Below, in pieces: positions 1-61,988 of a stretch of DNA of 61,988 nt (position 1 is the first letter of the stretch; each line of letters starts with the position of its first letter). Below the pieces are notes generated by a model. The model was not told the origin of the DNA and ran no database searches. It was given only the letters and a program-made list of their open reading frames with translations. The stretch comes from Actinomycetota bacterium (GTDB lineage Bacteria; Actinomycetota; CADDZG01; WHSQ01), in NCBI GenBank assembly GCA_009380005.1, contig WHSQ01000004.1, positions 334 to 62,321 of the forward strand, given 5' to 3'. The position numbers were made by a program, and so were the translations under genes.

Positions 1-1033
1 GGATCTCTCCGGTCCCCTCGAGGGATCCCTCCACCAGGGCGACGGTCTCGAAGAGATAGCGCTTGTCCTCTTGCAAGTCTCGGTCGTACGCGAGGGGCAA
101 ACCCTTGAGGACCACGAGTAACCCGTTGAGCGACGAGATCCCCGATGCGGCTCGCGCACGGATCAACTCCGCCACGTCGGGGTTCCGCTTCTGCGGCATC
201 ATGCTCGAGCCGGTCGACCACGGATCGGCGAGCCGAGCGAACCCGAACTCCGAGCTCACCCACGAAACGATCTCCTCTGCCAGCCTCGACAGGTGGACCC
301 CGCACAGCGCGGATGCGAACAGGAGATCCGCCGCGAAGTCCCGGTCGGATACCGCATCCATGGCGTTGTCGAACACCGCGTCGAAACCCAACTCGTCGGC
401 GGTCACGTGCGGATCCAGTCCGAGGGTGTTGCCGGCCAGGGCGCCGGCCCCGAGCACCGAGGTGTCGGCAGCGGTCCCGGCGGCGACGAAACGGCGACCA
501 TCGCGCGCGAGGGCGAAGCCGTGCGCCAGGAGGTGGAAGCCCAACGTGACCGGCTGAGCGCGCTGGAGATGCGTGTACCCCGGCATCACGGTGCCGGCAT
601 GGTCTTCGGCGAGCTCACCGATCGTCTCCAGGAGATCGGAGACCGACTCCGTCAGTCGTGCTGCAGCCTGCTTGCACCACAGACGAAGATCGGTGGCCAC
701 GAGATCGTTACGCGACCTGCCCGCATGGATGCGCGCGCCCACCTCGGCCAAGCGCTCCGTCAACTGCCGTTCGACGAAGGAGTGGACGTCCTCCCCCTCG
801 GGTTCCAGCCCACCCGAGGACACCTCGGCTTCGATTGCGCGACACGCCTCGTCGACCGCCCCGACGTCGTCCGGTTCGAGGAGACCCGCCTTCTGCAGCG
901 TCCGTGCGTGCGCCTTCGTGACATCGAGGTCGTGGGACAGGAGCAGGACGTCCATCGACAGCGAGTCTGCCAACTCCGACATGCGTGGATCGGGCCCGGA
1001 AGAGAAGCGGCCGCCCCAAACGACGTCGCTCAC
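1..1033 (-). CDS. argH: argininosuccinate lyase, C-terminus cut by window edge
   Basis: ArgH cleaves argininosuccinate to arginine and fumarate, the last step of cytoplasmic arginine synthesis. I translated the minus strand by hand because the gene runs off the window start. It has the N-terminal WGGRF block, an HAGRSRNDLVATDLRL segment and the fumarase/lyase superfamily signature GSSMMPQKRNPD with its catalytic-loop serines. About 340 of roughly 460 expected residues are present. I chose the GTG at 1033 because it overlaps the argG stop as GTGA, the coupling used between most genes of this operon, and leaves five residues before WGGRF. An in-frame ATG at 1057 is the alternative but has no visible Shine-Dalgarno. 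It is the last visible gene of the argCJBDRGH operon. Confidence 0.95.
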   Translation of the reverse strand, partial: MSDVVWGGRFSSGPDPRMSELADSLSMDVLLLSHDLDVTKAHARTLQKAGLLEPDDVGAVDEACRAIEAEVSSGGLEPEGEDVHSFVERQLTERLAEVGARIHAGRSRNDLVATDLRLWCKQAAARLTESVSDLLETIGELAEDHAGTVMPGYTHLQRAQPVTLGFHLLAHGFALARDGRRFVAAGTAADTSVLGAGALAGNTLGLDPHVTADELGFDAVFDNAMDAVSDRDFAADLLFASALCGVHLSRLAEEIVSWVSSEFGFARLADPWSTGSSMMPQKRNPDVAELIRARAASGISSLNGLLVVLKGLPLAYDRDLQEDKRYLFETVALVEGSLEGTGEI

Positions 1034-2220
1034 TTCCGGTTCTGCACCTTCGCCCATCGACGTGTGGGCAAGCCCCACAGACGCACGAAGCCTGCAGCGT
1101 CTCCATGATCGAAGCTGTCCTGGTCCGTGTAGGTGGCCAGAGCATCGTCGTACAGGGCCACGTCTGAACGACGCGCGATCGGCTGGCAGCCGCCCGGCGT
1201 GAGCCGTAGCCGCACGTCCCCGGTGACCGATCGCTGGCTGAGCGCGACGAAAGCGTCCAGGGCCTCTCGCAGCGGAGAGAACCACAGGCCCTTGTAGACG
1301 AGGTCCGCCCACACGGGTTCGAGCCGGCGCTTCTCGGCCGCCAACTCGCGCTCCAGCGTGAGCGATTCCAGGTCGGCGTGAGCGGCGATCAGGGCCAGCG
1401 CGGCGGGCGCTTCGTACACCTCGCGCGACTTGATGCCCACGACCCGATCTTCGATCATGTCCACCCGTCCGAACCCGTAGGCGCCCGCGATCTTCCCCAT
1501 CGCCGCGATCGCGTTCTGAGGTGAGTGATCCTCGCCGCCCACGCCCGTCGGAACGCCCTGTTCGAATCTCACATCGACCTCGATCGGCTCCGCGCCGACC
1601 TCGGCCGGATCGACCGTCAACTCGAAGGCATCCGGTTGCGGCGAGACCCACGGATCCTCGAGGGCGCCGCACTCGATACTGCGCCCCCACAGGTTCTCGT
1701 CCACCGAATACGGCGAGTCCTTCGTGGTAGCTATCGGTAGATCCCGTTCGCGCGCGTATGCGACCGTCTGCTCGCGGCTCATCCCCCAGTCGCGCACCGG
1801 GGCGAGCACCTCGAGGTCGGGCGCAAGCGCGCCGAGACCCACTTCGAACCGCACTTGATCGTTGCCCTTGCCGGTGCAGCCGTGCGCGACGGCGGTCGCG
1901 CCGGTCTCGCGGGCCACGTCCACGAGCACCTGCGCGATCAGCGGTCTCGACAGGGCCGATACGAGCGGATAGCGGCCCTGGTACAACCCGTTCCACGCGA
2001 GCGCAGGCAGCAGGGATGTCTCCACGAACCGGGCGCGTGCATCGACGGCGCGCGCCTCGACCGCTCCCAGGGTCTCGGCGCGGGCGACCGCCGCACCGAG
2101 GTCGCCCGGTTGCCCTACGTCCACCCCCACCGCGACGACCTCGTAGCCCTGCGACGCCAGCCACGGTATGGCGACGGATGTGTCCAAGCCACCCGAATAG
2201 GCAAGTACGACCTTTCTCAC
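1030..2220 (-). CDS. argG: argininosuccinate synthase
   Basis: ArgG condenses citrulline and aspartate with ATP to make argininosuccinate in the cytoplasm. The 396-residue length is normal for the family. The N-terminal PP-loop AYSGGLDTS (residues 7-15) binds ATP, and the EVVAVGVDVGQPGDL, AHGCTGKGNDQVRFE and TTKDSPYSVDENLWGRS blocks are typical of the citrulline and aspartate sites. The ATG overlaps the argR stop by four bases (ATGA), and its own stop overlaps the argH start, so translational coupling through argR-argG-argH is likely. Expression should be under ArgR together with the rest of the operon. Confidence 0.98.
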   Translation of the reverse strand: MRKVVLAYSGGLDTSVAIPWLASQGYEVVAVGVDVGQPGDLGAAVARAETLGAVEARAVDARARFVETSLLPALAWNGLYQGRYPLVSALSRPLIAQVLVDVARETGATAVAHGCTGKGNDQVRFEVGLGALAPDLEVLAPVRDWGMSREQTVAYARERDLPIATTKDSPYSVDENLWGRSIECGALEDPWVSPQPDAFELTVDPAEVGAEPIEVDVRFEQGVPTGVGGEDHSPQNAIAAMGKIAGAYGFGRVDMIEDRVVGIKSREVYEAPAALALIAAHADLESLTLERELAAEKRRLEPVWADLVYKGLWFSPLREALDAFVALSQRSVTGDVRLRLTPGGCQPIARRSDVALYDDALATYTDQDSFDHGDAAGFVRLWGLPTRRWAKVQNRK

Positions 2221-2699
2221 CGCATCACTCCTCCGCTCAGTTCCAACCTCGCGAGCCAGGCTTCGGCGATCTGAGCGGCGACGATCGAGTCGGGCGTCGC
2301 TACGAAGATCGTGTCGTCACCCGCCACCGTGCCCACCACGCCCGCCGGTGTGGCCTGATCTATCGCCCGTGCGACGGCCGCGGCGTGACCGGGCGCGGTG
2401 TTCACGACGATGAGGCTTCCGGCCGGCCTCACGTCCATCACGAAAGCTGCGAGCGTCCTCTCGAGCGAAGCCGCTCCCAGATCCGCGACCGAGGAACGGG
2501 GGACGTCATCCGGCATGCGATAGACGAAGCCGCCGTTCACTCGCACCTTCAGGGCACCGATCTCCCTGAGATCGCGTGACACCGTCGCCTGAGTCACTTC
2601 GTGTCCCGCCCTGCGCAGAGCAATCACGATGTCTTGCTGACTGGTTGGTTGGCCTTCCTTCAGCACCCTCAACAGGTCTCGCCGCCGCTCAGACCTCAT
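2217..2699 (-). CDS. argR: arginine repressor ArgR
   Basis: ArgR is the arginine-responsive repressor of the arg genes. The 160-residue protein has an N-terminal winged helix (about residues 5-65) with the helix-turn-helix TSQQDIVIALRR...VTQATVSRDLREIGAL. The C-terminal hexamerisation and arginine-binding domain carries NTAPGHAAAVARAID and GTVAGDDTIFVATPD; the GT-AGDDT segment is the conserved ligand-binding loop. The gene sits inside the operon between argD and argG and overlaps argD by 11 bases. Autoregulation through the argC promoter region is likely. Position inside the cluster is usual for actinobacteria such as Streptomyces and Mycobacterium. Confidence 0.97.
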   Translation of the reverse strand: MRSERRRDLLRVLKEGQPTSQQDIVIALRRAGHEVTQATVSRDLREIGALKVRVNGGFVYRMPDDVPRSSVADLGAASLERTLAAFVMDVRPAGSLIVVNTAPGHAAAVARAIDQATPAGVVGTVAGDDTIFVATPDSIVAAQIAEAWLARLELSGGVMR

Positions 2700-3843
2700 C
2701 GATAGACTCCCCCACGATGTCCAACGCCGAGTCCAGCTCTTCCTGCGCGATGTTCAAAGGCGGACAGATGCGCACGACGTCCGGGGTCGCGTCGTTGACG
2801 AGCACGCCGCGCTCGAAAGCGGCTTCTGCAACGGCCCGGGCCCTGCCGCCCCCTATCTCGATCCCGACCAGAAGCCCCCGACCCCGCACGCGAGCTCGGT
2901 CCTCGACCATCTCCGTCAACCGCTCGCGCGCCGCGGCTCCGACCCGGTCCGAACGCTCGACCAGGTTCTCGTCGTCCAACACGTCGAGCGTGGCGAGCGC
3001 GGCTGCACAAACGACCGGGCCCCCTCCGAACGTCGACGCGTGATCGCCGGGCACGAAGGCCCCGGCCACGTGCGGTGCCGCGAGGCAGGCACCGATCGGT
3101 AACCCGCTCGCCAGAGCCTTCGCCAGACACATCACATCGGGGGCCACACCCTCGTGCAGATGGGCGAACCATCTCCCCGTCCGGCCGAGCCCGGTCTGAA
3201 CCTCATCCAGGATCAGCAGGGCGCCGGCCTCGTCACAGATCCGTCGCGCCGCCATCAGGTAACCGTCGGGGGGAACGACCACCCCCGCCTCACCCTGGAT
3301 CGGTTCGAGCAGCACCGCGCACACGTCTTGATCGATCGCGCCTCGCAGTGAGTCGGCGTCCCCGTAGGGGACATGAGTTATGCCCGGGAGATTCGGTTCG
3401 AACGGGGCGCGCTTGGCCGGTTGGCCGGTCGCAGCCAGCGCCCCGAACGTCCTGCCGTGGAACGAACCATGAGCGGCGATGATGCGGGAGCGGCCATCCC
3501 CCCATTTGCGCGCAAGCTTCATTGCGCACTCGATCGATTCCGCTCCCGAGTTACAGAAGAACGAGCTCATCCCGTCCGACAACTCGCCCAATCGCCGGGC
3601 CAGACGTTGTTGCGGCACCGTGTCGTACAGATTGGAGACGTGGATGAGCTCTTGCGCCTGCCTGGCGATCGCCTGCACCACGCGGGGATGGCTGTGCCCG
3701 ACGCTCATCACCGCTATCCCCGCCACGAGGTCGATGTAGGCGCGGCCCTTATCATCGAACAGACGGGAGCCCTCACCACGTGAGAACTCGACGGGCCAGC
3801 GCTTGTACGTGTTGAGCCTCAGGTCTCCCGCGAGCACGGTCAT
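2689..3843 (-). CDS. argD: acetylornithine aminotransferase
   Basis: A PLP-dependent class III aminotransferase that converts N-acetylglutamate semialdehyde plus glutamate to N-acetylornithine. The 384-residue length is typical. Visible landmarks are the phosphate-binding NSGAESIECAMKLARK segment (about 98-113), the substrate block GSFHGRTFGALAATG, the cofactor aspartate in LLILDEVQTGLGRTG (about 209-223) and the Schiff-base lysine K242 in CLAKALASGLPIGA. The start overlaps the argB stop as ATGA. ArgD enzymes can also act as succinyldiaminopimelate aminotransferase in lysine synthesis, which cannot be excluded from sequence. Confidence 0.97.
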   Translation of the reverse strand: MTVLAGDLRLNTYKRWPVEFSRGEGSRLFDDKGRAYIDLVAGIAVMSVGHSHPRVVQAIARQAQELIHVSNLYDTVPQQRLARRLGELSDGMSSFFCNSGAESIECAMKLARKWGDGRSRIIAAHGSFHGRTFGALAATGQPAKRAPFEPNLPGITHVPYGDADSLRGAIDQDVCAVLLEPIQGEAGVVVPPDGYLMAARRICDEAGALLILDEVQTGLGRTGRWFAHLHEGVAPDVMCLAKALASGLPIGACLAAPHVAGAFVPGDHASTFGGGPVVCAAALATLDVLDDENLVERSDRVGAAARERLTEMVEDRARVRGRGLLVGIEIGGGRARAVAEAAFERGVLVNDATPDVVRICPPLNIAQEELDSALDIVGESIDEV

Positions 3844-4709
3844 GCCATCACCTGCGTTCCGATCCCCTCATCGGTGAATATCTCCAGGAGCAGCGCGCGT
3901 TCGACCCGGCCGTCCAGGATGTGGACCTTGCCCACCCCATCGCGCAATGCATCGACGGCCGACTCCGCCTTCGGACGCATGCCCTGAGACAGTTGCGGTA
4001 AGAGGCCCTCGAGTTCCGAGACCTTCATCTCCGACACCAGGGAGCCTGCGTCGCCCAGGTCCCGGTACAGACCTTCGACGTTGGTCAGGTAGACCAACTT
4101 CGCAGCGTCGAGCGCAGCGGCGATCGCACCGGCAGCAGGATCCGCGTTCACGTTCATGGGACGCCCGTTCGGATCCGGTCCCACGGTCGCCACCACCGGC
4201 GTGTAGCCACGTGCGAGGAGATCGTTCAGCATGACGGCGTTCACCGAGGTCACCGAACCGACGTGCCCGAGATCCTCCCCTCCCGGCCCGAGCGCACGCT
4301 CGACCACGAACAGCGGGCCGTCCGCGCCCGAAAGACCCACCGCCTGGAGACCGGCGCCGTTCAGCCGCGCTACGAGATCCGGATTGATGGAACCCACGAG
4401 CACGCGCCGAACGACCTCGATCGCATCGTCGTCCGTGACGCGCAGGCCCCCGATGAATCTCGGTTGGATCCCTGCGGCCGACATCGCCTGCGACACCTGG
4501 GGTCCACCGCCGTGCACCACGACGATACGGATGCCCACGAGGCCCAGCAGGGCCAGGTCCTCGGCAACCATCGAAGCCAGGCGAGGCTCGTCCAGGGCCT
4601 CCCCGCCCACCTTCACCACCACCGTGGCCCCGCGATACGTCCTTATATAGGGGAGAGCTTCGGCCAGGATCTCGGCCTTCGACCCGGGGGTGACCGCGAC
4701 GGGCATCAT
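3840..4709 (-). CDS. argB: acetylglutamate kinase
   Basis: ArgB phosphorylates N-acetylglutamate, the usual feedback-controlled step of the pathway. The 289-residue product has the amino-acid-kinase fold: the ATP-binding VVVKVGGEALD near residue 30, the substrate loop VVVHGGGPQVSQAMSAAG, the FIGGLRVTDDDAIEVV segment and NVNADPAAGAIAAALDA with YLTNVEGLY towards the C-terminus. The open frame extends upstream to 4997, but that extension is low-complexity arginine/glycine shadow sequence inside argJ. The ATG at 4709 overlaps the argJ TGA by four bases and matches the normal family N-terminus, so I take it as the start. Confidence 0.96.
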   Translation of the reverse strand: MMPVAVTPGSKAEILAEALPYIRTYRGATVVVKVGGEALDEPRLASMVAEDLALLGLVGIRIVVVHGGGPQVSQAMSAAGIQPRFIGGLRVTDDDAIEVVRRVLVGSINPDLVARLNGAGLQAVGLSGADGPLFVVERALGPGGEDLGHVGSVTSVNAVMLNDLLARGYTPVVATVGPDPNGRPMNVNADPAAGAIAAALDAAKLVYLTNVEGLYRDLGDAGSLVSEMKVSELEGLLPQLSQGMRPKAESAVDALRDGVGKVHILDGRVERALLLEIFTDEGIGTQVMA

Positions 4710-5851
4710 GTGGAGCCCTCGGCGTTCAACTTCACGTAATCGGGGCTCAGATCGGAGGTCAGGATCGTCGCCGTACCCGGTCCCGCCCCGACCGTGCAGA
4801 CCACCTCGAACTCGCCCGCGGCCATACCCTCGGCGGCGCCTGACAGGGCACCCTCGACCGGCTCTCCCCCTCGGAAGACGGTCACGCCCGCGATCGCCAG
4901 GTCTACCCCGTGAAGGTCGATCGAGCGGTCCACGCTCCCGAGGGCAGCCAGGATCCGGCCCCAGTTGGGGTCCGAGCCGTGCGCCGCCGCTCGCCACAGG
5001 GTGGAAGACGCCGCCGCTCGTCCGAGCGAAACCGCGCCCTCCTCGCTGGTTGCACCCAGCACCCGGATCGCGACGACCTTGGACGCTCCTTCTGCATCTT
5101 CGACCATCGCTCGCGCAAGGCTCGTGCAGACCGACTCGACGGCGCCGCTCAAGTCATCCCGGGAGACGTCCACCAGCCCGGATGCGAGGCAGAAGACCGA
5201 GTCGTTCGTGCTCTCACAGGCGTCGACGCTGATCCGGTCGAAGCTGCGAGCCACCGACCGATCCAAGACCTCCTGCAGCTCCGCCCCCGCGATGCCGGCA
5301 TCCGTCGCCAGGAACGCCAGCATCGTGGCCATGTTGGGCGCCAGCATGGCCGCCCCCTTGGCGACGCCGACCACCCTCGCCCCCCCGGCCCGTGCTTCCG
5401 CCACCTTGATCCGCGTATCGGTCGTCATGATCGAGCTCGCGAACGACTCCACGTCGTCGTCCAAGCCGGCGAGTGCCTGGGGGATCGCAGCCACGACCGG
5501 CGACACGTCCAGAGGCACGCCGATGGGACCGGTCGACGCGATACCTATCTCCTCCGGCTTGCATCCGATCGCTGCGGCGACGGCCTCGGCCGTGCGGGTG
5601 ACGGCTTCGCGGCCGGGGTTTCCAGTGCACGCGTTCGCGTTGCCGCTGTTGACGACGACGGCCCGCAGGGGCGTGCCGAGCCGCCCCCTCGACCATCCCA
5701 CACACGCCGCTGCCGCCGCGTTCTTGGTGAAGGTGCCCGCCCAGACCGCAGGCCGCGCGCAGAGGATCATGCCTAGATCGAGCGCGCCGTCTTTCTTGAT
5801 GCCCGCATGCACGCCGGCGCTTCGGAACCCCTCGGGCCATCTCACGGCCAC
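4706..5851 (-). CDS. argJ: bifunctional glutamate N-acetyltransferase / ornithine acetyltransferase
   Basis: ArgJ transfers acetyl from N-acetylornithine to glutamate, recycling acetyl groups. Many members also make N-acetylglutamate from acetyl-CoA. The 381-residue precursor carries the self-cleavage motif KGAAMLAPNMATMLAF; T176 would be the new N-terminal nucleophile of the beta chain. Other family blocks are VNSGNANACTGNPG and the oxyanion-hole STGPIGVPL segment. The start overlaps argC by 10 bases, and the stop shares an ATGA with argB. A recycling ArgJ between argC and argB is the standard actinobacterial layout and explains why no separate argA or argE is present here. Confidence 0.97.
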   Translation of the reverse strand: MAVRWPEGFRSAGVHAGIKKDGALDLGMILCARPAVWAGTFTKNAAAAACVGWSRGRLGTPLRAVVVNSGNANACTGNPGREAVTRTAEAVAAAIGCKPEEIGIASTGPIGVPLDVSPVVAAIPQALAGLDDDVESFASSIMTTDTRIKVAEARAGGARVVGVAKGAAMLAPNMATMLAFLATDAGIAGAELQEVLDRSVARSFDRISVDACESTNDSVFCLASGLVDVSRDDLSGAVESVCTSLARAMVEDAEGASKVVAIRVLGATSEEGAVSLGRAAASSTLWRAAAHGSDPNWGRILAALGSVDRSIDLHGVDLAIAGVTVFRGGEPVEGALSGAAEGMAAGEFEVVCTVGAGPGTATILTSDLSPDYVKLNAEGST

Positions 5852-6801
5852 ACCCCGACGGCTTCGAGCCCCATCGTCTCCGGGAGATCGCCGGCCAGGT
5901 TCGCGTTCTGGATGGCTTGCCCCGCGGCTCCCTTGCCAAGGTTGTCGAGCGCCGCCGAGACGATCAGCCAGTCGGCGCGTTCATCCACGCGCGCGGAGAG
6001 ATGGACCCGGTTGCTGCCCGAGACCGCCTTGGGGCCCGGCCAGTCGTCCACCACCGAAATGAAGGGTTCGCCGCGGTACGCGTCGCGCAAGATGGATCGC
6101 GCCGACTCATCGTCGAGTCCGCTTGCGGGCATCCGGCAGGTGGCGAGGAGCCCGCGCGCCACCGGCGCCAGGTGGGGCGTGAACGACACCGTGACGGTCG
6201 CCCCGCCGTAGCGGCGGAGCCCCTCTTCCATCTCGGGCACGTGGCGATGCATCACGGACCCATAGGCAGAGACGTCCCCCTCCAGGTTCGTGAACAACAG
6301 CCTGTCTTCTTCGCGGCGGCCGGCTCCGGAAACGCCCGAGATGGCGTCCACGATCGCCGAGTCCCCCACCACCCCGGCTCGGATGAAGGGAGCGAGCGCC
6401 AGCTCCACGGCGGTGGGATAGCAACCCGGGTTGGCGATCCGGGTGGCTCCGCGCACCTCGTCCCGATCGAGCTCCGGCAACCCGTAGGCCCACCCGGGAG
6501 CGAAGCGGTGGGTATCCGACAGGTCCACGACGACGCCGGCCGCGACCGCATCGGCCTGCTCCGATCCCGACGGCAGGCAACAGAAACACACGTCTACCTG
6601 GGCACCGAGCGCTTGCTCGATCGGAGCGAAGACCCCGGCGTCCAGGCCCCCCAGGTGGGGCAGCACGTCCGCGATCGCGTCGCCCGCCCGGCGCCCGGCG
6701 GCCGCGACCACGACCTCGAAGGCCGGGTGGCCCGCAAGCAGCCGCAACAGCTCCCCGCCTGCGTATCCCGATGCACCGATCACGCCCACCGAAGCTCCCA
6801 T
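5842..6801 (-). CDS. argC: N-acetyl-gamma-glutamyl-phosphate reductase
   Basis: ArgC reduces N-acetylglutamyl phosphate to the semialdehyde with NADPH. The 319-residue protein begins with the Rossmann motif VGVIGASGYAGGELLRLL (about 5-22) and contains the catalytic cysteine C127 in IANPGCYPTAVELAL. The length is slightly short of the usual 340 but no domain seems missing. It is the first gene of the arginine operon. There is no Shine-Dalgarno before the ATG at 6801. Instead TAAGAT ends six bases before the ATG, so the mRNA is probably leaderless. Confidence 0.97.
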   Translation of the reverse strand: MGASVGVIGASGYAGGELLRLLAGHPAFEVVVAAAGRRAGDAIADVLPHLGGLDAGVFAPIEQALGAQVDVCFCCLPSGSEQADAVAAGVVVDLSDTHRFAPGWAYGLPELDRDEVRGATRIANPGCYPTAVELALAPFIRAGVVGDSAIVDAISGVSGAGRREEDRLLFTNLEGDVSAYGSVMHRHVPEMEEGLRRYGGATVTVSFTPHLAPVARGLLATCRMPASGLDDESARSILRDAYRGEPFISVVDDWPGPKAVSGSNRVHLSARVDERADWLIVSAALDNLGKGAAGQAIQNANLAGDLPETMGLEAVGVWP

Positions 6802-6807
6802 CGGCGC

Positions 6808-6838
6808 ATCTTAATGCATCTTTCCTGTATGTCTATGC
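6808..6838 (-). promoter_or_regulatory. arg operon promoter with possible ArgR box
   Basis: On the minus strand TAAGAT (6813-6808) lies exactly six bases before the argC ATG and fits an extended TAnnnT -10 for a leaderless transcript. Overlapping and just upstream are two degenerate half-site pairs, GATGCATTAAGATGC and CGCATAGACATAC, rich in the TGCAT/ATAC elements of actinobacterial ARG boxes. ArgR binding here would block the promoter directly. The -10 is well supported by its repeated spacing at other genes of the window; the ARG-box reading is only a pattern match. Confidence 0.45.
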
Positions 6839-6935
6839 GAACCCCGCGAGGAGTAGGCTCTCCTGGGGTCACCGGAGGGAGCCGGTTCAAGGAAGCGATC
6901 GCTCCATCCGATGAACCATCTAGGCCCCCGACCGC

Positions 6936-7646
6936 GTGGTCGGCGATATCCGGGAGGAGACGACGACGATACGCGCCGGTAGAAAAGCACTGTCTTGCGC
7001 TGCGATCGGTTCGATCGCCGCCCTATCTCCTATCTCGATGGCCCTCGCCGCCGGGGACGTCGACCCCTGCGCTCTCCCCACCGGGTGCCCCGAGATCGAA
7101 GCGCCCGCTCAGGTGGTGGAGGCCGTCGACGAGGTCGGTGAAGGCGCCGGAGAACTTTTGAACGAAGTCGAAAAGGCCGCCCAGGAGGCAACGGGTGGTG
7201 GGACCGATCCGGTCACGAATCCCGTCGTCGGGCTCGAGAACCCGCTCGACCTCACCTCCGGCCAACCGGGCCCCGTGGCCGCTAACGGGAACGAGGAACG
7301 AGATCGCTCGCCGCGGGATCGGGGTGCCGGCTCGAGGGACTACTCCGAACGCGCCGCGGCAGTCGCCGCCTACCAGCGCACCGTCGACATGATGGCCGCG
7401 CGCGAGGCTCGGCGAGCACCCGCGGGCCCGTTCGACCGAGCCGTCTCCTTCGTGTCCACCCCGCCCGGGCTGGTCGAGCGCCTGACTCAGGCGGCGGTCG
7501 AGGCGGCCAAGACCTTCGCGTTCCCCGCGATCCTCATCGGCCTCGTCGCCGGCTTCGTCCTCGTGCAGAACCGGATCGATCGTGCCGACCCCAAGCTCGT
7601 ATTCGCTCCGGTGAGTTCCGAGCAGGACTACCTGAGCTTCAACTAG
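6936..7646 (+). CDS. secreted, C-terminally membrane-anchored protein of unknown function
   Basis: The 236-residue product has an N-terminal signal-like segment (ALSCAAIGSIAALSPISMALA, about 19-39). A long disordered stretch rich in Gly, Pro, Glu and Arg follows (about 40-180), and near the C-terminus there is one transmembrane helix (FAFPAILIGLVAGFVLVQ) and a short cytoplasmic tail with IDRADPKL and a terminal YLSFN. The same helix-plus-tail pattern appears in the protein at 38831-39628, so both belong to one undescribed family. The GTG at 6936 has no clear Shine-Dalgarno; a strong GGGAGGAG lies inside the frame at 6951-6958, before an ATA codon, so the start is uncertain. It lies four bases upstream of the diguanylate cyclase gene and may be co-transcribed with it. 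Confidence 0.7.
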   Translation: MVGDIREETTTIRAGRKALSCAAIGSIAALSPISMALAAGDVDPCALPTGCPEIEAPAQVVEAVDEVGEGAGELLNEVEKAAQEATGGGTDPVTNPVVGLENPLDLTSGQPGPVAANGNEERDRSPRDRGAGSRDYSERAAAVAAYQRTVDMMAAREARRAPAGPFDRAVSFVSTPPGLVERLTQAAVEAAKTFAFPAILIGLVAGFVLVQNRIDRADPKLVFAPVSSEQDYLSFN

Positions 7647-7650
7647 CGAT

Positions 7651-9297
7651 ATGTCGCCGTCGGGGGGAGCGCCCTTACCACGCAACCGGTCACAGCTCAG
7701 CGACATAGCTTCGCTCTCCGAGCGCATGGGCTATTTCCAGGCTCTACGCGCGGCATTCGCCGTCATCGTGTTGGGCGCCGCGATCTTCGCGGCGAAGGTG
7801 CTCGGCGTAAGCGACATCTCCAGCATCGCGCTCGTTACCGCCGGCTACCTTTTGGTCTCAGGCGTGGCGGAAGGTCTGCGGCGCCTCACGAACGAACGTG
7901 GGCTGAGCATCGTCACGCTGATGCTCCTCGTCGACGGCGTGTATCTCGCCTGGATGATGTACGAGACGAACGGCATCCAGAGTCCGCTCCGGTTCCTCAC
8001 TTACGTGCATCTGATAGCGGTGACGCTGCTGGCGTCGCACCGCACGGGTCTGAAGATCGCGCTGTGGCACTCGCTGCTGTTCTTCGTCGTGTACTACGCG
8101 CAGGCTGCCGGACTCCTAGAGATCAGGGGCGAGCTGGCTCGCGGAACGCAGTTCGAACGATTGTCCGTCTTCAACGTGATGGCCTTCTGGCTCGTCGCGT
8201 TGGGAACGACGGCGTTCTCGTCGGTGAACGAGCGCGAGCTTCGTCGTCGCAAGGCCGATCTCGAAGCGCTGGCGGAGATGGCGAGGTCGATGGAAGAGGT
8301 ATCCGACCCCAACGAGAGCGCACAGATCCTGCTCGACCAGGTCTCGGAATGGTTCGAGTTCAAGCGCGGGGTGGTCCTCGGAGGCCGGGACTTCACGATG
8401 ATGGCCTTCAGGGGTCCCGGCGAGGCCACACCGACAGAACCCGGCCTGGACCAGGTCGTCAAGGACGCATTCGAAAAGCACGGAACGGCGCTGGTCAAGA
8501 AGCCCGATCCCGACGAGAACCCACGACTGACCGCCCTCATGCCTTTCGCCCGGAACCTCCTCGTGGTTCCCCTATTCGCCGAGGGGGCGCCGGTGGGCGT
8601 CCTGATCCTCGAACATCCTTCGATATCGGCGCGCGTCGAACGGCGCCTCGTCGTCATGATCGAGCAGTTCGCGGCACACGCCGCCCTGACGATCCGGAAC
8701 GCGTGGCTCCTCGAACAAGTGCAGCGGATGGCGGAGACCGACGCTCTCACCGGAGTCGCGAACCGTCGCGTTTTCGAACTCACCCTTCAGAAGGAGTTGG
8801 CTCGTTCCCAGCGGAACGGCGAGCCACTGACCCTCTTGCTGGTCGACGTCGACCACTTCAAGAGCTTCAACGACACCCACGGTCATCAAGAGGGCGACAA
8901 CGCCCTGAAAGGCGTGGCCGCGGCGTTACAGGAGGCCTCCCGCGAGTTCGACATCGTGGCCCGGTACGGGGGTGAGGAGTTCGCCGTGATCCTCCCGTCC
9001 TGCAGCAGCAGGGAGTCGCTGGTGGTTGCCGAGCGACTCCGCACGTCGATCTCCGACGTGGATGCCGCCGCGCCCGTCACGGCGAGCGGAGGCGTGGCGA
9101 CCTTCCCCACCCACGCCACCGACATGAGCTCCCTCATCGAAGCGGCCGACGAGGCGCTCTACAAGTCCAAGAGGGCCGGACGTGATCGCGTCACGCGATC
9201 CCGTCGGCGTCCTGCGGCCCGACGCCCGCGGCCCCGCCCGAAGAAACCGGTGCTGGCCGAGACCCAACCGGTCTCCGAGGCCAGGTCCGTCTCCTAG
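7651..9297 (+). CDS. membrane diguanylate cyclase (TM-GAF-GGDEF)
   Basis: Predicted to make cyclic di-GMP from two GTP at the membrane. The 548-residue protein starts with several hydrophobic helices (about 28-195), then a GAF-type sensory domain (about 205-350), then a GGDEF domain (about 365-520). The active site is GGEEF at residues 440-444. The RxxD inhibitory I-site is intact as R431-E-F-D434, five residues before it, so product inhibition is expected. The arginine/proline-rich C-terminal 25 residues look disordered. It follows the anchored unknown protein by four bases. No EAL or HD-GYP phosphodiesterase lies in the window. Alternative start: ATG at 7726, just before the first helix. 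Confidence 0.93.
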   Translation: MSPSGGAPLPRNRSQLSDIASLSERMGYFQALRAAFAVIVLGAAIFAAKVLGVSDISSIALVTAGYLLVSGVAEGLRRLTNERGLSIVTLMLLVDGVYLAWMMYETNGIQSPLRFLTYVHLIAVTLLASHRTGLKIALWHSLLFFVVYYAQAAGLLEIRGELARGTQFERLSVFNVMAFWLVALGTTAFSSVNERELRRRKADLEALAEMARSMEEVSDPNESAQILLDQVSEWFEFKRGVVLGGRDFTMMAFRGPGEATPTEPGLDQVVKDAFEKHGTALVKKPDPDENPRLTALMPFARNLLVVPLFAEGAPVGVLILEHPSISARVERRLVVMIEQFAAHAALTIRNAWLLEQVQRMAETDALTGVANRRVFELTLQKELARSQRNGEPLTLLLVDVDHFKSFNDTHGHQEGDNALKGVAAALQEASREFDIVARYGGEEFAVILPSCSSRESLVVAERLRTSISDVDAAAPVTASGGVATFPTHATDMSSLIEAADEALYKSKRAGRDRVTRSRRRPAARRPRPRPKKPVLAETQPVSEARSVS

Positions 9298-9371
9298 ACG
9301 CGCCGGCCCGTAGACGCGTCCTCGACGACGATCGCCTCCCCGCCCCTACGCCGGCATGTGACCATCGGGCG

Positions 9372-10841
9372 TCACCAGTCGTAGCACGACGCCGGGATCG
9401 AGCCGCCGGACCCATCCACCTCTTGGTGCGCGAGAGCATCGCGCGCGCGAGCTTCGGCCAAATTGAACGAGATCCAGGAGCTGGGTCGGCGTGCGAGCCG
9501 TGCCCTGATGGGCTCGACGGCGCAGGCACGCAGAGGTTCCGGGAGCCGCAGCAGGACGGGAACGGCTTCGGCCCCCAGCGTCGCTGCGTACCCTGCATCG
9601 AAGCGCCCGGTCGCCTCGTAGCGAACCAGGTTCCGTTCCGCGACGAAAGCGTCCGGGCTCAAGAGGTTCAGGGGAAGCAACACGGCTAGGGCCGAGAGAA
9701 CGACCGCACGAGGTAGCCAACGGCCATCCCAGATCGCACCCGCGACCATCACCAGGACGAAGAGGATGGCCAGCCACACGATCGTGGCATGAACGGCCAG
9801 GCGCAACCGTGTGAACCCGTATGCCTCCTCGTAGACCGTCAGCCTGATGAAGGCCGATGCCAGGACGACGAGCGTACCCACGCACAGGATCCCCAGGAGA
9901 CCCCTCACCAGCGTCCGGTCGGCCGGCTCGTCGCTATCGCGCAGCCACAGCGTCGCCGCGATCACCCCGAGGGCGAGGGCAGCAACCGCTACGAGTTGGA
10001 AGAACCCTTGACGCGCGTACTCGGCATAGGTCAATCCCGCGGTCGAGAGCACGTATCCGCGTCCGCCGAACAGCACCGCGATCTGGAACGTTACGAACGC
10101 GATGAACAAGAGGTCGAGTGCGCCGAGCGCGATCGCCAACTCGATCCTCCCGATGCCTCGTCCTCGGTGGGTACCGGTAACCGTCGTCGGGCCCTCGACG
10201 GGCACCAGGACGTAGGCGCCGGCCAGCGCAAGCACGATGCATCCGACCATCACGCGGGCCGGGAGCAAGCTCAGATCCCAATCGGGAAGCAGAACGTCGT
10301 GCGCGATGCGGCCGAAGGCCGGATCGGCACTGACGAAGAGCCCACCGAAGAGCGAGACCAAGAACAGCGCCAGGAACGCGCCTCGAACCGCGGGTTCGAG
10401 CGAGCGCCCTTGCCCCGGGCGCAATGGAGCCGTCAGCGGTCCGAGCGTGTGGCCCAATCCGCGATGGAGGGTGAGCAGCATGGCGGGCGGTCGGATCAGC
10501 ACGCCGGTCCAGGACGTTGCACGCGACAACGCCACCACACCGAGTCCGCCCGCCACGATGAGATCGACGGTCAGTACCCACTCCGAGGTATGTACCGCGA
10601 ACATCGCGGCCAGCAAGACGGCGGAGCCACCGGATACGTACGACCAGCCGTTCAGGTCCTCGCGACGCGCCCAAGCCGCCACGGATCCGAGCGCCACCGC
10701 AACCACGACGACGTTCAAGCCCGCGGTCGCGCCCGGCAGGATCGCGGCGGCCAGGACCGCTACGGGTATAGCGCCCCGATGGACGCGGCGCTCTCGCTCT
10801 CGATCTCGCATCTCGGGCGGGGGCGGCGGCGATCCAATCAT
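9372..10841 (-). CDS. polytopic membrane protein, DUF4173/DUF4153-like
   Basis: A 489-residue membrane protein with roughly ten to twelve hydrophobic helices and a soluble C-terminal region of about 90 residues. The segment TYAEYARQGFFQLVAVAALALGV is typical of DUF4173 (relative of DUF4153), a family of unknown function found beside two-component systems in actinobacteria and firmicutes. The start overlaps the histidine kinase stop by four bases (ATGA), so it is the third gene of a regulator-kinase-membrane protein operon. It may be a partner or target of the kinase. The family assignment is by pattern recall, not by search. Confidence 0.8.
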   Translation of the reverse strand: MIGSPPPPPEMRDRERERRVHRGAIPVAVLAAAILPGATAGLNVVVVAVALGSVAAWARREDLNGWSYVSGGSAVLLAAMFAVHTSEWVLTVDLIVAGGLGVVALSRATSWTGVLIRPPAMLLTLHRGLGHTLGPLTAPLRPGQGRSLEPAVRGAFLALFLVSLFGGLFVSADPAFGRIAHDVLLPDWDLSLLPARVMVGCIVLALAGAYVLVPVEGPTTVTGTHRGRGIGRIELAIALGALDLLFIAFVTFQIAVLFGGRGYVLSTAGLTYAEYARQGFFQLVAVAALALGVIAATLWLRDSDEPADRTLVRGLLGILCVGTLVVLASAFIRLTVYEEAYGFTRLRLAVHATIVWLAILFVLVMVAGAIWDGRWLPRAVVLSALAVLLPLNLLSPDAFVAERNLVRYEATGRFDAGYAATLGAEAVPVLLRLPEPLRACAVEPIRARLARRPSSWISFNLAEARARDALAHQEVDGSGGSIPASCYDW

Positions 10842-11854
10842 GCCGCAACCCCGGGGAGCTCCACGACCATTCGGCAGCCATGCGGCTCCCGCCGTTCGGC
10901 CCTGATCTCGCCTCCGTGGAGGTCGACGATCCAGCGCGCGATGGCGAGGCCCAGACCGGTCCCGCCCTCACTGGTCGACCGAGCGGCGTCCGAGCGATAG
11001 AACCTCTCGAAGACGCGCGCCTCCTCTCCGGGCGAGATGCCCGGGCCTTCGTCGGCGACTTCGAGCTCGATACGATCCCGCGCGGCACGTGCCGACAACC
11101 GGACCCGCCCACCCTCGGGTGAATGACGCACGGCGTTGTCGAGCAGGTTCGACAAAACCTGATGTAGTCCTTCGGGGTCACCATCCGCACGAAGATCCGC
11201 CGGCTCCAGCTCGACATCTATCCGGATGTCTCTGGCGCCGGTTTGCTCCGCGTTCACGCGGGCTTCGTGAGCCGCTTGTCTGAGCAGCGATCCCAACTCG
11301 AACGTCCGGTGCTGTAGGGGCACGACGCCCGATTCCAGCTTCGAGAGGTCGAGCAACTGATTGACCAGACGGCCGAGGCGCTCGACCTGGATCAGCATCG
11401 TGCGAAGCGTCCTCTCGTCCGGCGGTGCGACACCATCGACGAGGTTCTCCAGTACCGCTTGAAGCGCGCTTATCGGGGTTCGTAGCTCATGACTGACGTT
11501 GGCCACCAGATCGCGCCGAACCCGATCGGCCTCCTCTAGCTGGGCCGCCATGTGATTGAACGCTCGAGCGAGCTCCCCCACTTCGTCGCGCGAGGTAGCC
11601 GTCACGCGCCGCCCGTAGTCGCCGGTAGCCATCTCACGTGAGGCCGACGCCATCTCTCGCAGGGGAGATGTCATCCCTCGGGCCAGTACCTGGATGAAGA
11701 GCAAGCCGACGGCCGCGGAGATCAACGCACTGCCTTTCCAGCCCAGACCCGCCGTAACCCCGAGCACGATCGCCAACGTGGTCCCGACGACGGCGCCCAC
11801 GATGACGATGCCGAGCTTCGTCTTGATGGACGTCAGCCGATCGAGGGGCCTCAA
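10838..11854 (-). CDS. sensor histidine kinase (HAMP-HisKA-HATPase)
   Basis: Phosphorylates the OmpR-type regulator encoded immediately upstream. The 338-residue protein has two N-terminal helices with almost no extracellular loop (about 14-60), a HAMP domain (about 60-112), the phosphoacceptor H122 in NVSHELRTPISAL and a HATPase domain with N-box LSNLLDNAVRHSPEGG, G1 VADEGPGIS and G2 GGTGLGLAIARWIVDLHGG. With no external sensor domain it probably reads a membrane state or a partner protein, plausibly the DUF4173-like protein of the same operon. Coupled to the regulator gene by a four-base overlap. Confidence 0.96.
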   Translation of the reverse strand: MRPLDRLTSIKTKLGIVIVGAVVGTTLAIVLGVTAGLGWKGSALISAAVGLLFIQVLARGMTSPLREMASASREMATGDYGRRVTATSRDEVGELARAFNHMAAQLEEADRVRRDLVANVSHELRTPISALQAVLENLVDGVAPPDERTLRTMLIQVERLGRLVNQLLDLSKLESGVVPLQHRTFELGSLLRQAAHEARVNAEQTGARDIRIDVELEPADLRADGDPEGLHQVLSNLLDNAVRHSPEGGRVRLSARAARDRIELEVADEGPGISPGEEARVFERFYRSDAARSTSEGGTGLGLAIARWIVDLHGGEIRAERREPHGCRMVVELPGVAA

Positions 11855-12537
11855 CCTTCTTGCTCTCCCAGCGCGTACCCGACGCCGTGGACCGTCCGGA
11901 TGAGGCCGGCGCCCAGTTTCCGCCTGAGCGCGCGGACGTGGGAGTCCACGGTGCGGCCGCCGAGGCCGTCTGGATAGCCCCAGATCTCTTGCAACAGCTG
12001 CTCGCGCGTGAACACGGTTCCCTTGTGAGCCGCCAGGTGGTAGACGAGATCGAACTCCGTGGGTGTCAGATGGATCTCTTCCTGACCGCGCCGGATGCGC
12101 CTTCGTCGAACGTCGATCTCGACCTCCCCCGCGTTCACGATGGCGGTCTCTGCCGCAGCACCTCGCGACCTCTCGACGCGACGCATGAGAGCGTGAACGC
12201 GCGCGACCAGTTCACGAGGACTGAATGGCTTGGTCATGTAGTCGTCGGCGCCCACCCCGAGCCCCACCAGGACATCGGTTTCGGAGTCCCTCGCCGTCAA
12301 CATGAGAACCGGGATCGGGTGTTCCTCCTGGATCCGTCGGCAAACCTCCAGACCGTCGAAACCGGGGAGCATCAGGTCCAGCACGACGAGATCGGGGTGG
12401 ATCCGGTCGACCAGGGCCACGCCGGCGGGGCCGTCTCCCGCCGCTTCCACCCGGAAGCCCTCCCGGCGGAGGCGAGCAACGACCGCCGACGCGATCGTCT
12501 CCTCGTCCTCGACGACCACGATCGTGCGCGGCTGCAT
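11851..12537 (-). CDS. OmpR/PhoB-type response regulator
   Basis: A 228-residue transcription factor with an N-terminal receiver domain (about 5-118; phosphoacceptor D54 in LVVLDLMLPGFDG, acidic pair E10-D11, conserved Thr in MLTARDS, Lys in DDYMTKPFSPRELV) and a C-terminal winged helix (about 130-225; LTPTEFDLVYHLA and the recognition region GGRTVDSHVRALRRKLG). It is the first gene of the regulator-kinase-DUF4173 operon. The start ATG is preceded by TAGACT plus six bases, which suggests a leaderless mRNA. Its target genes are unknown; autoregulation is common in the family. Confidence 0.97.
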   Translation of the reverse strand: MQPRTIVVVEDEETIASAVVARLRREGFRVEAAGDGPAGVALVDRIHPDLVVLDLMLPGFDGLEVCRRIQEEHPIPVLMLTARDSETDVLVGLGVGADDYMTKPFSPRELVARVHALMRRVERSRGAAAETAIVNAGEVEIDVRRRRIRRGQEEIHLTPTEFDLVYHLAAHKGTVFTREQLLQEIWGYPDGLGGRTVDSHVRALRRKLGAGLIRTVHGVGYALGEQEG

Positions 12538-12549
12538 TAGAGCAGTCTA
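12538..12549 (-). promoter_or_regulatory. leaderless -10 element of the two-component operon
   Basis: On the minus strand TAGACT (12549-12544) is followed by six bases and then the ATG of the response regulator. There is no Shine-Dalgarno. The arrangement is the same as at argC, the 38331 gene, the divergent pair at 40552/40588 and the 50081 gene. Confidence 0.5.
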
Positions 12550-12608
12550 GAGAAGAGATGTCGGAGGTCGTTGACCGGCTTGTGCAGGAACTGTGAAGGT
12601 CCCGCCGG

Positions 12609-14723
12609 TCAGCGCTCGTCGGCGCGCGTCATCTCGGCGAGCCTCCGTAGCTCTTCGACGGCGGCGGTCTCCTCCTCCGGCGTCGGATCCTCGTCCCCGT
12701 ATCGTTCCCTCTCGAAGGCCCTCAGTGCGGTAGCCGAAGGCTCCCGCAGGCTTCCCAGGGATCGAGCCATGAACTCCGACGCCGTCTCGTCCGATCTTCG
12801 GCGCCTGGAGCCTGCGAAGCCGTTCTCGAAACGAGCGAATGCACGACCCACGGGACCGAGATCCCGGTGCCCGGTCCGCGACGGACCACGCACCCGCGGG
12901 CGGTAGAGCTTGCGATACGCGATGTATCCCCCCACCACACCGGTCACCACCAAGAGGAGGATCAGGCCCACACGGACCGCCCCGCCCATCCCCTCCGGTA
13001 CGAGGCCCGAGACCACATCGATGATGGACCGCAACACCTTGACGAGCGGGACGACTTCACCCAGGTCGAACTCGGCGAGTGGGATCGCGAACGTGGGATC
13101 GAACTCGTACCAACCGAGCTGGTCGAAGAACACCTCCACCCACATGTGGGCATCACTCGCACGCACGTTGTAGTACCCCGTGAATGCGCTGCGGTTCCCC
13201 GGCGTGAAGCCGACAACGACGCGCGCCGGGATGCCGAGGGTGCGGAGCATGACGGCCGTAGCCGATGCGAATTGCTCGCAGAAGCCGACATCCGTGTCGA
13301 AGAGGAAGTGGTCGACGGCGTCGCGTCCCTCCGGAGGGACGGGAGAGTCGATACGGTAGCGATACTTGTCCGCCAACCATCCCTCGATCGCCTTGACCTT
13401 GTCGTACGGGGTCGGCGCGTCCCGAGTTATCCGCGCCGCGAGTCGACCGACGCGTTCTGGCAGCTCGGGAGGAAGCTTCAGGTACCGGCGCGTTCGTTCA
13501 TCGGGCTCGGATCCAGTCATCGAACGCAGACGATCGGGCTCTGCCGCGCCTCGGGTCGAGACGACGCTGTAAACCGTTCCGGGAGTGAGGGTGGAGTCGG
13601 TTCGCAGCGAACCCAACTCGTCCACGCTGATCGACCCCTCGAACCAGACCACGTCGGGTTGCCCGCCCGAGAAGACGACGTTCGCCTGCTCGCGTTCTAT
13701 GTAGAACGTCTCGACGACCTCTTGCCGTGGTCCGAGACTCCGGAATTCGATGGGGTAGGCGTACGGAGCGTCGCCGGCGAACGGCACCGGGTCCTTATCC
13801 GGGAGAGACCAGCGAGTGCCGTCGTACCGGTCGAAGGCCAGTCCCCGCCACATCGCGGGGGCCGACGCTCGTACCCGCATCACGAGATCGTCGGGCAGGT
13901 CGCCGCGCACCCTCAGATCGACCTCGGACCCGAATCCGTAGTACGCGGCTGCGCTGGTTCGGGTCAGCGGGTTGTCCAGGAAACCGGGGTTGGTGATGCC
14001 GCCGAGCCCCGGGGTTCCCAGCCCCGACCCGAACGAGAAGGGTAGAGCGAAGGTGCGCGTCCCTTGAGGTCGGGGAACCACCATGAAGAGGAGCGCCGCG
14101 ACGGCCAGGGTTATCGCGAACGCTCGGAACGGCTCGCGGCCGGCCTTGTCCGGCGACGAGCCGGGCCGGGTGGGCCGGGCCCACCCCTGACTGGCCTCGC
14201 CGAGCTCCGACCGGTACGACAGGATCAGGGCCGCGCCCCCGAAGCCCAGATAGGCCAGGAGCGGGAAGAGGAAGCGAAGATCCTGCGAGATGGATCCCGC
14301 GACCGCCATCAGGGTCAACGACGCCCCCAACGAGAAGTTGAGATCCTTGCGCGCGGGCAGGTCGAAGCCGTGGATCACCTGCACCCATAGGAAGAGGTCG
14401 GCGAGTGGGAACCTGACCTCGTCCAGGGTCGCTATGCCCCCCAGCTGGCCGAAGAAGCGGATCAGGCCGATGATCGCCGCGGCCGTCAACGCGAGCTTTA
14501 TGTGCCAGTTGTCCTTACGCCGGCGCCGGTAGGAGATGTAGTAGGCCACCGGCATCAGAACCAGCACCCCAACCGCCGTCGGCACGGAGATGGCGGCCTC
14601 GAGAGCCAGAGCGAAGGCTCCCGTCATGACCGCTCCCAGCACCGCGATCCGCACGGCCACCGAGTCTTCTGCCGCTCGGGTGCGGTTGGCGCGCCGGATG
14701 GTCTCTAGGAGCCCTGGAGACAC
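12609..14723 (-). CDS. membrane-anchored transglutaminase-like protease (TgpA/DUF3488 type)
   Basis: A 704-residue protein with an N-terminal cluster of six or seven membrane helices (about 25-215), an extracytoplasmic transglutaminase-like core and a further helix near 590-615 before a cytoplasmic tail. The papain-like triad is intact: C482 in DVGFCEQFASATAVMLR, H526 in SDAHMWVEVFF and D542 in YEFDPTF. It matches the TgpA architecture (DUF3488 plus transglutaminase core plus DUF4129-like tail). It forms a unit with the DUF58 and MoxR genes, a conserved trio thought to assemble or process cell-envelope proteins. The GTG start has a GGAG Shine-Dalgarno and overlaps the DUF58 gene by 19 bases. 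Confidence 0.92.
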   Translation of the reverse strand: MSPGLLETIRRANRTRAAEDSVAVRIAVLGAVMTGAFALALEAAISVPTAVGVLVLMPVAYYISYRRRRKDNWHIKLALTAAAIIGLIRFFGQLGGIATLDEVRFPLADLFLWVQVIHGFDLPARKDLNFSLGASLTLMAVAGSISQDLRFLFPLLAYLGFGGAALILSYRSELGEASQGWARPTRPGSSPDKAGREPFRAFAITLAVAALLFMVVPRPQGTRTFALPFSFGSGLGTPGLGGITNPGFLDNPLTRTSAAAYYGFGSEVDLRVRGDLPDDLVMRVRASAPAMWRGLAFDRYDGTRWSLPDKDPVPFAGDAPYAYPIEFRSLGPRQEVVETFYIEREQANVVFSGGQPDVVWFEGSISVDELGSLRTDSTLTPGTVYSVVSTRGAAEPDRLRSMTGSEPDERTRRYLKLPPELPERVGRLAARITRDAPTPYDKVKAIEGWLADKYRYRIDSPVPPEGRDAVDHFLFDTDVGFCEQFASATAVMLRTLGIPARVVVGFTPGNRSAFTGYYNVRASDAHMWVEVFFDQLGWYEFDPTFAIPLAEFDLGEVVPLVKVLRSIIDVVSGLVPEGMGGAVRVGLILLLVVTGVVGGYIAYRKLYRPRVRGPSRTGHRDLGPVGRAFARFENGFAGSRRRRSDETASEFMARSLGSLREPSATALRAFERERYGDEDPTPEEETAAVEELRRLAEMTRADER

Positions 14724-15895
14724 GTTTCCAGCTCCTCACCGTGGGACAAGACGCGCACGATGGCCCGGCCCGTACGAAGTCGATCGATCGCAGCATCGTC
14801 CTGGCCCGACACCCCATCACCCCACGTGGACGACCTTGCAACGACCACGATCACGCGCACTCCCGCGGCCTGGACGGCTCTGATCGTCGCGCGGAGATCG
14901 TCCATCGATGCCCCTCGACACGTGGCGCAGAACACGACCGTTCCTCGCCGGTGGACCGCACGCAGCGCCTGAGTACCCGCTTCCATCGGATCCCACGCCC
15001 CGGCTCGCACGGATGCCAGCCGGTCCAATAAGTCACGGTCGGCCGGCGAGCTGAGTCGCTCGACCTCCGAGGCGCAGGTGAACAGCTCGATCGGATGACC
15101 CGTTCGCAGCGCGTAAAGCCCGATCGATGCCGCGGCTGAAACGATCGACTCGAACGCCGAATCGGGAGGTTCGCCCGTGTCGCTGCCTCCGACTATCACG
15201 GCGACACGGGTCAGTACGTGTTCCTCGAACTCGCGCACGACGAGCTTGCCGGCACGCGCCGAGGTCCGCCAGTGGACCGAGCGTTTGAGGTCACCGGGCC
15301 GGTACTCGCGCACACCGTGATATTCCTCCCCCGCCCCCGTCCGCGCACGCTGGTGAAGTACATCGCTGGGTGACGACGAAGGCTCGAGCAGCGGGAAGGA
15401 TCGAAGATCCACCCAGCGCGGGACCACGGTGACGCGTCCCTCGACCCGCAGGGACCTTCGGCTGCGCCCAAGCCCGAACGGGGCTCCGCTGACGACGAGG
15501 ACGTCTCCAGCATCGAAGTCCCCGCGTCGATACGCGGGGCGCATGCCCTCGAAGAAGACCGCTCCGGTAGGCGGTACGGATGCCGACGCGACGGCGACGG
15601 GCGGGAACGCCGGCAGGCGATCCTCGATCCGCAGCATAGGGATGGTCCGTCGTCCCTCGTTGGTGATCGATAGGACGACCGGGGTGTCATCACCGACCCG
15701 GACGCGGCGGGGAACCTCCCGAGAGACACGCACCTGGTTGAGGCGATGGGGGAAGACGAACGAGGTCACGACCAGGGCAAAGACCCCCGCCGCGAGCACG
15801 AAGAGCCACCCTGCCTGCGCCGTACCACCGGCCATCATCAGAAGGAGCCCGGAGCCGACAACCACCATCGCCCGCCGGGTCGGTCGCCGTAGCAC
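14705..15895 (-). CDS. DUF58 domain protein
   Basis: A 396-residue protein with two N-terminal helices (about 8-48), a beta-rich region, and the DUF58 domain (about 190-280) marked by GEEYHGVREYRPGDLKRSVH and the following WRTSARAGKLVVREF. DUF58 proteins have a von Willebrand A-like fold and work with MoxR AAA ATPases. It lies between the MoxR gene (three bases upstream) and the transglutaminase gene, so the three products probably act together at the membrane. The biochemical role of such trios is still poorly defined. Confidence 0.92.
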   Translation of the reverse strand: MLRRPTRRAMVVVGSGLLLMMAGGTAQAGWLFVLAAGVFALVVTSFVFPHRLNQVRVSREVPRRVRVGDDTPVVLSITNEGRRTIPMLRIEDRLPAFPPVAVASASVPPTGAVFFEGMRPAYRRGDFDAGDVLVVSGAPFGLGRSRRSLRVEGRVTVVPRWVDLRSFPLLEPSSSPSDVLHQRARTGAGEEYHGVREYRPGDLKRSVHWRTSARAGKLVVREFEEHVLTRVAVIVGGSDTGEPPDSAFESIVSAAASIGLYALRTGHPIELFTCASEVERLSSPADRDLLDRLASVRAGAWDPMEAGTQALRAVHRRGTVVFCATCRGASMDDLRATIRAVQAAGVRVIVVVARSSTWGDGVSGQDDAAIDRLRTGRAIVRVLSHGEELETCLQGS

Positions 15896-15898
15896 GCG

Positions 15899-16846
15899 CT
15901 ACTCCGTGACGGGAACGGGAGTCTTCGCGACGATCTCTTTGACGATCTCCGCTCCACGTCCCTGATCGAGCCTCATGCCGGCGGCAGGGATCATGCGGTG
16001 CCCCAGGGCGGACACGGCCAGCGATTTCACATCGTCCGGTAAGACGAAATCCCGCCCGTCCAGCAAGGCGCGCGACTGAGCGCATCGGACGAGCGTTATC
16101 GAGGCCCTCGGCGAAGCACCGAGTTCGACGTCGGGATGCTCGCGAGTGGCTCGCGTCAGCTCCATCGCATACTCGAGAACTTCGTCACCGACGTGCGTCG
16201 CGCGAACGTGGCGTCGGACACCCACGACTTCGTCCAGGGAGAGGACCGCATCCAATTCCTCGATCGGGTGCGACGCGAGTTGGGCTCGTACTATCTGACG
16301 TTCGGTGATGGCATCGACGTATCCCATGTCGATCGCCATCGCGAAGCGGTCCAGTTGTCCTTCGGGGAGTGGGTACGTGCCGTGATGCTCCACCGGGTTC
16401 TGAGTGGCGATGAGGAAGAAGGCATCCGGCAGGGGATGGCGGACACCCTCCACCGTGACGGCGCCTTCGTCCATCGCCTCCAGCAGCGCCGACTGCGTAC
16501 GAGGCGTCGTGCGGTTGATCTCATCCATGAGAACGACGTCCGCGAAGAGGGGACCGGGTTTGAACTCGAATGTCGCATCGGCCTGGTTGTAGACGGAAGC
16601 CCCCGTGATATCGGCGGGCAACAGATCCGGTGTGGCCTGGATCCGCTTGAAGGAGCCTCTAACCGATCGCGCGATGGAGCGAGCCAGCATGGTCTTGCCC
16701 ACGCCGGGGACGTCCTCCACCAGCAGATGGCTTCCTGCGAGCAAACACGTGATCGCGGCCTCGACGGGTCGACGCTTGCCCCTGATGACCCGTTCGACGT
16801 TCTCGATGAGGCCTGTCGCGGCCTTGGTAGCCGCTGATCGGTCCAT
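15899..16846 (-). CDS. MoxR-family AAA+ ATPase
   Basis: A 315-residue chaperone-like ATPase. Walker A is DVPGVGKTM (about 45-53), Walker B and its glutamate are VVLMDEINRTTPRTQSALL, sensor 1 is FFLIATQNPVEHHGTYPLPE and the arginine-finger region follows. The C-terminal lid carries SPRASITLVRCAQSRAL. MoxR proteins act with DUF58/VWA partners, here the next gene. No Shine-Dalgarno is evident; AACAAT lies six bases before the ATG, near the leaderless pattern seen elsewhere, although the first base differs from TAnnnT. Confidence 0.95.
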   Translation of the reverse strand: MDRSAATKAATGLIENVERVIRGKRRPVEAAITCLLAGSHLLVEDVPGVGKTMLARSIARSVRGSFKRIQATPDLLPADITGASVYNQADATFEFKPGPLFADVVLMDEINRTTPRTQSALLEAMDEGAVTVEGVRHPLPDAFFLIATQNPVEHHGTYPLPEGQLDRFAMAIDMGYVDAITERQIVRAQLASHPIEELDAVLSLDEVVGVRRHVRATHVGDEVLEYAMELTRATREHPDVELGASPRASITLVRCAQSRALLDGRDFVLPDDVKSLAVSALGHRMIPAAGMRLDQGRGAEIVKEIVAKTPVPVTE

Positions 16847-16897
16847 GAAGGGATTGTTGCACCGCTCAAGGCTTAGTCAAAGCGAGCCGACCGAGGC

Positions 16898-17788
16898 TCA
16901 GGTGACGTCCCTCGAACGGAACACACCGAGCGCGCCGATGAAGAACACCGTCGAGTACAACGCCACGGTGATGAACGCCCTGAGCTCCGATATCTCACGG
17001 ATGCCGGTTCCTTCTGAACCGATGACGAACAGAGCCATGTTGTCCCCCGGGAGCCATCTGACCCAGTTGGGGCGGACACCTCGGAGGACGTTCTCGATAA
17101 CGGCGAAGTATACGAAGGCCACGATCAACGCGGCTGCCGTGTTGCGAGCGATGGAAGCCACGGACATGCCGATCACGGCCGCCAAAGCGCCGATAAGGGC
17201 GGAACGAGCCGCGATCTCCGCCACATCCCCGAGCCACGCGCCGTCGACGCCTGCGGTCGAACCACGGAGCAGAGCAACAGGTGCCATGAACGCGACGAGC
17301 AGGGCCTGCACGGTCATCACCGCGACGAAGACGAACGAGGCACCTGCCAGGACCTTCGCGGCGAGGATACGCACCCGCCGCGGTTCCCACGTGAGGATGG
17401 TCGTCACCGTCCCCGCGTTCCACTCCGCGCCGATGAAGGTTGCGCCCAGACCCATCGCGAGGATCACGAACAAGAAGCTGAGCCCCTCGAGTACATCTTC
17501 GAGCGCCGTCAGGTGGAAGCGCGGATCGAAGCTCTCCCGGGGAAAGAACCCTTCACAGTCACCCGCATTCTGGAACTCCACCGGATGCGTCTGCGCGGCT
17601 TCCTCACACTCCGCGATGAGACGTTGCCTCTCACGAGCGGAATCACGCACCGCGGCCATCGACCGGTCGGAGTTGATGACGACGATCACCGTGGCGATGA
17701 GGATCGCCAGGAACGCGAGGACCCCCGTGGCCCGCACGGTTCGGCGCGCTGCATATCTGCGGAACTCGACCGAGAGCAGACGCTTCAT
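16898..17788 (-). CDS. ABC-2 type transporter permease
   Basis: A 296-residue membrane protein with six predicted helices: one near 18-37, a long external loop with CEEAAQTHPVEFQNAGDCEGF, then helices around 90-110, 130-160, 180-215, 220-245 and 270-290. The KRLLSVEFRRYAARR N-terminus and TFIGAEWNAGTVTTILTWEPRR are typical of ABC-2 permeases that carry out drug or lipid export. The ATG overlaps the stop of the frameshift-corrected ATPase gene (ATGA), so the two encode one exporter. The substrate is unknown. Confidence 0.92.
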   Translation of the reverse strand: MKRLLSVEFRRYAARRTVRATGVLAFLAILIATVIVVINSDRSMAAVRDSARERQRLIAECEEAAQTHPVEFQNAGDCEGFFPRESFDPRFHLTALEDVLEGLSFLFVILAMGLGATFIGAEWNAGTVTTILTWEPRRVRILAAKVLAGASFVFVAVMTVQALLVAFMAPVALLRGSTAGVDGAWLGDVAEIAARSALIGALAAVIGMSVASIARNTAAALIVAFVYFAVIENVLRGVRPNWVRWLPGDNMALFVIGSEGTGIREISELRAFITVALYSTVFFIGALGVFRSRDVT

Positions 17789-18721
17789 GGCGGCCCCTCC
17801 CCCACTCCGCGCTCGTCACGCGTCAACTCGAGGAAGACCGTTTCGAGGTCCGCCTCATCGGCGCGAAGCTCGGATACGAAGAGATCGTGGCCGGCGAGCA
17901 ACCGGCTCAGACGCCTTATCCGGATCGATCTCCACCCTCAAGCCGCCTTCGACGTCCGTGGTGACCATCCGAGCCCCGGCCAGCACGGCTCGTGCCTTGG
18001 CGAGATCGTCGACGCGCACGAAAACGGACCGGGTCTCCCCGGCCAGCACGTCGTGCACCGTTCCCGTCTTCACCGTTCGACCCCGCGCGAGGATCGCGAC
18101 GTGATCACACATCTGGCGGACCTCGCTCAAGATGTGGCTGGACACGAACACGGTTCGACCTTCGCTGCCGAGCCTCCTGACGAGATCTCGTACCTCCTTG
18201 ATGCCGGCGGGATCCAGCCCGTTCGCGGGCTCGTCCAGGATCAGGACCTCAGGGTCACGTAACAGGGCCGCCGCGATGCCCAAACGTTGTCGCATGCCCA
18301 GCGAGTACGTCTTCACACGGTCGTCGGCTCTCTCGGCCAGGTCGACCTGTTCCAGCCGCTCCTGCACCGCGCTCGAACCGATGCCGTCGACGCGAGCCAG
18401 CAGCTCGAGGTTGTGTCGACCGCTGAAGCCTGGATAGAGCGCGGGGGCCTCGACGATCGCTCCCACACGGCGGATCACCGATGCGAGGTCGCGCGTCGAG
18501 TCGGCCCCGAGCAATCGCACCTCACCGGCGCTCGGTCGTATCAGACCCAGCAGACAACGGATCGTGGTGGTCTTACCAGACCCATTCGGGCCCAAGAAGC
18601 CGAAGACACCACCCTCGGGCACGCTTAGATCCAGTTCGTCCACGGCGAGGGTCCTTCGCCGGCGGAGTCGTCGTACACGCACGTACTCCTTCCGTAGTCC
18701 CTCAACCTCTATGACGGCCAC
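17785..18721 (-). pseudogene. ABC exporter ATPase with apparent +1 frameshift near its 3' end
   Basis: The intact reading frame (18721-17855) gives 288 residues with Walker A FGFLGPNGSGKTTTIR (44-51 core), Q-loop, signature YSLGMRQRLGIAAALL, Walker B VLILDEPANGLDP and H-loop FVSSHIL. After DPDKAS it turns into an arginine-rich tail unlike the family. Skipping one base near 17905-17915 restores the usual end LLAGHDLFVSELRADEADLE then TVFLELT, and the corrected stop TGA (17787-17785) overlaps the permease ATG. The pattern points to a one-base insertion, real or an assembly error. All catalytic motifs lie upstream of it, so even the truncated form might hydrolyse ATP. Start is GTG. Confidence 0.85.
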
Positions 18722-18728
18722 GGCGCCC

Positions 18729-21557
18729 TCACCATTCGACGAGCTTCCAGATCTCGGGTTCCATCGTTCCTTCTCCCACGGTGGTGAATAATGCTGCGGC
18801 TTCCTTGAGGTGAACTATCGCCTCATCCGGCCGGCCGGTCGCGTGCAAGAGGTCCGCCACGTTGCTATGCAGAGCGGCCTCGCGGTGCCGATCCCCCTGC
18901 TGCGAGCACAGTTCCAACGCCGCCCGCGCGTGGACGAGCGCCTGCTCCGGCCCACCTCCTAGTCGGTAGGCCGAGGCGAGATTATTGAGGGCCGCTATCC
19001 GAGCACTCGGATCCTCGAGCTCTTCGGATGCGACCAAGCTCTGTTCCAGATGGCCGACGGCGGCGTCGACGTTCCCGTCGGCGAGCTCGATCACGCCGAG
19101 CGTGTTCTGAGCGCGGGCCAGCGCCTGAAGATCGGCGGCTTCATCAGCCAGTCGTGATCCCTCCTCCGCAAAGCGGCGGGCTGCCCTCACGTCTCCGCGA
19201 CGGCGGGCGGTGAGACTCCGGTCGGCGGCGATACGAGACCGGAGCGAACGGTCGTCCGCGTCGGCGGCCGCCAGGGCCGAGGCATGATGCATCTCGGCCA
19301 GGTCCCAGCGCCCCGCCCGCTGATGGACCTCAGCGATCTTGACCTCGAGTCCGGCCAGCTCTGACGCGACGGTAGAAGCGGCGGCCCGTTCGTAGCTCAT
19401 GAGGGCCGACGCGTAGTCTCCCAGGAGGGTCTGCACATCCCCGATGGCTTCGTGCAGTTGGGTCGCCAGGTCGGTGTCCAGCGCCAGCGCGGCCTCGTAG
19501 TGACGCAGGGCATCCTCGTTCGCGAACAGCGATCGCGCGTGCTCCCCCGCTTCCCGGAAGGCGATGGCTGCCTCCCCGCCCGCACCTGCGCTTCGCAGGT
19601 GCAGCGCGAGGGCGGCGTGGAGGGGACTCGGATCGGGGCGTCGCATCTTCGACCGCAGAGCCTCGGCCGCCCGGCGATGGAGCGATCTTCTGCGTGCCGG
19701 ACCGCAATCTTCGTAGACGAGCTCTCGCATCTTGTCGTGGCCGAAGGCGTAGCCGTCATCGCTGCCGCTCGCCTCACGCAACAGCCCGATGGCGATCAGG
19801 TTCTCGATCGCAGCGACGGTCTCTTCGTCCGTTCTGCCACTCGCATCGCGTAGGAGATCGGCGTCGAACGGTCCACCCAGGACCGCCGCAGCGCTCAGCA
19901 CTTGACGACCGATCTCGCTGGTGCGCGCCAGCCGGGTCGTCAGCAGATCCCGAGCACCGCTGAGGATCGCCTCGGGACCCGCGGAAGGATCGAGGTACTC
20001 GACGATGAAGAACGGTAAGCCCTCCGTCTCTTCGAAGAGCCGGAAGGACAGTTCGGGGTCATCGATCCCCCCGGCGGAGGCCAGTCGGCGCACGGCTTCG
20101 GCATCGAGTCGCTCGAGCCTGATCTCGTCCCCGAGCCCATCCCGTCGAAGATCGGCCACGAGGGATGGGAGGCGATGGCCGGGACCGACCTCTTCACTCC
20201 GCCACGCGATCAGGAGCAGGAATCGCCGTTGGTCCAGGCGCCGCGCCAGGAACGAGATCAGGTCCAGGGATGCCTCGTCCGCCCACTGCAGATCGTCGAG
20301 CACCAGCGCGCCCGGCTCATCGTGCTCCAGGCCAGTAGCCACGACGCTGGTGATCGCGTCGAAGAAAGCAGCGCGTGCCCCAGGTTGGTCCAGTCCCGGC
20401 ACCGGGGGATCGCCATCCATCTGCGCGTCGGGCACGAGCCTGGCGATCTCCGAACGCAAACGCGGCTCGAGAGCGGCGCCGTCTATTGCTCTCAGGGCCG
20501 AACGTAGGGCATCCGCAACGACCGCATACGCCAGTCCCGACTCTCCCGCGTGCCCCGTCACCTCGATCGAGACGGCACCGGCCGGCATGGCTCGGACGAC
20601 CTCGGAGAGCAGACGCGATTTGCCCACTCCGGCCTCTCCCTCTACCGCCACCATCCGCCCGTTCGTGTCGGCCGCCGCGTACGCCGCTCGCGCCGTCGCC
20701 AGCGCGGCGTCCCTCCCGACCATGGGAAGCAGGCCGATACCGGTCTTCATCCGGACGACGGGGGTCGGTGCGGGGGCCACGCCGTCGACCTGAGGTTCGC
20801 CGGCCGCGATGGATTCGTAGAGGGAAGTGGTTTCGGAGAGAGGAGCGACGCCCAACTCCTCATCGAGGATCCGCACGCACTCCCGGTACTGCTTCACGGC
20901 AGCCGCTCGATCCCCCGCCCTACCGAACGCCAGCATCAGGAATCGGTGGGCGGGCTCGTGCAGCGCGTCCATCGCCACCCAGCGGCGCGCATGCGTGATC
21001 GCCTCGGCGATGCGGCCTTCATCGAGTAACCGGTGCGCCAGAAGGTCCAACGCCCCCGCCAGCTGTCGTCGAAGGCTCTCCGCCTCGAAGAACTGCCAGT
21101 CATCGAAGGGCTCCGAATCCCGGAGCGCGAAACCGGAGAGGAAATCGCCGCGGTACAGCTCGACGGCGCGCCGCAGCCGCCCCGTGCACTCGGTGCAAGG
21201 CGCCGCTCCGTGGTCGTGAGCCTCCACCGCCCGGAGCTGGGAGCGGAACGTCATCACGTCGGCGTCCATATCGTCCGGATCGAGGCGGACCGAGCTGCGA
21301 TCGATCTCCAGCCGGCCCTCGCCGAGCCCCTTGCGCAGGGTGGACAGCGTGCGGCGCAGCGCGGCCCGAGCCCGAGCATCCTCGTACTCGGGCCACAGCA
21401 GAGTGCCGAGTGAGTCGCGCCGATGGGCCCTCTCGGTCCCGACCAGGAAGGCGAGCAAGGCCACCGCCTTGCGGGTGTCGAACCCGACATCCCGTCCGTC
21501 GAGGCGTATCTCGGGCGCCCCGAGGAATCTGATCGTCAGTCGACTCGGTCCGCCCAT
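18729..21557 (-). CDS. SARP/AfsR-type regulator: winged helix-BTAD-AAA-TPR
   Basis: A large transcriptional activator of about 942 residues. The N-terminal OmpR-like winged helix (LTIRFLGAPEIRLDGRDV...) and the bacterial transcriptional activator domain (about 100-250, ending RECVRILDEELGVAPLSET) are followed by a STAND/AAA-type ATPase with Walker A VEGEAGVGKSRLL and Walker B GALVLDDLQWADEASLDLI. The second half is made of TPR-like repeats. The frame is open to 21758, but the first 67 codons look non-coding and the winged helix begins at the ATG at 21557. It ends eight bases before the ABC ATPase start on the same strand, so it may control or be co-expressed with the exporter. The ligand is unknown. 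Confidence 0.93.
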   Translation of the reverse strand: MGGPSRLTIRFLGAPEIRLDGRDVGFDTRKAVALLAFLVGTERAHRRDSLGTLLWPEYEDARARAALRRTLSTLRKGLGEGRLEIDRSSVRLDPDDMDADVMTFRSQLRAVEAHDHGAAPCTECTGRLRRAVELYRGDFLSGFALRDSEPFDDWQFFEAESLRRQLAGALDLLAHRLLDEGRIAEAITHARRWVAMDALHEPAHRFLMLAFGRAGDRAAAVKQYRECVRILDEELGVAPLSETTSLYESIAAGEPQVDGVAPAPTPVVRMKTGIGLLPMVGRDAALATARAAYAAADTNGRMVAVEGEAGVGKSRLLSEVVRAMPAGAVSIEVTGHAGESGLAYAVVADALRSALRAIDGAALEPRLRSEIARLVPDAQMDGDPPVPGLDQPGARAAFFDAITSVVATGLEHDEPGALVLDDLQWADEASLDLISFLARRLDQRRFLLLIAWRSEEVGPGHRLPSLVADLRRDGLGDEIRLERLDAEAVRRLASAGGIDDPELSFRLFEETEGLPFFIVEYLDPSAGPEAILSGARDLLTTRLARTSEIGRQVLSAAAVLGGPFDADLLRDASGRTDEETVAAIENLIAIGLLREASGSDDGYAFGHDKMRELVYEDCGPARRRSLHRRAAEALRSKMRRPDPSPLHAALALHLRSAGAGGEAAIAFREAGEHARSLFANEDALRHYEAALALDTDLATQLHEAIGDVQTLLGDYASALMSYERAAASTVASELAGLEVKIAEVHQRAGRWDLAEMHHASALAAADADDRSLRSRIAADRSLTARRRGDVRAARRFAEEGSRLADEAADLQALARAQNTLGVIELADGNVDAAVGHLEQSLVASEELEDPSARIAALNNLASAYRLGGGPEQALVHARAALELCSQQGDRHREAALHSNVADLLHATGRPDEAIVHLKEAAALFTTVGEGTMEPEIWKLVEW

Positions 21558-21842
21558 GGCCAACTCGTACCTCAGGCCGCTAGATAACGCAACGGGTTCG
21601 GCCCTCGAAGCGCGGCCCGTAACGGTTCCCAGACGCCGCAGCCCCATCCTGGAGGGTGGCGCGTGGACTTTTCGCGGCCGATGTACCTGGACGGGCCCCC
21701 GGGCTCCGGGGACTATCGGCTCCATGAGGGGACTGATGATCAAACGGAAGGCAGCCATGATCGCCTGGTCGAGCTTCGGCCTGGCGGCCGGGTTGGCCGT
21801 GACACGTCTTTCCGTATGGCTGCCCGCGGGAGGCTCTCACCC

Positions 21843-23018
21843 ATGAGGCGACCCCTGCTTGGTGTCCTCTTCCTGCTCCTTGCGGCCACGGGCTTCGGAC
21901 TGGGATCGATCTGGCTCGGGTTGGACCGACCTCCGGGCGTCGCCGGGCTCGTGGACTACGGCTACTCCGATCTCATCTTCGCCGTCGCCCAGACGGCCTT
22001 CGTCCTCCTGGGACTCATGCTGGTGATGCGCTCACCACGGCCGGCCGTCGGATGGTGGATGGTAACCGTCGGCTTCATACCCGTGCTCGCGAGCTTCTTC
22101 TACGAGTGGGCGGCGCGAGATGTCACCACGGCGGACTCCCTGCCGGGGGCCGCGGAGGCAGCCGTCCTCGGAACGATCCTGGCGGCTTTGGTCCCGGGGG
22201 CGCTGGCCAATCTCCTCGCGCGATTCCCGGACGGACGCCTTCCCGGCCCCCGCTGGCGGCTGATCCCCATTGCTACAGTCGCGGCGGTTGTGGCCCTCTG
22301 TTGGGCCGGATCCGTCGCCTGGCTCGACCGAACACCTGACTTCATCCTGGAAACGGCGACGGTGCCTGCCTCCGCTGATGCTCCTTTCTTCGTGGGCTTC
22401 ACTCTCATGCTGGGAGCCGCCGCCGCCGGAGTAGTCTCGTTATTCGTTCGCTACCGCCGGGCAAACCGCCTGGAGCGACAGCAGCTCAAATGGCTCGCCG
22501 TGGCGGCTCTCCTTGCCATCACGCTGAACGTCCCGTCCATCATCTTTCCGTTCAACCAGCCCTTACAGCTCTTGTCCGGTGCAGGAGTGCTTCTCATCCC
22601 GTTCGCCATCACCCTGGCCGTTCTGCGGTACCGGCTCTACGACATAGACCTCGTCGTAAACCGAACGATCGTCTATCTGCTCCTGACCGTCCTGCTCGCA
22701 GTCGTGTACCTCGGGGGCGTGACGCTACTGCAGGGGCTCATCGGGTTCGGTGGAGACAGCGACCTCGCCGTCGCCGCATCTACCCTGGCGGTGGCCGGTC
22801 TCTTCCAGCCTGCACGGCGTCGCATCCAGAACTTCATCGACCACTACTTCTATCGCCGCAAGTACGACGCGCAGCGAACGATTGACACATTCTCCTCGAA
22901 GCTGCGGGAAGAGATCCAACTTGACGCGTTGAACGACGAGTTGATCGATGTCGTGCAACGGACGATGCATCCGGCGCACGTCAGCCTCTGGGTGATTACC
23001 ACGGACCACGACCGATGA
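21843..23018 (+). CDS. membrane sensor protein, paralog 1, without output domain
   Basis: A 391-residue protein with eight to ten helices in residues 1-335, then LRYRLYDIDLVVNRTIVYLL, FQPARRRIQNFIDHYFYRRKYD and a C-terminal tail KLREEIQLDALNDELIDVV...MHPAHVSLWV. I know this arrangement as the membrane input part of actinobacterial and chloroflexal histidine kinases and SpoIIE phosphatases, where GAF and catalytic domains follow on the same chain. Here the chain stops after the tail. The ATG at 21843 has GGAGG nine bases upstream; the open frame reaches back to 21663 but that part has no membrane-protein character. It is coupled to paralog 2 by an ATGA overlap. Confidence 0.88.
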   Translation: MRRPLLGVLFLLLAATGFGLGSIWLGLDRPPGVAGLVDYGYSDLIFAVAQTAFVLLGLMLVMRSPRPAVGWWMVTVGFIPVLASFFYEWAARDVTTADSLPGAAEAAVLGTILAALVPGALANLLARFPDGRLPGPRWRLIPIATVAAVVALCWAGSVAWLDRTPDFILETATVPASADAPFFVGFTLMLGAAAAGVVSLFVRYRRANRLERQQLKWLAVAALLAITLNVPSIIFPFNQPLQLLSGAGVLLIPFAITLAVLRYRLYDIDLVVNRTIVYLLLTVLLAVVYLGGVTLLQGLIGFGGDSDLAVAASTLAVAGLFQPARRRIQNFIDHYFYRRKYDAQRTIDTFSSKLREEIQLDALNDELIDVVQRTMHPAHVSLWVITTDHDR

Positions 23019-24241
23019 CGGGATCGACCTCCACGCCCACACCGATGCGTCGACATGGAGCTCGGAGATGGCTCCCGTGGATCCCGTTCGGTTTCACCAT
23101 CGCCCTCCTCGCGGGCACCGTCGTGCTCCTGTCCCTTTATCGTGCCTCTGGGGCGGTGGATCCGGATGGATCGATGATCACGGTCCTCCTGCTGACCCTC
23201 GTCGTCTTTGCTTTCGCGGGCGTCGGCGCCCTCACCTCGTCCAGGTATCCGGCGAACCGGATCGGCTGGCTCTGCGCGGGGATCGCGCTGGCTTGGGCGA
23301 CCGCCGGGTTCGGGCTCGGCTACATCAACTACTCGCTGAATGTCAACGCCTTGCCGGGCGCGCGCTTCATCGTGCTGACACAAGCACTATGGAACGTGGG
23401 GTTCGTCGCCCCCGCGACGCTTCTGCCGCTTCGGTTCCCCACGGGGAAGACCATGGGGGGCCGGTGGAAGTGGATCGAGCGTTCGACGTTGGGATGGTTG
23501 GCCATCTTGTTCGTGTCTGCCGGCGTCGCGCCCGAGACCGTATACCGCCCGCTGGGTCGAGGCTTCGAGATCCAAAGCCTGAGACCGGCGATGACCACGG
23601 TGGTCAACATCGCTTACCTGGCTCTGTTCCTCCTCGCAGTCTTCGCACTCGCCTCCGTGATCATCCGCTTCCGGCGCGCCGACTGGCGAGAGCGGCAACA
23701 GCTCAAGTGGTTGATATACGCCGTCGCCCTACTTGTGATCCTCATGGTCATCAGTTCATTCGTAGAACTGGCAGGAGTGACGGAAGTCGCAAACTTGGTG
23801 GCCGTCGTCGGCTTCGGCGCCGTCCCCATCGCGATCGGGATGGCCATCCTGCGGCACGGCCTGTACGACATCGACTTCGTCATCAACAGGACCCTCGTCT
23901 ACATGCTCCTGTCGACGCTGATCGGAGTCGTGTACTTCGGAGGCGTCGCCGTCCTACAGGGTCTGATCGGTCTCGGTGGCGACAGCGAGCTCGCGGTCGC
24001 CGCGTCCACCCTGGTAGTGGCCGGTCTGTTCCAGCCCGCACGAAGACGTATACAGGACTTCATCGACCATTACTTCTACCGGCGAAGATACGACGCACAA
24101 CGGACCATCGATGCGTTCACCTCGCGCCTCCGTGACGAGATCGACCTGTCTGCGTTGAATGAAGAGCTCGTCCTCGTAGTTGGTCAGACGATGCAGCCGA
24201 AACACGTGTCGGTCTGGTTGATCGGGGAAGACGGCACGTGA
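23015..24241 (+). CDS. membrane sensor protein, paralog 2, without output domain
   Basis: A 408-residue tandem paralog of the preceding gene. It has about eight to ten helices, then LRHGLYDIDFVINRTLVYMLL, LQGLIGLGGDSELAVAASTL, FQPARRRIQDFIDHYFYRRR and the tail RLRDEIDLSALNEELVLVVG...MQPKHVSVWL. The two copies are most alike from the YDID motif to the end and diverge in the N-terminal helices, which suggests duplication followed by change of the sensing part. It has no kinase or phosphatase domain. The start overlaps paralog 1 (ATGA) and its stop overlaps the next small gene (GTGA), so these genes are translationally coupled. It probably passes a membrane signal to the PP2C-HATPase protein downstream. 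Confidence 0.88.
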   Translation: MTGSTSTPTPMRRHGARRWLPWIPFGFTIALLAGTVVLLSLYRASGAVDPDGSMITVLLLTLVVFAFAGVGALTSSRYPANRIGWLCAGIALAWATAGFGLGYINYSLNVNALPGARFIVLTQALWNVGFVAPATLLPLRFPTGKTMGGRWKWIERSTLGWLAILFVSAGVAPETVYRPLGRGFEIQSLRPAMTTVVNIAYLALFLLAVFALASVIIRFRRADWRERQQLKWLIYAVALLVILMVISSFVELAGVTEVANLVAVVGFGAVPIAIGMAILRHGLYDIDFVINRTLVYMLLSTLIGVVYFGGVAVLQGLIGLGGDSELAVAASTLVVAGLFQPARRRIQDFIDHYFYRRRYDAQRTIDAFTSRLRDEIDLSALNEELVLVVGQTMQPKHVSVWLIGEDGT

Positions 24242-24498
24242 ACGCTACGATCGTGACCGGCGGGAAACCCCACCACGTCTCGCGACGGATGGCCGACCCA
24301 GGCCGAGCCGCGCCCACCCCGGAGATGATGAGGGATCGGATCGAGCTCGATTCGCTTAGCGGCGACCTGATCCGGGTCGTGATCCAAACCCTGCAGCCGG
24401 CCCACGCATCCCTCTGGCTGAAGAACCCCTCGAAAGAGGAGGAAAACCACGCGATGCCTGATGACGGCAGGAAGACTTTGAGCCAGTCTGTTTCGTAA
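24238..24498 (+). CDS. orphan C-terminal tail of the membrane sensor family
   Basis: An 86-residue product that carries only the soluble tail of the two preceding proteins: MRDRIELDSLSGDLIRVV plus IQTLQPAHASLWL aligns with LREEIQLDALNDELIDVV...HPAHVSLWV and LRDEIDLSALNEELVLVV...PKHVSVWL. There is no membrane part. GTG at 24238 shares a GTGA with the upstream stop, so translation by coupling is likely. It may be a remnant of a third copy or a free linker domain that docks to the truncated GAF domain of the next gene. No frameshift joins it to either neighbour. Confidence 0.65.
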   Translation: MNATIVTGGKPHHVSRRMADPGRAAPTPEMMRDRIELDSLSGDLIRVVIQTLQPAHASLWLKNPSKEEENHAMPDDGRKTLSQSVS

Positions 24499-24532
24499 CG
24501 ATTCCCAGACACTAGGGAGATAGAAGGTAGAT

Positions 24533-26161
24533 ATGGCATCAGTAGCCCAAAGGGCCCTCAATCGGTTCCGGCGCCGCAAGGCGGGCGGAGCCGAGGCCGC
24601 GACCGGCAGCGGCATCCAGGTTGCCCCCGTAGAGATAGCCCCCAACGATCCCCTCGTGGCCTACTTCCAGACCACGTCGGGGGCCGTCGACGTCGACAAC
24701 CTGGACTTCGACTCGCCGGCCGCGGAGCAGTTGAAGAGGAGCGGCGTCAAGCTGGTCGTGCCCCTCGTTAGCCAGGGAGAGCTGATCGGGCTCCTGAACC
24801 TTGGCCCGCGGCGCAGCGAACGCGAGTACTCCGGTGATGACCGAAAGCTGCTCGATACGCTCGCCGCGCACGCGGCTCCCGCCCTCCGGGTGGCCCAACT
24901 CGTCAAGCAACAGGAGGCCGAGGTCCGGACCCGTGAACGGCTCGAACAGGAGCTCCGGGTCGCCCAGCTGATCCAGCAACAGTTCCTTCCCAAGGAGCTG
25001 CCGGATCTCCCGGGCTGGCAGGTCGCCGCCTTCTACCAGCCGGCCCGACAGGTCGGCGGTGACTTCTACGACTTCATCGATCTGCCCGACGGCAAGGTGG
25101 GCATCGTCGTTGGCGACGTGACGGACAAGGGCGTCCCGGCGGCGCTCGTGATGGCGACGACTCACAGCATCTTGCGCGGCGAGGCTCCGAGGTTGAACTC
25201 CCCCGGCCAGCTCCTCGAACGAGCCAATAACCGCCTGTTCCCCGACATCCCTTCACACATGTTCGTGACCTGCCTCTACGGCGTGCTGGACCCGCAGACG
25301 GGACGGTTCGTCTACGCGAACGCCGGGCACAACCTGCCGTACGTCCGCAGCGGGAACGAGACGCTCGAGTACCGCGCCACGGGGATGCCACTGGGCCTGA
25401 TGGCCGGCATGAAGTACGAGGAGAAGGAAGCCATCATCGAGCCCGGGCAGGCGATCCTGTTCCACAGCGACGGTCTCGCCGAGGCACACAATCCCCAGCG
25501 AGAGATGTTCGGCTTCGGGCGTCTCAAAGAGGAGATGGCGGGACGACCCGGTGGGAACGCGCTCATCGACCACTTGCTCGATCGGTTGAGGCACCACACG
25601 GGCCACGGTTGGGAGCAGGAAGACGACATCACACTCGTCACGCTCGAGCGCGCCGGAGGCGAAGGGTTGTTCACTTCGGCCCCCGCGAGCATCCCCGGAC
25701 CGCGCAATCTCCCCGTCGACGGTGAGAACGAGCTGGCCAGCTTCTCGGTCGGCAGCTCTCCCGGCAACGAGCGCGAGGCGATGCGCCGGGTCGAGGAAGC
25801 AGTGGCAGATCTGACCATGCCTCCAGCTCAGCTCGAGCGACTGAAGACGGCCGTATCGGAGGCGACGATGAACGCGATCGAACATGGCAACAAGAACCAA
25901 GCGGAGGTCCCCGTGGACATCCGCGTCACATCCAACGGCGATGCAGTGACCGTCTACATCACCGATCAGGGTGGCGATCAGCCGACCTTCGAGACCCCGA
26001 CGCCGGATATCGAGGCCAAGCTCGCCGGCACGCAGACGCCGCGCGGCTGGGGCCTCTTCCTCATCAAGAACATGGTCGACGAGATGGACGTGATCACCGA
26101 CGAGCACCATCACACGCTGAAGCTGGTTCTCCGTCGGGAAGGAGAGGACCACGATGCCTGA
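24533..26161 (+). CDS. GAF-PP2C(SpoIIE)-HATPase partner-switch regulator
   Basis: A 542-residue cytoplasmic protein that combines opposing activities. Residues about 35-120 are the second half of a GAF domain (VKLVVPLVSQGELIGLLNLG), followed by a coiled coil. Residues about 150-365 are a SpoIIE/RsbU phosphatase with metal-binding blocks QVGGDFYDFIDLPDG, GDVTDKGVPAALVMA and HSDGLAEAHN. Residues about 400-535 are an RsbW-like kinase domain with N-box EATMNAIEHGNKN, ITDQGG and RGWGLFLIKNMVDEMD. The phosphatase would dephosphorylate, and the kinase phosphorylate, the two STAS proteins encoded next. An AGAAGG ribosome site precedes the ATG. The missing start of the GAF domain fits with the upstream tail being supplied as a separate protein. 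Confidence 0.94.
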   Translation: MASVAQRALNRFRRRKAGGAEAATGSGIQVAPVEIAPNDPLVAYFQTTSGAVDVDNLDFDSPAAEQLKRSGVKLVVPLVSQGELIGLLNLGPRRSEREYSGDDRKLLDTLAAHAAPALRVAQLVKQQEAEVRTRERLEQELRVAQLIQQQFLPKELPDLPGWQVAAFYQPARQVGGDFYDFIDLPDGKVGIVVGDVTDKGVPAALVMATTHSILRGEAPRLNSPGQLLERANNRLFPDIPSHMFVTCLYGVLDPQTGRFVYANAGHNLPYVRSGNETLEYRATGMPLGLMAGMKYEEKEAIIEPGQAILFHSDGLAEAHNPQREMFGFGRLKEEMAGRPGGNALIDHLLDRLRHHTGHGWEQEDDITLVTLERAGGEGLFTSAPASIPGPRNLPVDGENELASFSVGSSPGNEREAMRRVEEAVADLTMPPAQLERLKTAVSEATMNAIEHGNKNQAEVPVDIRVTSNGDAVTVYITDQGGDQPTFETPTPDIEAKLAGTQTPRGWGLFLIKNMVDEMDVITDEHHHTLKLVLRREGEDHDA

Positions 26162-26513
26162 ACAAAGGTTCGACGCCCAGGTGCGACAGGAAGGTTCGGT
26201 TGCGACGATGGACCTGAGCGGCGAGATCAACCGCGGGGCCGACGATCGCATGACGAGTGCGTACGACGATGTAGCCAAGACCGGTGCGGCGACGATCCTG
26301 TTGAACTTCACGAGGGTCGGCTACATAAACAGCACCGGGATAGCGGTCATCGTTGCGATGCTCGGCCGCGCCCGGAACGACGGTAGGCAGGTAAGCGCCT
26401 ACGGTCTCACCGATCACTACAAGCACCTATTCGACATCACCCGTCTATCGGATTTCATGAACATCTACGACGATGAATCCACTGCTCTAGCCGGCGTTGG
26501 CGCCGGTGCCTGA
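26154..26513 (+). CDS. STAS anti-anti-sigma factor 1
   Basis: A 119-residue STAS protein of the SpoIIAA/RsbV type. The phosphorylation site is S60 in GYINSTGIAVIV, preceded by the usual ILLNFTRV strand. Its gene overlaps the end of the PP2C-HATPase gene by eight bases, so the kinase and phosphatase that control it are made in the same ribosome run. When dephosphorylated, such proteins normally bind the HATPase kinase and release its target. No sigma factor is encoded nearby. Confidence 0.95.
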   Translation: MPEQRFDAQVRQEGSVATMDLSGEINRGADDRMTSAYDDVAKTGAATILLNFTRVGYINSTGIAVIVAMLGRARNDGRQVSAYGLTDHYKHLFDITRLSDFMNIYDDESTALAGVGAGA

Positions 26514-26526
26514 ATCGGGAGGGGAT

Positions 26527-26883
26527 ATGACTGAGGCGACGACAGCTACCAGCGTCCGCAGGCTCAACGATCAGATCTCGGTGATCGACATCAAGGGAGA
26601 GATCACCGCAGCCTCGGAGTCCACCCTGATGGACGCCTTCAACGAGGCTTCCGGCGACGCAACCAAGGCGGTGATCCTCAACTTCGGGGGCCTCGACTAC
26701 ATGAACAGTTCAGGCATAGGTCTCCTGGTCACGCTGCTCGTGCGAGCCCAACGACAGCACCAAGAACTACTGGCCTACGGCCTGAACGAGCATTACCGAC
26801 AGATCTTCGAGCTGACCCGCCTCGACGAGGCCATCGGTATCCACGACACCGAGGACAGCGCTACCGCAGCCGCCGGCAGATAA
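26527..26883 (+). CDS. STAS anti-anti-sigma factor 2
   Basis: A second STAS protein, 118 residues, with phosphosite S61/S62 in DYMNSSGIGLLVTLLV and the same YGLNEHYRQIFELTRLDEAI C-terminal helix region as its neighbour (YGLTDHYKHLFDITRLSDFM), so the two arose by duplication. The ATG at 26527 has a strong GGGAGGGG site two bases upstream of the ideal spacing; the in-frame extension to 26497 overlaps STAS 1 and looks spurious. Two antagonists for one HATPase domain would let two inputs or two outputs share one switch. Confidence 0.95.
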   Translation: MTEATTATSVRRLNDQISVIDIKGEITAASESTLMDAFNEASGDATKAVILNFGGLDYMNSSGIGLLVTLLVRAQRQHQELLAYGLNEHYRQIFELTRLDEAIGIHDTEDSATAAAGR

Positions 26884-26893
26884 GGAGCCAACC

Positions 26894-27718
26894 ATGAGCG
26901 ACCAACCGACCACACCATCCCCCGCCGAAGCCACTCCCGAGCCGGAGCAGCTCGAGGCCGCGGCGGTTAGGCGCAGCGACGCGGGCAACTGGGCCAAGGT
27001 AAGTCCGACCCTCCACCTCGAGAACGTGCCCGAGGGAGCGATCAACCTCAACGTTGAGGGCCGTCGAACAGCTTCGCCGATGCAGGGCTTCGGCAAGATG
27101 TGGCAGAAGACGTACAGCGTCCGGATCCCGTCCTCGATCGCCTCGCCGACGGACGTCGTGACCCAATGGCGCGCCGCCTTCTCGAGCTTCTGGCCTCCCG
27201 GCAACTTCTTCTACTCCCCGTTCACCGACCTCTCCCCCGGTGATGTCGCGCTCTTGAATCTGAAGGCCGTTGGTCGCGTGAAGCTGTCCACGGGCATGCT
27301 CGTGATGTACGTCGATGATGAAGCCATCACGCTGATGACTCCGGTCGGTCATTTCTTCGCGGCCTTCAACACCTTCGGCGCGCACAGCGACGGAGACGAC
27401 ACCATCGTCCAGATCCAGCCACTCTTCCGTTCAGGCGACCCGATCTACGAGATGGGCATGCCGATCATGTCCCGCATGGAGGACAGGTTCTGGGCCCAGA
27501 CCCTCAGGAACGTCGCCGCGCACTTCGGGGTCGAAGACGTCGAGGTGACGCAGACGAAGGTTTGCATCGACAAGAAGCGCAACTGGGCCGCGGTGAAGAA
27601 CGTCCGTCACAACTCCCTCATCAGATCGATCCTCTATCTGGTGGCCACGCCTTTCCGCTGGATCGCCCGACCGTTCAAGAAGGATGCCGACCCGGACGCG
27701 CAGGCGCCCGACCGATAG
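26894..27718 (+). CDS. unknown cytoplasmic protein, first of a paralogous pair
   Basis: A 274-residue protein I do not recognise with confidence. After a Pro/Glu-rich start (1-35) it has blocks shared with the next gene: LPEGAIN-type turn ENVPEGAINLNVEGRR, FGKMWQKTYSVR, LSTGMLVMYVDDEA, TPVGHFFAAFNTFGA, MEDRFWAQTLRNVAAHFGVED and DKKRNWAAVKNVRHNSLIRS. The strand-and-helix order is reminiscent of DUF1990/SRPBCC proteins, which is a weak comparison. There is no signal peptide; the C-terminal stretch ILYLVATPFRWIARPFKK could be an amphipathic membrane-binding helix. It lies 11 bases after STAS 2 with AAGGAG before the ATG, so it belongs to the partner-switch operon and could be its effector. Confidence 0.8.
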   Translation: MSDQPTTPSPAEATPEPEQLEAAAVRRSDAGNWAKVSPTLHLENVPEGAINLNVEGRRTASPMQGFGKMWQKTYSVRIPSSIASPTDVVTQWRAAFSSFWPPGNFFYSPFTDLSPGDVALLNLKAVGRVKLSTGMLVMYVDDEAITLMTPVGHFFAAFNTFGAHSDGDDTIVQIQPLFRSGDPIYEMGMPIMSRMEDRFWAQTLRNVAAHFGVEDVEVTQTKVCIDKKRNWAAVKNVRHNSLIRSILYLVATPFRWIARPFKKDADPDAQAPDR

Positions 27719-27731
27719 CAAGGAGGCCGCC

Positions 27732-28535
27732 GTGTCCGTCGACAAGGAAAGCCCGTCGGGCGGCTCGACCCGCCGGGACGATGAGGCGTGGGCGAAGCCG
27801 ACGCCCGCCCTCGAAGTCACCATCCTGCCCGAGGGGGCCATCAATCGAAACGTGGCCGGCCGCCGCGTCACCGGTCCGATCCAGGGCTTCGGGCGCATGT
27901 GGCAGAAGACTTACCGCGTTCGGATGTCCGGCGTGGACATCGACCCGACGGAAGTCATCAAGACGTGGAAAGAGCACTTTCCCGAGTTCTGGCCGGAGGG
28001 CAACCGCTTCTACGGTCCCCTGACCGGCATCGCGCCGGGCGAAGTGGCCGTCCTTAACCTGTCGATGCCCGGCAGATTGAAGCTCTCCACGGGAGTGATG
28101 GTCATGTACGCCGACGACGAGTCCTTCACTTTCATGACGCCTGAAGGCCACATGTTCGCCGGTTGGATCACCTTCAGCGCGTTCAAGGAGGGACGGTCGA
28201 CGGTGGCCCAGGCCCAGGTCTTGATCCGAGCGAGTGACCCCCTCTACGAGCTGGGACTGGCCCTGGGTGGGCACGAGGTGGAGGACCGCTTCTGGCAGAC
28301 GACGCTAACGACACTGGCGGCGCGTTTCGGCGTCGAGGACCCGGCCCCCGAAACGCGCTACCTCCTCGTCGATCGCAAACGGCAGTGGCGGATGGCGAAG
28401 AACGTCTGGCACAACGCCGGGGTCCGCAGCGGTTTCTACATGATGGGGATGCCGGCGCGCTGGGCGTCCAAGAGGCTCAAGCGGAAGTCGCCGCCCTACA
28501 CGTCCGAGGGATCCTCGCAGAACTCCGACCTGTAA
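27732..28535 (+). CDS. unknown cytoplasmic protein, second of the paralogous pair
   Basis: A 267-residue paralog of the preceding protein. Shared blocks include ILPEGAINRNVAGRR, FGRMWQKTYRVR, LSTGVMVMYADDES, TPEGHMFAGWITFSA, VEDRFWQTTLTTLAARFGVED and DRKRQWRMAKNVWHNAGVRSG, with a basic C-terminal tail after FYMMGMPARWASKRLKRK. I took the GTG at 27732, which has a perfect AGGAGG five bases upstream; the in-frame extension to 27684 lies inside the previous gene. Both paralogs keep the EDRFW...FGVED core, so it is probably functional, but no enzyme motif is evident. It is followed after 35 bases by an FAD oxidoreductase gene. Confidence 0.8.
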   Translation: MSVDKESPSGGSTRRDDEAWAKPTPALEVTILPEGAINRNVAGRRVTGPIQGFGRMWQKTYRVRMSGVDIDPTEVIKTWKEHFPEFWPEGNRFYGPLTGIAPGEVAVLNLSMPGRLKLSTGVMVMYADDESFTFMTPEGHMFAGWITFSAFKEGRSTVAQAQVLIRASDPLYELGLALGGHEVEDRFWQTTLTTLAARFGVEDPAPETRYLLVDRKRQWRMAKNVWHNAGVRSGFYMMGMPARWASKRLKRKSPPYTSEGSSQNSDL

Positions 28536-28570
28536 GGTTCGCGCGTGCTCTCCCAACCTCAGATCCCGGC

Positions 28571-30043
28571 ATGAGTCGGCCGGCGTACGACGCCGTCGTG
28601 ATCGGTTCGGGCCCCAACGGCCTGGCGGCCGCGATAGAGATAGCGCGCGCCGGTCGCTCCGTGAAGGTGATCGAAGCGAACGATGCGCCCGGCGGCGGGA
28701 CGCGTTCAGAGGAGCTAACTCTTCCCGGCTACGTACACGACACGTGTTCGGCCATCCATCCTCTGCTGAGCGTCTCGGAGTTCTTCAACACGATCCCGCT
28801 CGAACGTCTCGGCATAGAGCTGGCTCATCCGGAGATCCCCTACGCTCACCCACTCGACGGCGGTCGCATCGCCGTCCTGCATCGCTCGGTCGAGCTCACG
28901 GCACAGGGTTTGGGTTCGGACGCGAACGCGTACGCAAGGCTGATGGGGCCACTTGCGAAGAACTGCCAAGAGATCATGGATATGTTCCTGGGACCGATCC
29001 AACTCCCGAAGCGTCCAGCCCTGATGATCGGTTTCGGGTTGCGTGCGATCCGATCGATCAAAGGTCTCGGCTCGAGGTTCGACACCGACGAGGGACGCGT
29101 GCTGCTCGCGGGTGCGGCGGCTCATTCCATGTTGAAGACCAGCCAGGTCGGTACGGCGGGCTTCGGTCTGGGCCTCGCGATGACGGCACACGCCGTCGGG
29201 TGGCCTTGCGTCGTCGGGGGGTCGGGCCGGATCTCCGAGGGACTCGTGGCCTATCTCCGGGAGCTCGGCGGCGAGCTGGAGCTCGAACATCGCGTGACGT
29301 CGATGGCCGAGCTCCCCGACGCTCGGGCCTATGTGTTCGATACCTCGGCCCGGGAGTTGGCCTCCATCGCCGGCGACGCCCTCTCGGCCCGGTACCGCCG
29401 GGCCATACGTCGCTTCCGTTACGGGCTCGGGGTGTTCAAGCTCGATTGGGCCCTGAGCGAGCCCGTTCCCTGGGCCGCTCCCGAGGCCCGGAAGGCCGGC
29501 ACCCTCCACCTGGCCGGCACCGTGGAGGAGATGGCGGCGGCCGAAGCCTCCGTCCGGCAGGGCCGGGCCCCGGACCGCCCCTACGTCCTTTTCGCTCAGC
29601 AATCCGTCTTCGACGCCAGCCGGGCCCCCGCCGGAGGGCACACCGCATGGGCGTACTCGCACGTGCCGGCCGGCTCGACACTCGACATGACCCAACGCAT
29701 GGAGGATCAGATCGAACGCTTCGCCCCGGGGTTCCGCGACGTGATCGTGGAACGCCGAACCATGTCGCCTGCGGACGTCGAAGCGCACAACTCGAACTAC
29801 ATCGGCGGCGACATCAACTCTGGGGTGCAAGACATCCGGCAGTTGTTCACGCGGCCGACGTGGCGTCCGCGCCCCTACCTGACATCCAATCCGAACGTTT
29901 ATATATGTTCGTCCGCCACGCCTCCCGGTGGCGGGGTTCACGGGATGTGCGGGCTCCATGCGGCTCGACTGGTCCTCCGCCGTAGCCTCGGGGTCTCAGC
30001 TAAGCAAGCAGAGGTCGCGAAGAAATCGCGCCGGATCGCCTAG
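28571..30043 (+). CDS. FAD-dependent oxidoreductase, phytoene desaturase/PYROXD2-like
   Basis: A 490-residue flavoprotein. The N-terminal Rossmann motif is VVIGSGPNGLAAAIEIARAG (about 8-27) followed by the ADP-ribose glutamate and the GGGTRSEELTLPG flavin-contact segment. The C-terminal FAD motif is SATPPGGGVHGMCGLHAARL. This layout is that of the phytoene desaturase/retinol saturase superfamily, in particular the PYROXD2-like branch whose substrates are mostly unknown. No carotenoid genes lie nearby, so a carotenoid role is not supported. The true start is the ATG at 28571; the open frame upstream overlaps the previous gene and is shadow. Confidence 0.88.
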   Translation: MSRPAYDAVVIGSGPNGLAAAIEIARAGRSVKVIEANDAPGGGTRSEELTLPGYVHDTCSAIHPLLSVSEFFNTIPLERLGIELAHPEIPYAHPLDGGRIAVLHRSVELTAQGLGSDANAYARLMGPLAKNCQEIMDMFLGPIQLPKRPALMIGFGLRAIRSIKGLGSRFDTDEGRVLLAGAAAHSMLKTSQVGTAGFGLGLAMTAHAVGWPCVVGGSGRISEGLVAYLRELGGELELEHRVTSMAELPDARAYVFDTSARELASIAGDALSARYRRAIRRFRYGLGVFKLDWALSEPVPWAAPEARKAGTLHLAGTVEEMAAAEASVRQGRAPDRPYVLFAQQSVFDASRAPAGGHTAWAYSHVPAGSTLDMTQRMEDQIERFAPGFRDVIVERRTMSPADVEAHNSNYIGGDINSGVQDIRQLFTRPTWRPRPYLTSNPNVYICSSATPPGGGVHGMCGLHAARLVLRRSLGVSAKQAEVAKKSRRIA

Positions 30044-30059
30044 CCCCCAGAGGCGTGCC

Positions 30060-30079
30060 GGGCCCCCGGGGAGGGGCCC
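30060..30079 (+). terminator. hairpin terminator after the FAD oxidoreductase gene
   Basis: GGGCCCC (30060-30066) pairs perfectly with GGGGCCC (30073-30079) across a six-base loop, 16 bases after the stop codon, followed by ATTT. The short T run makes it a weak intrinsic terminator by enterobacterial standards but typical of actinobacteria. Confidence 0.55.
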
Positions 30080-30195
30080 ATTTGCCCTAGTCAACGCGGC
30101 GCGGCTAGCTTTCTGACGCTTCACTCGAGCGCCCCGGGAGGGTACCGGCGGCCCATCGAGAAGTCTTGCTCAACCACTGGATCGGACCCAGACCG

Positions 30196-31098
30196 ATGCG
30201 CTCTAACAACCGACGATTGATCCGCCTCGTATCCGTCACCGCGATGTGTGCCATGGCCCTCGCGGGGCCCGGCGCGCTCAGTGGTCGCGCCCAGACCGGG
30301 TCCGATCGCGACGAGGCGCGCGACTCGGTGGCGAACCTCGAGGAGGAGCTCGCCGTCGCGCTCGATCGTTTCGAGTCGATCACGCAGAGGATCACTTCGA
30401 TACAGCTCGCGATGGCGGAGAACGAGCTCGCGATCGAGCGACTCGCTCGCCGGATGTTGGAGCGCGAAGCGATGGCCGTGAGCGTCGCCACCGAGCTGTA
30501 CAAGGGAGGTGGATCGGTCGCCCTGGAAGGCATCCTGTCGTCGAAGAGCCTCGCCGACGTGAACACCCGCCTGAAGTACCTGGAATCGTCCGGCCAGATC
30601 AACGCCGAGGTCTTCGAGAAGCTGGCATCGGAGCGAGAGGTCCTGGAGCGCCGCCTCGACGAGCTGGACCGGGCTCGAGCCGCCGCGATGAAGGCCGAGG
30701 ACCGGCTCCAGGCGCTCAAAGAGGACATCTCCTCCCGCCTGGACCGCCAGCGGTCCAAGCTCGCGTCCATCAACGACGCCCTTCGACGGCGTGCCACGGC
30801 GGCCGCCCAGTCTCCCGTGGCCACAAGCACGGTCTCGGAGATCCCTCAGTTGTCACGGAAGGGCCGGCAGGCCGATTGGATCGCGATCGCGCGCTGCGAA
30901 TCCGGTCTGCGCTGGCACCTGGATTCGACCTACGACGGCGGTCTCCAGTTCCATCCGATGACGTGGTTGGGTTACGGCGGTGGCAAGTACTCCCGTTACG
31001 CGTGGCAGGCATCGCCGGCGGAACAGATCGCGATCGGCGAGAGGGTGCTGGACGATCAAGGTCCGGGTGCGTGGCCGAATTGCTTCCGGTGGAAGTGA
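30196..31098 (+). CDS. secreted coiled-coil protein with RPF-like lysozyme domain
   Basis: A cell-wall hydrolase of about 300 residues. From the ATG at 30196 the product has a signal peptide (LIRLVSVTAMCAMALAGPGALS). A long coiled coil follows (about 35-195, e.g. VANLEEELAVALDRFESITQ and EREVLERRLDELDRARAAAM), and the C-terminal part is a resuscitation-promoting-factor/transglycosylase domain: WIAIARCESGLRW with the catalytic glutamate, DGGLQFHPMTWLGYGGG, ASPAEQIAIGERVL and GPGAWPNCF. The coiled coil resembles those of PcsB/RipA-type enzymes controlled by FtsEX, so divisome regulation is possible. A TTG at 30166 opens the frame but the ATG fits the signal peptide better. No Shine-Dalgarno is evident. 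Confidence 0.93.
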   Translation: MRSNNRRLIRLVSVTAMCAMALAGPGALSGRAQTGSDRDEARDSVANLEEELAVALDRFESITQRITSIQLAMAENELAIERLARRMLEREAMAVSVATELYKGGGSVALEGILSSKSLADVNTRLKYLESSGQINAEVFEKLASEREVLERRLDELDRARAAAMKAEDRLQALKEDISSRLDRQRSKLASINDALRRRATAAAQSPVATSTVSEIPQLSRKGRQADWIAIARCESGLRWHLDSTYDGGLQFHPMTWLGYGGGKYSRYAWQASPAEQIAIGERVLDDQGPGAWPNCFRWK

Positions 31099-31273
31099 TC
31101 CCACCGCGCTGACGAGAGGGCGGATGCCATCGCCAACGTGGTGGCCGTGGTCGCCATGAGGCATCGTCCGATCTAGACGTCGGGTCTCGCCCCGAGCCCG
31201 AAACCGGCGCCTCGTCCGAACTGCCCCATTCACCCCCCTGTCGCGAAGCGTGCCGGACGCGGATGATTCCGTC

Positions 31274-33574
31274 ATGGCACGCCAAACTCGCGGTGAGGAC
31301 TCCCGCTTCTTCCGCGTCGGCACCTTCGCATACCGGCGTCGCTGGTGGGTGATCGGGGCATGGGTTCTCGCGGTCGCCTTGCTGGCGCCGCAACTCGGTG
31401 AGTTGACCGGCCGCATGTCGAGCGGGGGCTTCGAGGCTCCCGGATCCCAGTCCGACCGCGTAAAGAAGATCATCGAGTCCGACTTCAAGGGTCAGTACAA
31501 CCAGACGGATCTCCTCGTGATGACATCGGACTCGCTCGCCGCCAACGATCCGGGGTTCAGAGCGGTCTTCGCAGACGTCAAGGCTGCGCTGGAGGCCGCG
31601 CCGGGGGTCGCCGAGGTCCTCGATCCATATTCCAATCCAGAGTTATCGATCTCCGCCGACGGCTCGACCCTGACGGCTCGCGTGGGTCTCAACGATGACC
31701 AAGATCAGGCGTTGGAACACTCCCCCGCCCTCGAGGCCGCCCTCGAGGAAGCATCTGCAGGTACGCAGGTGCGCTCGTTGCTGACCGGGGCAGCGCCGTT
31801 CTATCACTCGTTCCAGGAAACGACCACGCACGACCTCGAGCGCGCCGAACGGATCGCGCTACCGATCACGCTGGTGATCCTCGCGCTGGCGTTCGGTACG
31901 TTGCTGGCCGCCGGGATGCCGCTCATCATGGCATTGGTCGCTCTCGCGGCATCGTTCGGACTGATCTCCATCCTGGCCGACAAGACCACCGTAAGCATCT
32001 TCACGCAGAACATGGCATCGATGATCGGGCTGGGTGTCGGGATCGACTATTCGTTGTTCGTGTTGACGCGTTACCGTGAACGGCTGCGTGCTGGAGGAGC
32101 GATCGAAGAAGCGATCGCCGAGTCGATGGCGACGAGCGGCAAGGCCGTGTTCGTTTCCGCCATCACCGTCATCGTCTCGCTGGCCGGCACCTTGCTGATA
32201 GATCTGGCGGCCTTCCGCTCGATGGGGATCGGGGCCATGATCGCGGTCGCCGTGGCTGCCGCCGCCGCTCTCACCCTGCTTCCCGCGTTACTCGGCGTCG
32301 TCGGCCACCGCATCGAGTCCTTCCGGCTCCGTCCCCGGCGTGAGACACGTCTCAGCGGGATGTGGCACCGGTGGGCGACCACGGTGATGCGTCGTCCCTG
32401 GCCCGCATTGATCCTCGCCGTCGTCATCGTTGGCGCTCTCGCGGCTCCTGCTCTCGATCTCAACGTCGGCTCGTCCGGCGTCGCGATCCTGCCGAAGGAG
32501 TCGAAGGTGCGACAGGCCGCCGAGATCACGGCCGACGCTTTCGGCGAGGGTCAGGTCGCTCCCGTGCAGATCGTCATCCGGCACGGCGAGGATGTTCTGG
32601 GGCAGGGATTCGCCGACGTGTACGAAGCAGTCGACACGATCGCCCGTCACGAAGAGGTCGTACGCGTCGACTCGATCGCGTCGTTCGCGCCCGGGGCTCC
32701 GCTCGAGACAGCACGAGCGGCCGCGACCTCACCCGAGACTGCCCCCTTCGTGCAAAGCATGGTCGCCGGCGACGGCAAGACGACGCTCATCTCTGCAGTC
32801 GCACGGCATGGTTCACAGTCGGATGAATCCGACGAGTTGGTCCGGGACCTCCGCGCCGACCTCCCTCAGATAGCTCCGGACGCTGAGATCCTCGTCGGCG
32901 GGGACCCGGGACTCAACGAGGACATCAACGAGGAGCTTTCCGGCAAGCTGCCGTACGTAGTTGCACTGGTCCTCGTCCTCTCGTTCTTCATCCTGTTGCT
33001 GTTCCTGCGCAGTCTGCTCTTGCCGCTGAAGGCCGTCATCCTGAACCTGTGCTCGGTGCTCGCCGCATATGGGTTGCTCGTCACCGTCTTCCAGAAGGGA
33101 TTCGGCGAAGGCCTGCTGGGCTTCGAGGCCCAAGGCAACATCGACCCGTTCTTGCCCGTGTTCCTCTTCTGCATCCTCTTCGGACTGTCCATGGACTATG
33201 AGGTCTTCATGTTGTCCCGCATCCGCGAGGAGTACCTGAAGACCCGAGACAACACCGAGGCGGTGGGCTGGGGCCTCGAGCACACGGCCGGGATCATCAC
33301 CAGCGCCGCGGCGATCATGGTCACCGTTTTCGGGGGTTTCGCAGCCGCGAGCCTCATCCCCATCAAGGCGACGGGCTTCGGACTGGCCGTTGCGGTCTTC
33401 CTGGACGCGACCCTCATCCGAGCCGTGCTGGTGCCCGCGTCGATGCGCCTGATGGGCGACTGGAACTGGTGGTTGCCCGGGTGGCTCGACCGCCTGCTAC
33501 CGAAGATCTCCCTCGAGGAGGCCCCGGAGACTCCCGACCCGTCCGAGGGGCAGCCCGAGCCGGCAACCGCCTAG
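31274..33574 (+). CDS. MMPL-family RND transporter
   Basis: A 766-residue inner-membrane transporter of the MmpL/YdfJ family, which exports lipids or hydrophobic compounds using the proton gradient. It shows the MMPL plan: one helix (WWVIGAWVLAVALLAP), a large external domain, five helices with MIGLGVGIDYSLFVLTRYRE, then a second helix, second external domain and five more helices with FGLSMDYEVFMLSRIREEY. The two DYS/DYE motifs hold the proton-relay acidic residues. The C-terminus SMRLMGDWNWWLPGWLDRLLP is diagnostic. The ATG at 31274 is preferred over GTG at 31250. No lipid-synthesis genes adjoin it. Confidence 0.95.
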   Translation: MARQTRGEDSRFFRVGTFAYRRRWWVIGAWVLAVALLAPQLGELTGRMSSGGFEAPGSQSDRVKKIIESDFKGQYNQTDLLVMTSDSLAANDPGFRAVFADVKAALEAAPGVAEVLDPYSNPELSISADGSTLTARVGLNDDQDQALEHSPALEAALEEASAGTQVRSLLTGAAPFYHSFQETTTHDLERAERIALPITLVILALAFGTLLAAGMPLIMALVALAASFGLISILADKTTVSIFTQNMASMIGLGVGIDYSLFVLTRYRERLRAGGAIEEAIAESMATSGKAVFVSAITVIVSLAGTLLIDLAAFRSMGIGAMIAVAVAAAAALTLLPALLGVVGHRIESFRLRPRRETRLSGMWHRWATTVMRRPWPALILAVVIVGALAAPALDLNVGSSGVAILPKESKVRQAAEITADAFGEGQVAPVQIVIRHGEDVLGQGFADVYEAVDTIARHEEVVRVDSIASFAPGAPLETARAAATSPETAPFVQSMVAGDGKTTLISAVARHGSQSDESDELVRDLRADLPQIAPDAEILVGGDPGLNEDINEELSGKLPYVVALVLVLSFFILLLFLRSLLLPLKAVILNLCSVLAAYGLLVTVFQKGFGEGLLGFEAQGNIDPFLPVFLFCILFGLSMDYEVFMLSRIREEYLKTRDNTEAVGWGLEHTAGIITSAAAIMVTVFGGFAAASLIPIKATGFGLAVAVFLDATLIRAVLVPASMRLMGDWNWWLPGWLDRLLPKISLEEAPETPDPSEGQPEPATA

Positions 33575-33679
33575 GACCTGCCGGAGACGCGGAACGGAGT
33601 CGATCTTCGGCCCAACCACGTGGACAGCATGGCCGTCGGGGGCCATCATTGGGCCCTCTGGAACTCGGAGGTTCTCATC

Positions 33680-34078
33680 GTGAAAGACCTATCAGTATCG
33701 CTGGCCGATCGCCCCGGCACGGGAGCCAAGGTGACGCAGGTCCTGGCCGACGCAGGGATGAACATCGAAGGGGTCTGCTACTTCCCTCACCGAGGTCAGA
33801 CGTGGGGGGTCGTTCACGTCCTCCTCGACGACGGTGAGAAGGGGCGCGATGTGATCGAGGCGACCGGATTCGAGGTGCGCGAGGTCCGTGACGTCATCCT
33901 CGTCGATGGGCTGATGGACCGACCCGGCGTACTCGCAGCGCTACTCGAGGACTTCGCCGATCACGGCGTGAACATCGACCTCTTGTACATGGCGAGCAAA
34001 TCCCGACTGGTGATCGGCACCGAGCAGATGCACGAAGCTCGAGAGGGCGTCCGCACCATAGAAGCCACCTTCGGCTAG
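33680..34078 (+). CDS. tandem ACT-domain protein
   Basis: A 132-residue protein made of two ACT domains: VKDLSVSLADRPGTGAKVTQ (about 1-65) and VILVDGLMDRPGVLAALLED (about 70-130). ACT domains bind amino acids or other small ligands; stand-alone pairs are thought to be regulators, but the ligand cannot be read from sequence. I chose the GTG at 33680 because GGAGG lies eight bases upstream; a frame open to 33620 adds 20 residues with no ACT similarity. Confidence 0.85.
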   Translation: MKDLSVSLADRPGTGAKVTQVLADAGMNIEGVCYFPHRGQTWGVVHVLLDDGEKGRDVIEATGFEVREVRDVILVDGLMDRPGVLAALLEDFADHGVNIDLLYMASKSRLVIGTEQMHEAREGVRTIEATFG

Positions 34079-34152
34079 CCCACCGATGCCGGAGGTCGCG
34101 GAGAAGTGCCGCATGGTCCCGATGACATCCGGCGGTAGGACCTGAACCACAC

Positions 34153-34407
34153 GTGACGATGCCGACGCGTCGCCGGCCGATACGTGGCGAGGATCTGGGA
34201 GGCGACCGCGTCGAGCTCGAGGTCTCCGTTGCGCGCAAGCTGTATACCTGCCCGGGCTGTGGGGGTCAGATCCCGATCGGGGCCGAGCATGTCTTCGTGC
34301 GCCGCACGCCCGTCGACGGCTCCTCGCGTTACCACCAGCACTGGCACACCGACTGCGCCCGACCCATTGCACGAGAGATGGATCTGGCCGGCCGCCGACG
34401 CAATTAG
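34153..34407 (+). CDS. small zinc-binding-type protein, conserved in actinobacteria
   Basis: An 84-residue basic protein with YTCPGCGGQIPIGAEHVFVR and HQHWHTDCARPI. The CxxC...HWHxxC arrangement suggests one zinc site. I recall similar short actinobacterial proteins with RCPGCDQEI...RHWHTPCW, often misannotated as ATP/GTP-binding proteins; their function is unknown. GTG 34153 or ATG 34159 could start it; neither has a good ribosome site. It stands alone between the ACT gene and the repeat/tRNA region. Confidence 0.65.
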   Translation: MTMPTRRRPIRGEDLGGDRVELEVSVARKLYTCPGCGGQIPIGAEHVFVRRTPVDGSSRYHQHWHTDCARPIAREMDLAGRRRN

Positions 34408-34432
34408 CGCGGCGGGCTGGATCGTGGATCTG

Positions 34433-34534
34433 GTGTGACACAGGTACCGAAGCCACCGTCGCCCAGGAGCCGAAGCCGGGTCGGGAAGTGGGACAGGGGT
34501 GCCGGAGCCAAAGTGGGACAGAGGTCCCGAACTT
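34433..34534. repeat. three imperfect 22-bp direct repeats beside tRNA-Val
   Basis: Copies begin at 34433 (GTGTGACACAGGTACCGAAG...), 34488 (GTGGGACAGGGGTGCCGGAG...) and 34513 (GTGGGACAGAGGTCCCGAAC...). The common core is GTGnGACAnnGGTnCCGnA. Spacing is 55 and then 25 bases, so they are not an evenly spaced CRISPR array. They could be the scar of a mobile-element end; no transposase remains. Confidence 0.6.
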
Positions 34535-34557
34535 TCACAACAGATCGACCTTAGTCC

Positions 34558-34635
34558 TGGTGGGGCGTACTAGATTCGAACTAGTGACCCCTTGCTTGTC
34601 GAGCAAGTGCTCTAACCGGGCTGAGCTAACGCCCC
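34558..34635 (-). tRNA. tRNA-Val (GAC), CCA encoded
   Basis: The cloverleaf folds fully: acceptor GGGGCGT/ACGCCCC, D-arm GCTC/GAGC with a GG in the loop, anticodon stem CTTGC/GCAAG, T-arm ACTAG/CTAGT with loop TTCGAAT, discriminator A and an encoded CCA. The anticodon loop is TCGACAA, so the anticodon is GAC (valine). Position 33, nearly always U, is C here. The usual loop would be TTGACAA. Confidence 0.9.
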
Positions 34636-34734
34636 AGGAGGCCGCAGTCTATCGGAGCCGCGCCCCCCATCGGAGCCGTCACTCTCGCTCTCGTTGCGCT
34701 GCGTCCGGAGCCTTCGAGGACTCCTAACAGGGCG

Positions 34735-35358
34735 CTAGATCATCGCTTCGACCAAGATGTGGGGGGCGGTCGGTGGAAGACCCAAACGGAGCTTGGTGAC
34801 GCTACGCACCTCGAAGCCGGCTTCCACGATCGAATCCAGCGTGCGCCGGTTCCAGTTGCACCCTCCGCTGACGCGCGTATAGAGGGGGTTCCACCGGTCC
34901 TGGAAGCGAGCGTTGCGACTCCCCTCCTCGTCCCGGACGTGCTCGACGCACCGGAAGTGGCCCCCGGGGCGGAGCACCCGTCTCACCTCGGACAGGGCGC
35001 GTCGCTGATCGGGCACCGAGCACAGCATCAACGCGATCACGATGGCGTCGGCGCTGTCATCGGCGAACGGCAACAACATCACATCGGCCACGGAGATGGA
35101 GATGGTCGCGGGTGCCTCCCGGGCCCGCAGCACGGCACGGGTCAACATCAGCGGATCCCGGTCCGAGGCGAGCACGTGCGCGCCCGGACGGTAATGGGCG
35201 AAGTTGAGCCCCGTGCCGGTGCCGAGCTCGACGACGACCCCCCGGAGATCCCCCACGAGCCGCTCTCGCCAGTCGGCGAAGCCCTTCCGGTCGAACACGC
35301 GCATCATGCGGTCGAAGAACCGCACCCTGAGCGGCGAATGTTTCGGGAACGTGGACAT
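34735..35358 (-). CDS. class I SAM-dependent methyltransferase
   Basis: A 207-residue methyltransferase with motif I VVVELGTGTGLNFAHY (about 41-56), acidic residue after strand 2 (LASDRDPLML), motif II ADVMLLPFADDSADAIV and SEVRRVLRPGGHFRCVEHV. The layout is that of the METTL7/UbiE-like group; the substrate is unknown. The ATG lies only two bases after the 3' end of tRNA-Cys on the same strand. The first residues (HSPLRVRFFDR) match the family N-terminus, so this start is credible, and tRNA 3' processing would leave an almost leaderless mRNA. Confidence 0.88.
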   Translation of the reverse strand: MSTFPKHSPLRVRFFDRMMRVFDRKGFADWRERLVGDLRGVVVELGTGTGLNFAHYRPGAHVLASDRDPLMLTRAVLRAREAPATISISVADVMLLPFADDSADAIVIALMLCSVPDQRRALSEVRRVLRPGGHFRCVEHVRDEEGSRNARFQDRWNPLYTRVSGGCNWNRRTLDSIVEAGFEVRSVTKLRLGLPPTAPHILVEAMI

Positions 35359-35360
35359 CG

Positions 35361-35432
35361 AGGCGGCGAGCGGAATCGAACCGCTGTACAGGGCTTTGCA
35401 GGCCCTTGCCTAAACCACTCGGCCACGCCGCC
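35361..35432 (-). tRNA. tRNA-Cys (GCA), CCA not encoded
   Basis: Acceptor GGCGGCG/CGCCGCC, anticodon stem AGGGC/GCCCT with loop CTGCAAA (anticodon GCA, U33 normal), T-loop TTCGATT, and the U73 discriminator required by CysRS. The 3' end is followed by CGATG, so CCA is added after transcription. The ATG in those bases starts the methyltransferase gene. Confidence 0.95.
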
Positions 35433-35514
35433 GCGGGCCAAGGTTAGCCGCGGTGCCGGGGCAACGCGCCTCGACTTGGTTAGTCTCTGGCCCCGGAAAC
35501 CACAAGGAGGACGC

Positions 35515-36114
35515 ATGACCGCTCTAGCCGAGTCCATCACCCGCCGCGCGAACGTCCAGTCGTCTCTGATGGTCGACGCCGTTCTCGTGATCCTCGGGAG
35601 CCTCTTGATGACTCTTCTCGCGCAGCTCTCGATCAAGCTCCCGTTCACACCCGTCCCCATCACCGGCCAGACCCTGGGCGTGCTGATCATCGGAGGCTCC
35701 TTCGGCGTCGCGAGGGGGGCCGCGTCGATGGCCCTCTACCTTCTGTTCATCCTGGCCGACCTCCCATTCGGAGCTGGATGGGAGGGGGGCGCCCACCTCC
35801 TCTCCCTCTCGTCGGCCACCGGCGGATACCTGTTCGGTTTCGTGATCGCTGCGGCCATGATCGGCCGACTCGCGGAGCGGGGCTGGGACAGGAACCCGGC
35901 CACGGCGGTTGCCGCTTTCGTGCTGGGCGAGATCATCATCTTCGGGCTTGGGGTCGCGTGGCTTGCGCAGGCCTTCGGGATGAGCGCGAGCCAGGCCCTC
36001 GACGCGGGCTTCTACCCGTTCGTCCTCGGAGACATCCTGAAGGTGCTGCTCGCAGCCGCCGCCCTGCCGGCGGCCTGGCGCCTGGTCAACCGGGGCGGGC
36101 CGAGCACGGAGTAG
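35515..36114 (+). CDS. bioY: biotin transporter BioY
   Basis: The substrate-binding S component of an ECF-type biotin importer. The 199-residue protein has six helices and the family blocks LSIKLPFTPVPITGQTLGVL, GARGAA-type GVARGAASMALYLLF, GGYLFGFVIAAAMIGRLAER and FYPFVLGDILKVLLAAA. A perfect AGGAGG lies four bases before the ATG at 35515. The open frame upstream runs through the tRNA-Cys and is not coding. No bioMN ATPase or T-component is adjacent, so it works alone or with a shared module. A perfect inverted repeat follows it. Confidence 0.96.
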   Translation: MTALAESITRRANVQSSLMVDAVLVILGSLLMTLLAQLSIKLPFTPVPITGQTLGVLIIGGSFGVARGAASMALYLLFILADLPFGAGWEGGAHLLSLSSATGGYLFGFVIAAAMIGRLAERGWDRNPATAVAAFVLGEIIIFGLGVAWLAQAFGMSASQALDAGFYPFVLGDILKVLLAAAALPAAWRLVNRGGPSTE

Positions 36115-36139
36115 CCGAGCCACGCCCTCGTGCAACACG

Positions 36140-36163
36140 AAGCCCGCCCTCTAGGGCGGGCTT
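36140..36163 (+). terminator. bidirectional hairpin after bioY
   Basis: AAGCCCGCCCT (36140-36150) is an exact inverted repeat of AGGGCGGGCTT (36153-36163) with CT between, 26 bases after the bioY stop. There is no T run beyond TT. It is the strongest palindrome in the region. Confidence 0.65.
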
Positions 36164-36358
36164 GGGAGGGTGGGTCGAAGAGCTGGCAGGCGACGACAAC
36201 GGAGCAAACGCTTTGCGGGCAGAAACGGATCTGCCAACCCTCCGACCCTCCTTGGGGGACCTACACCTACCCAGCCCAAACTCGGACCTAAACCCCAGAG
36301 TGGGAAAAAAATCCCCTCGAAACGGAAGACGGGCGTCTGAGGGGGGACGTGGGGGCTT

Positions 36359-36375
36359 GCCCGGGGCTGCCGGGC
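36359..36375 (-). terminator. possible hairpin terminator of the TetR gene
   Basis: GCCCGG and CCGGGC (36359-36364 and 36370-36375) form a six-pair stem with a five-base loop, 20 bases past the tetR stop on the minus strand. A GGGATTTTTTTCCC stretch lies a further 50 bases on (minus strand), outside the normal terminator geometry. Between 36164 and 36358 I see no coding sequence. Confidence 0.35.
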
Positions 36376-36394
36376 CCAGACGGACCGCATCCCG

Positions 36395-36991
36395 CTAGTC
36401 GGCGCCGTCCTCGAGCATCGACATCGTCACGGTCAGGCGCCGGCCTACCTCGAACAGCGACTCTGCTCGGGCATGATCTCCGTCCAACTGCGTCAAGAGA
36501 TCGACCCCCAGATACAGCGCGACGAGCGCGAACGCCAGATCCCGGGGCTGAACGAGTTCGCGAACGAACGTTCCCTCGATCGCCCGAGCGATCGCACCCT
36601 CGGCGAGATCGATCCAGGGTTGCATCCGAGCGACGATCTCCGGACCCAACGACGGTTCCGTCAGGCTTCCTGCGATCAACTCGCTCAGAACCGTGATGTG
36701 CCCGGCCTCGAGATCTTCTCGATAGAGCCGGGCGGCGACCTCGATCAGATCGCGCGCATCGGCGGCATCCCGCATCGCTTCTTCGTAGTGCTCGCGTCTC
36801 TCCATAGCCGCTCGATCGAGCGCGGCCAGCAAGAGGTCGTTGATCGTGCCGAAGTGATAGAAGATCAGCGCTTGGTTGAGACCTCCGCGTCGTGCGATCG
36901 TGCGCGCCGAGGTTCCGGCGAAGCCGTCGACGCGCAACGTCTCCAACGTCGCGTCGATGATGCGTTCCTTGGTGGGACGGTCGCCGGTCAT
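36395..36991 (-). CDS. TetR-family transcriptional regulator
   Basis: A 198-residue repressor-type protein. The N-terminal helix-turn-helix is ERIIDATLETLRVDGFAGTS then ARTIARRGGLNQALIFYHFG (about 8-47), with the family YHF signature. The rest is an alpha-helical ligand/dimer domain with no recognisable ligand. A 14-bp palindrome, TGAGCATCTGCTCA, lies 20 bases upstream of the ATG and is the obvious operator, so it probably represses itself. No divergent target gene is close, so the regulated function is unknown. Confidence 0.94.
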   Translation of the reverse strand: MTGDRPTKERIIDATLETLRVDGFAGTSARTIARRGGLNQALIFYHFGTINDLLLAALDRAAMERREHYEEAMRDAADARDLIEVAARLYREDLEAGHITVLSELIAGSLTEPSLGPEIVARMQPWIDLAEGAIARAIEGTFVRELVQPRDLAFALVALYLGVDLLTQLDGDHARAESLFEVGRRLTVTMSMLEDGAD

Positions 36992-37010
36992 GGATCCCGC
37001 CCATCTCGAC

Positions 37011-37024
37011 TGAGCATCTGCTCA
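37011..37024. promoter_or_regulatory. probable TetR operator
   Basis: TGAGCA-TC-TGCTCA has perfect six-base arms and sits between the tetR start (36991) and upstream DNA. Position and symmetry fit self-repression by a TetR dimer. Confidence 0.6.
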
Positions 37025-37053
37025 ACGTAGAGGCGAGGGGCCTACGAATCAAG

Positions 37054-37254
37054 CTATGGAGTCGGCGTCGCTGAAGGCGCGGGGGTGGACTCCCGGCCCG
37101 CCGTCCCGGCCGGTGACGGCAACGCGGTCAGCTTGCGGGCGATCACCGTGACGATGTCCGAGCCCTCGCGGCACGCGGCTCGAGCCTTGACGAAGTTCCG
37201 CACTTTGCCGGTGGAGAAGAGCAACTCGGGTTCAACGATCTCGTCTTCACTCAC
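37054..37254 (-). CDS. small protein of unknown function
   Basis: A 66-residue frame from a GTG, EDEIVEPELLFSTGKVRNFV then KARAACREGSDIVTVIARKL, with a Pro/Ser/Thr-rich C-terminus. The codons upstream stay open to 37335 and read like protein (VEVGEYYEADPNIQIIV), but no start codon occurs there. The next in-frame codon upstream is the TAG of the 38331-37336 gene. So either the GTG is the start, without a ribosome site, or this was once part of a longer product. Low confidence that it is expressed as drawn. Confidence 0.4.
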   Translation of the reverse strand: MSEDEIVEPELLFSTGKVRNFVKARAACREGSDIVTVIARKLTALPSPAGTAGRESTPAPSATPTP

Positions 37255-37335
37255 GATGATCTGGATGTTCGGATCCGCCTCGTAGTACTCGCCTACCTCG
37301 ACGGGTGTCGATGTTGCTGACCCGCCATCGTCTTC

Positions 37336-38331
37336 CTAGAAGTAGAACAGCACCGAGAGGATGCGCGACGTGAACGAAGCGCCTTCCGGCTCGACGGCTG
37401 GTTCCCGATCGGGGTGAGGATCCGGTTGCGGCCTCGGCGCCGTGGGCTCGGAGCGCGGCGCCCGAAGACCGCGTATCCCCCTCAGGTGCTGCCAATCCGA
37501 CGGACTCATAAGGGGTAGGTCGTAGAGGCTCGCTCCCACGGCTCGTTTCTCCCGAACTGCTCTGGTGAAGGCCTTGATCTCGGCTCTCGACGCGTCGCCG
37601 GCGAGACCGCCGATGACGTGGATCGGTACGCGTGGATCACCGGTCTCGGCGCGGATGATCCTGAGTGAGTGCTTCGTGTACCCGTAGACCTTCCGGTAGC
37701 CGTGCGTGCGGAACGTGAAGTACGACATGGGCAGGAACACGTCGTAGACCTTGGCCACCCGGCGATACGGGAAATTGGGCCAGTACGTCTGGGTCTTGGG
37801 ATCCGGGATGATCGCTCCCAGTGGGTAGCCACGTCCAACCGCGGAACGGATCTCTTTGGACAACGAAAGGAGACGTCCGTTCCGCTTCGAGATCTTCCCA
37901 ACGTTGTCGGCTTCGATATCCATGGCGAACGAGTCGAACGAGTGCCCCTTCGGACTGACGTAGCGGATCGCCTTCATCGAGCGCCGAAGATCGACCTGGA
38001 CCTTCTGGAACGAAGGGACGTACCAAGCGACGACCTTCATGTCGACGGCGTGGGCGGCCTCGAGGAGATCCCCGGTCTCGTCCCTGAACATGATGTCCCT
38101 GCGCCGCTGGTAGTTAGACGTCTGCAGGTAAAGGGTCCGTACTCCCTTGGACCGTAGCCTCGCAACCGTGGCCTTCGGCCGCCTCCAGGGCTTACGGTCG
38201 TAGATGTCCAGCCAGGAAGCGAGTCCTTCGTAGGGACCCGTCCTGGACTTGGCGCGCGCGGAAGCCGGCGCGACCATCGTGCCGAGCACGAGCGCGACGC
38301 ACAGAAGGATGGTTGCAAAACGCACTGACAC
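37336..38331 (-). CDS. secreted TIM-barrel protein, putative glycoside hydrolase
   Basis: A 331-residue exported protein. The signal peptide FATILLCVALVLGTMVAPASA follows the GTG at 38331. The barrel includes ASWLDIYDRKPWRRPKATVA, RLRSKGVRTLYLQTSNYQ, DMKVVAWYVPSF, FDSFAMDIEADN, LGAIIPDPKTQTYWPNF and YDVFLPMSYF, a pattern typical of DUF4015/GHL-like putative glycoside hydrolases with acidic residues at strand ends. After about residue 290 there is a Pro/Glu-rich linker. The GTG is preceded by TACCTT plus six bases (leaderless pattern); the frame itself is open to 38391. Confidence 0.75.
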   Translation of the reverse strand: MSVRFATILLCVALVLGTMVAPASARAKSRTGPYEGLASWLDIYDRKPWRRPKATVARLRSKGVRTLYLQTSNYQRRRDIMFRDETGDLLEAAHAVDMKVVAWYVPSFQKVQVDLRRSMKAIRYVSPKGHSFDSFAMDIEADNVGKISKRNGRLLSLSKEIRSAVGRGYPLGAIIPDPKTQTYWPNFPYRRVAKVYDVFLPMSYFTFRTHGYRKVYGYTKHSLRIIRAETGDPRVPIHVIGGLAGDASRAEIKAFTRAVREKRAVGASLYDLPLMSPSDWQHLRGIRGLRAPRSEPTAPRPQPDPHPDREPAVEPEGASFTSRILSVLFYF

Positions 38332-38343
38332 AACCCCAAGGTA
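38332..38343 (-). promoter_or_regulatory. leaderless -10 element of the TIM-barrel gene
   Basis: Minus strand TACCTT (38343-38338), six bases, then GTG at 38331. It is located in a locally AT-richer stretch, with no ribosome site. Confidence 0.45.
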
Positions 38344-38414
38344 TGGAGGACGAACGATCCTCAGCGATACGTAACTTCTGAAAACAAGCACAACCCGGGA
38401 CCCGGAGGCCGGAT

Positions 38415-38810
38415 CTGGACAAGAAAACCTTCACCACAGCCGCCGCCAAGTACATAGCTAATCCGATCGTGAAACGGGTCGCCGGGCACGTGCCCTGGTG
38501 GGTATTGCTGGAGACGCGTGGTCGCAGGAGCGGCGAGCCGCGCCGCACGCCGGTCACGAACGGCTTACGGGGCACCACGCTATGGATCGTCGCCGAGCAT
38601 GGCCACGGAGCCAACTACGTCAAGAACATCGAGGCCGATCCGCGCGTGCGGGTCCTCGTTCAGGGCCGATGGCGAGACGGCATCGCACACATCCTGGAGG
38701 ACGACGATCCCCTTGCGCGACAGAAGACGCTGGGTCGAAACCTCAACAGCGCCCTGGTGCGCATCGCCGGAACGGAGCTCTTGTCGATCCGGATCGACCT
38801 CGAGCCCTAG
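38415..38810 (+). CDS. DDN-family nitroreductase-like protein, likely CTG start
   Basis: A 131-residue protein of the deazaflavin (F420)-dependent nitroreductase family; members reduce quinones or nitro compounds with F420H2. The split-barrel core is WWVLLETRGRRSGEPRRTPV then NGLRGTTLWIVAEHGHGANY and WDLNLRADPRVRVLVQ-like VKNIEADPRVRVLVQGRW. The first standard start codon is GTG 38469, which cuts off the normal family N-terminus. Eighteen codons upstream, CTG 38415 begins LDKKTFTTAAAKYIANPIVK, which looks like that N-terminus and has GGAGG six bases before it. I therefore propose CTG initiation. Confidence 0.75.
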   Translation: MDKKTFTTAAAKYIANPIVKRVAGHVPWWVLLETRGRRSGEPRRTPVTNGLRGTTLWIVAEHGHGANYVKNIEADPRVRVLVQGRWRDGIAHILEDDDPLARQKTLGRNLNSALVRIAGTELLSIRIDLEP

Positions 38811-38830
38811 GGAGAGCGCCAAACGCTCCG

Positions 38831-39628
38831 TCAATCGAACTCGTAGACCTCTCTCTTGAGCGCCGCCTGCTTCAACTTCGGATCGTTGCGATCGATGTAG
38901 GCCTGTACGAACAGGAAGGCTCCGACGAGGAGCGCGAGGGATATCGGGAACGCCATCGTCTCCACCGTCGTCAGCGCCGTACTCAACAGCTCCCCTTGCG
39001 CGCTGTTCGGTTGCCGCATCTCCCCCAGCTCCAGGGAGAGTTGGGGCCCGGCCACGTCCCCATCCGCCTCCGTGGCCGGGTCCACCAACACCGACGGCCG
39101 GCTCGTCGTCGTCTCGACCGGGAACACGCTGGGGCGCCGAAGCGAGTCGTCGTACGTCGAGGTCTGAGCCTGCCGAGGGTTCGGGGAAGTTCGGGTGCGC
39201 TCGGTGGCGCCGGCGCTGTCGTCGCTCCGATCGCGACTGCGATCGTCGTGCCGGCTCCCGCCATCGGCGCCGGGATCTGGTGTCGCGCCGCCATCGTTGC
39301 CGCCGCCTCCGCCCTTGTTCGTCCCGGTGTGCCCGCCGGCGTTCCCGGAAGCTTTCCCGTTGCTCTTGCCGTAGGCGTTCCCCGTGCCGCTCCCGCTCTC
39401 GCCGTCGGCGGCATCGGTGGCCTTTCCTCCCTTGTCGTCACAGACGGCCGCCGGGCCGGCCTTGGTGGGCTTCTTGTCGCATTGGCTCCCCACGGCGGGC
39501 GCCGCCCCTCCCACGATCGTGACCAGAACGAAGGCGGCGGCCGCGAGGTAGCGCAGCCGCGGAGCTCGAGGCGGCCGCGGTTCGAGGCCCCCGTCGGGGC
39601 TCTCGTCCGATCCCGACTTGTGCGTCAT
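38831..39628 (-). CDS. secreted low-complexity protein with anchored tail, family member 2
   Basis: A 265-residue protein that starts at ATG 39628 (GGAGG six bases upstream). A hydrophobic export segment (LRYLAAAAFVLVTIVGGAAPAVG) is followed by a disordered Gly/Asn/Lys/Asp-rich stretch (about 50-205). The C-terminal helix is MAFPISLALLVGAFLFVQ and the tail AYIDRNDPKLKQAALKREVY-EFD. The helix and tail match the protein at 6936-7646 (FAFP...LVAGFVLVQ, IDRADPKL, Y-SF-N). The function is unknown; topology suggests an outside disordered domain on a short cytoplasmic anchor. Confidence 0.75.
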   Translation of the reverse strand: MTHKSGSDESPDGGLEPRPPRAPRLRYLAAAAFVLVTIVGGAAPAVGSQCDKKPTKAGPAAVCDDKGGKATDAADGESGSGTGNAYGKSNGKASGNAGGHTGTNKGGGGGNDGGATPDPGADGGSRHDDRSRDRSDDSAGATERTRTSPNPRQAQTSTYDDSLRRPSVFPVETTTSRPSVLVDPATEADGDVAGPQLSLELGEMRQPNSAQGELLSTALTTVETMAFPISLALLVGAFLFVQAYIDRNDPKLKQAALKREVYEFD

Positions 39629-39738
39629 CGCAGGCCTCCATACCGGTGTGGTATTTCCTTCCATATAGGTAATCGGGCGCCGGGCGAGCCCGGCGGATAC
39701 GCAAGAGCGGCAAGGTCCCCTGCGTCGTCTACGTATCG

Positions 39739-39760
39739 CCTCTGTGCTTTCGCACAAAGG
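39739..39760 (-). other. hairpin with GAAA tetraloop
   Basis: On the minus strand CCTTTGTGC and GCACAGAGG pair over nine positions (one G-U) around a GAAA loop. It is 15 bases after the stop of the serine hydrolase gene and 110 bases before the start of the 39628 gene, so it could be a terminator or a 5' leader element. A related hairpin with the shared strand GCACAGAGG lies at 46404-46430. Confidence 0.5.
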
Positions 39761-39775
39761 CCGCCCTTTCCTCTT

Positions 39776-40552
39776 TCAGGATGTCGCCGGCCTCGGCAGG
39801 TCCCGCATCAATCGCGAGAAGATCCCTCGCAGCGTGTCGGTGCCGTAACCGTGGCTCGGACTGTTGGTGATCATGACCGCATAGCTGATCTTCAGATCGT
39901 CTCGCCGGATGAAAGCAACCTGGTGGCACACCGCTCCCGTCCCCGAGCCCCATCCACCCTTGAAGAAGTATCGCCAGTTGGGACGCTCCACCTCGCCGAT
40001 CCCCCACCGCTGGGACTCGACGATGTGGGACAAGAGATTGCGGGCATAGCGTTCGTGACGGTCGGGGATGTAACGGGGCAGGGTTGACATGAACCGTGAT
40101 TGTTCCGCCGCGTTCACGAGGCTGAGGCCCCACGGGCTGTAAACGAATCGGAAGCTGTCCATACCGGCGTCTCTTGCTAATCGCTCCATCCCCCGCCTCC
40201 CGACGATGTCTCTGACCCGGCTCGCCGCGGTGTTGTCGGAGCGTCTGATCATCGGTCCGAGGAGCGACCGGTCGTAGTCGGTGAGCGATCGGCCTCGGAC
40301 CGAAGGGCGGCGCAAGTAAGCCGCCATGAACATCACCTTGAGCACGCTGGCTGCGGCGACGTCCCTCTGCGCCCGGTAGCCGTGGAACCGCCTCCGCTCG
40401 TCCAAGACCGCGAAGCTGACCGAGCCCGAGCGGGTACCCGCGTAGGCGATCGCCTTGCGCATGCGTTGGCGCCACGTCGTGGCTCGAGCCGGACCCATGA
40501 GAGAGGCGAGGACCAGGGTGACGAGAACTACGACCGAGGCGACGCGGCGCAT
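39776..40552 (-). CDS. secreted serine hydrolase, beta-lactamase class A-like
   Basis: A 258-residue exported protein with signal peptide VASVVVLVTLVLASLMGPARA. The penicillin-recognising triad of motifs is complete: S69-V-L-K72, S105-D106-N107 and K198-G199-G200 in YFFKGGWGSG. It may be a peptidase/transpeptidase-like cell-wall enzyme or a beta-lactamase; the classic class A ExxLN motif is not obvious, so resistance should not be assumed. The ATG is preceded by TAGCAT plus six bases and is transcribed divergently from the DAO-Rieske gene. Confidence 0.9.
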   Translation of the reverse strand: MRRVASVVVLVTLVLASLMGPARATTWRQRMRKAIAYAGTRSGSVSFAVLDERRRFHGYRAQRDVAAASVLKVMFMAAYLRRPSVRGRSLTDYDRSLLGPMIRRSDNTAASRVRDIVGRRGMERLARDAGMDSFRFVYSPWGLSLVNAAEQSRFMSTLPRYIPDRHERYARNLLSHIVESQRWGIGEVERPNWRYFFKGGWGSGTGAVCHQVAFIRRDDLKISYAVMITNSPSHGYGTDTLRGIFSRLMRDLPRPATS

Positions 40553-40558
40553 ACCTCG

Positions 40559-40581
40559 ATGCTAGCCGCGTCGCCTAGCAT
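40559..40581. promoter_or_regulatory. symmetrical divergent leaderless promoters
   Basis: ATGCTAG (40559-40565) and CTAGCAT (40575-40581) are perfect inverted arms nine bases apart. Each strand therefore reads TAGCAT exactly six bases before a start codon: ATG 40552 on minus and GTG 40588 on plus. The only intergenic DNA is 35 bases. Both -10 elements sit in one palindrome that could also bind a regulator. Confidence 0.6.
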
Positions 40582-40587
40582 GTCGCC

Positions 40588-42093
40588 GTGTCAGAGACGA
40601 ATACTTCCTACTGGATCGCCTCGACGACGAAGACCAACCATCACTCCCTCGACACGGACATCGAGGTCGATGCGACGGTTGTCGGCGGCGGGTTGGTCGG
40701 CGTCACGACCGCCTATCTGCTCCAGAGCGAAGGTCTCGAGGTCGCGCTGATCGAGAGGGACCGCGTCCTGAACGGCGCGACCGGCAACACGACGGCGAAG
40801 ATCACCTGGGGCCACGGGCTCATCTATCAGCGACTCGAAGAGAAGCACGGAACGGATACGGCGCGACTGTATGGCCGGGCGAACGCCGAGGGTCTGGATC
40901 TCTTGACACGACTGGTGGATGAATCGGGCATCGAGTGCGATCTGGATCGCAAGTCCAACTTCGTTTACGTCGAGTCCGCTTCCGAGCTCGACTCGATCCA
41001 GCGCGAGGCACGGGTCTGCGACCGCATGGGGATGCCCGTCCGGGTAGTGACGGAAACGACGCTGCCGTACCCGGTCGCCGGTGCCATCGAGGCGCTGGAC
41101 CAGGCTCAGTTCCACCCGCGCAAGTACGGCCTGGGGCTGTTGCGGGCGTTCCTCGCCGCGGGAGGGTCCGTCTACGAGCGGTCGCCGGCGACGGAGCTCC
41201 ACGAGGGCGACAGGTGCACCGTCAAGACTCCCCGCGGCTCGGTGACCGCCTCCAACTTCGTCGTGGCGACGCACTACCCCTTCATCGACAGAGCCCTGTT
41301 GTTCCCGAGGGTGCACCCGAAGCGCTCATATGCGATCGCCGGGGTGGTGGATCCGAGCGTCCTGCCGGACGGGATGTTCATCTCATCCGATGAGCCGACG
41401 CGCTCCATCAGGACGATCCCGGATGGGGACCGGGTCCTCCTGATGGTCGGCGGCGAGGGCCACGCCGTGGGACAGAAGTACGACACGGATGCCTGCTACG
41501 CCGGCCTCGAGGACTGGGCGAGGGAACGTTTCGGGATGACCGAAGCCTCGTACCGGTGGTCGACCCAGGACGGCGTCTCCGTCGACACGATCCCGTTCAT
41601 CGGACGGTACAGAGACGGCGTCGAGAACGTCTACGTCGCGACCGCGTTCGGGAAGTGGGGATTCACGAACGGCACCATAGGCTCGAAGCTGATCGCCGAT
41701 GACATCCTTGGACGAGAGAACGCCTATGCGGACCTCTACAACCCCAGGCGCCTGCCCCTGAGGGCATCGGTCGAGAAGCTCCTGACCGAAAACGCCAAGG
41801 TGGCCGTCCATTTCTTCGGGGACCGTGCCAGGCATCCCCAGCGGCGCAGCCTCGAGTCCCTCCAGCCGGGAGAGGCCGCCGTCGACGGGATGGGACTGAG
41901 CCCCGTCGCCGGCTACCGGGATCCGGCCGGGGAGCTACACAAGGTGTCGGCCGTGTGCACGCACCTCGGTTGCGTCGTCGCGTGGAACGCGGCGGAGAAG
42001 ACCTGGGACTGCCCGTGCCACGGCTCTCGGTTCGCTCACGACGGCCACGTCGTCCAGGGACCGGCCGTCAGGGATCTCGAACGGCGAGACTGA
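40588..42093 (+). CDS. FAD oxidoreductase (DAO family) fused to a Rieske domain
   Basis: A 501-residue two-domain redox enzyme. The N-terminal DAO-type flavoprotein has [19 protein letters not shown] (about 32-50) and the later [23 protein letters not shown]-binding segment. The C-terminal Rieske [2Fe-2S] domain has C457-T-H459 in [11 protein letters not shown] and C475-P-C-H478 in DCPCHGSRF, so all four ligands are present. This fusion is known in several bacteria as a glycine/D-amino-acid-oxidase-like enzyme; substrates are unclear. The GTG start has no ribosome site and is six bases after TAGCAT. Confidence 0.94.
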
Positions 42094-42256
42094 GACCCCC
42101 GCCCCACCCCTCGATCGTGGCCGGCCTACGCCGACCGGGCCCTTCTCGCGATGACTAGCCCACTCGGACCCACAGACGAGCGGTGATTGCGTATCGACGA
42201 CAACTCGCACGACGCAGATATTTGACCCACGCAGCATAAAACGGACATTGGTCACC

Positions 42257-42325
42257 ATGGGACGTCACCTGAGCAAGAAACCGGCCATCACCGCCCTACC
42301 GCCGTTGGAGGTGATCGCTGCATGA
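42257..42325 (+). CDS. 22-codon upstream ORF coupled to the receiver gene
   Basis: ATG at 42257 opens MGRHLSKKPAITALPPLEVI-AA and stops at a TGA that overlaps the receiver ATG (ATGA). The receiver ribosome site GGAGGTGATC lies inside this ORF. TTGACC at about 42221, an 18-base spacer and GACATT seven bases before the ATG could be its promoter, which would make the transcript begin at this ORF. It may be a leader peptide that couples translation, or a remnant. Confidence 0.4.
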   Translation: MGRHLSKKPAITALPPLEVIAA

Positions 42326-42729
42326 ACGCGGCGAAGCTCCTCATCTGCGACGACGTCGACGACATCCGGATGCTGATCCGTCTCGCGTTCGAGGCGGAGG
42401 ACGACTTCGAGGTTGTCGGTGAGGCAACGAATGGCGAAGAGAGCATCCTCGCAGCCCGGCGGCTCCGGCCCGACGCGATCCTGTTGGACGTCAACATGCC
42501 GGTGAAGGGTGGTCTCGAGGCGCTCCCCGACCTGCGAGTCGCCGTTCCCGACGCGGCAATCGTCATCTTCACAGGGTTCGAGGAGTCGAGCCTGGGTGAT
42601 CATGCGAAGGTCCGGGGCGCAGATGGTTACATCGAGAAGGGCACCGAGGTGACCGAGATCCTCGACCTGATGCGGTGTCTCGTTCAAGAGCGACGGACCA
42701 GGAACGGCGAGGCCCGACGGTCCCGGTAG
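42322..42729 (+). CDS. stand-alone receiver-domain response regulator
   Basis: A 135-residue CheY-like protein that consists only of a receiver domain: acidic D10-D11, phosphoacceptor D56 in AILLDVNMPVKGG, conserved Thr in IVIFTGFEES and Lys in GYIEKGTE. It has a basic C-terminal tail (RRTRNGEARRSR) and no output domain. GGAGGTGATC precedes the ATG. It could act as a phosphate relay or CheY-like output; no cognate kinase is adjacent. The nearest orphan kinases are the hybrid kinase and CheA-REC near 52.9-61.7 kb. Confidence 0.92.
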   Translation: MNAAKLLICDDVDDIRMLIRLAFEAEDDFEVVGEATNGEESILAARRLRPDAILLDVNMPVKGGLEALPDLRVAVPDAAIVIFTGFEESSLGDHAKVRGADGYIEKGTEVTEILDLMRCLVQERRTRNGEARRSR

Positions 42730-42766
42730 CTTCCAGATAACGTCGGCGGATGGTCTGTGGGTGGGA

Positions 42767-43921
42767 ATGGTGAGTCTCCAGAGAACGTCGCCCGCGGCTG
42801 CCCTCCTATCGTGGAGACAGGTTCTCGCCTGGCGATTGAACCGCCAGCATCTGATGGAGCCGGCCTCCCGGCGAGCTCTGGTGGACGTCGCCGAGCGGAT
42901 ATGTGGGCTCCACGCGCAGTTGATGACGTCGGCCGAGCTGACGCTGTGGGCTCGCGTGAAGGATCTGAAGCGGACGGACGTTTCGAAGGCGCTGTGGGAA
43001 CGGCGCGACCTCGTCAAGCTCTGGGCCATGCGCGGCACGCTCCACCTCTTGCCGGCACGTGGATTCGGGACCTGGCAGAGAGCCCTGTCGACCTACGACC
43101 ATTACCTACGCGACCACTGGTTGAAGTATTTCGACGTCACCCGGGCCCAGCTCGAGAAGATGTCGGCCGCGATCGGCGAGGCGCTGGCCGATCGCGAGCT
43201 GACGCGTGAGGAGCTCATAGCCGAGGTCGCACGCCTCACGAGGTCGAAGGCCCAGGCGGAGCATCTGCGGTCGGGCTGGGGCTCGCTCCTCAAGCCGCCC
43301 TCGTTCCAGGGTCGCCTGTGCTTCGCGCCCAGCGATGGACAGAACGTAAGGTTCACGAACCCGGAGGCGTGGCTCGGCGGATACGAGAAGCCCGATCGCG
43401 AGACGGCCCGGCTCGACGTGGTGCGTCGCTATCTGGGAGTCTTCGGGCCCGCCTCGAACGCGGACCTGGCGCGCTGGTGGGGCATAACGCCGCCGCGGGC
43501 CAGACGTCTTTTCGAGGCTCTCGGCTCCGATGCGGTCGAGGTCGAGGTCGACGGACTGCGTCGCTGGTGTCTGGAGTCGGACCTGGCCGGTCTGACGGCG
43601 GCCGAGGTCGACAAGAACCTGAGGCTGCTGCCGATGTTCGATCAATACGTCGTCGCCTCGAGTCGTGACGCAGAAGCCGTGCTGGCCGACGCCTACAAGC
43701 CGTTGGTGTTCAGGAAATCCGCCTGGATATCGGCCGTCGTCCTCGTCAACGGCCGCATCGAAGGCGTCTGGCGGCATGAGATCAAGGGTAAGCGCGTGGT
43801 CGTGACCATAGAGCCGTTCGAGAGACTCCCCCGCTGGGCCGGCCCCAAGATCACCGCGGAGGCCAACAGCCTGGCAAGGTTCTTCGGCAAGGATCTGGAG
43901 CTCGTGAAACCAAGCGGATAG
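42767..43921 (+). CDS. winged-helix DNA-binding protein, AlkX/AlkZ (HTH_42) family
   Basis: A 384-residue protein of the family of AlkZ/YcaQ DNA glycosylases. The recognisable parts are VLAWRLNRQHLMEP near the N-terminus, the winged-helix core SKALWERRDLVKLWAMRGTLHLL, LGVFGPASNADLARWWGI and the region LLPMFDQYVVASSRD that corresponds to the catalytic-loop area. AlkZ proper has a QxQ or QxD motif; here it is DQY, so glycosylase activity is uncertain and the AlkX-like branch is more likely. ATG 42767 or GTG 42761 may start it. Confidence 0.82.
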   Translation: MVSLQRTSPAAALLSWRQVLAWRLNRQHLMEPASRRALVDVAERICGLHAQLMTSAELTLWARVKDLKRTDVSKALWERRDLVKLWAMRGTLHLLPARGFGTWQRALSTYDHYLRDHWLKYFDVTRAQLEKMSAAIGEALADRELTREELIAEVARLTRSKAQAEHLRSGWGSLLKPPSFQGRLCFAPSDGQNVRFTNPEAWLGGYEKPDRETARLDVVRRYLGVFGPASNADLARWWGITPPRARRLFEALGSDAVEVEVDGLRRWCLESDLAGLTAAEVDKNLRLLPMFDQYVVASSRDAEAVLADAYKPLVFRKSAWISAVVLVNGRIEGVWRHEIKGKRVVVTIEPFERLPRWAGPKITAEANSLARFFGKDLELVKPSG

Positions 43922-43950
43922 AACGGGCTCGGCTCGGGTAATCCGGGCTC

Positions 43951-44082
43951 ATGCGATTCGGGAACTGGGAGGTTCGCCCCCTGGGGGGCGGGCCCGGATG
44001 CCTGCTCATGCTCCTGGTGTCGGTGGGAGGTTCGATCCTCCTCACGCTGTTTCTGAATCTGATCCTGAACGCCGGGAACTAG
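43951..44082 (+). CDS. 43-residue membrane miniprotein
   Basis: ATG 43951 to TAG 44082 encodes RFGNWEVRPLGGGPGCLLML followed by one strong transmembrane helix (LLVSVGGSILLTLFLNLIL). I recall similar short actinobacterial proteins with a GPGCLLMLLVS-type turn, so it is likely real. TAATCC lies six bases before the ATG, close to the leaderless pattern. Its 3' end overlaps the convergent esterase-like gene by 41 bases. Confidence 0.6.
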   Translation: MRFGNWEVRPLGGGPGCLLMLLVSVGGSILLTLFLNLILNAGN

Positions 44083-46321
44083 CGATCTCGCCGCCGGGGG
44101 CCCGATCGGGCTCCAGGCAACTCGGCGTGGATGCGTTCGCCGGATGGTCGTCGGTCAGGTAATCGCCTCCGGCACAGACATCGACCATCCAGCCGGTCAT
44201 CAGGAAGTGGGCCTCCTGCCAGCCGGCCGCCGGCTCGCTCCTCGGGTGGCTGTGCGGATCGCCGTTGTGCGTGGGAGGCAGATTGCCGTTCGGAGGCGTC
44301 GCGTTCCCGCTGTCCCAATAGACGAGGGCGGAGCCCTCGTAGGGGTAGCTCGCGGTCTCCGAGAAGTAAGGGGCCATCTCCCAGTGCCGTCCTTCCGGTA
44401 GGCCCGGAACCATGATCGGCGCGCCGATCGTGCGGGCTTCGACCTCCGCCGCATGGTTACTGACCTGGTGATCGCTCCACGCGACTTGCAACATCACTTC
44501 GTGCTTGGGCGTGTTGCGGTATGGATCGTCGGTCAGGTGATGGGCGAAGCCGTTGCCCTCGCCCCGATCCCACAGCATCTGTATCAGAGCGAAGCTCAGC
44601 TGCTGCTCCAAGGGATCGCGATAGAGCTGGTAGAAGGGGATCGCGTAGAGGTCCTCCCAGTCGATGCTTCGGTTGAGGAGGGTCGAGTAGTTGATCCCGG
44701 GCACACCGAGGATGGCTCGGTGGATGTCTGGCGACACCGCCACGAGCGCGCCGCCCATGATCCCGCCCTGGCTGTTCCCGTCGTAGTGGAGCGTCGATCG
44801 GCCACTCGGCGTTGCCGTCTTGATGAGCGGTTGGCCAGCCTGCTGGAACGCCGGGTCCTTGACGAAGCCGTCGGGATGGACCAGAGCCCGTCCCACGAAC
44901 ATGAAGTTGAGGTAGCCCTGTTGCGCCCGGTCGGGCAACGAGGGGAAGTTCGATAGGTCGGCGATGATCGCCGCGACGGTCGGCAGGTCGGAGGTAGACA
45001 TCCCCCACCAGTCGACGGCGCAACCCATGAACGGGCCGTTACGCCGCGGCGAGCTCAGCGCACCGACCTGCGTACGGCTGCCCAGGAGGCCGTGCCCCTC
45101 GAGCATCGGGAAGTTCCTCTCTCCGTTCAGGGGTACGTCGCACAGGAACGGCACGTTGACGGTCGTCTCAACGGGGTTCTGATCGGGGAGCCCGTCGAGG
45201 TCGAGATCGAGCAGACGGGAGCCCGGAGCCGGCCCGTCGACCGGCAACTCCTGCTCCTTGAAGTGTCCTTCCGTCTGTTGGACCCGGTCCATGAAGTTCG
45301 GCACGGTGATCCGGCCTTCGACGCGACGCACCTGTTGCGAGCGAGCGTTCCCGGACGAGTCGGACCATCTATCGGTGCGCTCCGATGTTCCGTCGATCAC
45401 GAACGTTGGTGACCGACCCTGAACCTTGCGATCGGCGAGGTCGTGATCGCCGAGGATGTTCCCGAACGAGATGTCTCGCATGTGGAGGATGCGCTCGGAG
45501 AGGTTCTCCTCGCTGGCGACGGTGAAGTCCCACGCGAGATAGAGGTCATCCTTCTCGATACCCGCCTCGGCGAGGGGGCCGAAGATGCTCGTGTCGAGGT
45601 GCTGCTGCCGAGCGGCATCGGCACCGGAGCCGTTCTTGTACGCCGTGAACTCGGCCCGGGGCTCTATGACCGAGCCATCGCTCCTCTTCAGGGCGCGGAG
45701 GGCAACTACGTACCGAGTGCCCTCGTCGAAGTTGACCGCCGGACGGACGATCAAGACCTGCTCCCCGGCCGACGTCGCGTTGGGGTGTGTGTCAAGCTCG
45801 GACCAGAACGGATGGCGCTCGCCCGTCTCCGCATTCAGGATGACGATCGGCGCATCCTCACGCTCGTACAGGCCGATGTCGGCGATGTGGTCGCGGTGAT
45901 CGAAGTAGCCGGGTTCATTGATGCCTACCTCGCCGTGTGGTCTGTCCTCCGTCCCCCAGGTGCGATGGAGGTCCACCCCGGGCACGTGGGTTAGAACCAT
46001 GGAACCCGGCGAGAAGCCGTCCTGGCGGTTCCACTCGGTCGGGTCGACGGGCTTGCCTTCGCCGCCCTCGGTGACCTCCGCTCCGCTTCGCGGCATCGCG
46101 GCCGGGTGGAAGTCCACACGGCGTCCCGTGTCCGTCGTCGGGTCGGCCACGGTGTAGAGATCGTTCGGGAACGGGAAGAGGCACGTCGCCGGATCGAGCG
46201 GGTCACATCCCAGGTTGGTTGAGACGGGAACGACGGGGGCGGCCTGGGTCCCGACCGGCAGGCCGGCGAAGAGCACGACGAGGGCGGCGATGGTCGGCGC
46301 GGCGTTACGAGCTTTCGACAT
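44042..46321 (-). CDS. large secreted alpha/beta-hydrolase-like protein
   Basis: A 759-residue exported protein with signal peptide TIAALVVLFAGLPVGTQAAP. The mature protein has a beta-rich front half and an alpha/beta-hydrolase-type region with nucleophile elbow YDGNSQGGIMGGALVAV (G-N-S-Q-G), a form typical of esterases and tannase-like enzymes. Candidate acid and histidine lie downstream, for example in TPKHEVMLQVAWSDHQV. The DLDLDGLPD segment may bind calcium. I do not recognise a substrate. It is preceded by a 218-base leader region that contains a hairpin and it lies downstream of the acyl-CoA dehydrogenase on the same strand. Confidence 0.78.
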   Translation of the reverse strand: MSKARNAAPTIAALVVLFAGLPVGTQAAPVVPVSTNLGCDPLDPATCLFPFPNDLYTVADPTTDTGRRVDFHPAAMPRSGAEVTEGGEGKPVDPTEWNRQDGFSPGSMVLTHVPGVDLHRTWGTEDRPHGEVGINEPGYFDHRDHIADIGLYEREDAPIVILNAETGERHPFWSELDTHPNATSAGEQVLIVRPAVNFDEGTRYVVALRALKRSDGSVIEPRAEFTAYKNGSGADAARQQHLDTSIFGPLAEAGIEKDDLYLAWDFTVASEENLSERILHMRDISFGNILGDHDLADRKVQGRSPTFVIDGTSERTDRWSDSSGNARSQQVRRVEGRITVPNFMDRVQQTEGHFKEQELPVDGPAPGSRLLDLDLDGLPDQNPVETTVNVPFLCDVPLNGERNFPMLEGHGLLGSRTQVGALSSPRRNGPFMGCAVDWWGMSTSDLPTVAAIIADLSNFPSLPDRAQQGYLNFMFVGRALVHPDGFVKDPAFQQAGQPLIKTATPSGRSTLHYDGNSQGGIMGGALVAVSPDIHRAILGVPGINYSTLLNRSIDWEDLYAIPFYQLYRDPLEQQLSFALIQMLWDRGEGNGFAHHLTDDPYRNTPKHEVMLQVAWSDHQVSNHAAEVEARTIGAPIMVPGLPEGRHWEMAPYFSETASYPYEGSALVYWDSGNATPPNGNLPPTHNGDPHSHPRSEPAAGWQEAHFLMTGWMVDVCAGGDYLTDDHPANASTPSCLEPDRAPGGEIASSRRSGSDSETA

Positions 46322-46403
46322 CCAGACAACCCCCGGATCGGTTCGGTCGGGCGGATCATGGCGCGACGAAGGCGCCTACGTACTGATTAGTCGTCCTCGT
46401 CAC

Positions 46404-46430
46404 GATCCCTCTGTGCATCCGCACAGGATC
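46404..46430 (-). other. hairpin in the leader of the secreted hydrolase gene
   Basis: CTGTGC/GCACAG form a six-pair stem with a four-base loop, flanked by GATCC/GGATC. The minus strand shares TGTGCGnAnGCACAGAGG with the hairpin at 39739-39760, and both are followed within 40 bases by ACGTAGnCG. It lies about 85 bases before the ATG of the 46321 gene and about 110 bases past the dehydrogenase stop. The rest of 46322-46538 shows no gene. Confidence 0.4.
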
Positions 46431-46538
46431 GGCACATGCGCTCGAGGCCAGGGTCAGGTCTTGGCCGCCTGCCACACTCCCCGCGAAAGCATCACCTGAG
46501 AGCTCATCTTGGGTACCCAGGGTTGCATGGGACCGCCG

Positions 46539-47744
46539 TCATCCCTTCCAGCGATTCAGCTCGTGACGGGCGAGCACCATCTTGTGGACCTCGTCGGCAC
46601 CATCGACGATGTGCAAGGTCCGAGCGTGCGCGTACATGAGTGCCAGGGGGAAGTCGTCCGAAACCCCGGCCCCCCCGTGAACCTGGATCGAGCGGTCGAC
46701 GACCCACGTCGCCAGTTCGGCCGCAGCCACCTTGATGGCGGATATCTCGACGCGCGCAGCATCCTTGCCGGCGGTATCCATCATCCACGCCGCCTTCAAG
46801 GTCAGCAGCCGGGCCTGCTCGATCCGGACGCGCGCTTCGGCGATCCAGTCTCGGATGACACCCTGCTTCGACAGCGGGATGCCGAAGGCGACCCGCGAGT
46901 GCGCCCGCTTGCACATGAGCTCCAGGGCGCGCTCTGCCATCCCGATCGCGCGCATGCAGTGGTGGATACGCCCCGGCCCCAGCCGCGCCTGACCGATCAG
47001 GAAACCGTGACCCTCCTCCCCCACGAGGTTGGAGACCGGGACCCGGACGTCGTCGAACGCGACCTCGCAGTGACCATGGCCCTCGTCGTACCCGAACACC
47101 GGGAGCGTGCGGACCACGTTAACGCCGGAGGCATCCATCGGGACGAGCACGAGGCTGTGCTGGAGATACTTCTCACCATCGGGATCGCTGAGTCCCAAGA
47201 ACAGGCATATCTTGCAGCGAGGGTCGGCGGCTCCACTCGTCCACCACTTGCGCCCGTTGACGACGTACTCGTCGCCCTCCTTGGTGATCGTCGACGCGAG
47301 GTTCGTCGGATCGGAGCTCGCGACGTCGGGTTCCGTCATCCCAAAGCAAGAACGGATCTCACCCTCGAGCAGAGGCTGCAGCCACCGTTCCTTCTGCTCG
47401 TCCGTCCCGAACTCGACGAGGACCTCCATGTTCCCGGTGTCCGGTGCGGCGCAGTTGGTTGCCTCCGGAGCGATCGGGCTTCGTCCCATGATCTCGGCCA
47501 GAGGCGCGTAGTCCAGGTTGTTGAGCCCCACGCCGTACTCTGGTTCGGCAAGGAACAGGTTCCACAGACCGCGGCTGCGCGCCTCCTTCTTGAGCTGTTC
47601 CATCACGGGGGGCATTACGTGCGGGTCGTCCTGGCTCATCATCTGTTCCACGTACGTCCGCTCGTTGGGATAGATGTGCTCGTCCATGAACTCGTCGAGC
47701 TTTTCCTGGAGCTCCCTGGATCGAGCGCTGTGTTCGAAGTCCAC
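46539..47744 (-). CDS. acyl-CoA dehydrogenase, ACAD10/11-like
   Basis: A 401-residue FAD enzyme. Blocks are [17 protein letters not shown] (flavin/substrate loop), [35 protein letters not shown] and the C-terminal [20 protein letters not shown]. The sequence style ([20 protein letters not shown]) is that of the ACAD10/11 subgroup rather than short/medium-chain beta-oxidation enzymes. GGAGG precedes the GTG. The kinase-like gene ends eight bases upstream on the same strand, and this kinase-dehydrogenase pair mirrors the fused animal protein ACAD11, so 4-hydroxyacyl-CoA breakdown is a plausible role. Confidence 0.93.
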
Positions 47745-47752
47745 TCCGCCTC

Positions 47753-48826
47753 CTAGATGGGACCGACTTCCTTACGTTCGAGCGCCCACATGCTCGCCAT
47801 GATGAGCGGGGGGACACGGTCGCCGATCCCCTCGAACCCTTCGCCCAACGTCTTGCCTTGTAGGTACCGCGCGTGTATGCCTTCGAGGATCACCGCCAGC
47901 TTGAAGAAACCGAAAGCCCAGTAGAAGTAAACGCCCGAAGCGTCACGCCCGCTCTTCGCCGCGTACCTCTGGAGCACATCGTCCCGCGTCGGGAATCCCG
48001 GCACCGACGTCGCGGTTATCGATTCGAACGCGCTCCGGTACGCGTCGCTGTCGTTCTCCTGCGGCCAGTACACCAGCATCAACCCGAGATCGGCCAGGGG
48101 GTCTCCTATCGTCGACATCTCCCAGTCGAGGATCGCGCGTATACGACCGACCTCGGTGGGGTCGAGGATGGCGTTGTCCAACCTGAAGTCCCCATGGACG
48201 ATGGTCGGTGCCGGCGACTCGGGCAGGTCCTGTTCGAGTCGCGCGATCAGGTCATCCATCAAGGGCAGGGGGCGGGTCACCGAGCTCTCCCATTGCCGCG
48301 CCCACCGCCGGATCTGACGCTCCATGAAGCCATCCGGGCGCCCGAACTCTTGGAGCCCGATCGACCGCCAGTCCACCGCGTGCAGGTCCACGAGAGCGTC
48401 GATCAGACCCTCACCCACCTTGCGTTTGTCCGCCGGGTCGGGTGCGAATCCCCGCGGGAACTTATTCCGAACGATGTGTCCGTGACAGCGTTCCATCGCG
48501 TAGAACGTCACGCCGAGGATGTTGGGATCCGTGCACAGGTGGAGGGCCTTGGGCACCGGAACGGCGGTGGGAGCCAACGCGCTGATTACTTCGAATTCAC
48601 GCTGCATGTCGTGAGCGGTCGGCAGAACGTGACCGAGCGGAGGACGACGGAGGACGAGCTCTCGACCCCGCGCGCTCACGAGGTAGGTGAGGTTCGACTT
48701 CCCGCCCGATAGGAGCCGCACGTCCGAATCACGCCAGATCGGGTCGCCGAGTTGATCCGCCAGGTAGGGTCCGACGATCTTCGGGTCGGCCCCCTCGATG
48801 ATGGTCGTATCCTCCGCTTGTTCCAT
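47753..48826 (-). CDS. APH-family kinase, ACAD10/11 N-terminal or LvaA-like
   Basis: A 357-residue aminoglycoside-phosphotransferase-fold kinase: nucleotide-binding [20 protein letters not shown], catalytic [13 protein letters not shown] and metal-binding [17 protein letters not shown]. This subgroup ([19 protein letters not shown]) is the one fused to ACAD10/11 in animals and present as LvaA in the Pseudomonas levulinate pathway, where it phosphorylates 4-hydroxyacyl-CoA. Antibiotic phosphorylation is therefore unlikely. It is first in a two-gene operon with the dehydrogenase and divergent from an SDR gene 51 bases away. Confidence 0.92.
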
Positions 48827-48877
48827 CGCGGCGTAACCCTATCGGGCCGCCCGCGACGTCCGACTAAGGAGCTACTC

Positions 48878-49654
48878 GTGGGATCGCTGGACGGCAAGAA
48901 CGCGATCGTGACCGGTGGAGCTTCCGGGATCGGGCGGGCGGTAGCGGAACGGCTCGCGGCGGAGGGTGCCTCCATGACCGTGGCCGACGTCGATGAGGAA
49001 GCGGGAAACGAGACCGCGAGGTCGATCGGAGGCCACTTCGTTCGCTGCGATGTCTCGGATCCGGCCCAGCTAGACGCGGCGGTCGCTGAGGCGCGCGGCG
49101 CCGGATACCTCGATATCGCCCATCTCAACGCCGGGATAACCACGGGCGAGAACGATCTGACATCGCTGAGCCGCGACGCCTACCGGAGGGCCATGGGCAT
49201 CAACCTCGACGGCGTCATCTTCGGTACGAAGTCGTGCCTCGGCGCGATGAGGAACGGAGGCAGCATCATCACCACGGCATCCTTGGCCGGACTCGGCGCG
49301 ATGCCCAGCGACATCATCTACAGCGTCAACAAGCATGCGGTGGTCGGATTCGTCCGCTCGGCGGCGCCGCAACTCGCCGAACACGGGATCTCGATCAACG
49401 CCATCTGCCCCGGATTCGTAGACACTCCGATCCTGGGCCCGTTCGGCGAACGGTTCCGCCAGGCCGGCTTCCCGCTGCTGGAGGCGACGGAGGTCGCCGA
49501 CGCATTGATGAAGGTCCTGGACTCGGGGTTGTCGGGCGAGGTTTTCGTGGTGCAGCCCGGATTGATCGCAGAGCCCTACAGGTTCCGCGGCCTGCCCGGC
49601 CCCCGCACCGAGGGAGCCCAAGGCATGGTGCCACCCGTACAACCGGGTCCCTAA
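48878..49654 (+). CDS. short-chain dehydrogenase/reductase
   Basis: A 258-residue NAD(P)-dependent SDR with cofactor motif VTGGASGIGRAVAERLA (about 9-25), the NAG motif in HLNAGIT, catalytic serine in TTASLAGLGAM and Y-x-x-x-K in YSVNKHAVVG. The GTG at 48878 is six bases after AAGGAG and places the glycine motif at the usual distance; the open frame upstream is shadow of the kinase gene. Divergent from the kinase-dehydrogenase pair, it may oxidise or reduce an intermediate of the same hydroxy-acid pathway. Confidence 0.93.
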   Translation: MGSLDGKNAIVTGGASGIGRAVAERLAAEGASMTVADVDEEAGNETARSIGGHFVRCDVSDPAQLDAAVAEARGAGYLDIAHLNAGITTGENDLTSLSRDAYRRAMGINLDGVIFGTKSCLGAMRNGGSIITTASLAGLGAMPSDIIYSVNKHAVVGFVRSAAPQLAEHGISINAICPGFVDTPILGPFGERFRQAGFPLLEATEVADALMKVLDSGLSGEVFVVQPGLIAEPYRFRGLPGPRTEGAQGMVPPVQPGP

Positions 49655-49706
49655 GCTCGATCCCTCAGCCGCCCGCCGTGGCCCAGTTCCGCGTCCACCG
49701 GCACGG

Positions 49707-50081
49707 TTAAGGCGTTCGGTCCCAGCCGGCTTGGACTTCGGCGATCGCGGTCCGAGCATCCTCCGCATCCTCTTCACGGACGCAGATACGTCGCTCGCCG
49801 AGCGAACCGATGTCGATCGGATAAGGCATCTCGCCCTCGCCGAGGATGATGGCCGGGATGCCCTGTGCCTCGAGGAACCCTCGCACGATCCTCGCATCCG
49901 ACTGATTCGAGCGGAAGACCTCGATCAGCTCCTTATCCGGCACCAGGTGCGTCGGCGCGGTGATCTCCAGCATGGGTCTCTGGGGAGGATCGTCCACGAG
50001 AGCCACGTCGCATTCGGCGCAACGGTCGAAGCCGGCGCGGTACTCGGTCCCGCAATCGGGACAGTATCTGTACTCTCCCAT
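49707..50081 (-). CDS. zinc-ribbon plus DUF2007 protein
   Basis: A 124-residue protein: an N-terminal zinc ribbon YRYCPDCGTEYRAGFDRCAEC (CxxC...CxxC, residues 7-27), a linker and a DUF2007-type domain (LIEVFRSNQSDARIVRGFLE then AQGIPAIILGEGE...ICVREEDAEDARTAI). DUF2007 is called a putative signal-transducing protein; its role is unknown. The ATG follows TAGCCT plus six bases, so the mRNA is probably leaderless. Confidence 0.88.
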   Translation of the reverse strand: MGEYRYCPDCGTEYRAGFDRCAECDVALVDDPPQRPMLEITAPTHLVPDKELIEVFRSNQSDARIVRGFLEAQGIPAIILGEGEMPYPIDIGSLGERRICVREEDAEDARTAIAEVQAGWDRTP

Positions 50082-50093
50082 GCGGGCAGGCTA
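50082..50093 (-). promoter_or_regulatory. leaderless -10 element of the DUF2007 gene
   Basis: Minus strand TAGCCT (50093-50088), six bases GCCCGC, then ATG. No ribosome site is present. Confidence 0.5.
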
Positions 50094-50209
50094 CGCCCTG
50101 CCCGGGTGAGTTCACAGGACCGCAAGCTCATCGGCCGGCTCCATCGCTTCCCGTATGGCGATCCGATCCCGACGCGGCGCCTCGGTGTCCGCCTCCCCGA
50201 CGTGAAGGA

Positions 50210-50231
50210 GGGGCCGACCCCGGTCGGCCCC
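50210..50231 (-). terminator. perfect GC hairpin downstream of the 50843 gene
   Basis: GGGGCCGACC (50210-50219) and GGTCGGCCCC (50222-50231) form a ten-pair stem with a two-base loop, 40 bases after the stop of the membrane protein gene on the minus strand. No T run follows. 50094-50270 holds nothing else I can identify. Confidence 0.6.
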
Positions 50232-50270
50232 CCGATCTCACCCGTCGTGGGTGTGCCCGGTCGTCCTGCG

Positions 50271-50843
50271 TCACGCAGCGATCGAGTGCGTCCGCAGCTT
50301 GGCGGGAGCTGCCGCGGCGACCTTCGCGTGACGGAATCCAAGTGCGGCGAGGACCGCCAGGATGATCCCACCGATCACCATGCCGGCGCCGGCGTAGAGA
50401 GCGATCGTCGAGGCGACCCACCAGCCGTAGGCGTTGAGCAGGAGGCCCCTCAGGGTCTCCCCCCGGAACAGGGTCTGGACCTTGGCGTCCAGCTCGGCCC
50501 TGGCTGGGTCGTCCTCTTCGAGCCCCCGAGCCTGGGCGCTGGTCTCGGAGTAGGTCTTGCCCTCGTTCACCTCGGTGAGGTGCAAGCCGATGTAACGGCT
50601 GAACGCCTCGGCCTCGGTGCCGGTGTCGACCTTCTCGCCTGCGAAGTCACCGACGATGGCCTTCTCCTCGGGGCTCATGGCCTCCGCGGGCGGGAACGTG
50701 ATGTTCTGCGGCTCCAGCCGATCCTTCACGTTGTCCTGGCCGAACTGACCGCCGTAGAAGGCGGCCGCACCCAGGAGCAGGAACGCCACCGCTAGGACGG
50801 TGCCGGCTCCGCTGACGATCTGGTCCCATGCCTTTCTATCCAT
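50271..50843 (-). CDS. two-helix membrane protein, unknown function
   Basis: A 190-residue protein with one helix near the N-terminus (VSGAGTVLAVAFLLLGAAAF), an external domain of about 95 residues (ITFPPAEAMSPEEKAIVGDF, then FSRYIGLHLTEVNEGKTYSE and VQTLFRGETLRGLLLNAYGW) and a second helix (IALYAGAGMVIGGIILAVLA). I recall similar proteins in many actinobacteria, all uncharacterised. The ATG at 50843 follows AGGGGAG; the frame upstream to 51041 is not coding. Confidence 0.8.
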   Translation of the reverse strand: MDRKAWDQIVSGAGTVLAVAFLLLGAAAFYGGQFGQDNVKDRLEPQNITFPPAEAMSPEEKAIVGDFAGEKVDTGTEAEAFSRYIGLHLTEVNEGKTYSETSAQARGLEEDDPARAELDAKVQTLFRGETLRGLLLNAYGWWVASTIALYAGAGMVIGGIILAVLAALGFRHAKVAAAAPAKLRTHSIAA

Positions 50844-51393
50844 CTCCCCTTCTCCCTTCGTATGTGCCGGGGAACTGCTTCTTGGCGACAGTCTGCCGTC
50901 GGGGCTCCCACCCGGATAGGCCCGGACGGCCCCATCAGCGGGTGCTCTTCGGCCGAACGGAGGGGGTCCACAACGGGCCCAACGGCCCCCTCGGAGGGGC
51001 CGCTGCCGACCCGGGGGTGGAACGACGAACCGATCGAGCACTGGTGGGTCCTGGGGGACGATCTTCCCTCGCTACGAGCGAAGCCGGACGGTGATCGAGC
51101 CGCCCGGCCCGCTCCCGCCTCCGGACGTTCCACGACCGGGCAGTGCTCCGACCGCATGGGCGGGCGCCGCCTGCGCCATCAGAGCCGAAGGCCGCCCCGG
51201 AGGAGATGTGGAAAGATTCCGCGGCGCCATGATGAGCACGAGTCGACGCGAGACCTCCCTTGATTCTGCTGCCAGTCGTATCGAGCGAGAAGAGGGGTGC
51301 AAGTAGATCTCACCGAGCGTGGGGAGTCGCTGTCCCATTTGATGAAATCGAAGGAAGAGAAGACATGAACCACGAGCATGAGGATGCGTGCGC
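50844..51393. other. 550-base stretch without a convincing gene
   Basis: Open frames on both strands here are Pro/Arg/Gly-rich and lack domains, signal peptides or ribosome sites. One clear hairpin, CGGCCCC/GGGGCCG, lies at 50983-51002 with loop CTCGGA and could end the chemosensory transcript. From about 51280 the sequence becomes less GC-rich. A 38-codon frame from ATG 51365 has a weak AGAAG ribosome site but no recognisable content. Confidence 0.5.
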
Positions 51394-51762
51394 TCAGGGG
51401 CTACAAGCAACCCTCTCGGTCTTGTACGGGCACCGTTCAGCCGGAGGTTGGTCACCGCGAAGCATTGAAAACGCCAGGTAGGAAGCAGCGAGAAGCAGCA
51501 AGAGTAGCCAGACCGCGGCTCCCCGAGAGGGGCGGAAGCGATTGGCTCTGTCTTGGGATGTCACGTTGCCGTCCACTTTCCCAGGCTCCCCCCAATGGCC
51601 CTGCGAACCACGTTTCACTTGCTTCTTGCCTCTGGCCAGGTCCAGAAGGATTCGCTCCTCTTCACGAGATAGTAGTTCCAGTTCGCGAAGAAGGGTTGCC
51701 AGAGGAATGCCGACGAAGGGCTCGCATAGCGTCGAGGTGAGCCTCGCCGACGGAACCGCCAT
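51394..51762 (-). CDS. possible small membrane protein after cheB
   Basis: A frame of about 122 residues: a charged helical part (LATLLRELELLSREEERILL then DLARGKKQVKRG) and a C-terminal helix GAAVWLLLLLLAASYLAFSML followed by a short tail with two cysteines. It has the same strand as cheB and starts 53 bases after it. The ATG at 51762 has only a weak GGGACGAA upstream, and the frame is open further, to 51864 inside cheB. The membrane helix supports a real gene, but codon usage is less GC-biased than in its neighbours, so it is uncertain. Confidence 0.4.
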   Translation of the reverse strand: MAVPSARLTSTLCEPFVGIPLATLLRELELLSREEERILLDLARGKKQVKRGSQGHWGEPGKVDGNVTSQDRANRFRPSRGAAVWLLLLLLAASYLAFSMLRGDQPPAERCPYKTERVACSP

Positions 51763-51815
51763 CTTTCGTCCCGACGGGCATCCGACAGCGGACCGTTCGG
51801 GCGGCGGGCGCTCGA

Positions 51816-52880
51816 TCAGGATCGAGCTCTCACCGAAGCGGGGTCGTCTGGGTTCGATCTGCACGCCTCGACGATGGCGGCGGCGATCGAATCGAGAGGC
51901 AGCACGCGGTCGACCGCCCCCAGCGCCACGGCCGAGCGCGCCATCCCGTATACGACCGAGGTGGCCTGATCCTGCGCGATCACGTGGCCACCCGACCTCT
52001 TCAGCTCCACCAGCCCCCGGGCCCCGTCGCTCCCCATGCCGGTCAGTATCACGCCGACCGCGTTGGCCCCATATGCCGCAGCCACGGAGTTGAACAGGTG
52101 CGTGGCGGAAGGGCGGTGGCCGTCCACGGGGCCGGATCCGTCGAGGATCGCGGCGCCCCTTGCAACGGCAAGGTGGCGGCCGTTGGGGGCGACGACGACC
52201 TCACCGGGGCGCAGGGGCAACCTCGACGTGGCCAGCCGGATGCGCAGGGAAGAGCCTCTCTGCAGCCATTCCACCAACCCCTGCTCGAATCCGGCCGCGA
52301 TGTGCTGGACCACCAGCACGGGTACGGGAAGATCCGGCGGGAGCGCACCCAGGATCGTTGCCAGAGCGGCGGGAGCCCCGGTCGATCCGGCGATGGCGAC
52401 GAGCTCGACCCGATCGAGCAGCTCGGGGGCGAGGCGCACTCCCGGTCCCGCGACGTCGCTGCGAGGCCGGCGTCTGACGACCTTCACCTCGGCCATCAGC
52501 TTGACCGTCGTGAGGATCTCCCGCACCGCCGAGGAGAAGCCGGCGTCGGTGGGTGCCGGAGGTTTGCCCACGAGGGCGACGGCTCCGGCTTCCAGGGCTC
52601 GGAAGGAACGGTCCACATCGCGCTGATCCACGCTTGCGCTTACGATCACGATCGGCCTCGGGGACGTTTCCATGATCCTGCGGGTTGCCTCGAAGCCGTC
52701 CATCACCGGCATGTGCATGTCCATCGTGATCACGTCCGGCTTGAGCCGATGAGCCATTGTCACGGCCTGTCTCCCATCCACGGCCTCTCCCACGACCTGG
52801 ATCATCGGATCGGAGCCGAGCAACCGGGACAGCAAGCTTCGGAACACGGCAGAGTCGTCTGCCACCAACACTCGCAACAT
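51816..52880 (-). CDS. cheB: chemoreceptor methylesterase CheB (WspF-like)
   Basis: A 354-residue protein with an N-terminal receiver (phosphoacceptor D54 in VITMDMHMPVMDG) and a C-terminal methylesterase with catalytic triad S166 (AIAGSTGAP), H193 (VVQHIAAGFEQG) and D285 (GMGSDGARG). It removes methyl groups (or deamidates) receptor glutamates when phosphorylated by CheA. It is the last recognised gene of the chemosensory operon, eight bases after cheA-REC. In Wsp-type systems this position is held by WspF. Confidence 0.96.
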   Translation of the reverse strand: MLRVLVADDSAVFRSLLSRLLGSDPMIQVVGEAVDGRQAVTMAHRLKPDVITMDMHMPVMDGFEATRRIMETSPRPIVIVSASVDQRDVDRSFRALEAGAVALVGKPPAPTDAGFSSAVREILTTVKLMAEVKVVRRRPRSDVAGPGVRLAPELLDRVELVAIAGSTGAPAALATILGALPPDLPVPVLVVQHIAAGFEQGLVEWLQRGSSLRIRLATSRLPLRPGEVVVAPNGRHLAVARGAAILDGSGPVDGHRPSATHLFNSVAAAYGANAVGVILTGMGSDGARGLVELKRSGGHVIAQDQATSVVYGMARSAVALGAVDRVLPLDSIAAAIVEACRSNPDDPASVRARS

Positions 52881-52888
52881 GCGATCCC

Positions 52889-55213
52889 TCAGATCAGCCG
52901 TCGTATGACATCGAGGAGCTGCTCCTGATCGAAGCCGCTCTTGCCGATGTATGCATCGGCCCCTACCTCGATCCCGCGTTCTCGATCCGCAGGAGATTCG
53001 AGGGACGTTACCAAGACGACGGGGAGATGTCTGAACCTCTCATCGGATCGGATCTTCGCGGTCAGGCCGAAGCCGTCCATGCGTGGCATCTGGACGTCGG
53101 AGACCACCAGGTCCGCTCCCTCGGCTTGTAGCGATGTCCACGCGTCGAGTCCGTCGACCGCGACACGGACCTCGTATCCGGCGGCCTGCAAGATGTTCCT
53201 CTCCAGCGTCCGGGTGGTGATCGAGTCATCCACGAGGAGGATCACTACCGGACGGCCGTCCTTCGCGGCCTCCACCTGCGGAGCTCGAGCGGTGGGCGCC
53301 TTCGATCCGAGTGCCGACCTCACCACGTCCGCTACGTTGAGCACGATCACCACCTCGCCGGTCCCGAGCACGGTTGCTCCGGCCGTATGGCGAACCCTCT
53401 CGAGTGGTCGCGGAAGGCTCTTGACCACGAGCTCCTGCGTCCCGGCGGTCTCGTCGACCAGCAACGCTACCGTTCGTTCTGCGGCCCGGACCACCAGCGC
53501 GGGACGAAGTCCGTCCTCGTCGGTTCCCTCGAGCCCGATGACGGAGGCGAGGTTCCGGAGCGCGATCGCTTCGCCGGCAACGACGATGGCCTCTCGTCCC
53601 TCCGCATCATGGATGTCTTCGGGCGCGATCCGAACCGTGCGTACGAGATTGTTGATCGGAAGCGCGAAGCTGTGCCCGCGGGCGCGAACCAGGACGCACC
53701 GTGTGGTGGTGACCGTCAACGGGATGTCGAGAGAGAAAGTGGTGCCCCGGCCCCGGAGGGTCTCGAGCTCGATGGTCCCGTTCAGGCGCTCGATGTTCTC
53801 CCGTACGACGTCGAGCCCGACGCCGCGACCCGACACATCGGTTATCAAGGGGCTCGTCGACAGACCCGGGCTGAAGATGAGAGACATCGCCTCTCGATCG
53901 CTCAAGGCGTTCATGCCATCGGCCGCGATCAATCCCCTGTCTGCCGCCGCCGTCTTCACGGCTTCCAGGTCTATCCCGGCGCCGTCGTCCGAGATCTCGA
54001 TCGAGACGGTGTCCCCGTGTTGCGATGCGGACAGGGAGATGACCCCCTCGGGGGCCTTGCCCTCCTCCCGTCGCTCTCGAGCGTCTTCGATACCATGGTC
54101 GACGCAGTTCCTCAGCAGGTGGGTCAGCGGCGCCTTGACCTGCTCGAGCACGACCCGATCCACCTCCGTGTCGCCTCCGCTGATGTCGAGGCGGACCTTC
54201 TTCCTTTGCTCGCGCGCCAGATCGCGAACCATCCGCGGGAAGGCGCCGAAGACGGTGGAGACCGGCAGCATCCGCACCCGGCGGACGTCGTCCTGCAGGT
54301 CGGCGGTTATCTGATCCATGCGTCGGCCGTCCGCTCGGACGACTCGGTCCAGGTGATCGACACGCTGTAGCACGCCAAGCATGGCCGGCTCGGCTTCCTC
54401 CAAGAGATCTGCCACGAGGTCCGCGTCGCGGGATCGGACGGAGCCCGAGGCTTCACCAGGCGATCGCACCGTCACCCTACGGGACCGTGACCGGATGTCG
54501 CGCCACAGCGCCCCGAGCTCGGACAGTTCCCCGGCGATGCCGCGAACCTCGGCGAGGTTCCGCTGTGACCCCGTAGCGGCCACCACGAGCTCGCCCACCT
54601 GCGACATCAAGGAGTCGATCTTCGACGTCGCGACGCGGATCGTCTCCTCCACGCTGGTCCCGGCCGGAGCCTGTTCGCCGAGCCCGTCGTCGGCTTCCCC
54701 GGGTGAAGCTCGTCGCGGCGTCCTGTCGTCCGGAACCGAGGCAGCTTCCGACGATGGGACCATGTCTGCGGGGACCTCCTGAGGTGCAGTTTCTGGGGGC
54801 GGCGTCGTCTCCACCACCAACTCGAGCTCGTCCGCCAGTGCGCCGACGTCCACTTCGGCAGGCTCGCCGCCGCTGGCTTCGCGTACGAGCTTCTCGATCC
54901 CGTCCAGGGTTTGATATATCAGGTCGAACATGCCCGGTTCCGGCTGCAGCTCGCCGCGCTGCAGCTTGCCGAAGATGCTCTCGAGATGGTGGGCGAGCCT
55001 GCCCACCTCCCCCAGATCTACGGCGGTGGCGCTGCCTTTCAGCGTATGGGCGTCTCGGAAGATCTCGGCGAGCAATCGATCTCTCTCCTCGGGCTGAGCC
55101 GTCTTTTCCAATGCCAGCAGGTTGCGATTGAGAGCCTGCAGCTGCTCGGCGGCCTCGCCCGCGAAGACGGCCATCAGCTCGGCCATCAGCTCGTCATCGG
55201 GCGTGAACGTCAT
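52889..55213 (-). CDS. hybrid chemosensory kinase CheA-REC (WspE-like)
   Basis: A 774-residue kinase: Hpt domain with H56 in FRDAHTLKGSATAVD, a linker with Pro/Glu stretches instead of a clear CheY-binding P2 domain, dimerisation region, HATPase domain (NCVDHGIEDARE, SDDGAGIDLEAV, GRGVGLDVVREN), CheW-like regulatory domain (about 510-635) and a C-terminal receiver with phosphoacceptor Asp in LVVSDVQMPRMDGFG. The fused receiver and absent P2 are features of WspE and other alternative-function CheA proteins. It overlaps nothing but lies three bases after the receptor gene. Confidence 0.95.
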   Translation of the reverse strand: MTFTPDDELMAELMAVFAGEAAEQLQALNRNLLALEKTAQPEERDRLLAEIFRDAHTLKGSATAVDLGEVGRLAHHLESIFGKLQRGELQPEPGMFDLIYQTLDGIEKLVREASGGEPAEVDVGALADELELVVETTPPPETAPQEVPADMVPSSEAASVPDDRTPRRASPGEADDGLGEQAPAGTSVEETIRVATSKIDSLMSQVGELVVAATGSQRNLAEVRGIAGELSELGALWRDIRSRSRRVTVRSPGEASGSVRSRDADLVADLLEEAEPAMLGVLQRVDHLDRVVRADGRRMDQITADLQDDVRRVRMLPVSTVFGAFPRMVRDLAREQRKKVRLDISGGDTEVDRVVLEQVKAPLTHLLRNCVDHGIEDARERREEGKAPEGVISLSASQHGDTVSIEISDDGAGIDLEAVKTAAADRGLIAADGMNALSDREAMSLIFSPGLSTSPLITDVSGRGVGLDVVRENIERLNGTIELETLRGRGTTFSLDIPLTVTTTRCVLVRARGHSFALPINNLVRTVRIAPEDIHDAEGREAIVVAGEAIALRNLASVIGLEGTDEDGLRPALVVRAAERTVALLVDETAGTQELVVKSLPRPLERVRHTAGATVLGTGEVVIVLNVADVVRSALGSKAPTARAPQVEAAKDGRPVVILLVDDSITTRTLERNILQAAGYEVRVAVDGLDAWTSLQAEGADLVVSDVQMPRMDGFGLTAKIRSDERFRHLPVVLVTSLESPADRERGIEVGADAYIGKSGFDQEQLLDVIRRLI

Positions 55214-55216
55214 CCG

Positions 55217-57013
55217 TCACACCTTGTACTTCTCGGTGAGAGCCTGCAGGCGTCGCGCGAGCTCGCTGAGGTCCTCCGCGGCGCGCTGGGACTGCTCCGC
55301 TCCCGAGACGAACTGCGTCGTACCCTGGTCGATGTCGGTCATCGCCTGCGCGATCTGATCCATACCGACGCTCTGCTGGTGTGCCGACGCGGTGATCTGT
55401 TGTGCCGCCTCGGCGCCCTCCCGGATCACTTCCGCGAGTCTCTGGATCAGCTCTCCGGCCCGGTGAGCGAGACCCCCGCCTTCCTCCACGACCCTCGTGC
55501 CTTGCTCGGTCGACATGACGGCACCGTCCGTGCTCTTCCGGATCTCGCCGAGGATGACGCGGACCTGGGTCGCGGCGTGCTTCGATTGCTCCGCCAGGTT
55601 CCGGACCTCGTCGGCCACGACCGCGAATCCCTTACCCTGCTCGCCCGCCTTGGCTGCTTCGATGGTCGCGTTCAGCGCCAGCAGGTTGGACTGGTCCGCC
55701 AGATCGTCCACGGTCGAGGTGATCTCCCCGATACGTTGTGTCTGCTCCGACAACTCCAGGATCCCCTGAGCGATCGCATCCACCCGTTCCCTGATGTCGT
55801 CCATACCCGCCACGATGGCATCGACCGCACCCGAGGCTTCGTCCGATTCGTCCGCCGACGTCTGGGCCCGGCGGGCGACATCGCGCGCCTTCTCCACGAC
55901 TTGCTCCGCGGCGGCTCTTATCTCGTCGACGGTCGCGGTCGTCTCGTTGATGGCGGCGGACTGCTGAGTGGCGCTGGCCGTGTGCTGGCTCACCGTGGCC
56001 AGGATCTGCGTGGCGGCCGTGGCGATGCCCTGTGTGCCGGTGAGCACCTGCCCGGATATGTCTCCGAGCGCTTCCACCATGCCGTTGAGGTGGCCCGTGA
56101 GCTTGCCCAGCTCCTCGCTCCCGTCCTGTGACAGTCGCACGGTGAGGTCGCCCTCCGAGACCCGTGCCGCGAACGCCGAATACTCGTTCACCGCGCCCTG
56201 CAACACCTCGCGCGACCGGCGCTCCTCTTCCACCATGCCCTCCAGGCGCTCGGCCATCGTGTTGAACGCCTCCGCCATCGACGCGACCTCGTCGCGGCTC
56301 GTGACGAGAGCCCGTTGGCTCAGGTCTCCCTCGGCAAGCCCCCGCGCCGCCACCGCCACGCGACCGACGTTCCCGGCGATGCTGCGCGCGAGAGCCCAGG
56401 CGATGACGAGTCCCACCAGAGCGGCGAGGGCGATCACAGCGAGCACGACGTTGCGGCCCGATTCGAACGAGCTCTGCGTCTCCTCCAACGTCGCTCGAGC
56501 CCGCTCCTCGTTCACCACCACCAGCTCCACCAGAGCGGCATCCACCGCTTGGAAAGCCTCGGCGGCAGGGCCGGTCGTAGCCGCGCGCGCCCTGTCCGTG
56601 CTCCCCTCGCGGCTCAGCTCCAGGGTCGTCTCGCGTTCGGTCGAGTACGCGTCCCACGCGTCGCGGACGAGAGCCAGGGCATCCAGCTTCCGCTGCTGTC
56701 CGGCCCAGCCCCGTTCCAGCTCCTCCAGGCCGTCCTCGAAGTCGGCGACGAACCGGTCGATCTCTTCCTCCAGCGCCAGCTTCTCCTCCTCGGTCTCCGC
56801 CAGCACGTGCAGGAGGCCCCCCCGCCGCACTTCGTTGGCTTTGGCGACCGCTTCGCTGAGCTCCACAAGACCCACGACTTCGTCTGTGAAGATCCTTCGG
56901 GTGTCGTCGTTGGCGCTCCGAGCCAGGGTCAATCCGGCCCACCCCACGAGGCCCGCAAGCGCCAGCACGATCAGGAAACCACCGGCCAGCTTCCGTCCCA
57001 CCGTCAGCTTCAT
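55217..57013 (-). CDS. methyl-accepting chemotaxis protein
   Basis: A 598-residue receptor: first helix [20 protein letters not shown], a four-helix-bundle-type external sensor (about 35-185), second helix [24 protein letters not shown] (about 205-260), and a long cytoplasmic coiled coil with the conserved hairpin tip [20 protein letters not shown] then [20 protein letters not shown]. The C-terminus (ALTEKYKV) has no NWETF-type CheR tether. ATG 57013 follows GGGAGG; the frame open to 57082 is not needed. It lies between cheW and cheA in the operon. Confidence 0.96.
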
Positions 57014-57026
57014 CCCAGACCTCCCT

Positions 57027-57563
57027 CTAGGCCGTTTCCTCTTGGACCATGAGCCTCGGATCCCCCAACAGAGCCTGCCCATCGAGGAGCAAGAGCATGT
57101 CCGCGGTAACGCCCGTCACCAGACCCTTGGCGGCGTCGGGATCCGTCTCCACGGGAGGGCGGATCTCGGCGGCCGGCAGGGACCGCAATCCGACTACCTC
57201 GCTCACCGCCAGCCCCACCGTCGCCGTGGCCGAAGCCACCAGGACGACCTGGCGCTCCTCCCCTCCATCTGCCGCCTCGAGGCCGAGATATCGCCCCATG
57301 TCGAGTACCGGATGCAGGACCCCGCGCAGGTTCACCAGCCCGGCCCACATCGGGGGCAGGTTCGGTACCGGGGTCAGGCCTTCCAGGGGCCTCACCTCGC
57401 GCACGTGTTCGATACCGATCCCGTAGCTCTCGGCACCGACCCGGACCACCAGCACGTCCACCCTGCCGTGCTCGGTCCTCTTGGCGGGAGGCTTGGCGAG
57501 GGCCCGAGCACGCTCCTCGAGGATCCTCTGCACCCGATCCATGGGTTCGGACGGCTCCGTCAT
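57027..57563 (-). CDS. CheW adaptor 1
   Basis: A 178-residue coupling protein with an N-terminal charged helix (about 1-32) before a CheW domain: [57 protein letters not shown] and the later [15 protein letters not shown]. It links receptors to CheA. The start ATG overlaps the cheR stop (ATGA); the open frame upstream is shadow of cheR. It corresponds to WspD by position after the CheR-TPR gene. Confidence 0.93.
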
Positions 57564-59095
57564 CGATCCTCGATCCCCGGAGCATCCAGTCCGAGTATCT
57601 CTCTCTGTATGCCCGCGAGCTCCTGCAAGCGGGAAACGGTGATCCCGTCCCCCTCGGGTATCGGCTCTTCCTCCGGACGCCCCTCGAGCAGTTGTTCGAC
57701 GGTCTGTAGAGCCGCGGCGGCGCGCCGGCGCTCCCCGAGACGCAGAAGAGATCCCGCCAGGGCGAAGTGCCCCAGCGGCCACTCGGGCTCCGAGTACACG
57801 GACCGCCGAAGCGATCGAGCCGCCTCGTCGTGGCGGCCCTCCTCCTCGGATATCAGCCCCAGGAGGTAGTGCGCGGGCGCGAAGAGGCGATCCCTGGCGA
57901 GGGCGACCTCGATCCATCCCTTGGCCGCTTCCATGTGGAACCGCCCCGCCTGGAGCTTGGCGATCAGGTAGGGCATGCGAGCGTCTCCCCGATCTCCCGA
58001 GGCCGCCTCCTCGAGGATGCTCAGGGCTCCTTCGGTGTGCCCTGCCGCCCACAGCTTCAGGGCATCCTCGGCTACGTCGACCCCGTCCAGGTCGGGGGCG
58101 TGGCGGCGGTCCGAGGTCTGCCTGCGGTCCGGGGTCCGGCGGCGATCCCGGGTCTGCCGGCGGTCCCAGCTCCCGCCGCGATCCGAGGTCCGGCGCCGGT
58201 CCGGGCTCGCGCGTCGGTCGGAGCTCGCCCGCCGGTCGGAGCTCCGGCGCCGGTCCGCCTTCCGGTACACGACCGTGCCCGGCAGATTCTGCACCGAGAA
58301 CCGCCCGGACAGCAGCTGGGATGGTTCCGCGTGGCCCACGAGCAGCCAGCCGTCGTCGGTGATGGCCTCGTACAAACGCGCCACCACCGAGCGCGCAACC
58401 TCATGGCGGAAGTAGATGAAGACGTTGCGACACAGAACGAGATCCATGGCATTGGTGTTCGTGAGCAGGGATGGATAGCGTTCTTCGACGAGATTGAGGT
58501 GACCGAACGTCACCATCTCGCGTATGTGAGGGGCAACCTCCCTCTCGCGGCCCTCGCCGTTGAAGTAACGCGTCTGGAAGTGCTCCGGCACTTCCCTGAA
58601 CGACCACGGCCCGTATATCCCCAGATATGCCTTCTTGAGCGCCGAACGGTCGATGTCGGTCGCAAGGATCAGCACGTTCCAAGCTCCAAGATCGGGCACC
58701 AGCCGATCCAGGAGCATCGCCACTGAATACGGCTCTTCTCCCGAAGCGCACCCCGCGCTCCAGATCCGCAGGCGTCGCTCCTGCGAGCGCCGCCGGATCA
58801 GGCTGGGGAGGATGCGCTTCTCCAGGGCCTCGAACTGAGGGCGATTCCGGAAGAAGTGGGTCTCACCGACCGTGAGAGACGCGACGAGAGATTCCACCTC
58901 GGCGCTGCCACGCCCCTCCTGGAGGCTGTCGAAGAGCGCGGATGCATCGGGAAGGCCCGTCCGGGCCACGGCCCTATCGATCGCGTGCTCGAGCTGGTTC
59001 CGGCGCGACGGTGGGAAGTCCAGCCCGCTCTTCTCTTCGATGAAGCGGCGGAAGCGCTCGTAGTTCCGGTCGGAGAGAACGGGGGCCGGGATCAC
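57560..59095 (-). CDS. CheR methyltransferase with hexapeptide-repeat linker and TPR tail
   Basis: A 511-residue receptor methyltransferase. The catalytic part (about 10-275) has TVGETHFFRNRPQFEAL, the SAM motif RIWSAGCASGEEPYSVAMLL and LVLCRNVFIYFRHEVA. A linker of nine DRRxxx hexapeptides (281-334) leads to a C-terminal TPR region (about 345-480; e.g. FAPAHYLLGLISEEEGRHDE). CheR-TPR proteins are the WspC type. The GTG start overlaps the upstream cheW stop (GTGA). Its receptor lacks a pentapeptide tether, so the TPR part may provide docking. Confidence 0.95.
   Translation of the reverse strand: MIPAPVLSDRNYERFRRFIEEKSGLDFPPSRRNQLEHAIDRAVARTGLPDASALFDSLQEGRGSAEVESLVASLTVGETHFFRNRPQFEALEKRILPSLIRRRSQERRLRIWSAGCASGEEPYSVAMLLDRLVPDLGAWNVLILATDIDRSALKKAYLGIYGPWSFREVPEHFQTRYFNGEGREREVAPHIREMVTFGHLNLVEERYPSLLTNTNAMDLVLCRNVFIYFRHEVARSVVARLYEAITDDGWLLVGHAEPSQLLSGRFSVQNLPGTVVYRKADRRRSSDRRASSDRRASPDRRRTSDRGGSWDRRQTRDRRRTPDRRQTSDRRHAPDLDGVDVAEDALKLWAAGHTEGALSILEEAASGDRGDARMPYLIAKLQAGRFHMEAAKGWIEVALARDRLFAPAHYLLGLISEEEGRHDEAARSLRRSVYSEPEWPLGHFALAGSLLRLGERRRAAAALQTVEQLLEGRPEEEPIPEGDGITVSRLQELAGIQREILGLDAPGIEDR
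58094..58255. repeat. 18-bp minisatellite inside cheR
   Basis: Nine tandem 18-bp units encode DRRRSS, DRRASS, DRRASP, DRRRTS, DRGGSW, DRRQTR, DRRRTP, DRRQTS and DRRHAP. They lie between the catalytic and TPR parts of the methyltransferase. Units keep the GAC-CG-CGC core and vary at third positions, so length variation by slippage is possible. Confidence 0.85.
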
Positions 59096-59604
59096 GAGAT
59101 CCCCAAGGCGAGGTCGAGGTCAAGCGCCACGTCCGCGACGCGCTCGGGATCCAACACCATGATCAAACGATCTTCTTCACGCACCACCGCGGATACCGCA
59201 TGCGTTTCTCCCGCCAGCTCGTCGACGGGATCCACGGACGTAGCCGCGAACCTCAGTACATCGACCACCTCGTCGACGATGAAACCGACCGCCCTTCCTG
59301 CAGGTTCCCCGATGATGATCGCGTCGTCGAGGCTGGGTGGGCGCGGAGACATGCCGAAGCGGGTCCTGAGATCGATCACCGGGACGGTGCGGCCGCGCAG
59401 ATTGATCACTCCGGGGAGCCACTCGGGGGTCTCGGGCACGTCCGCGATCGCAACCATCCTCAGGATCTCGGTGACCGTTGCGACGGCGAATGCAAACTCT
59501 CGCTCCCGGAGCCGGAAGACGACGATCTGAGACGCCATCTCCCAGGGTCGGGGCGGCGCCGGCTCCTGCCCAGGGTCGGGACCATCCGTGTTCGATCGAT
59601 GCAT
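59092..59604 (-). CDS. CheW adaptor 2
   Basis: A 170-residue CheW protein: QIVVFRLREREFAFAVATVT then EILRMVAIADVPETPEWLPG, VINLRGRTVPVIDLRTRFGM and IVDEVVDVLRF. The first 22 residues are Pro-rich and may not be translated; an ATG at 59538 is the alternative start. It corresponds to WspB by position before the CheR-TPR gene, with which it shares a GTGA overlap. It starts nine bases after the hybrid kinase gene. Confidence 0.93.
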   Translation of the reverse strand: MHRSNTDGPDPGQEPAPPRPWEMASQIVVFRLREREFAFAVATVTEILRMVAIADVPETPEWLPGVINLRGRTVPVIDLRTRFGMSPRPPSLDDAIIIGEPAGRAVGFIVDEVVDVLRFAATSVDPVDELAGETHAVSAVVREEDRLIMVLDPERVADVALDLDLALGIS

Positions 59605-59613
59605 GGCCGGTCT

Positions 59614-61656
59614 TCAGCCCACCCGAGGGGGGTCACCCGCGGGTCGCTCCATGACCAACTTCACCTGCATGAGGAGGTCGTCCATGCTGAAGGGCTTCTG
59701 GATGAACGGCGCCCCACCCGGCAGGGTCCGACGTTGGTCGGCACCCCTGAAGCCGGACATGTAGATCACCTCGAGCGCCGGCTTCGACGAGAGGAGGCGG
59801 TCCGCCAGCTCGGTTCCGGCCATCCCGGGCATGACCACATCCGTGATGAGTAGCCCGATGTCGGCATGATGCCGGAACAGCTCCTCCGCCTCGTCACCCG
59901 ATGCCGCGGTAAGCACTTCGTAGCCCTCTCGGGACAGCGTCCTGTGGATGATCCGGCGGATGCCGGCTTGGTCGTCCACGACGAGAACGGTTCGTCCTGG
60001 GGCGGTCGTTCCCGTTGGTTCCGCTTCACTCTCCTCCGGTGTGATCGCCGAGGCGTCCGCTGCCGGAAGGTAGATGTGGAACGTCGTGCCCCGACCCAGT
60101 CCCGAGTCGACGGTTATGTAGCCACCGGCCCCCTCGACGATGCCCTGGACCGTGGCCAGACCTAGGCCCGTTCCCTTACCTTCCGGCTTCGTCGTGAAGA
60201 ACGGATCGAAGATCTGTTCCATCGTGCTGGCGCTCATGCCGGTGCCCGTATCGGAAACGCTGATTCGTACATAGGATCCCCCGGGGAGAAGGCGACCCGC
60301 CACTTCCGTCGGCTGGTCGAGATCCACATCCGAGCTCGCCACGGTGATCCGGCCCCCGTCCGGCATGGCATCCCGAGCATTGATCACGAGATTGAGCAGT
60401 ATCTGTTCCAGGTGACTCGTGTTGATAGCCGTGAGCCTCAGGTCCGGCTCGAGATCCATCTCTATCTCCACCGCCTTCCCACCGGAGGCGCGCAGGAGAT
60501 TCGCCATCGGCTCGATCACTGCATTCACCTGCAGAGGTTCCGATGCAGCGAAGTCATCGCGACTGAAGGTCACCAGCTGACGCACGAGGCTGGCACCACG
60601 TTCGGCAGCCGCCGAGATCTCTTGGATGTCATCCTTACGAGGGTCGGTGTCCGCCAGGTCCTCGGATGCGAAGACGGCGTAATTCTGGATGATCGAAAGG
60701 AGATTGTTGAAGTCGTGCGCGATACCACCAGCCAATCGGCCCACGGCTTCCAACTTCTGCGATCGTCGCAGGCTTTCCTCGAGCCTTTTTCGCTCGGTGA
60801 TGTCCATCGAGATCGCGCAGATCGCGTAGATCGAGTCGTTGCTATCCCGGAGCGGGAACTTCGTCGACAGATATGTATGCGCACCATCGTCGTGAACGAA
60901 CGATTCCTCGAAGTTGATCGGAGTCCCGCGATCCACCACGTGCTCGTCGTGAGCCCTCAAGCTCAGGCCGAGGTCGCTCCCGGCGAGATCTTCGTCCGTC
61001 CGCCCGATGACCTCGTCCGGATCGAGGCCGAGGATCCATTGAGCGTGCCTGTTGGTAAGGATGTAGCGGCCGTCGAGGTCCTTCACGTAGATCAGCATGG
61101 GGCTGTTGTCCAGGATGCCTTGAAGCTGTTGCTGCATCTGCTCGAGGGATTCGTTGCTGCGTTCCACCTCCGCTACTTCGTGCACAAGGCGCTGCAATAG
61201 ACGCTCCCCGTACCTGTCCTGGAAAACCTGCTCCTCGAGGATCTTGGTGCCGTTCTTCGCTGGACGACCCTTTGCCACACGACGTAATAGAGAGGCCAAT
61301 TCCCCGTTCTCCACGTCTTTCGCGACGTACGCGCGGGCCCCGCAGGCGAGCGCGAACTGCCGGTCTTCTTCGTCGACGAAGGCGACCGTTCGCAGGACCA
61401 CCGGGATCGAGAACAGCTCGGCGTCGACCTGGATCTCTCTACACAAGCGGAAGCCGTCCATGTCGGGCATCAACACGTCCGAGAGGATGACGTCGGGCCG
61501 CTCCCGCCTTGACGTCTCGAGGGCCTCTCTCCCGCTCTGGGTGACGCGCACGTCGAAACCGTGTGATTCGAGGTCGGCGCGCAGCCTCATGGCCTGCGTC
61601 GGGCTGTCTTCGACGACGACGACCTTATTGCCCTCGTCCATCTCCTCAGCGCTCAA
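59614..61656 (-). CDS. hybrid histidine kinase REC-PAS-HisKA-HATPase-REC
   Basis: A 680-residue soluble kinase. Domains in order: receiver 1 (about 10-125; Asp in [13 protein letters not shown]), coiled coil, PAS (about 175-290; [20 protein letters not shown]), HisKA with H314 in [20 protein letters not shown], HATPase ([41 protein letters not shown]) and receiver 2 (about 555-675; Asp in [13 protein letters not shown]). It has no membrane helix. The start is TTG 61656 or ATG 61641 (preceded by GAGGAG). It heads the chemosensory operon, with cheW nine bases downstream, an unusual addition to a Wsp-like set. Confidence 0.94.
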
Positions 61657-61852
61657 GAACTACATCCCCTCCGAGCCCTAGAGCTGGTGCCTTTCAAGGC
61701 CGGCACCACCCGGGAGGCTACCCATCAAGCAGTTCGGGCCAAACATCCCATAAGCGGATCGTGGGACCCCCCCCGGGGGCGCCGAGAGCTTCACGCCTCG
61801 GCGGACCACGTTCGGCGTCGCGTCGTGCGCTCCTGCTCGCGGCTGCTCGGTC

Positions 61853-61988
61853 TCATTCGGATACGGGCAGCGCGTCCCTCGCGTGCGTCGGGCGCCACCA
61901 CTTGACCACGTCCAGGTCGCCGGCGATCACTCCCGCCGCGTTGTAGCCGGCGAGACCGTTGACGCTGCCGCCCGGATGGTTGCTCGAT
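61853..61988 (-). CDS. C-terminal fragment of a phytoene-dehydrogenase-like oxidoreductase
   Basis: The last 45 codons of a gene that enters from beyond the window. The readable end SNHPGGSVNGLAGYNAAGVI then AGDLDVVKWW matches the C-terminal FAD-binding motif HPGGxVxGxxGxNAA of phytoene desaturase/retinol saturase-type flavoproteins. Its counterpart in the 28571-30043 protein is TPPGGGVHGMCGLHAARL. The stop TGA is at 61853-61855. The 196 bases between it and the hybrid kinase start hold no gene I can see. Confidence 0.7.
   Translation of the reverse strand, partial: SSNHPGGSVNGLAGYNAAGVIAGDLDVVKWWRPTHARDALPVSE

Follow-up and report, generated by a model that had tools for sequence, protein, structure and literature searches.

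A SpoIIE-type phosphatase with a partial GAF domain and arrays of membrane sensors whose tails may complete it

Stressosomes and RsbT are the main known examples of how many signals converge on a single phosphatase of the partner-switching type. In the case of RsbU, RsbT orders the linker of the phosphatase into a coiled coil, which dimerises the phosphatase domains and thereby leads to activation, and GAF, PAS, and other sensors were proposed to activate PPM phosphatases likewise (PMC12143880). In the Rv1364c-like proteins of M. tuberculosis, the PPM phosphatase is fused to an anti-sigma-type kinase and has a STAS partner (PMC12143880). The locus described here lies in a stretch of 61,988 nucleotides from an Actinomycetota bacterium (GenBank assembly GCA_009380005.1, contig WHSQ01000004.1), hereafter the window. 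Like the RsbU/RsbP/RsbZ type, it combines a PPM phosphatase, an N-terminal sensory part, and a helical linker with STAS proteins encoded alongside, and it would resemble RsbU in being activated by a separate protein, as RsbT does by acting on the linker. It differs from that type in its putative activators, which are arrays of polytopic membrane proteins holding one segment of the GAF domain that belongs to the phosphatase; in the phosphatase itself, no match to the RsbU N-terminal family was found, its N-terminus being a partial GAF. Among the genes of the loci, none for RsbT or for a stressosome component came to notice. While Rv1364c receives its PAS input within one chain, the locus has a split GAF and separate STAS genes. 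A likeness to PrsK (TIGR02916) is also seen, sensor 1 matching positions 3-345 of that profile and the phosphatase N-terminus positions 404-464, but the chain is here cut within the GAF and the output is SpoIIE-HATPase; the window chains score 26.3 and 26.9 bits, compared to an equivalog cut-off of 300 bits. Fused SpoIIE relatives (loci L044, L059, and L241-L248) contain the same pieces, but in a single chain. No published split, partial, or bipartite GAF and no description of this operon were found in the literature searched, which mostly excluded subscription papers. We regard the system as a probable variant of partner-switching phosphatase signalling with split-GAF membrane inputs.

All genes of the array are encoded on the forward strand. 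Sensor 1 (21843..23018, 391 aa) displays about nine hydrophobic segments, a YDID motif, and, at its C-terminus, the first helix and first strand of a GAF domain (22881..23015; ...LDALNDELIDVVQRTMHPAHVSLWV), with the stop 7 residues past the strand. Sensor 2 (23015..24241, 408 aa) follows the same plan with another N-terminal part, its GAF helix and strand being located at 24104..24238. Both sensors, for which a simple hydropathy scan gives about nine or ten hydrophobic segments each and a Pfam scan no output domain, stop 6-7 residues past GAF helix 1-strand 1, and they share 28.6% identity N-terminal of the YDID motif vs 71.3% C-terminal of it. A third copy of GAF helix 1-strand 1, missed in the earlier note, is carried by a tail-only open reading frame (24238..24499, 86 aa) devoid of any membrane segment. 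Sensor 1 and sensor 2 are joined by an ATGA overlap, sensor 2 and the tail-only ORF by a GTGA overlap, and a gap of 33 bases separates the latter from the phosphatase gene (24533..26161, 542 aa). The ORF positions at 21843, 23015, and 24533 and the ATGA/GTGA junctions are as the earlier note had reported them. Its claim that the sensors end where a GAF-containing output part would follow is to be corrected in that the cut falls within the domain and not before it, the tails holding the first helix and strand.

The phosphatase chain had been described as starting inside the GAF and continuing through phosphatase and kinase, which is what Pfam returns: a partial GAF, SpoIIE, and HATPase_c_2. Its GAF part (residues 34-118, 24632..24886) covers only about positions 48-133 of the GAF profile and lacks the first helix and strand. 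The SpoIIE/PPM domain (residues 185-373, 25085..25651) matches PF07228 over positions 1-191 of 192 with 168.8 bits, for a cut-off of 25, and contains the motifs GGDFYDF, GDVTDKG, HSDG, and EDDITLV, which we take to be the metal-binding aspartate motifs of the SpoIIE/PPM family. The HATPase_c_2 domain (RsbW/SpoIIAB-like; residues 409-531, 25757..26125) reaches 78 bits for a cut-off of 27.4, and scores below both the RsbW and the SpoIIAB equivalog cut-offs. Two genes for anti-anti-sigma-like proteins come next, STAS1 (26154..26513), which overlaps the phosphatase stop, and STAS2 (about 26524..26883). They are followed by two related copies of an operon-end protein of unassigned family (26894..27718 and 27684..28535), neither of which has a Pfam match, and which are possibly the output of the system; relatives of copy 1 are located 3' of STAS2 in almost every locus whose flank is long enough. 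Between 21843 and 28535, no gene for a sigma factor was noticed. Where the flanking sequence suffices, the phosphatase is followed by STAS1, STAS2, and the operon-end family in almost every locus.

The reading that we favour, and consider likely, is a many-to-one input hub, in which sensor tails would complete the split GAF and switch one phosphatase. Each membrane sensor would end in the GAF first helix and strand, the remainder being held by the soluble phosphatase, and in cells, we infer, the tail would dock as the missing edge of the phosphatase GAF. A presumed signal would then alter the docking of the tail or dimerisation and would pass via a long helix to the PPM phosphatase. The latter would dephosphorylate the two STAS proteins encoded by the adjoining genes, its putative substrates, against the fused RsbW-like kinase. 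Several sensors with different inputs would in this way feed one output, and the tail-only proteins may act as soluble inputs or competitors.

Completion of the GAF by the tail is supported by several predictions. With PF01590, the trimmed phosphatase segment alone obtained 33.4 bits over profile positions 65-133, while joining it in silico to a tail gave 40.3 bits for sensor 1 (from position 2), 43.4 bits for sensor 2 (from position 1), and 39.6 bits for the tail-only ORF (from position 2), compared to 34.8 bits over positions 45-133 for a scrambled tail. In the window, the gain over the phosphatase alone amounts to 6-10 bits, and the whole GAF profile is then covered (to 133). The same joining raised the score from 34.5 to 41.4 bits in a Kribbella locus, and from 31.9 to 34.7 and from 32.7 to 38.3 bits in two Chloroflexota loci. 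These bit gains are modest (2.8-10), and the chief point is that coverage reaches the start of the profile. The TIGR02916 (PrsK) score did not rise on joining tail and phosphatase, so that the support from the joining test is that of the Pfam GAF profile only.

Structure prediction points in the same direction. In the AlphaFold2 model of the natural fusion L044 (GAF pLDDT 89.9, pTM 0.83), the first helix and strand of the GAF come from the tail, and the modelled domain matches solved GAF domains. For the window pair, the sensor 2 tail and the phosphatase were modelled as one chain via the in-frame intergenic stretch, with stops replaced by residues and this linker considered inert. The tail was predicted with a pLDDT of 88-95, the partial GAF with 90-98, and the linker with about 43, for a pTM of 0.63, while the phosphatase's own N-terminus was poorly ordered. 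Foldseek alignments running across both halves gave a TMt of 0.62-0.66 to single GAF domains (3ci6_B, 5w10_C, 3oov_A) vs about 0.31-0.42 for the phosphatase half alone; for two copies of one GAF, the values were 0.63 (5w10_C, both halves) and 0.35 (5w10_B, phosphatase half). These predictions support the placement of the tail as GAF strand 1, with the reservation that AlphaFold2 may have rebuilt the GAF from what it learned in training, because the chains were joined by a linker and the alignment combined 12 read-through pairs with 6 fused rows. In both models, a long helix lies C-terminal of the GAF.

A partial co-variation was also recorded with distance-based partial Mantel tests over 35 loci. 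Tail and GAF-half distances are correlated when SpoIIE, STAS1, and the operon-end protein are controlled (r=0.34, p=0.0005), and remain so when the sensor TM region is controlled as well (r=0.28, p=0.0035), while tail and SpoIIE-domain distances show no correlation once the GAF half is controlled (r=0.13, p=0.10). For the sensor TM region, the correlation with the GAF half is equally strong (r=0.34), the signal therefore not being unique to the tail. Taken together, the Pfam joining, the linked model with its Foldseek matches, and this partial co-variation support the contact between tail and partial GAF that the earlier note had put forward as an inference.

These data bear on a first alternative, according to which the sensors would dock by membrane proximity and by coiled-coil or dimer contacts, the tail being a relic, still folded, of a GAF that was once part of a single chain, and not being inserted into the phosphatase GAF. 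In favour of this, single-chain homologs of both sensors and phosphatases exist, and the N-terminus of the phosphatase carries basic charge (a mean net value of +3.7 over the first 24 residues) and could tether the protein to the membrane. Nevertheless, a remnant should decay, whereas the tail strand is among the best-kept parts of the sensors, which stop almost directly after it, and the phosphatase lacks exactly these GAF elements, with a poorly ordered N-terminus in the model. That the phosphatase is anchored in the membrane by an amphipathic N-terminus was considered and rejected, the moment being not significant (11 of 58 sequences at p<0.1) and basic charge alone being general. We regard this alternative as unlikely.

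The split point, the arrays, their conservation, the operon, and the promoter-like box are established at the level of the sequences. At the thresholds used, a public-genome scan and sampled searches matched 33 genomes out of 397 on the Actinomycetota side and 36 out of 400 on the Chloroflexota side, the phylum names being inferred from the titles of the records; order-level sampling around Blastococcus obtained only that one genome. Dozens of loci from Actinomycetota and Chloroflexota show the same split, with one to nine tandem sensors 5' of one phosphatase; nine are present in locus L224, and eight in genome G010, which belongs to the same family as the window genome. Input and output on separate chains, with duplicated inputs, as proposed from the window, are conserved across loci, and the comparison of gene order that had been suggested reveals split arrays in many independent genomes, fused homologs being present as well. 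The idea of two sensors sharing one output holds as regards their divergent N-terminal parts, but was too narrow in view of the arrays of up to nine tandem sensors, the unlinked sensors, and the tail-only ORFs. Over 50 loci with linked sensors, 127 of the 128 sensors stop at most 41 residues past the GAF first strand (median of 8). The sole exception is a sensor of L249 (1970-5710), in which the tail is followed by a membrane segment and then by a domain resembling nucleoside hydrolases. Within loci, median identity between sensors is 32.7% for the input part vs 69.6% for the tail, the tail being higher in 158 of 158 pairs; pairs from one locus are not independent, and near relatives, such as several Kribbella species, are present in the sample.

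Against this background, one may ask whether a frameshift or an assembly error has broken a single-chain gene in the window, the tail-only ORF being debris. That ORF is indeed short, has no membrane segments, and has diverged from the sensor tails, to which it is about 40% identical. Its codon-position GC (0.62/0.46/0.79) is nevertheless of the coding type and like that of the adjoining genes, tail-only ORFs also recur in Rubrobacteraceae, and the split is seen in dozens of loci from two phyla, where sensors are duplicated and promoter-like boxes stand separately. Several in-frame stops lie between sensor 2 and the phosphatase, and in other loci the split parts are found in varying frames and at varying distances, on which grounds an assembly frameshift was rejected; we consider this explanation extremely improbable. 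Programmed readthrough of a single stop was rejected too: sensor and phosphatase are in frame and separated by one stop in some loci, but not in many others. Tail-only or nearly membrane-less ORFs were observed in L055 (12598-12837) as well as in L161 and L162, 5' of the phosphatase; such ORFs may be soluble inputs, competitors, or remnants. Phosphatases of the Rubrobacteraceae type are about 395 aa long (L055, L160-L164, L167, L168, and related loci). The only one scanned, that of L055, has no HATPase, and an opposing kinase, if any, must therefore be encoded elsewhere.

Tails are not confined to the arrays. In the window genome, tails were detected in nine places, of which seven are away from the window, and the proteins all end after the tail. 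The seven unlinked truncated tails are found on contigs C617, C122, C344, C600, C4, C55, and C11 of this genome, G000 (L285-L291). As a point against the hub, some phosphatase loci, such as L036, have no adjoining sensor, although in that genome sensors are located elsewhere. The unlinked position of seven of the nine places could be taken to mean that the sensors are independent, their tails binding one another or different partners, a small ligand or promoter activity regulating the phosphatase, and the neighbourhood reflecting only co-regulation, in line with the same promoter-like box on sensor and phosphatase genes. However, at the threshold used, only one split phosphatase was detected in the window genome, and no partial GAF of the same type was found near the seven unlinked tails, which fits many-to-one use. 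The co-variation of the tail with the GAF half and the existence of natural fusions also argue against independent sensors, which we consider quite improbable.

As the earlier note had expected, fused single-chain relatives exist: L044, L059, and a Chloroflexota clade (L241-L248) join the same membrane and tail region to GAF-SpoIIE, and the genomes of L044 and L059 each hold a split version too. The HATPase is absent from L044, L059, and L241 in the Pfam scan. In a tree built with a quick maximum-likelihood method, without bootstrap, split and fused forms make up one clade (SH-aLRT 100), within which seven fused sequences group together among split ones (SH-aLRT 92-93). For these seven sequences, the topology suggests a secondary fusion. 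In relatives at the class and phylum levels, a like membrane and tail region is found in single chains with HisKA_3-HATPase, GAF-HD, or GAF-GGDEF.

The phosphatase genes are preceded by a promoter-like box consisting, in this order, of CGTAACG, often doubled with a 12-bp spacing, of GACG, and of a TAnnnT hexamer most often situated at +27 (43 of 54). Exact CGTAACG occurs 5' of 64 of 71 phosphatase genes, for a background expectation of 0.026 per 400 bases, and it also precedes the first sensor at 24 of 36 loci, the window being one of them. In the window, the forward strand bears an exact CGTAACG-N7-GACG copy 5' of sensor 1 (21618..21635) and a CGTAACG...CAGACA...ATAGAA element 5' of the phosphatase (24494..24530). 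In both phyla, the box with its CGTAACG heptads stands before sensor genes as well as phosphatase genes. In SARP promoters, heptamers are directly repeated every 11 bp immediately 5' of the -10; the heptads observed here are 12 bp apart, with no pair at 11 bp, and a SARP box of that spacing was rejected. Divergent from the sensor array, a BTAD (SARP/AfsR-like)-AAA_16-TPR regulator is encoded on the reverse strand (18729..21758; Pfam BTAD 80.8 bits), its true start probably lying downstream of the called one. Since a BTAD-type regulator is located near many arrays, mostly divergent and upstream, this protein is, by position only, a candidate for the regulator that recognises CGTAACG.

With somewhat less assurance than for the input hub itself, we lean towards a broader reading in which the tail would be an interchangeable plug: tandem or scattered membrane receptors and soluble tail-only proteins would compete with one another to supply the missing part of a single phosphatase's GAF, in an expandable arrangement present in two phyla. 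If true, the gene structure would show that every receptor bears a separable edge of a domain belonging to the output protein, and this would be a case of natural domain complementation used for signalling. It would also provide a likely role for many unannotated membrane proteins of Actinomycetota and Chloroflexota.
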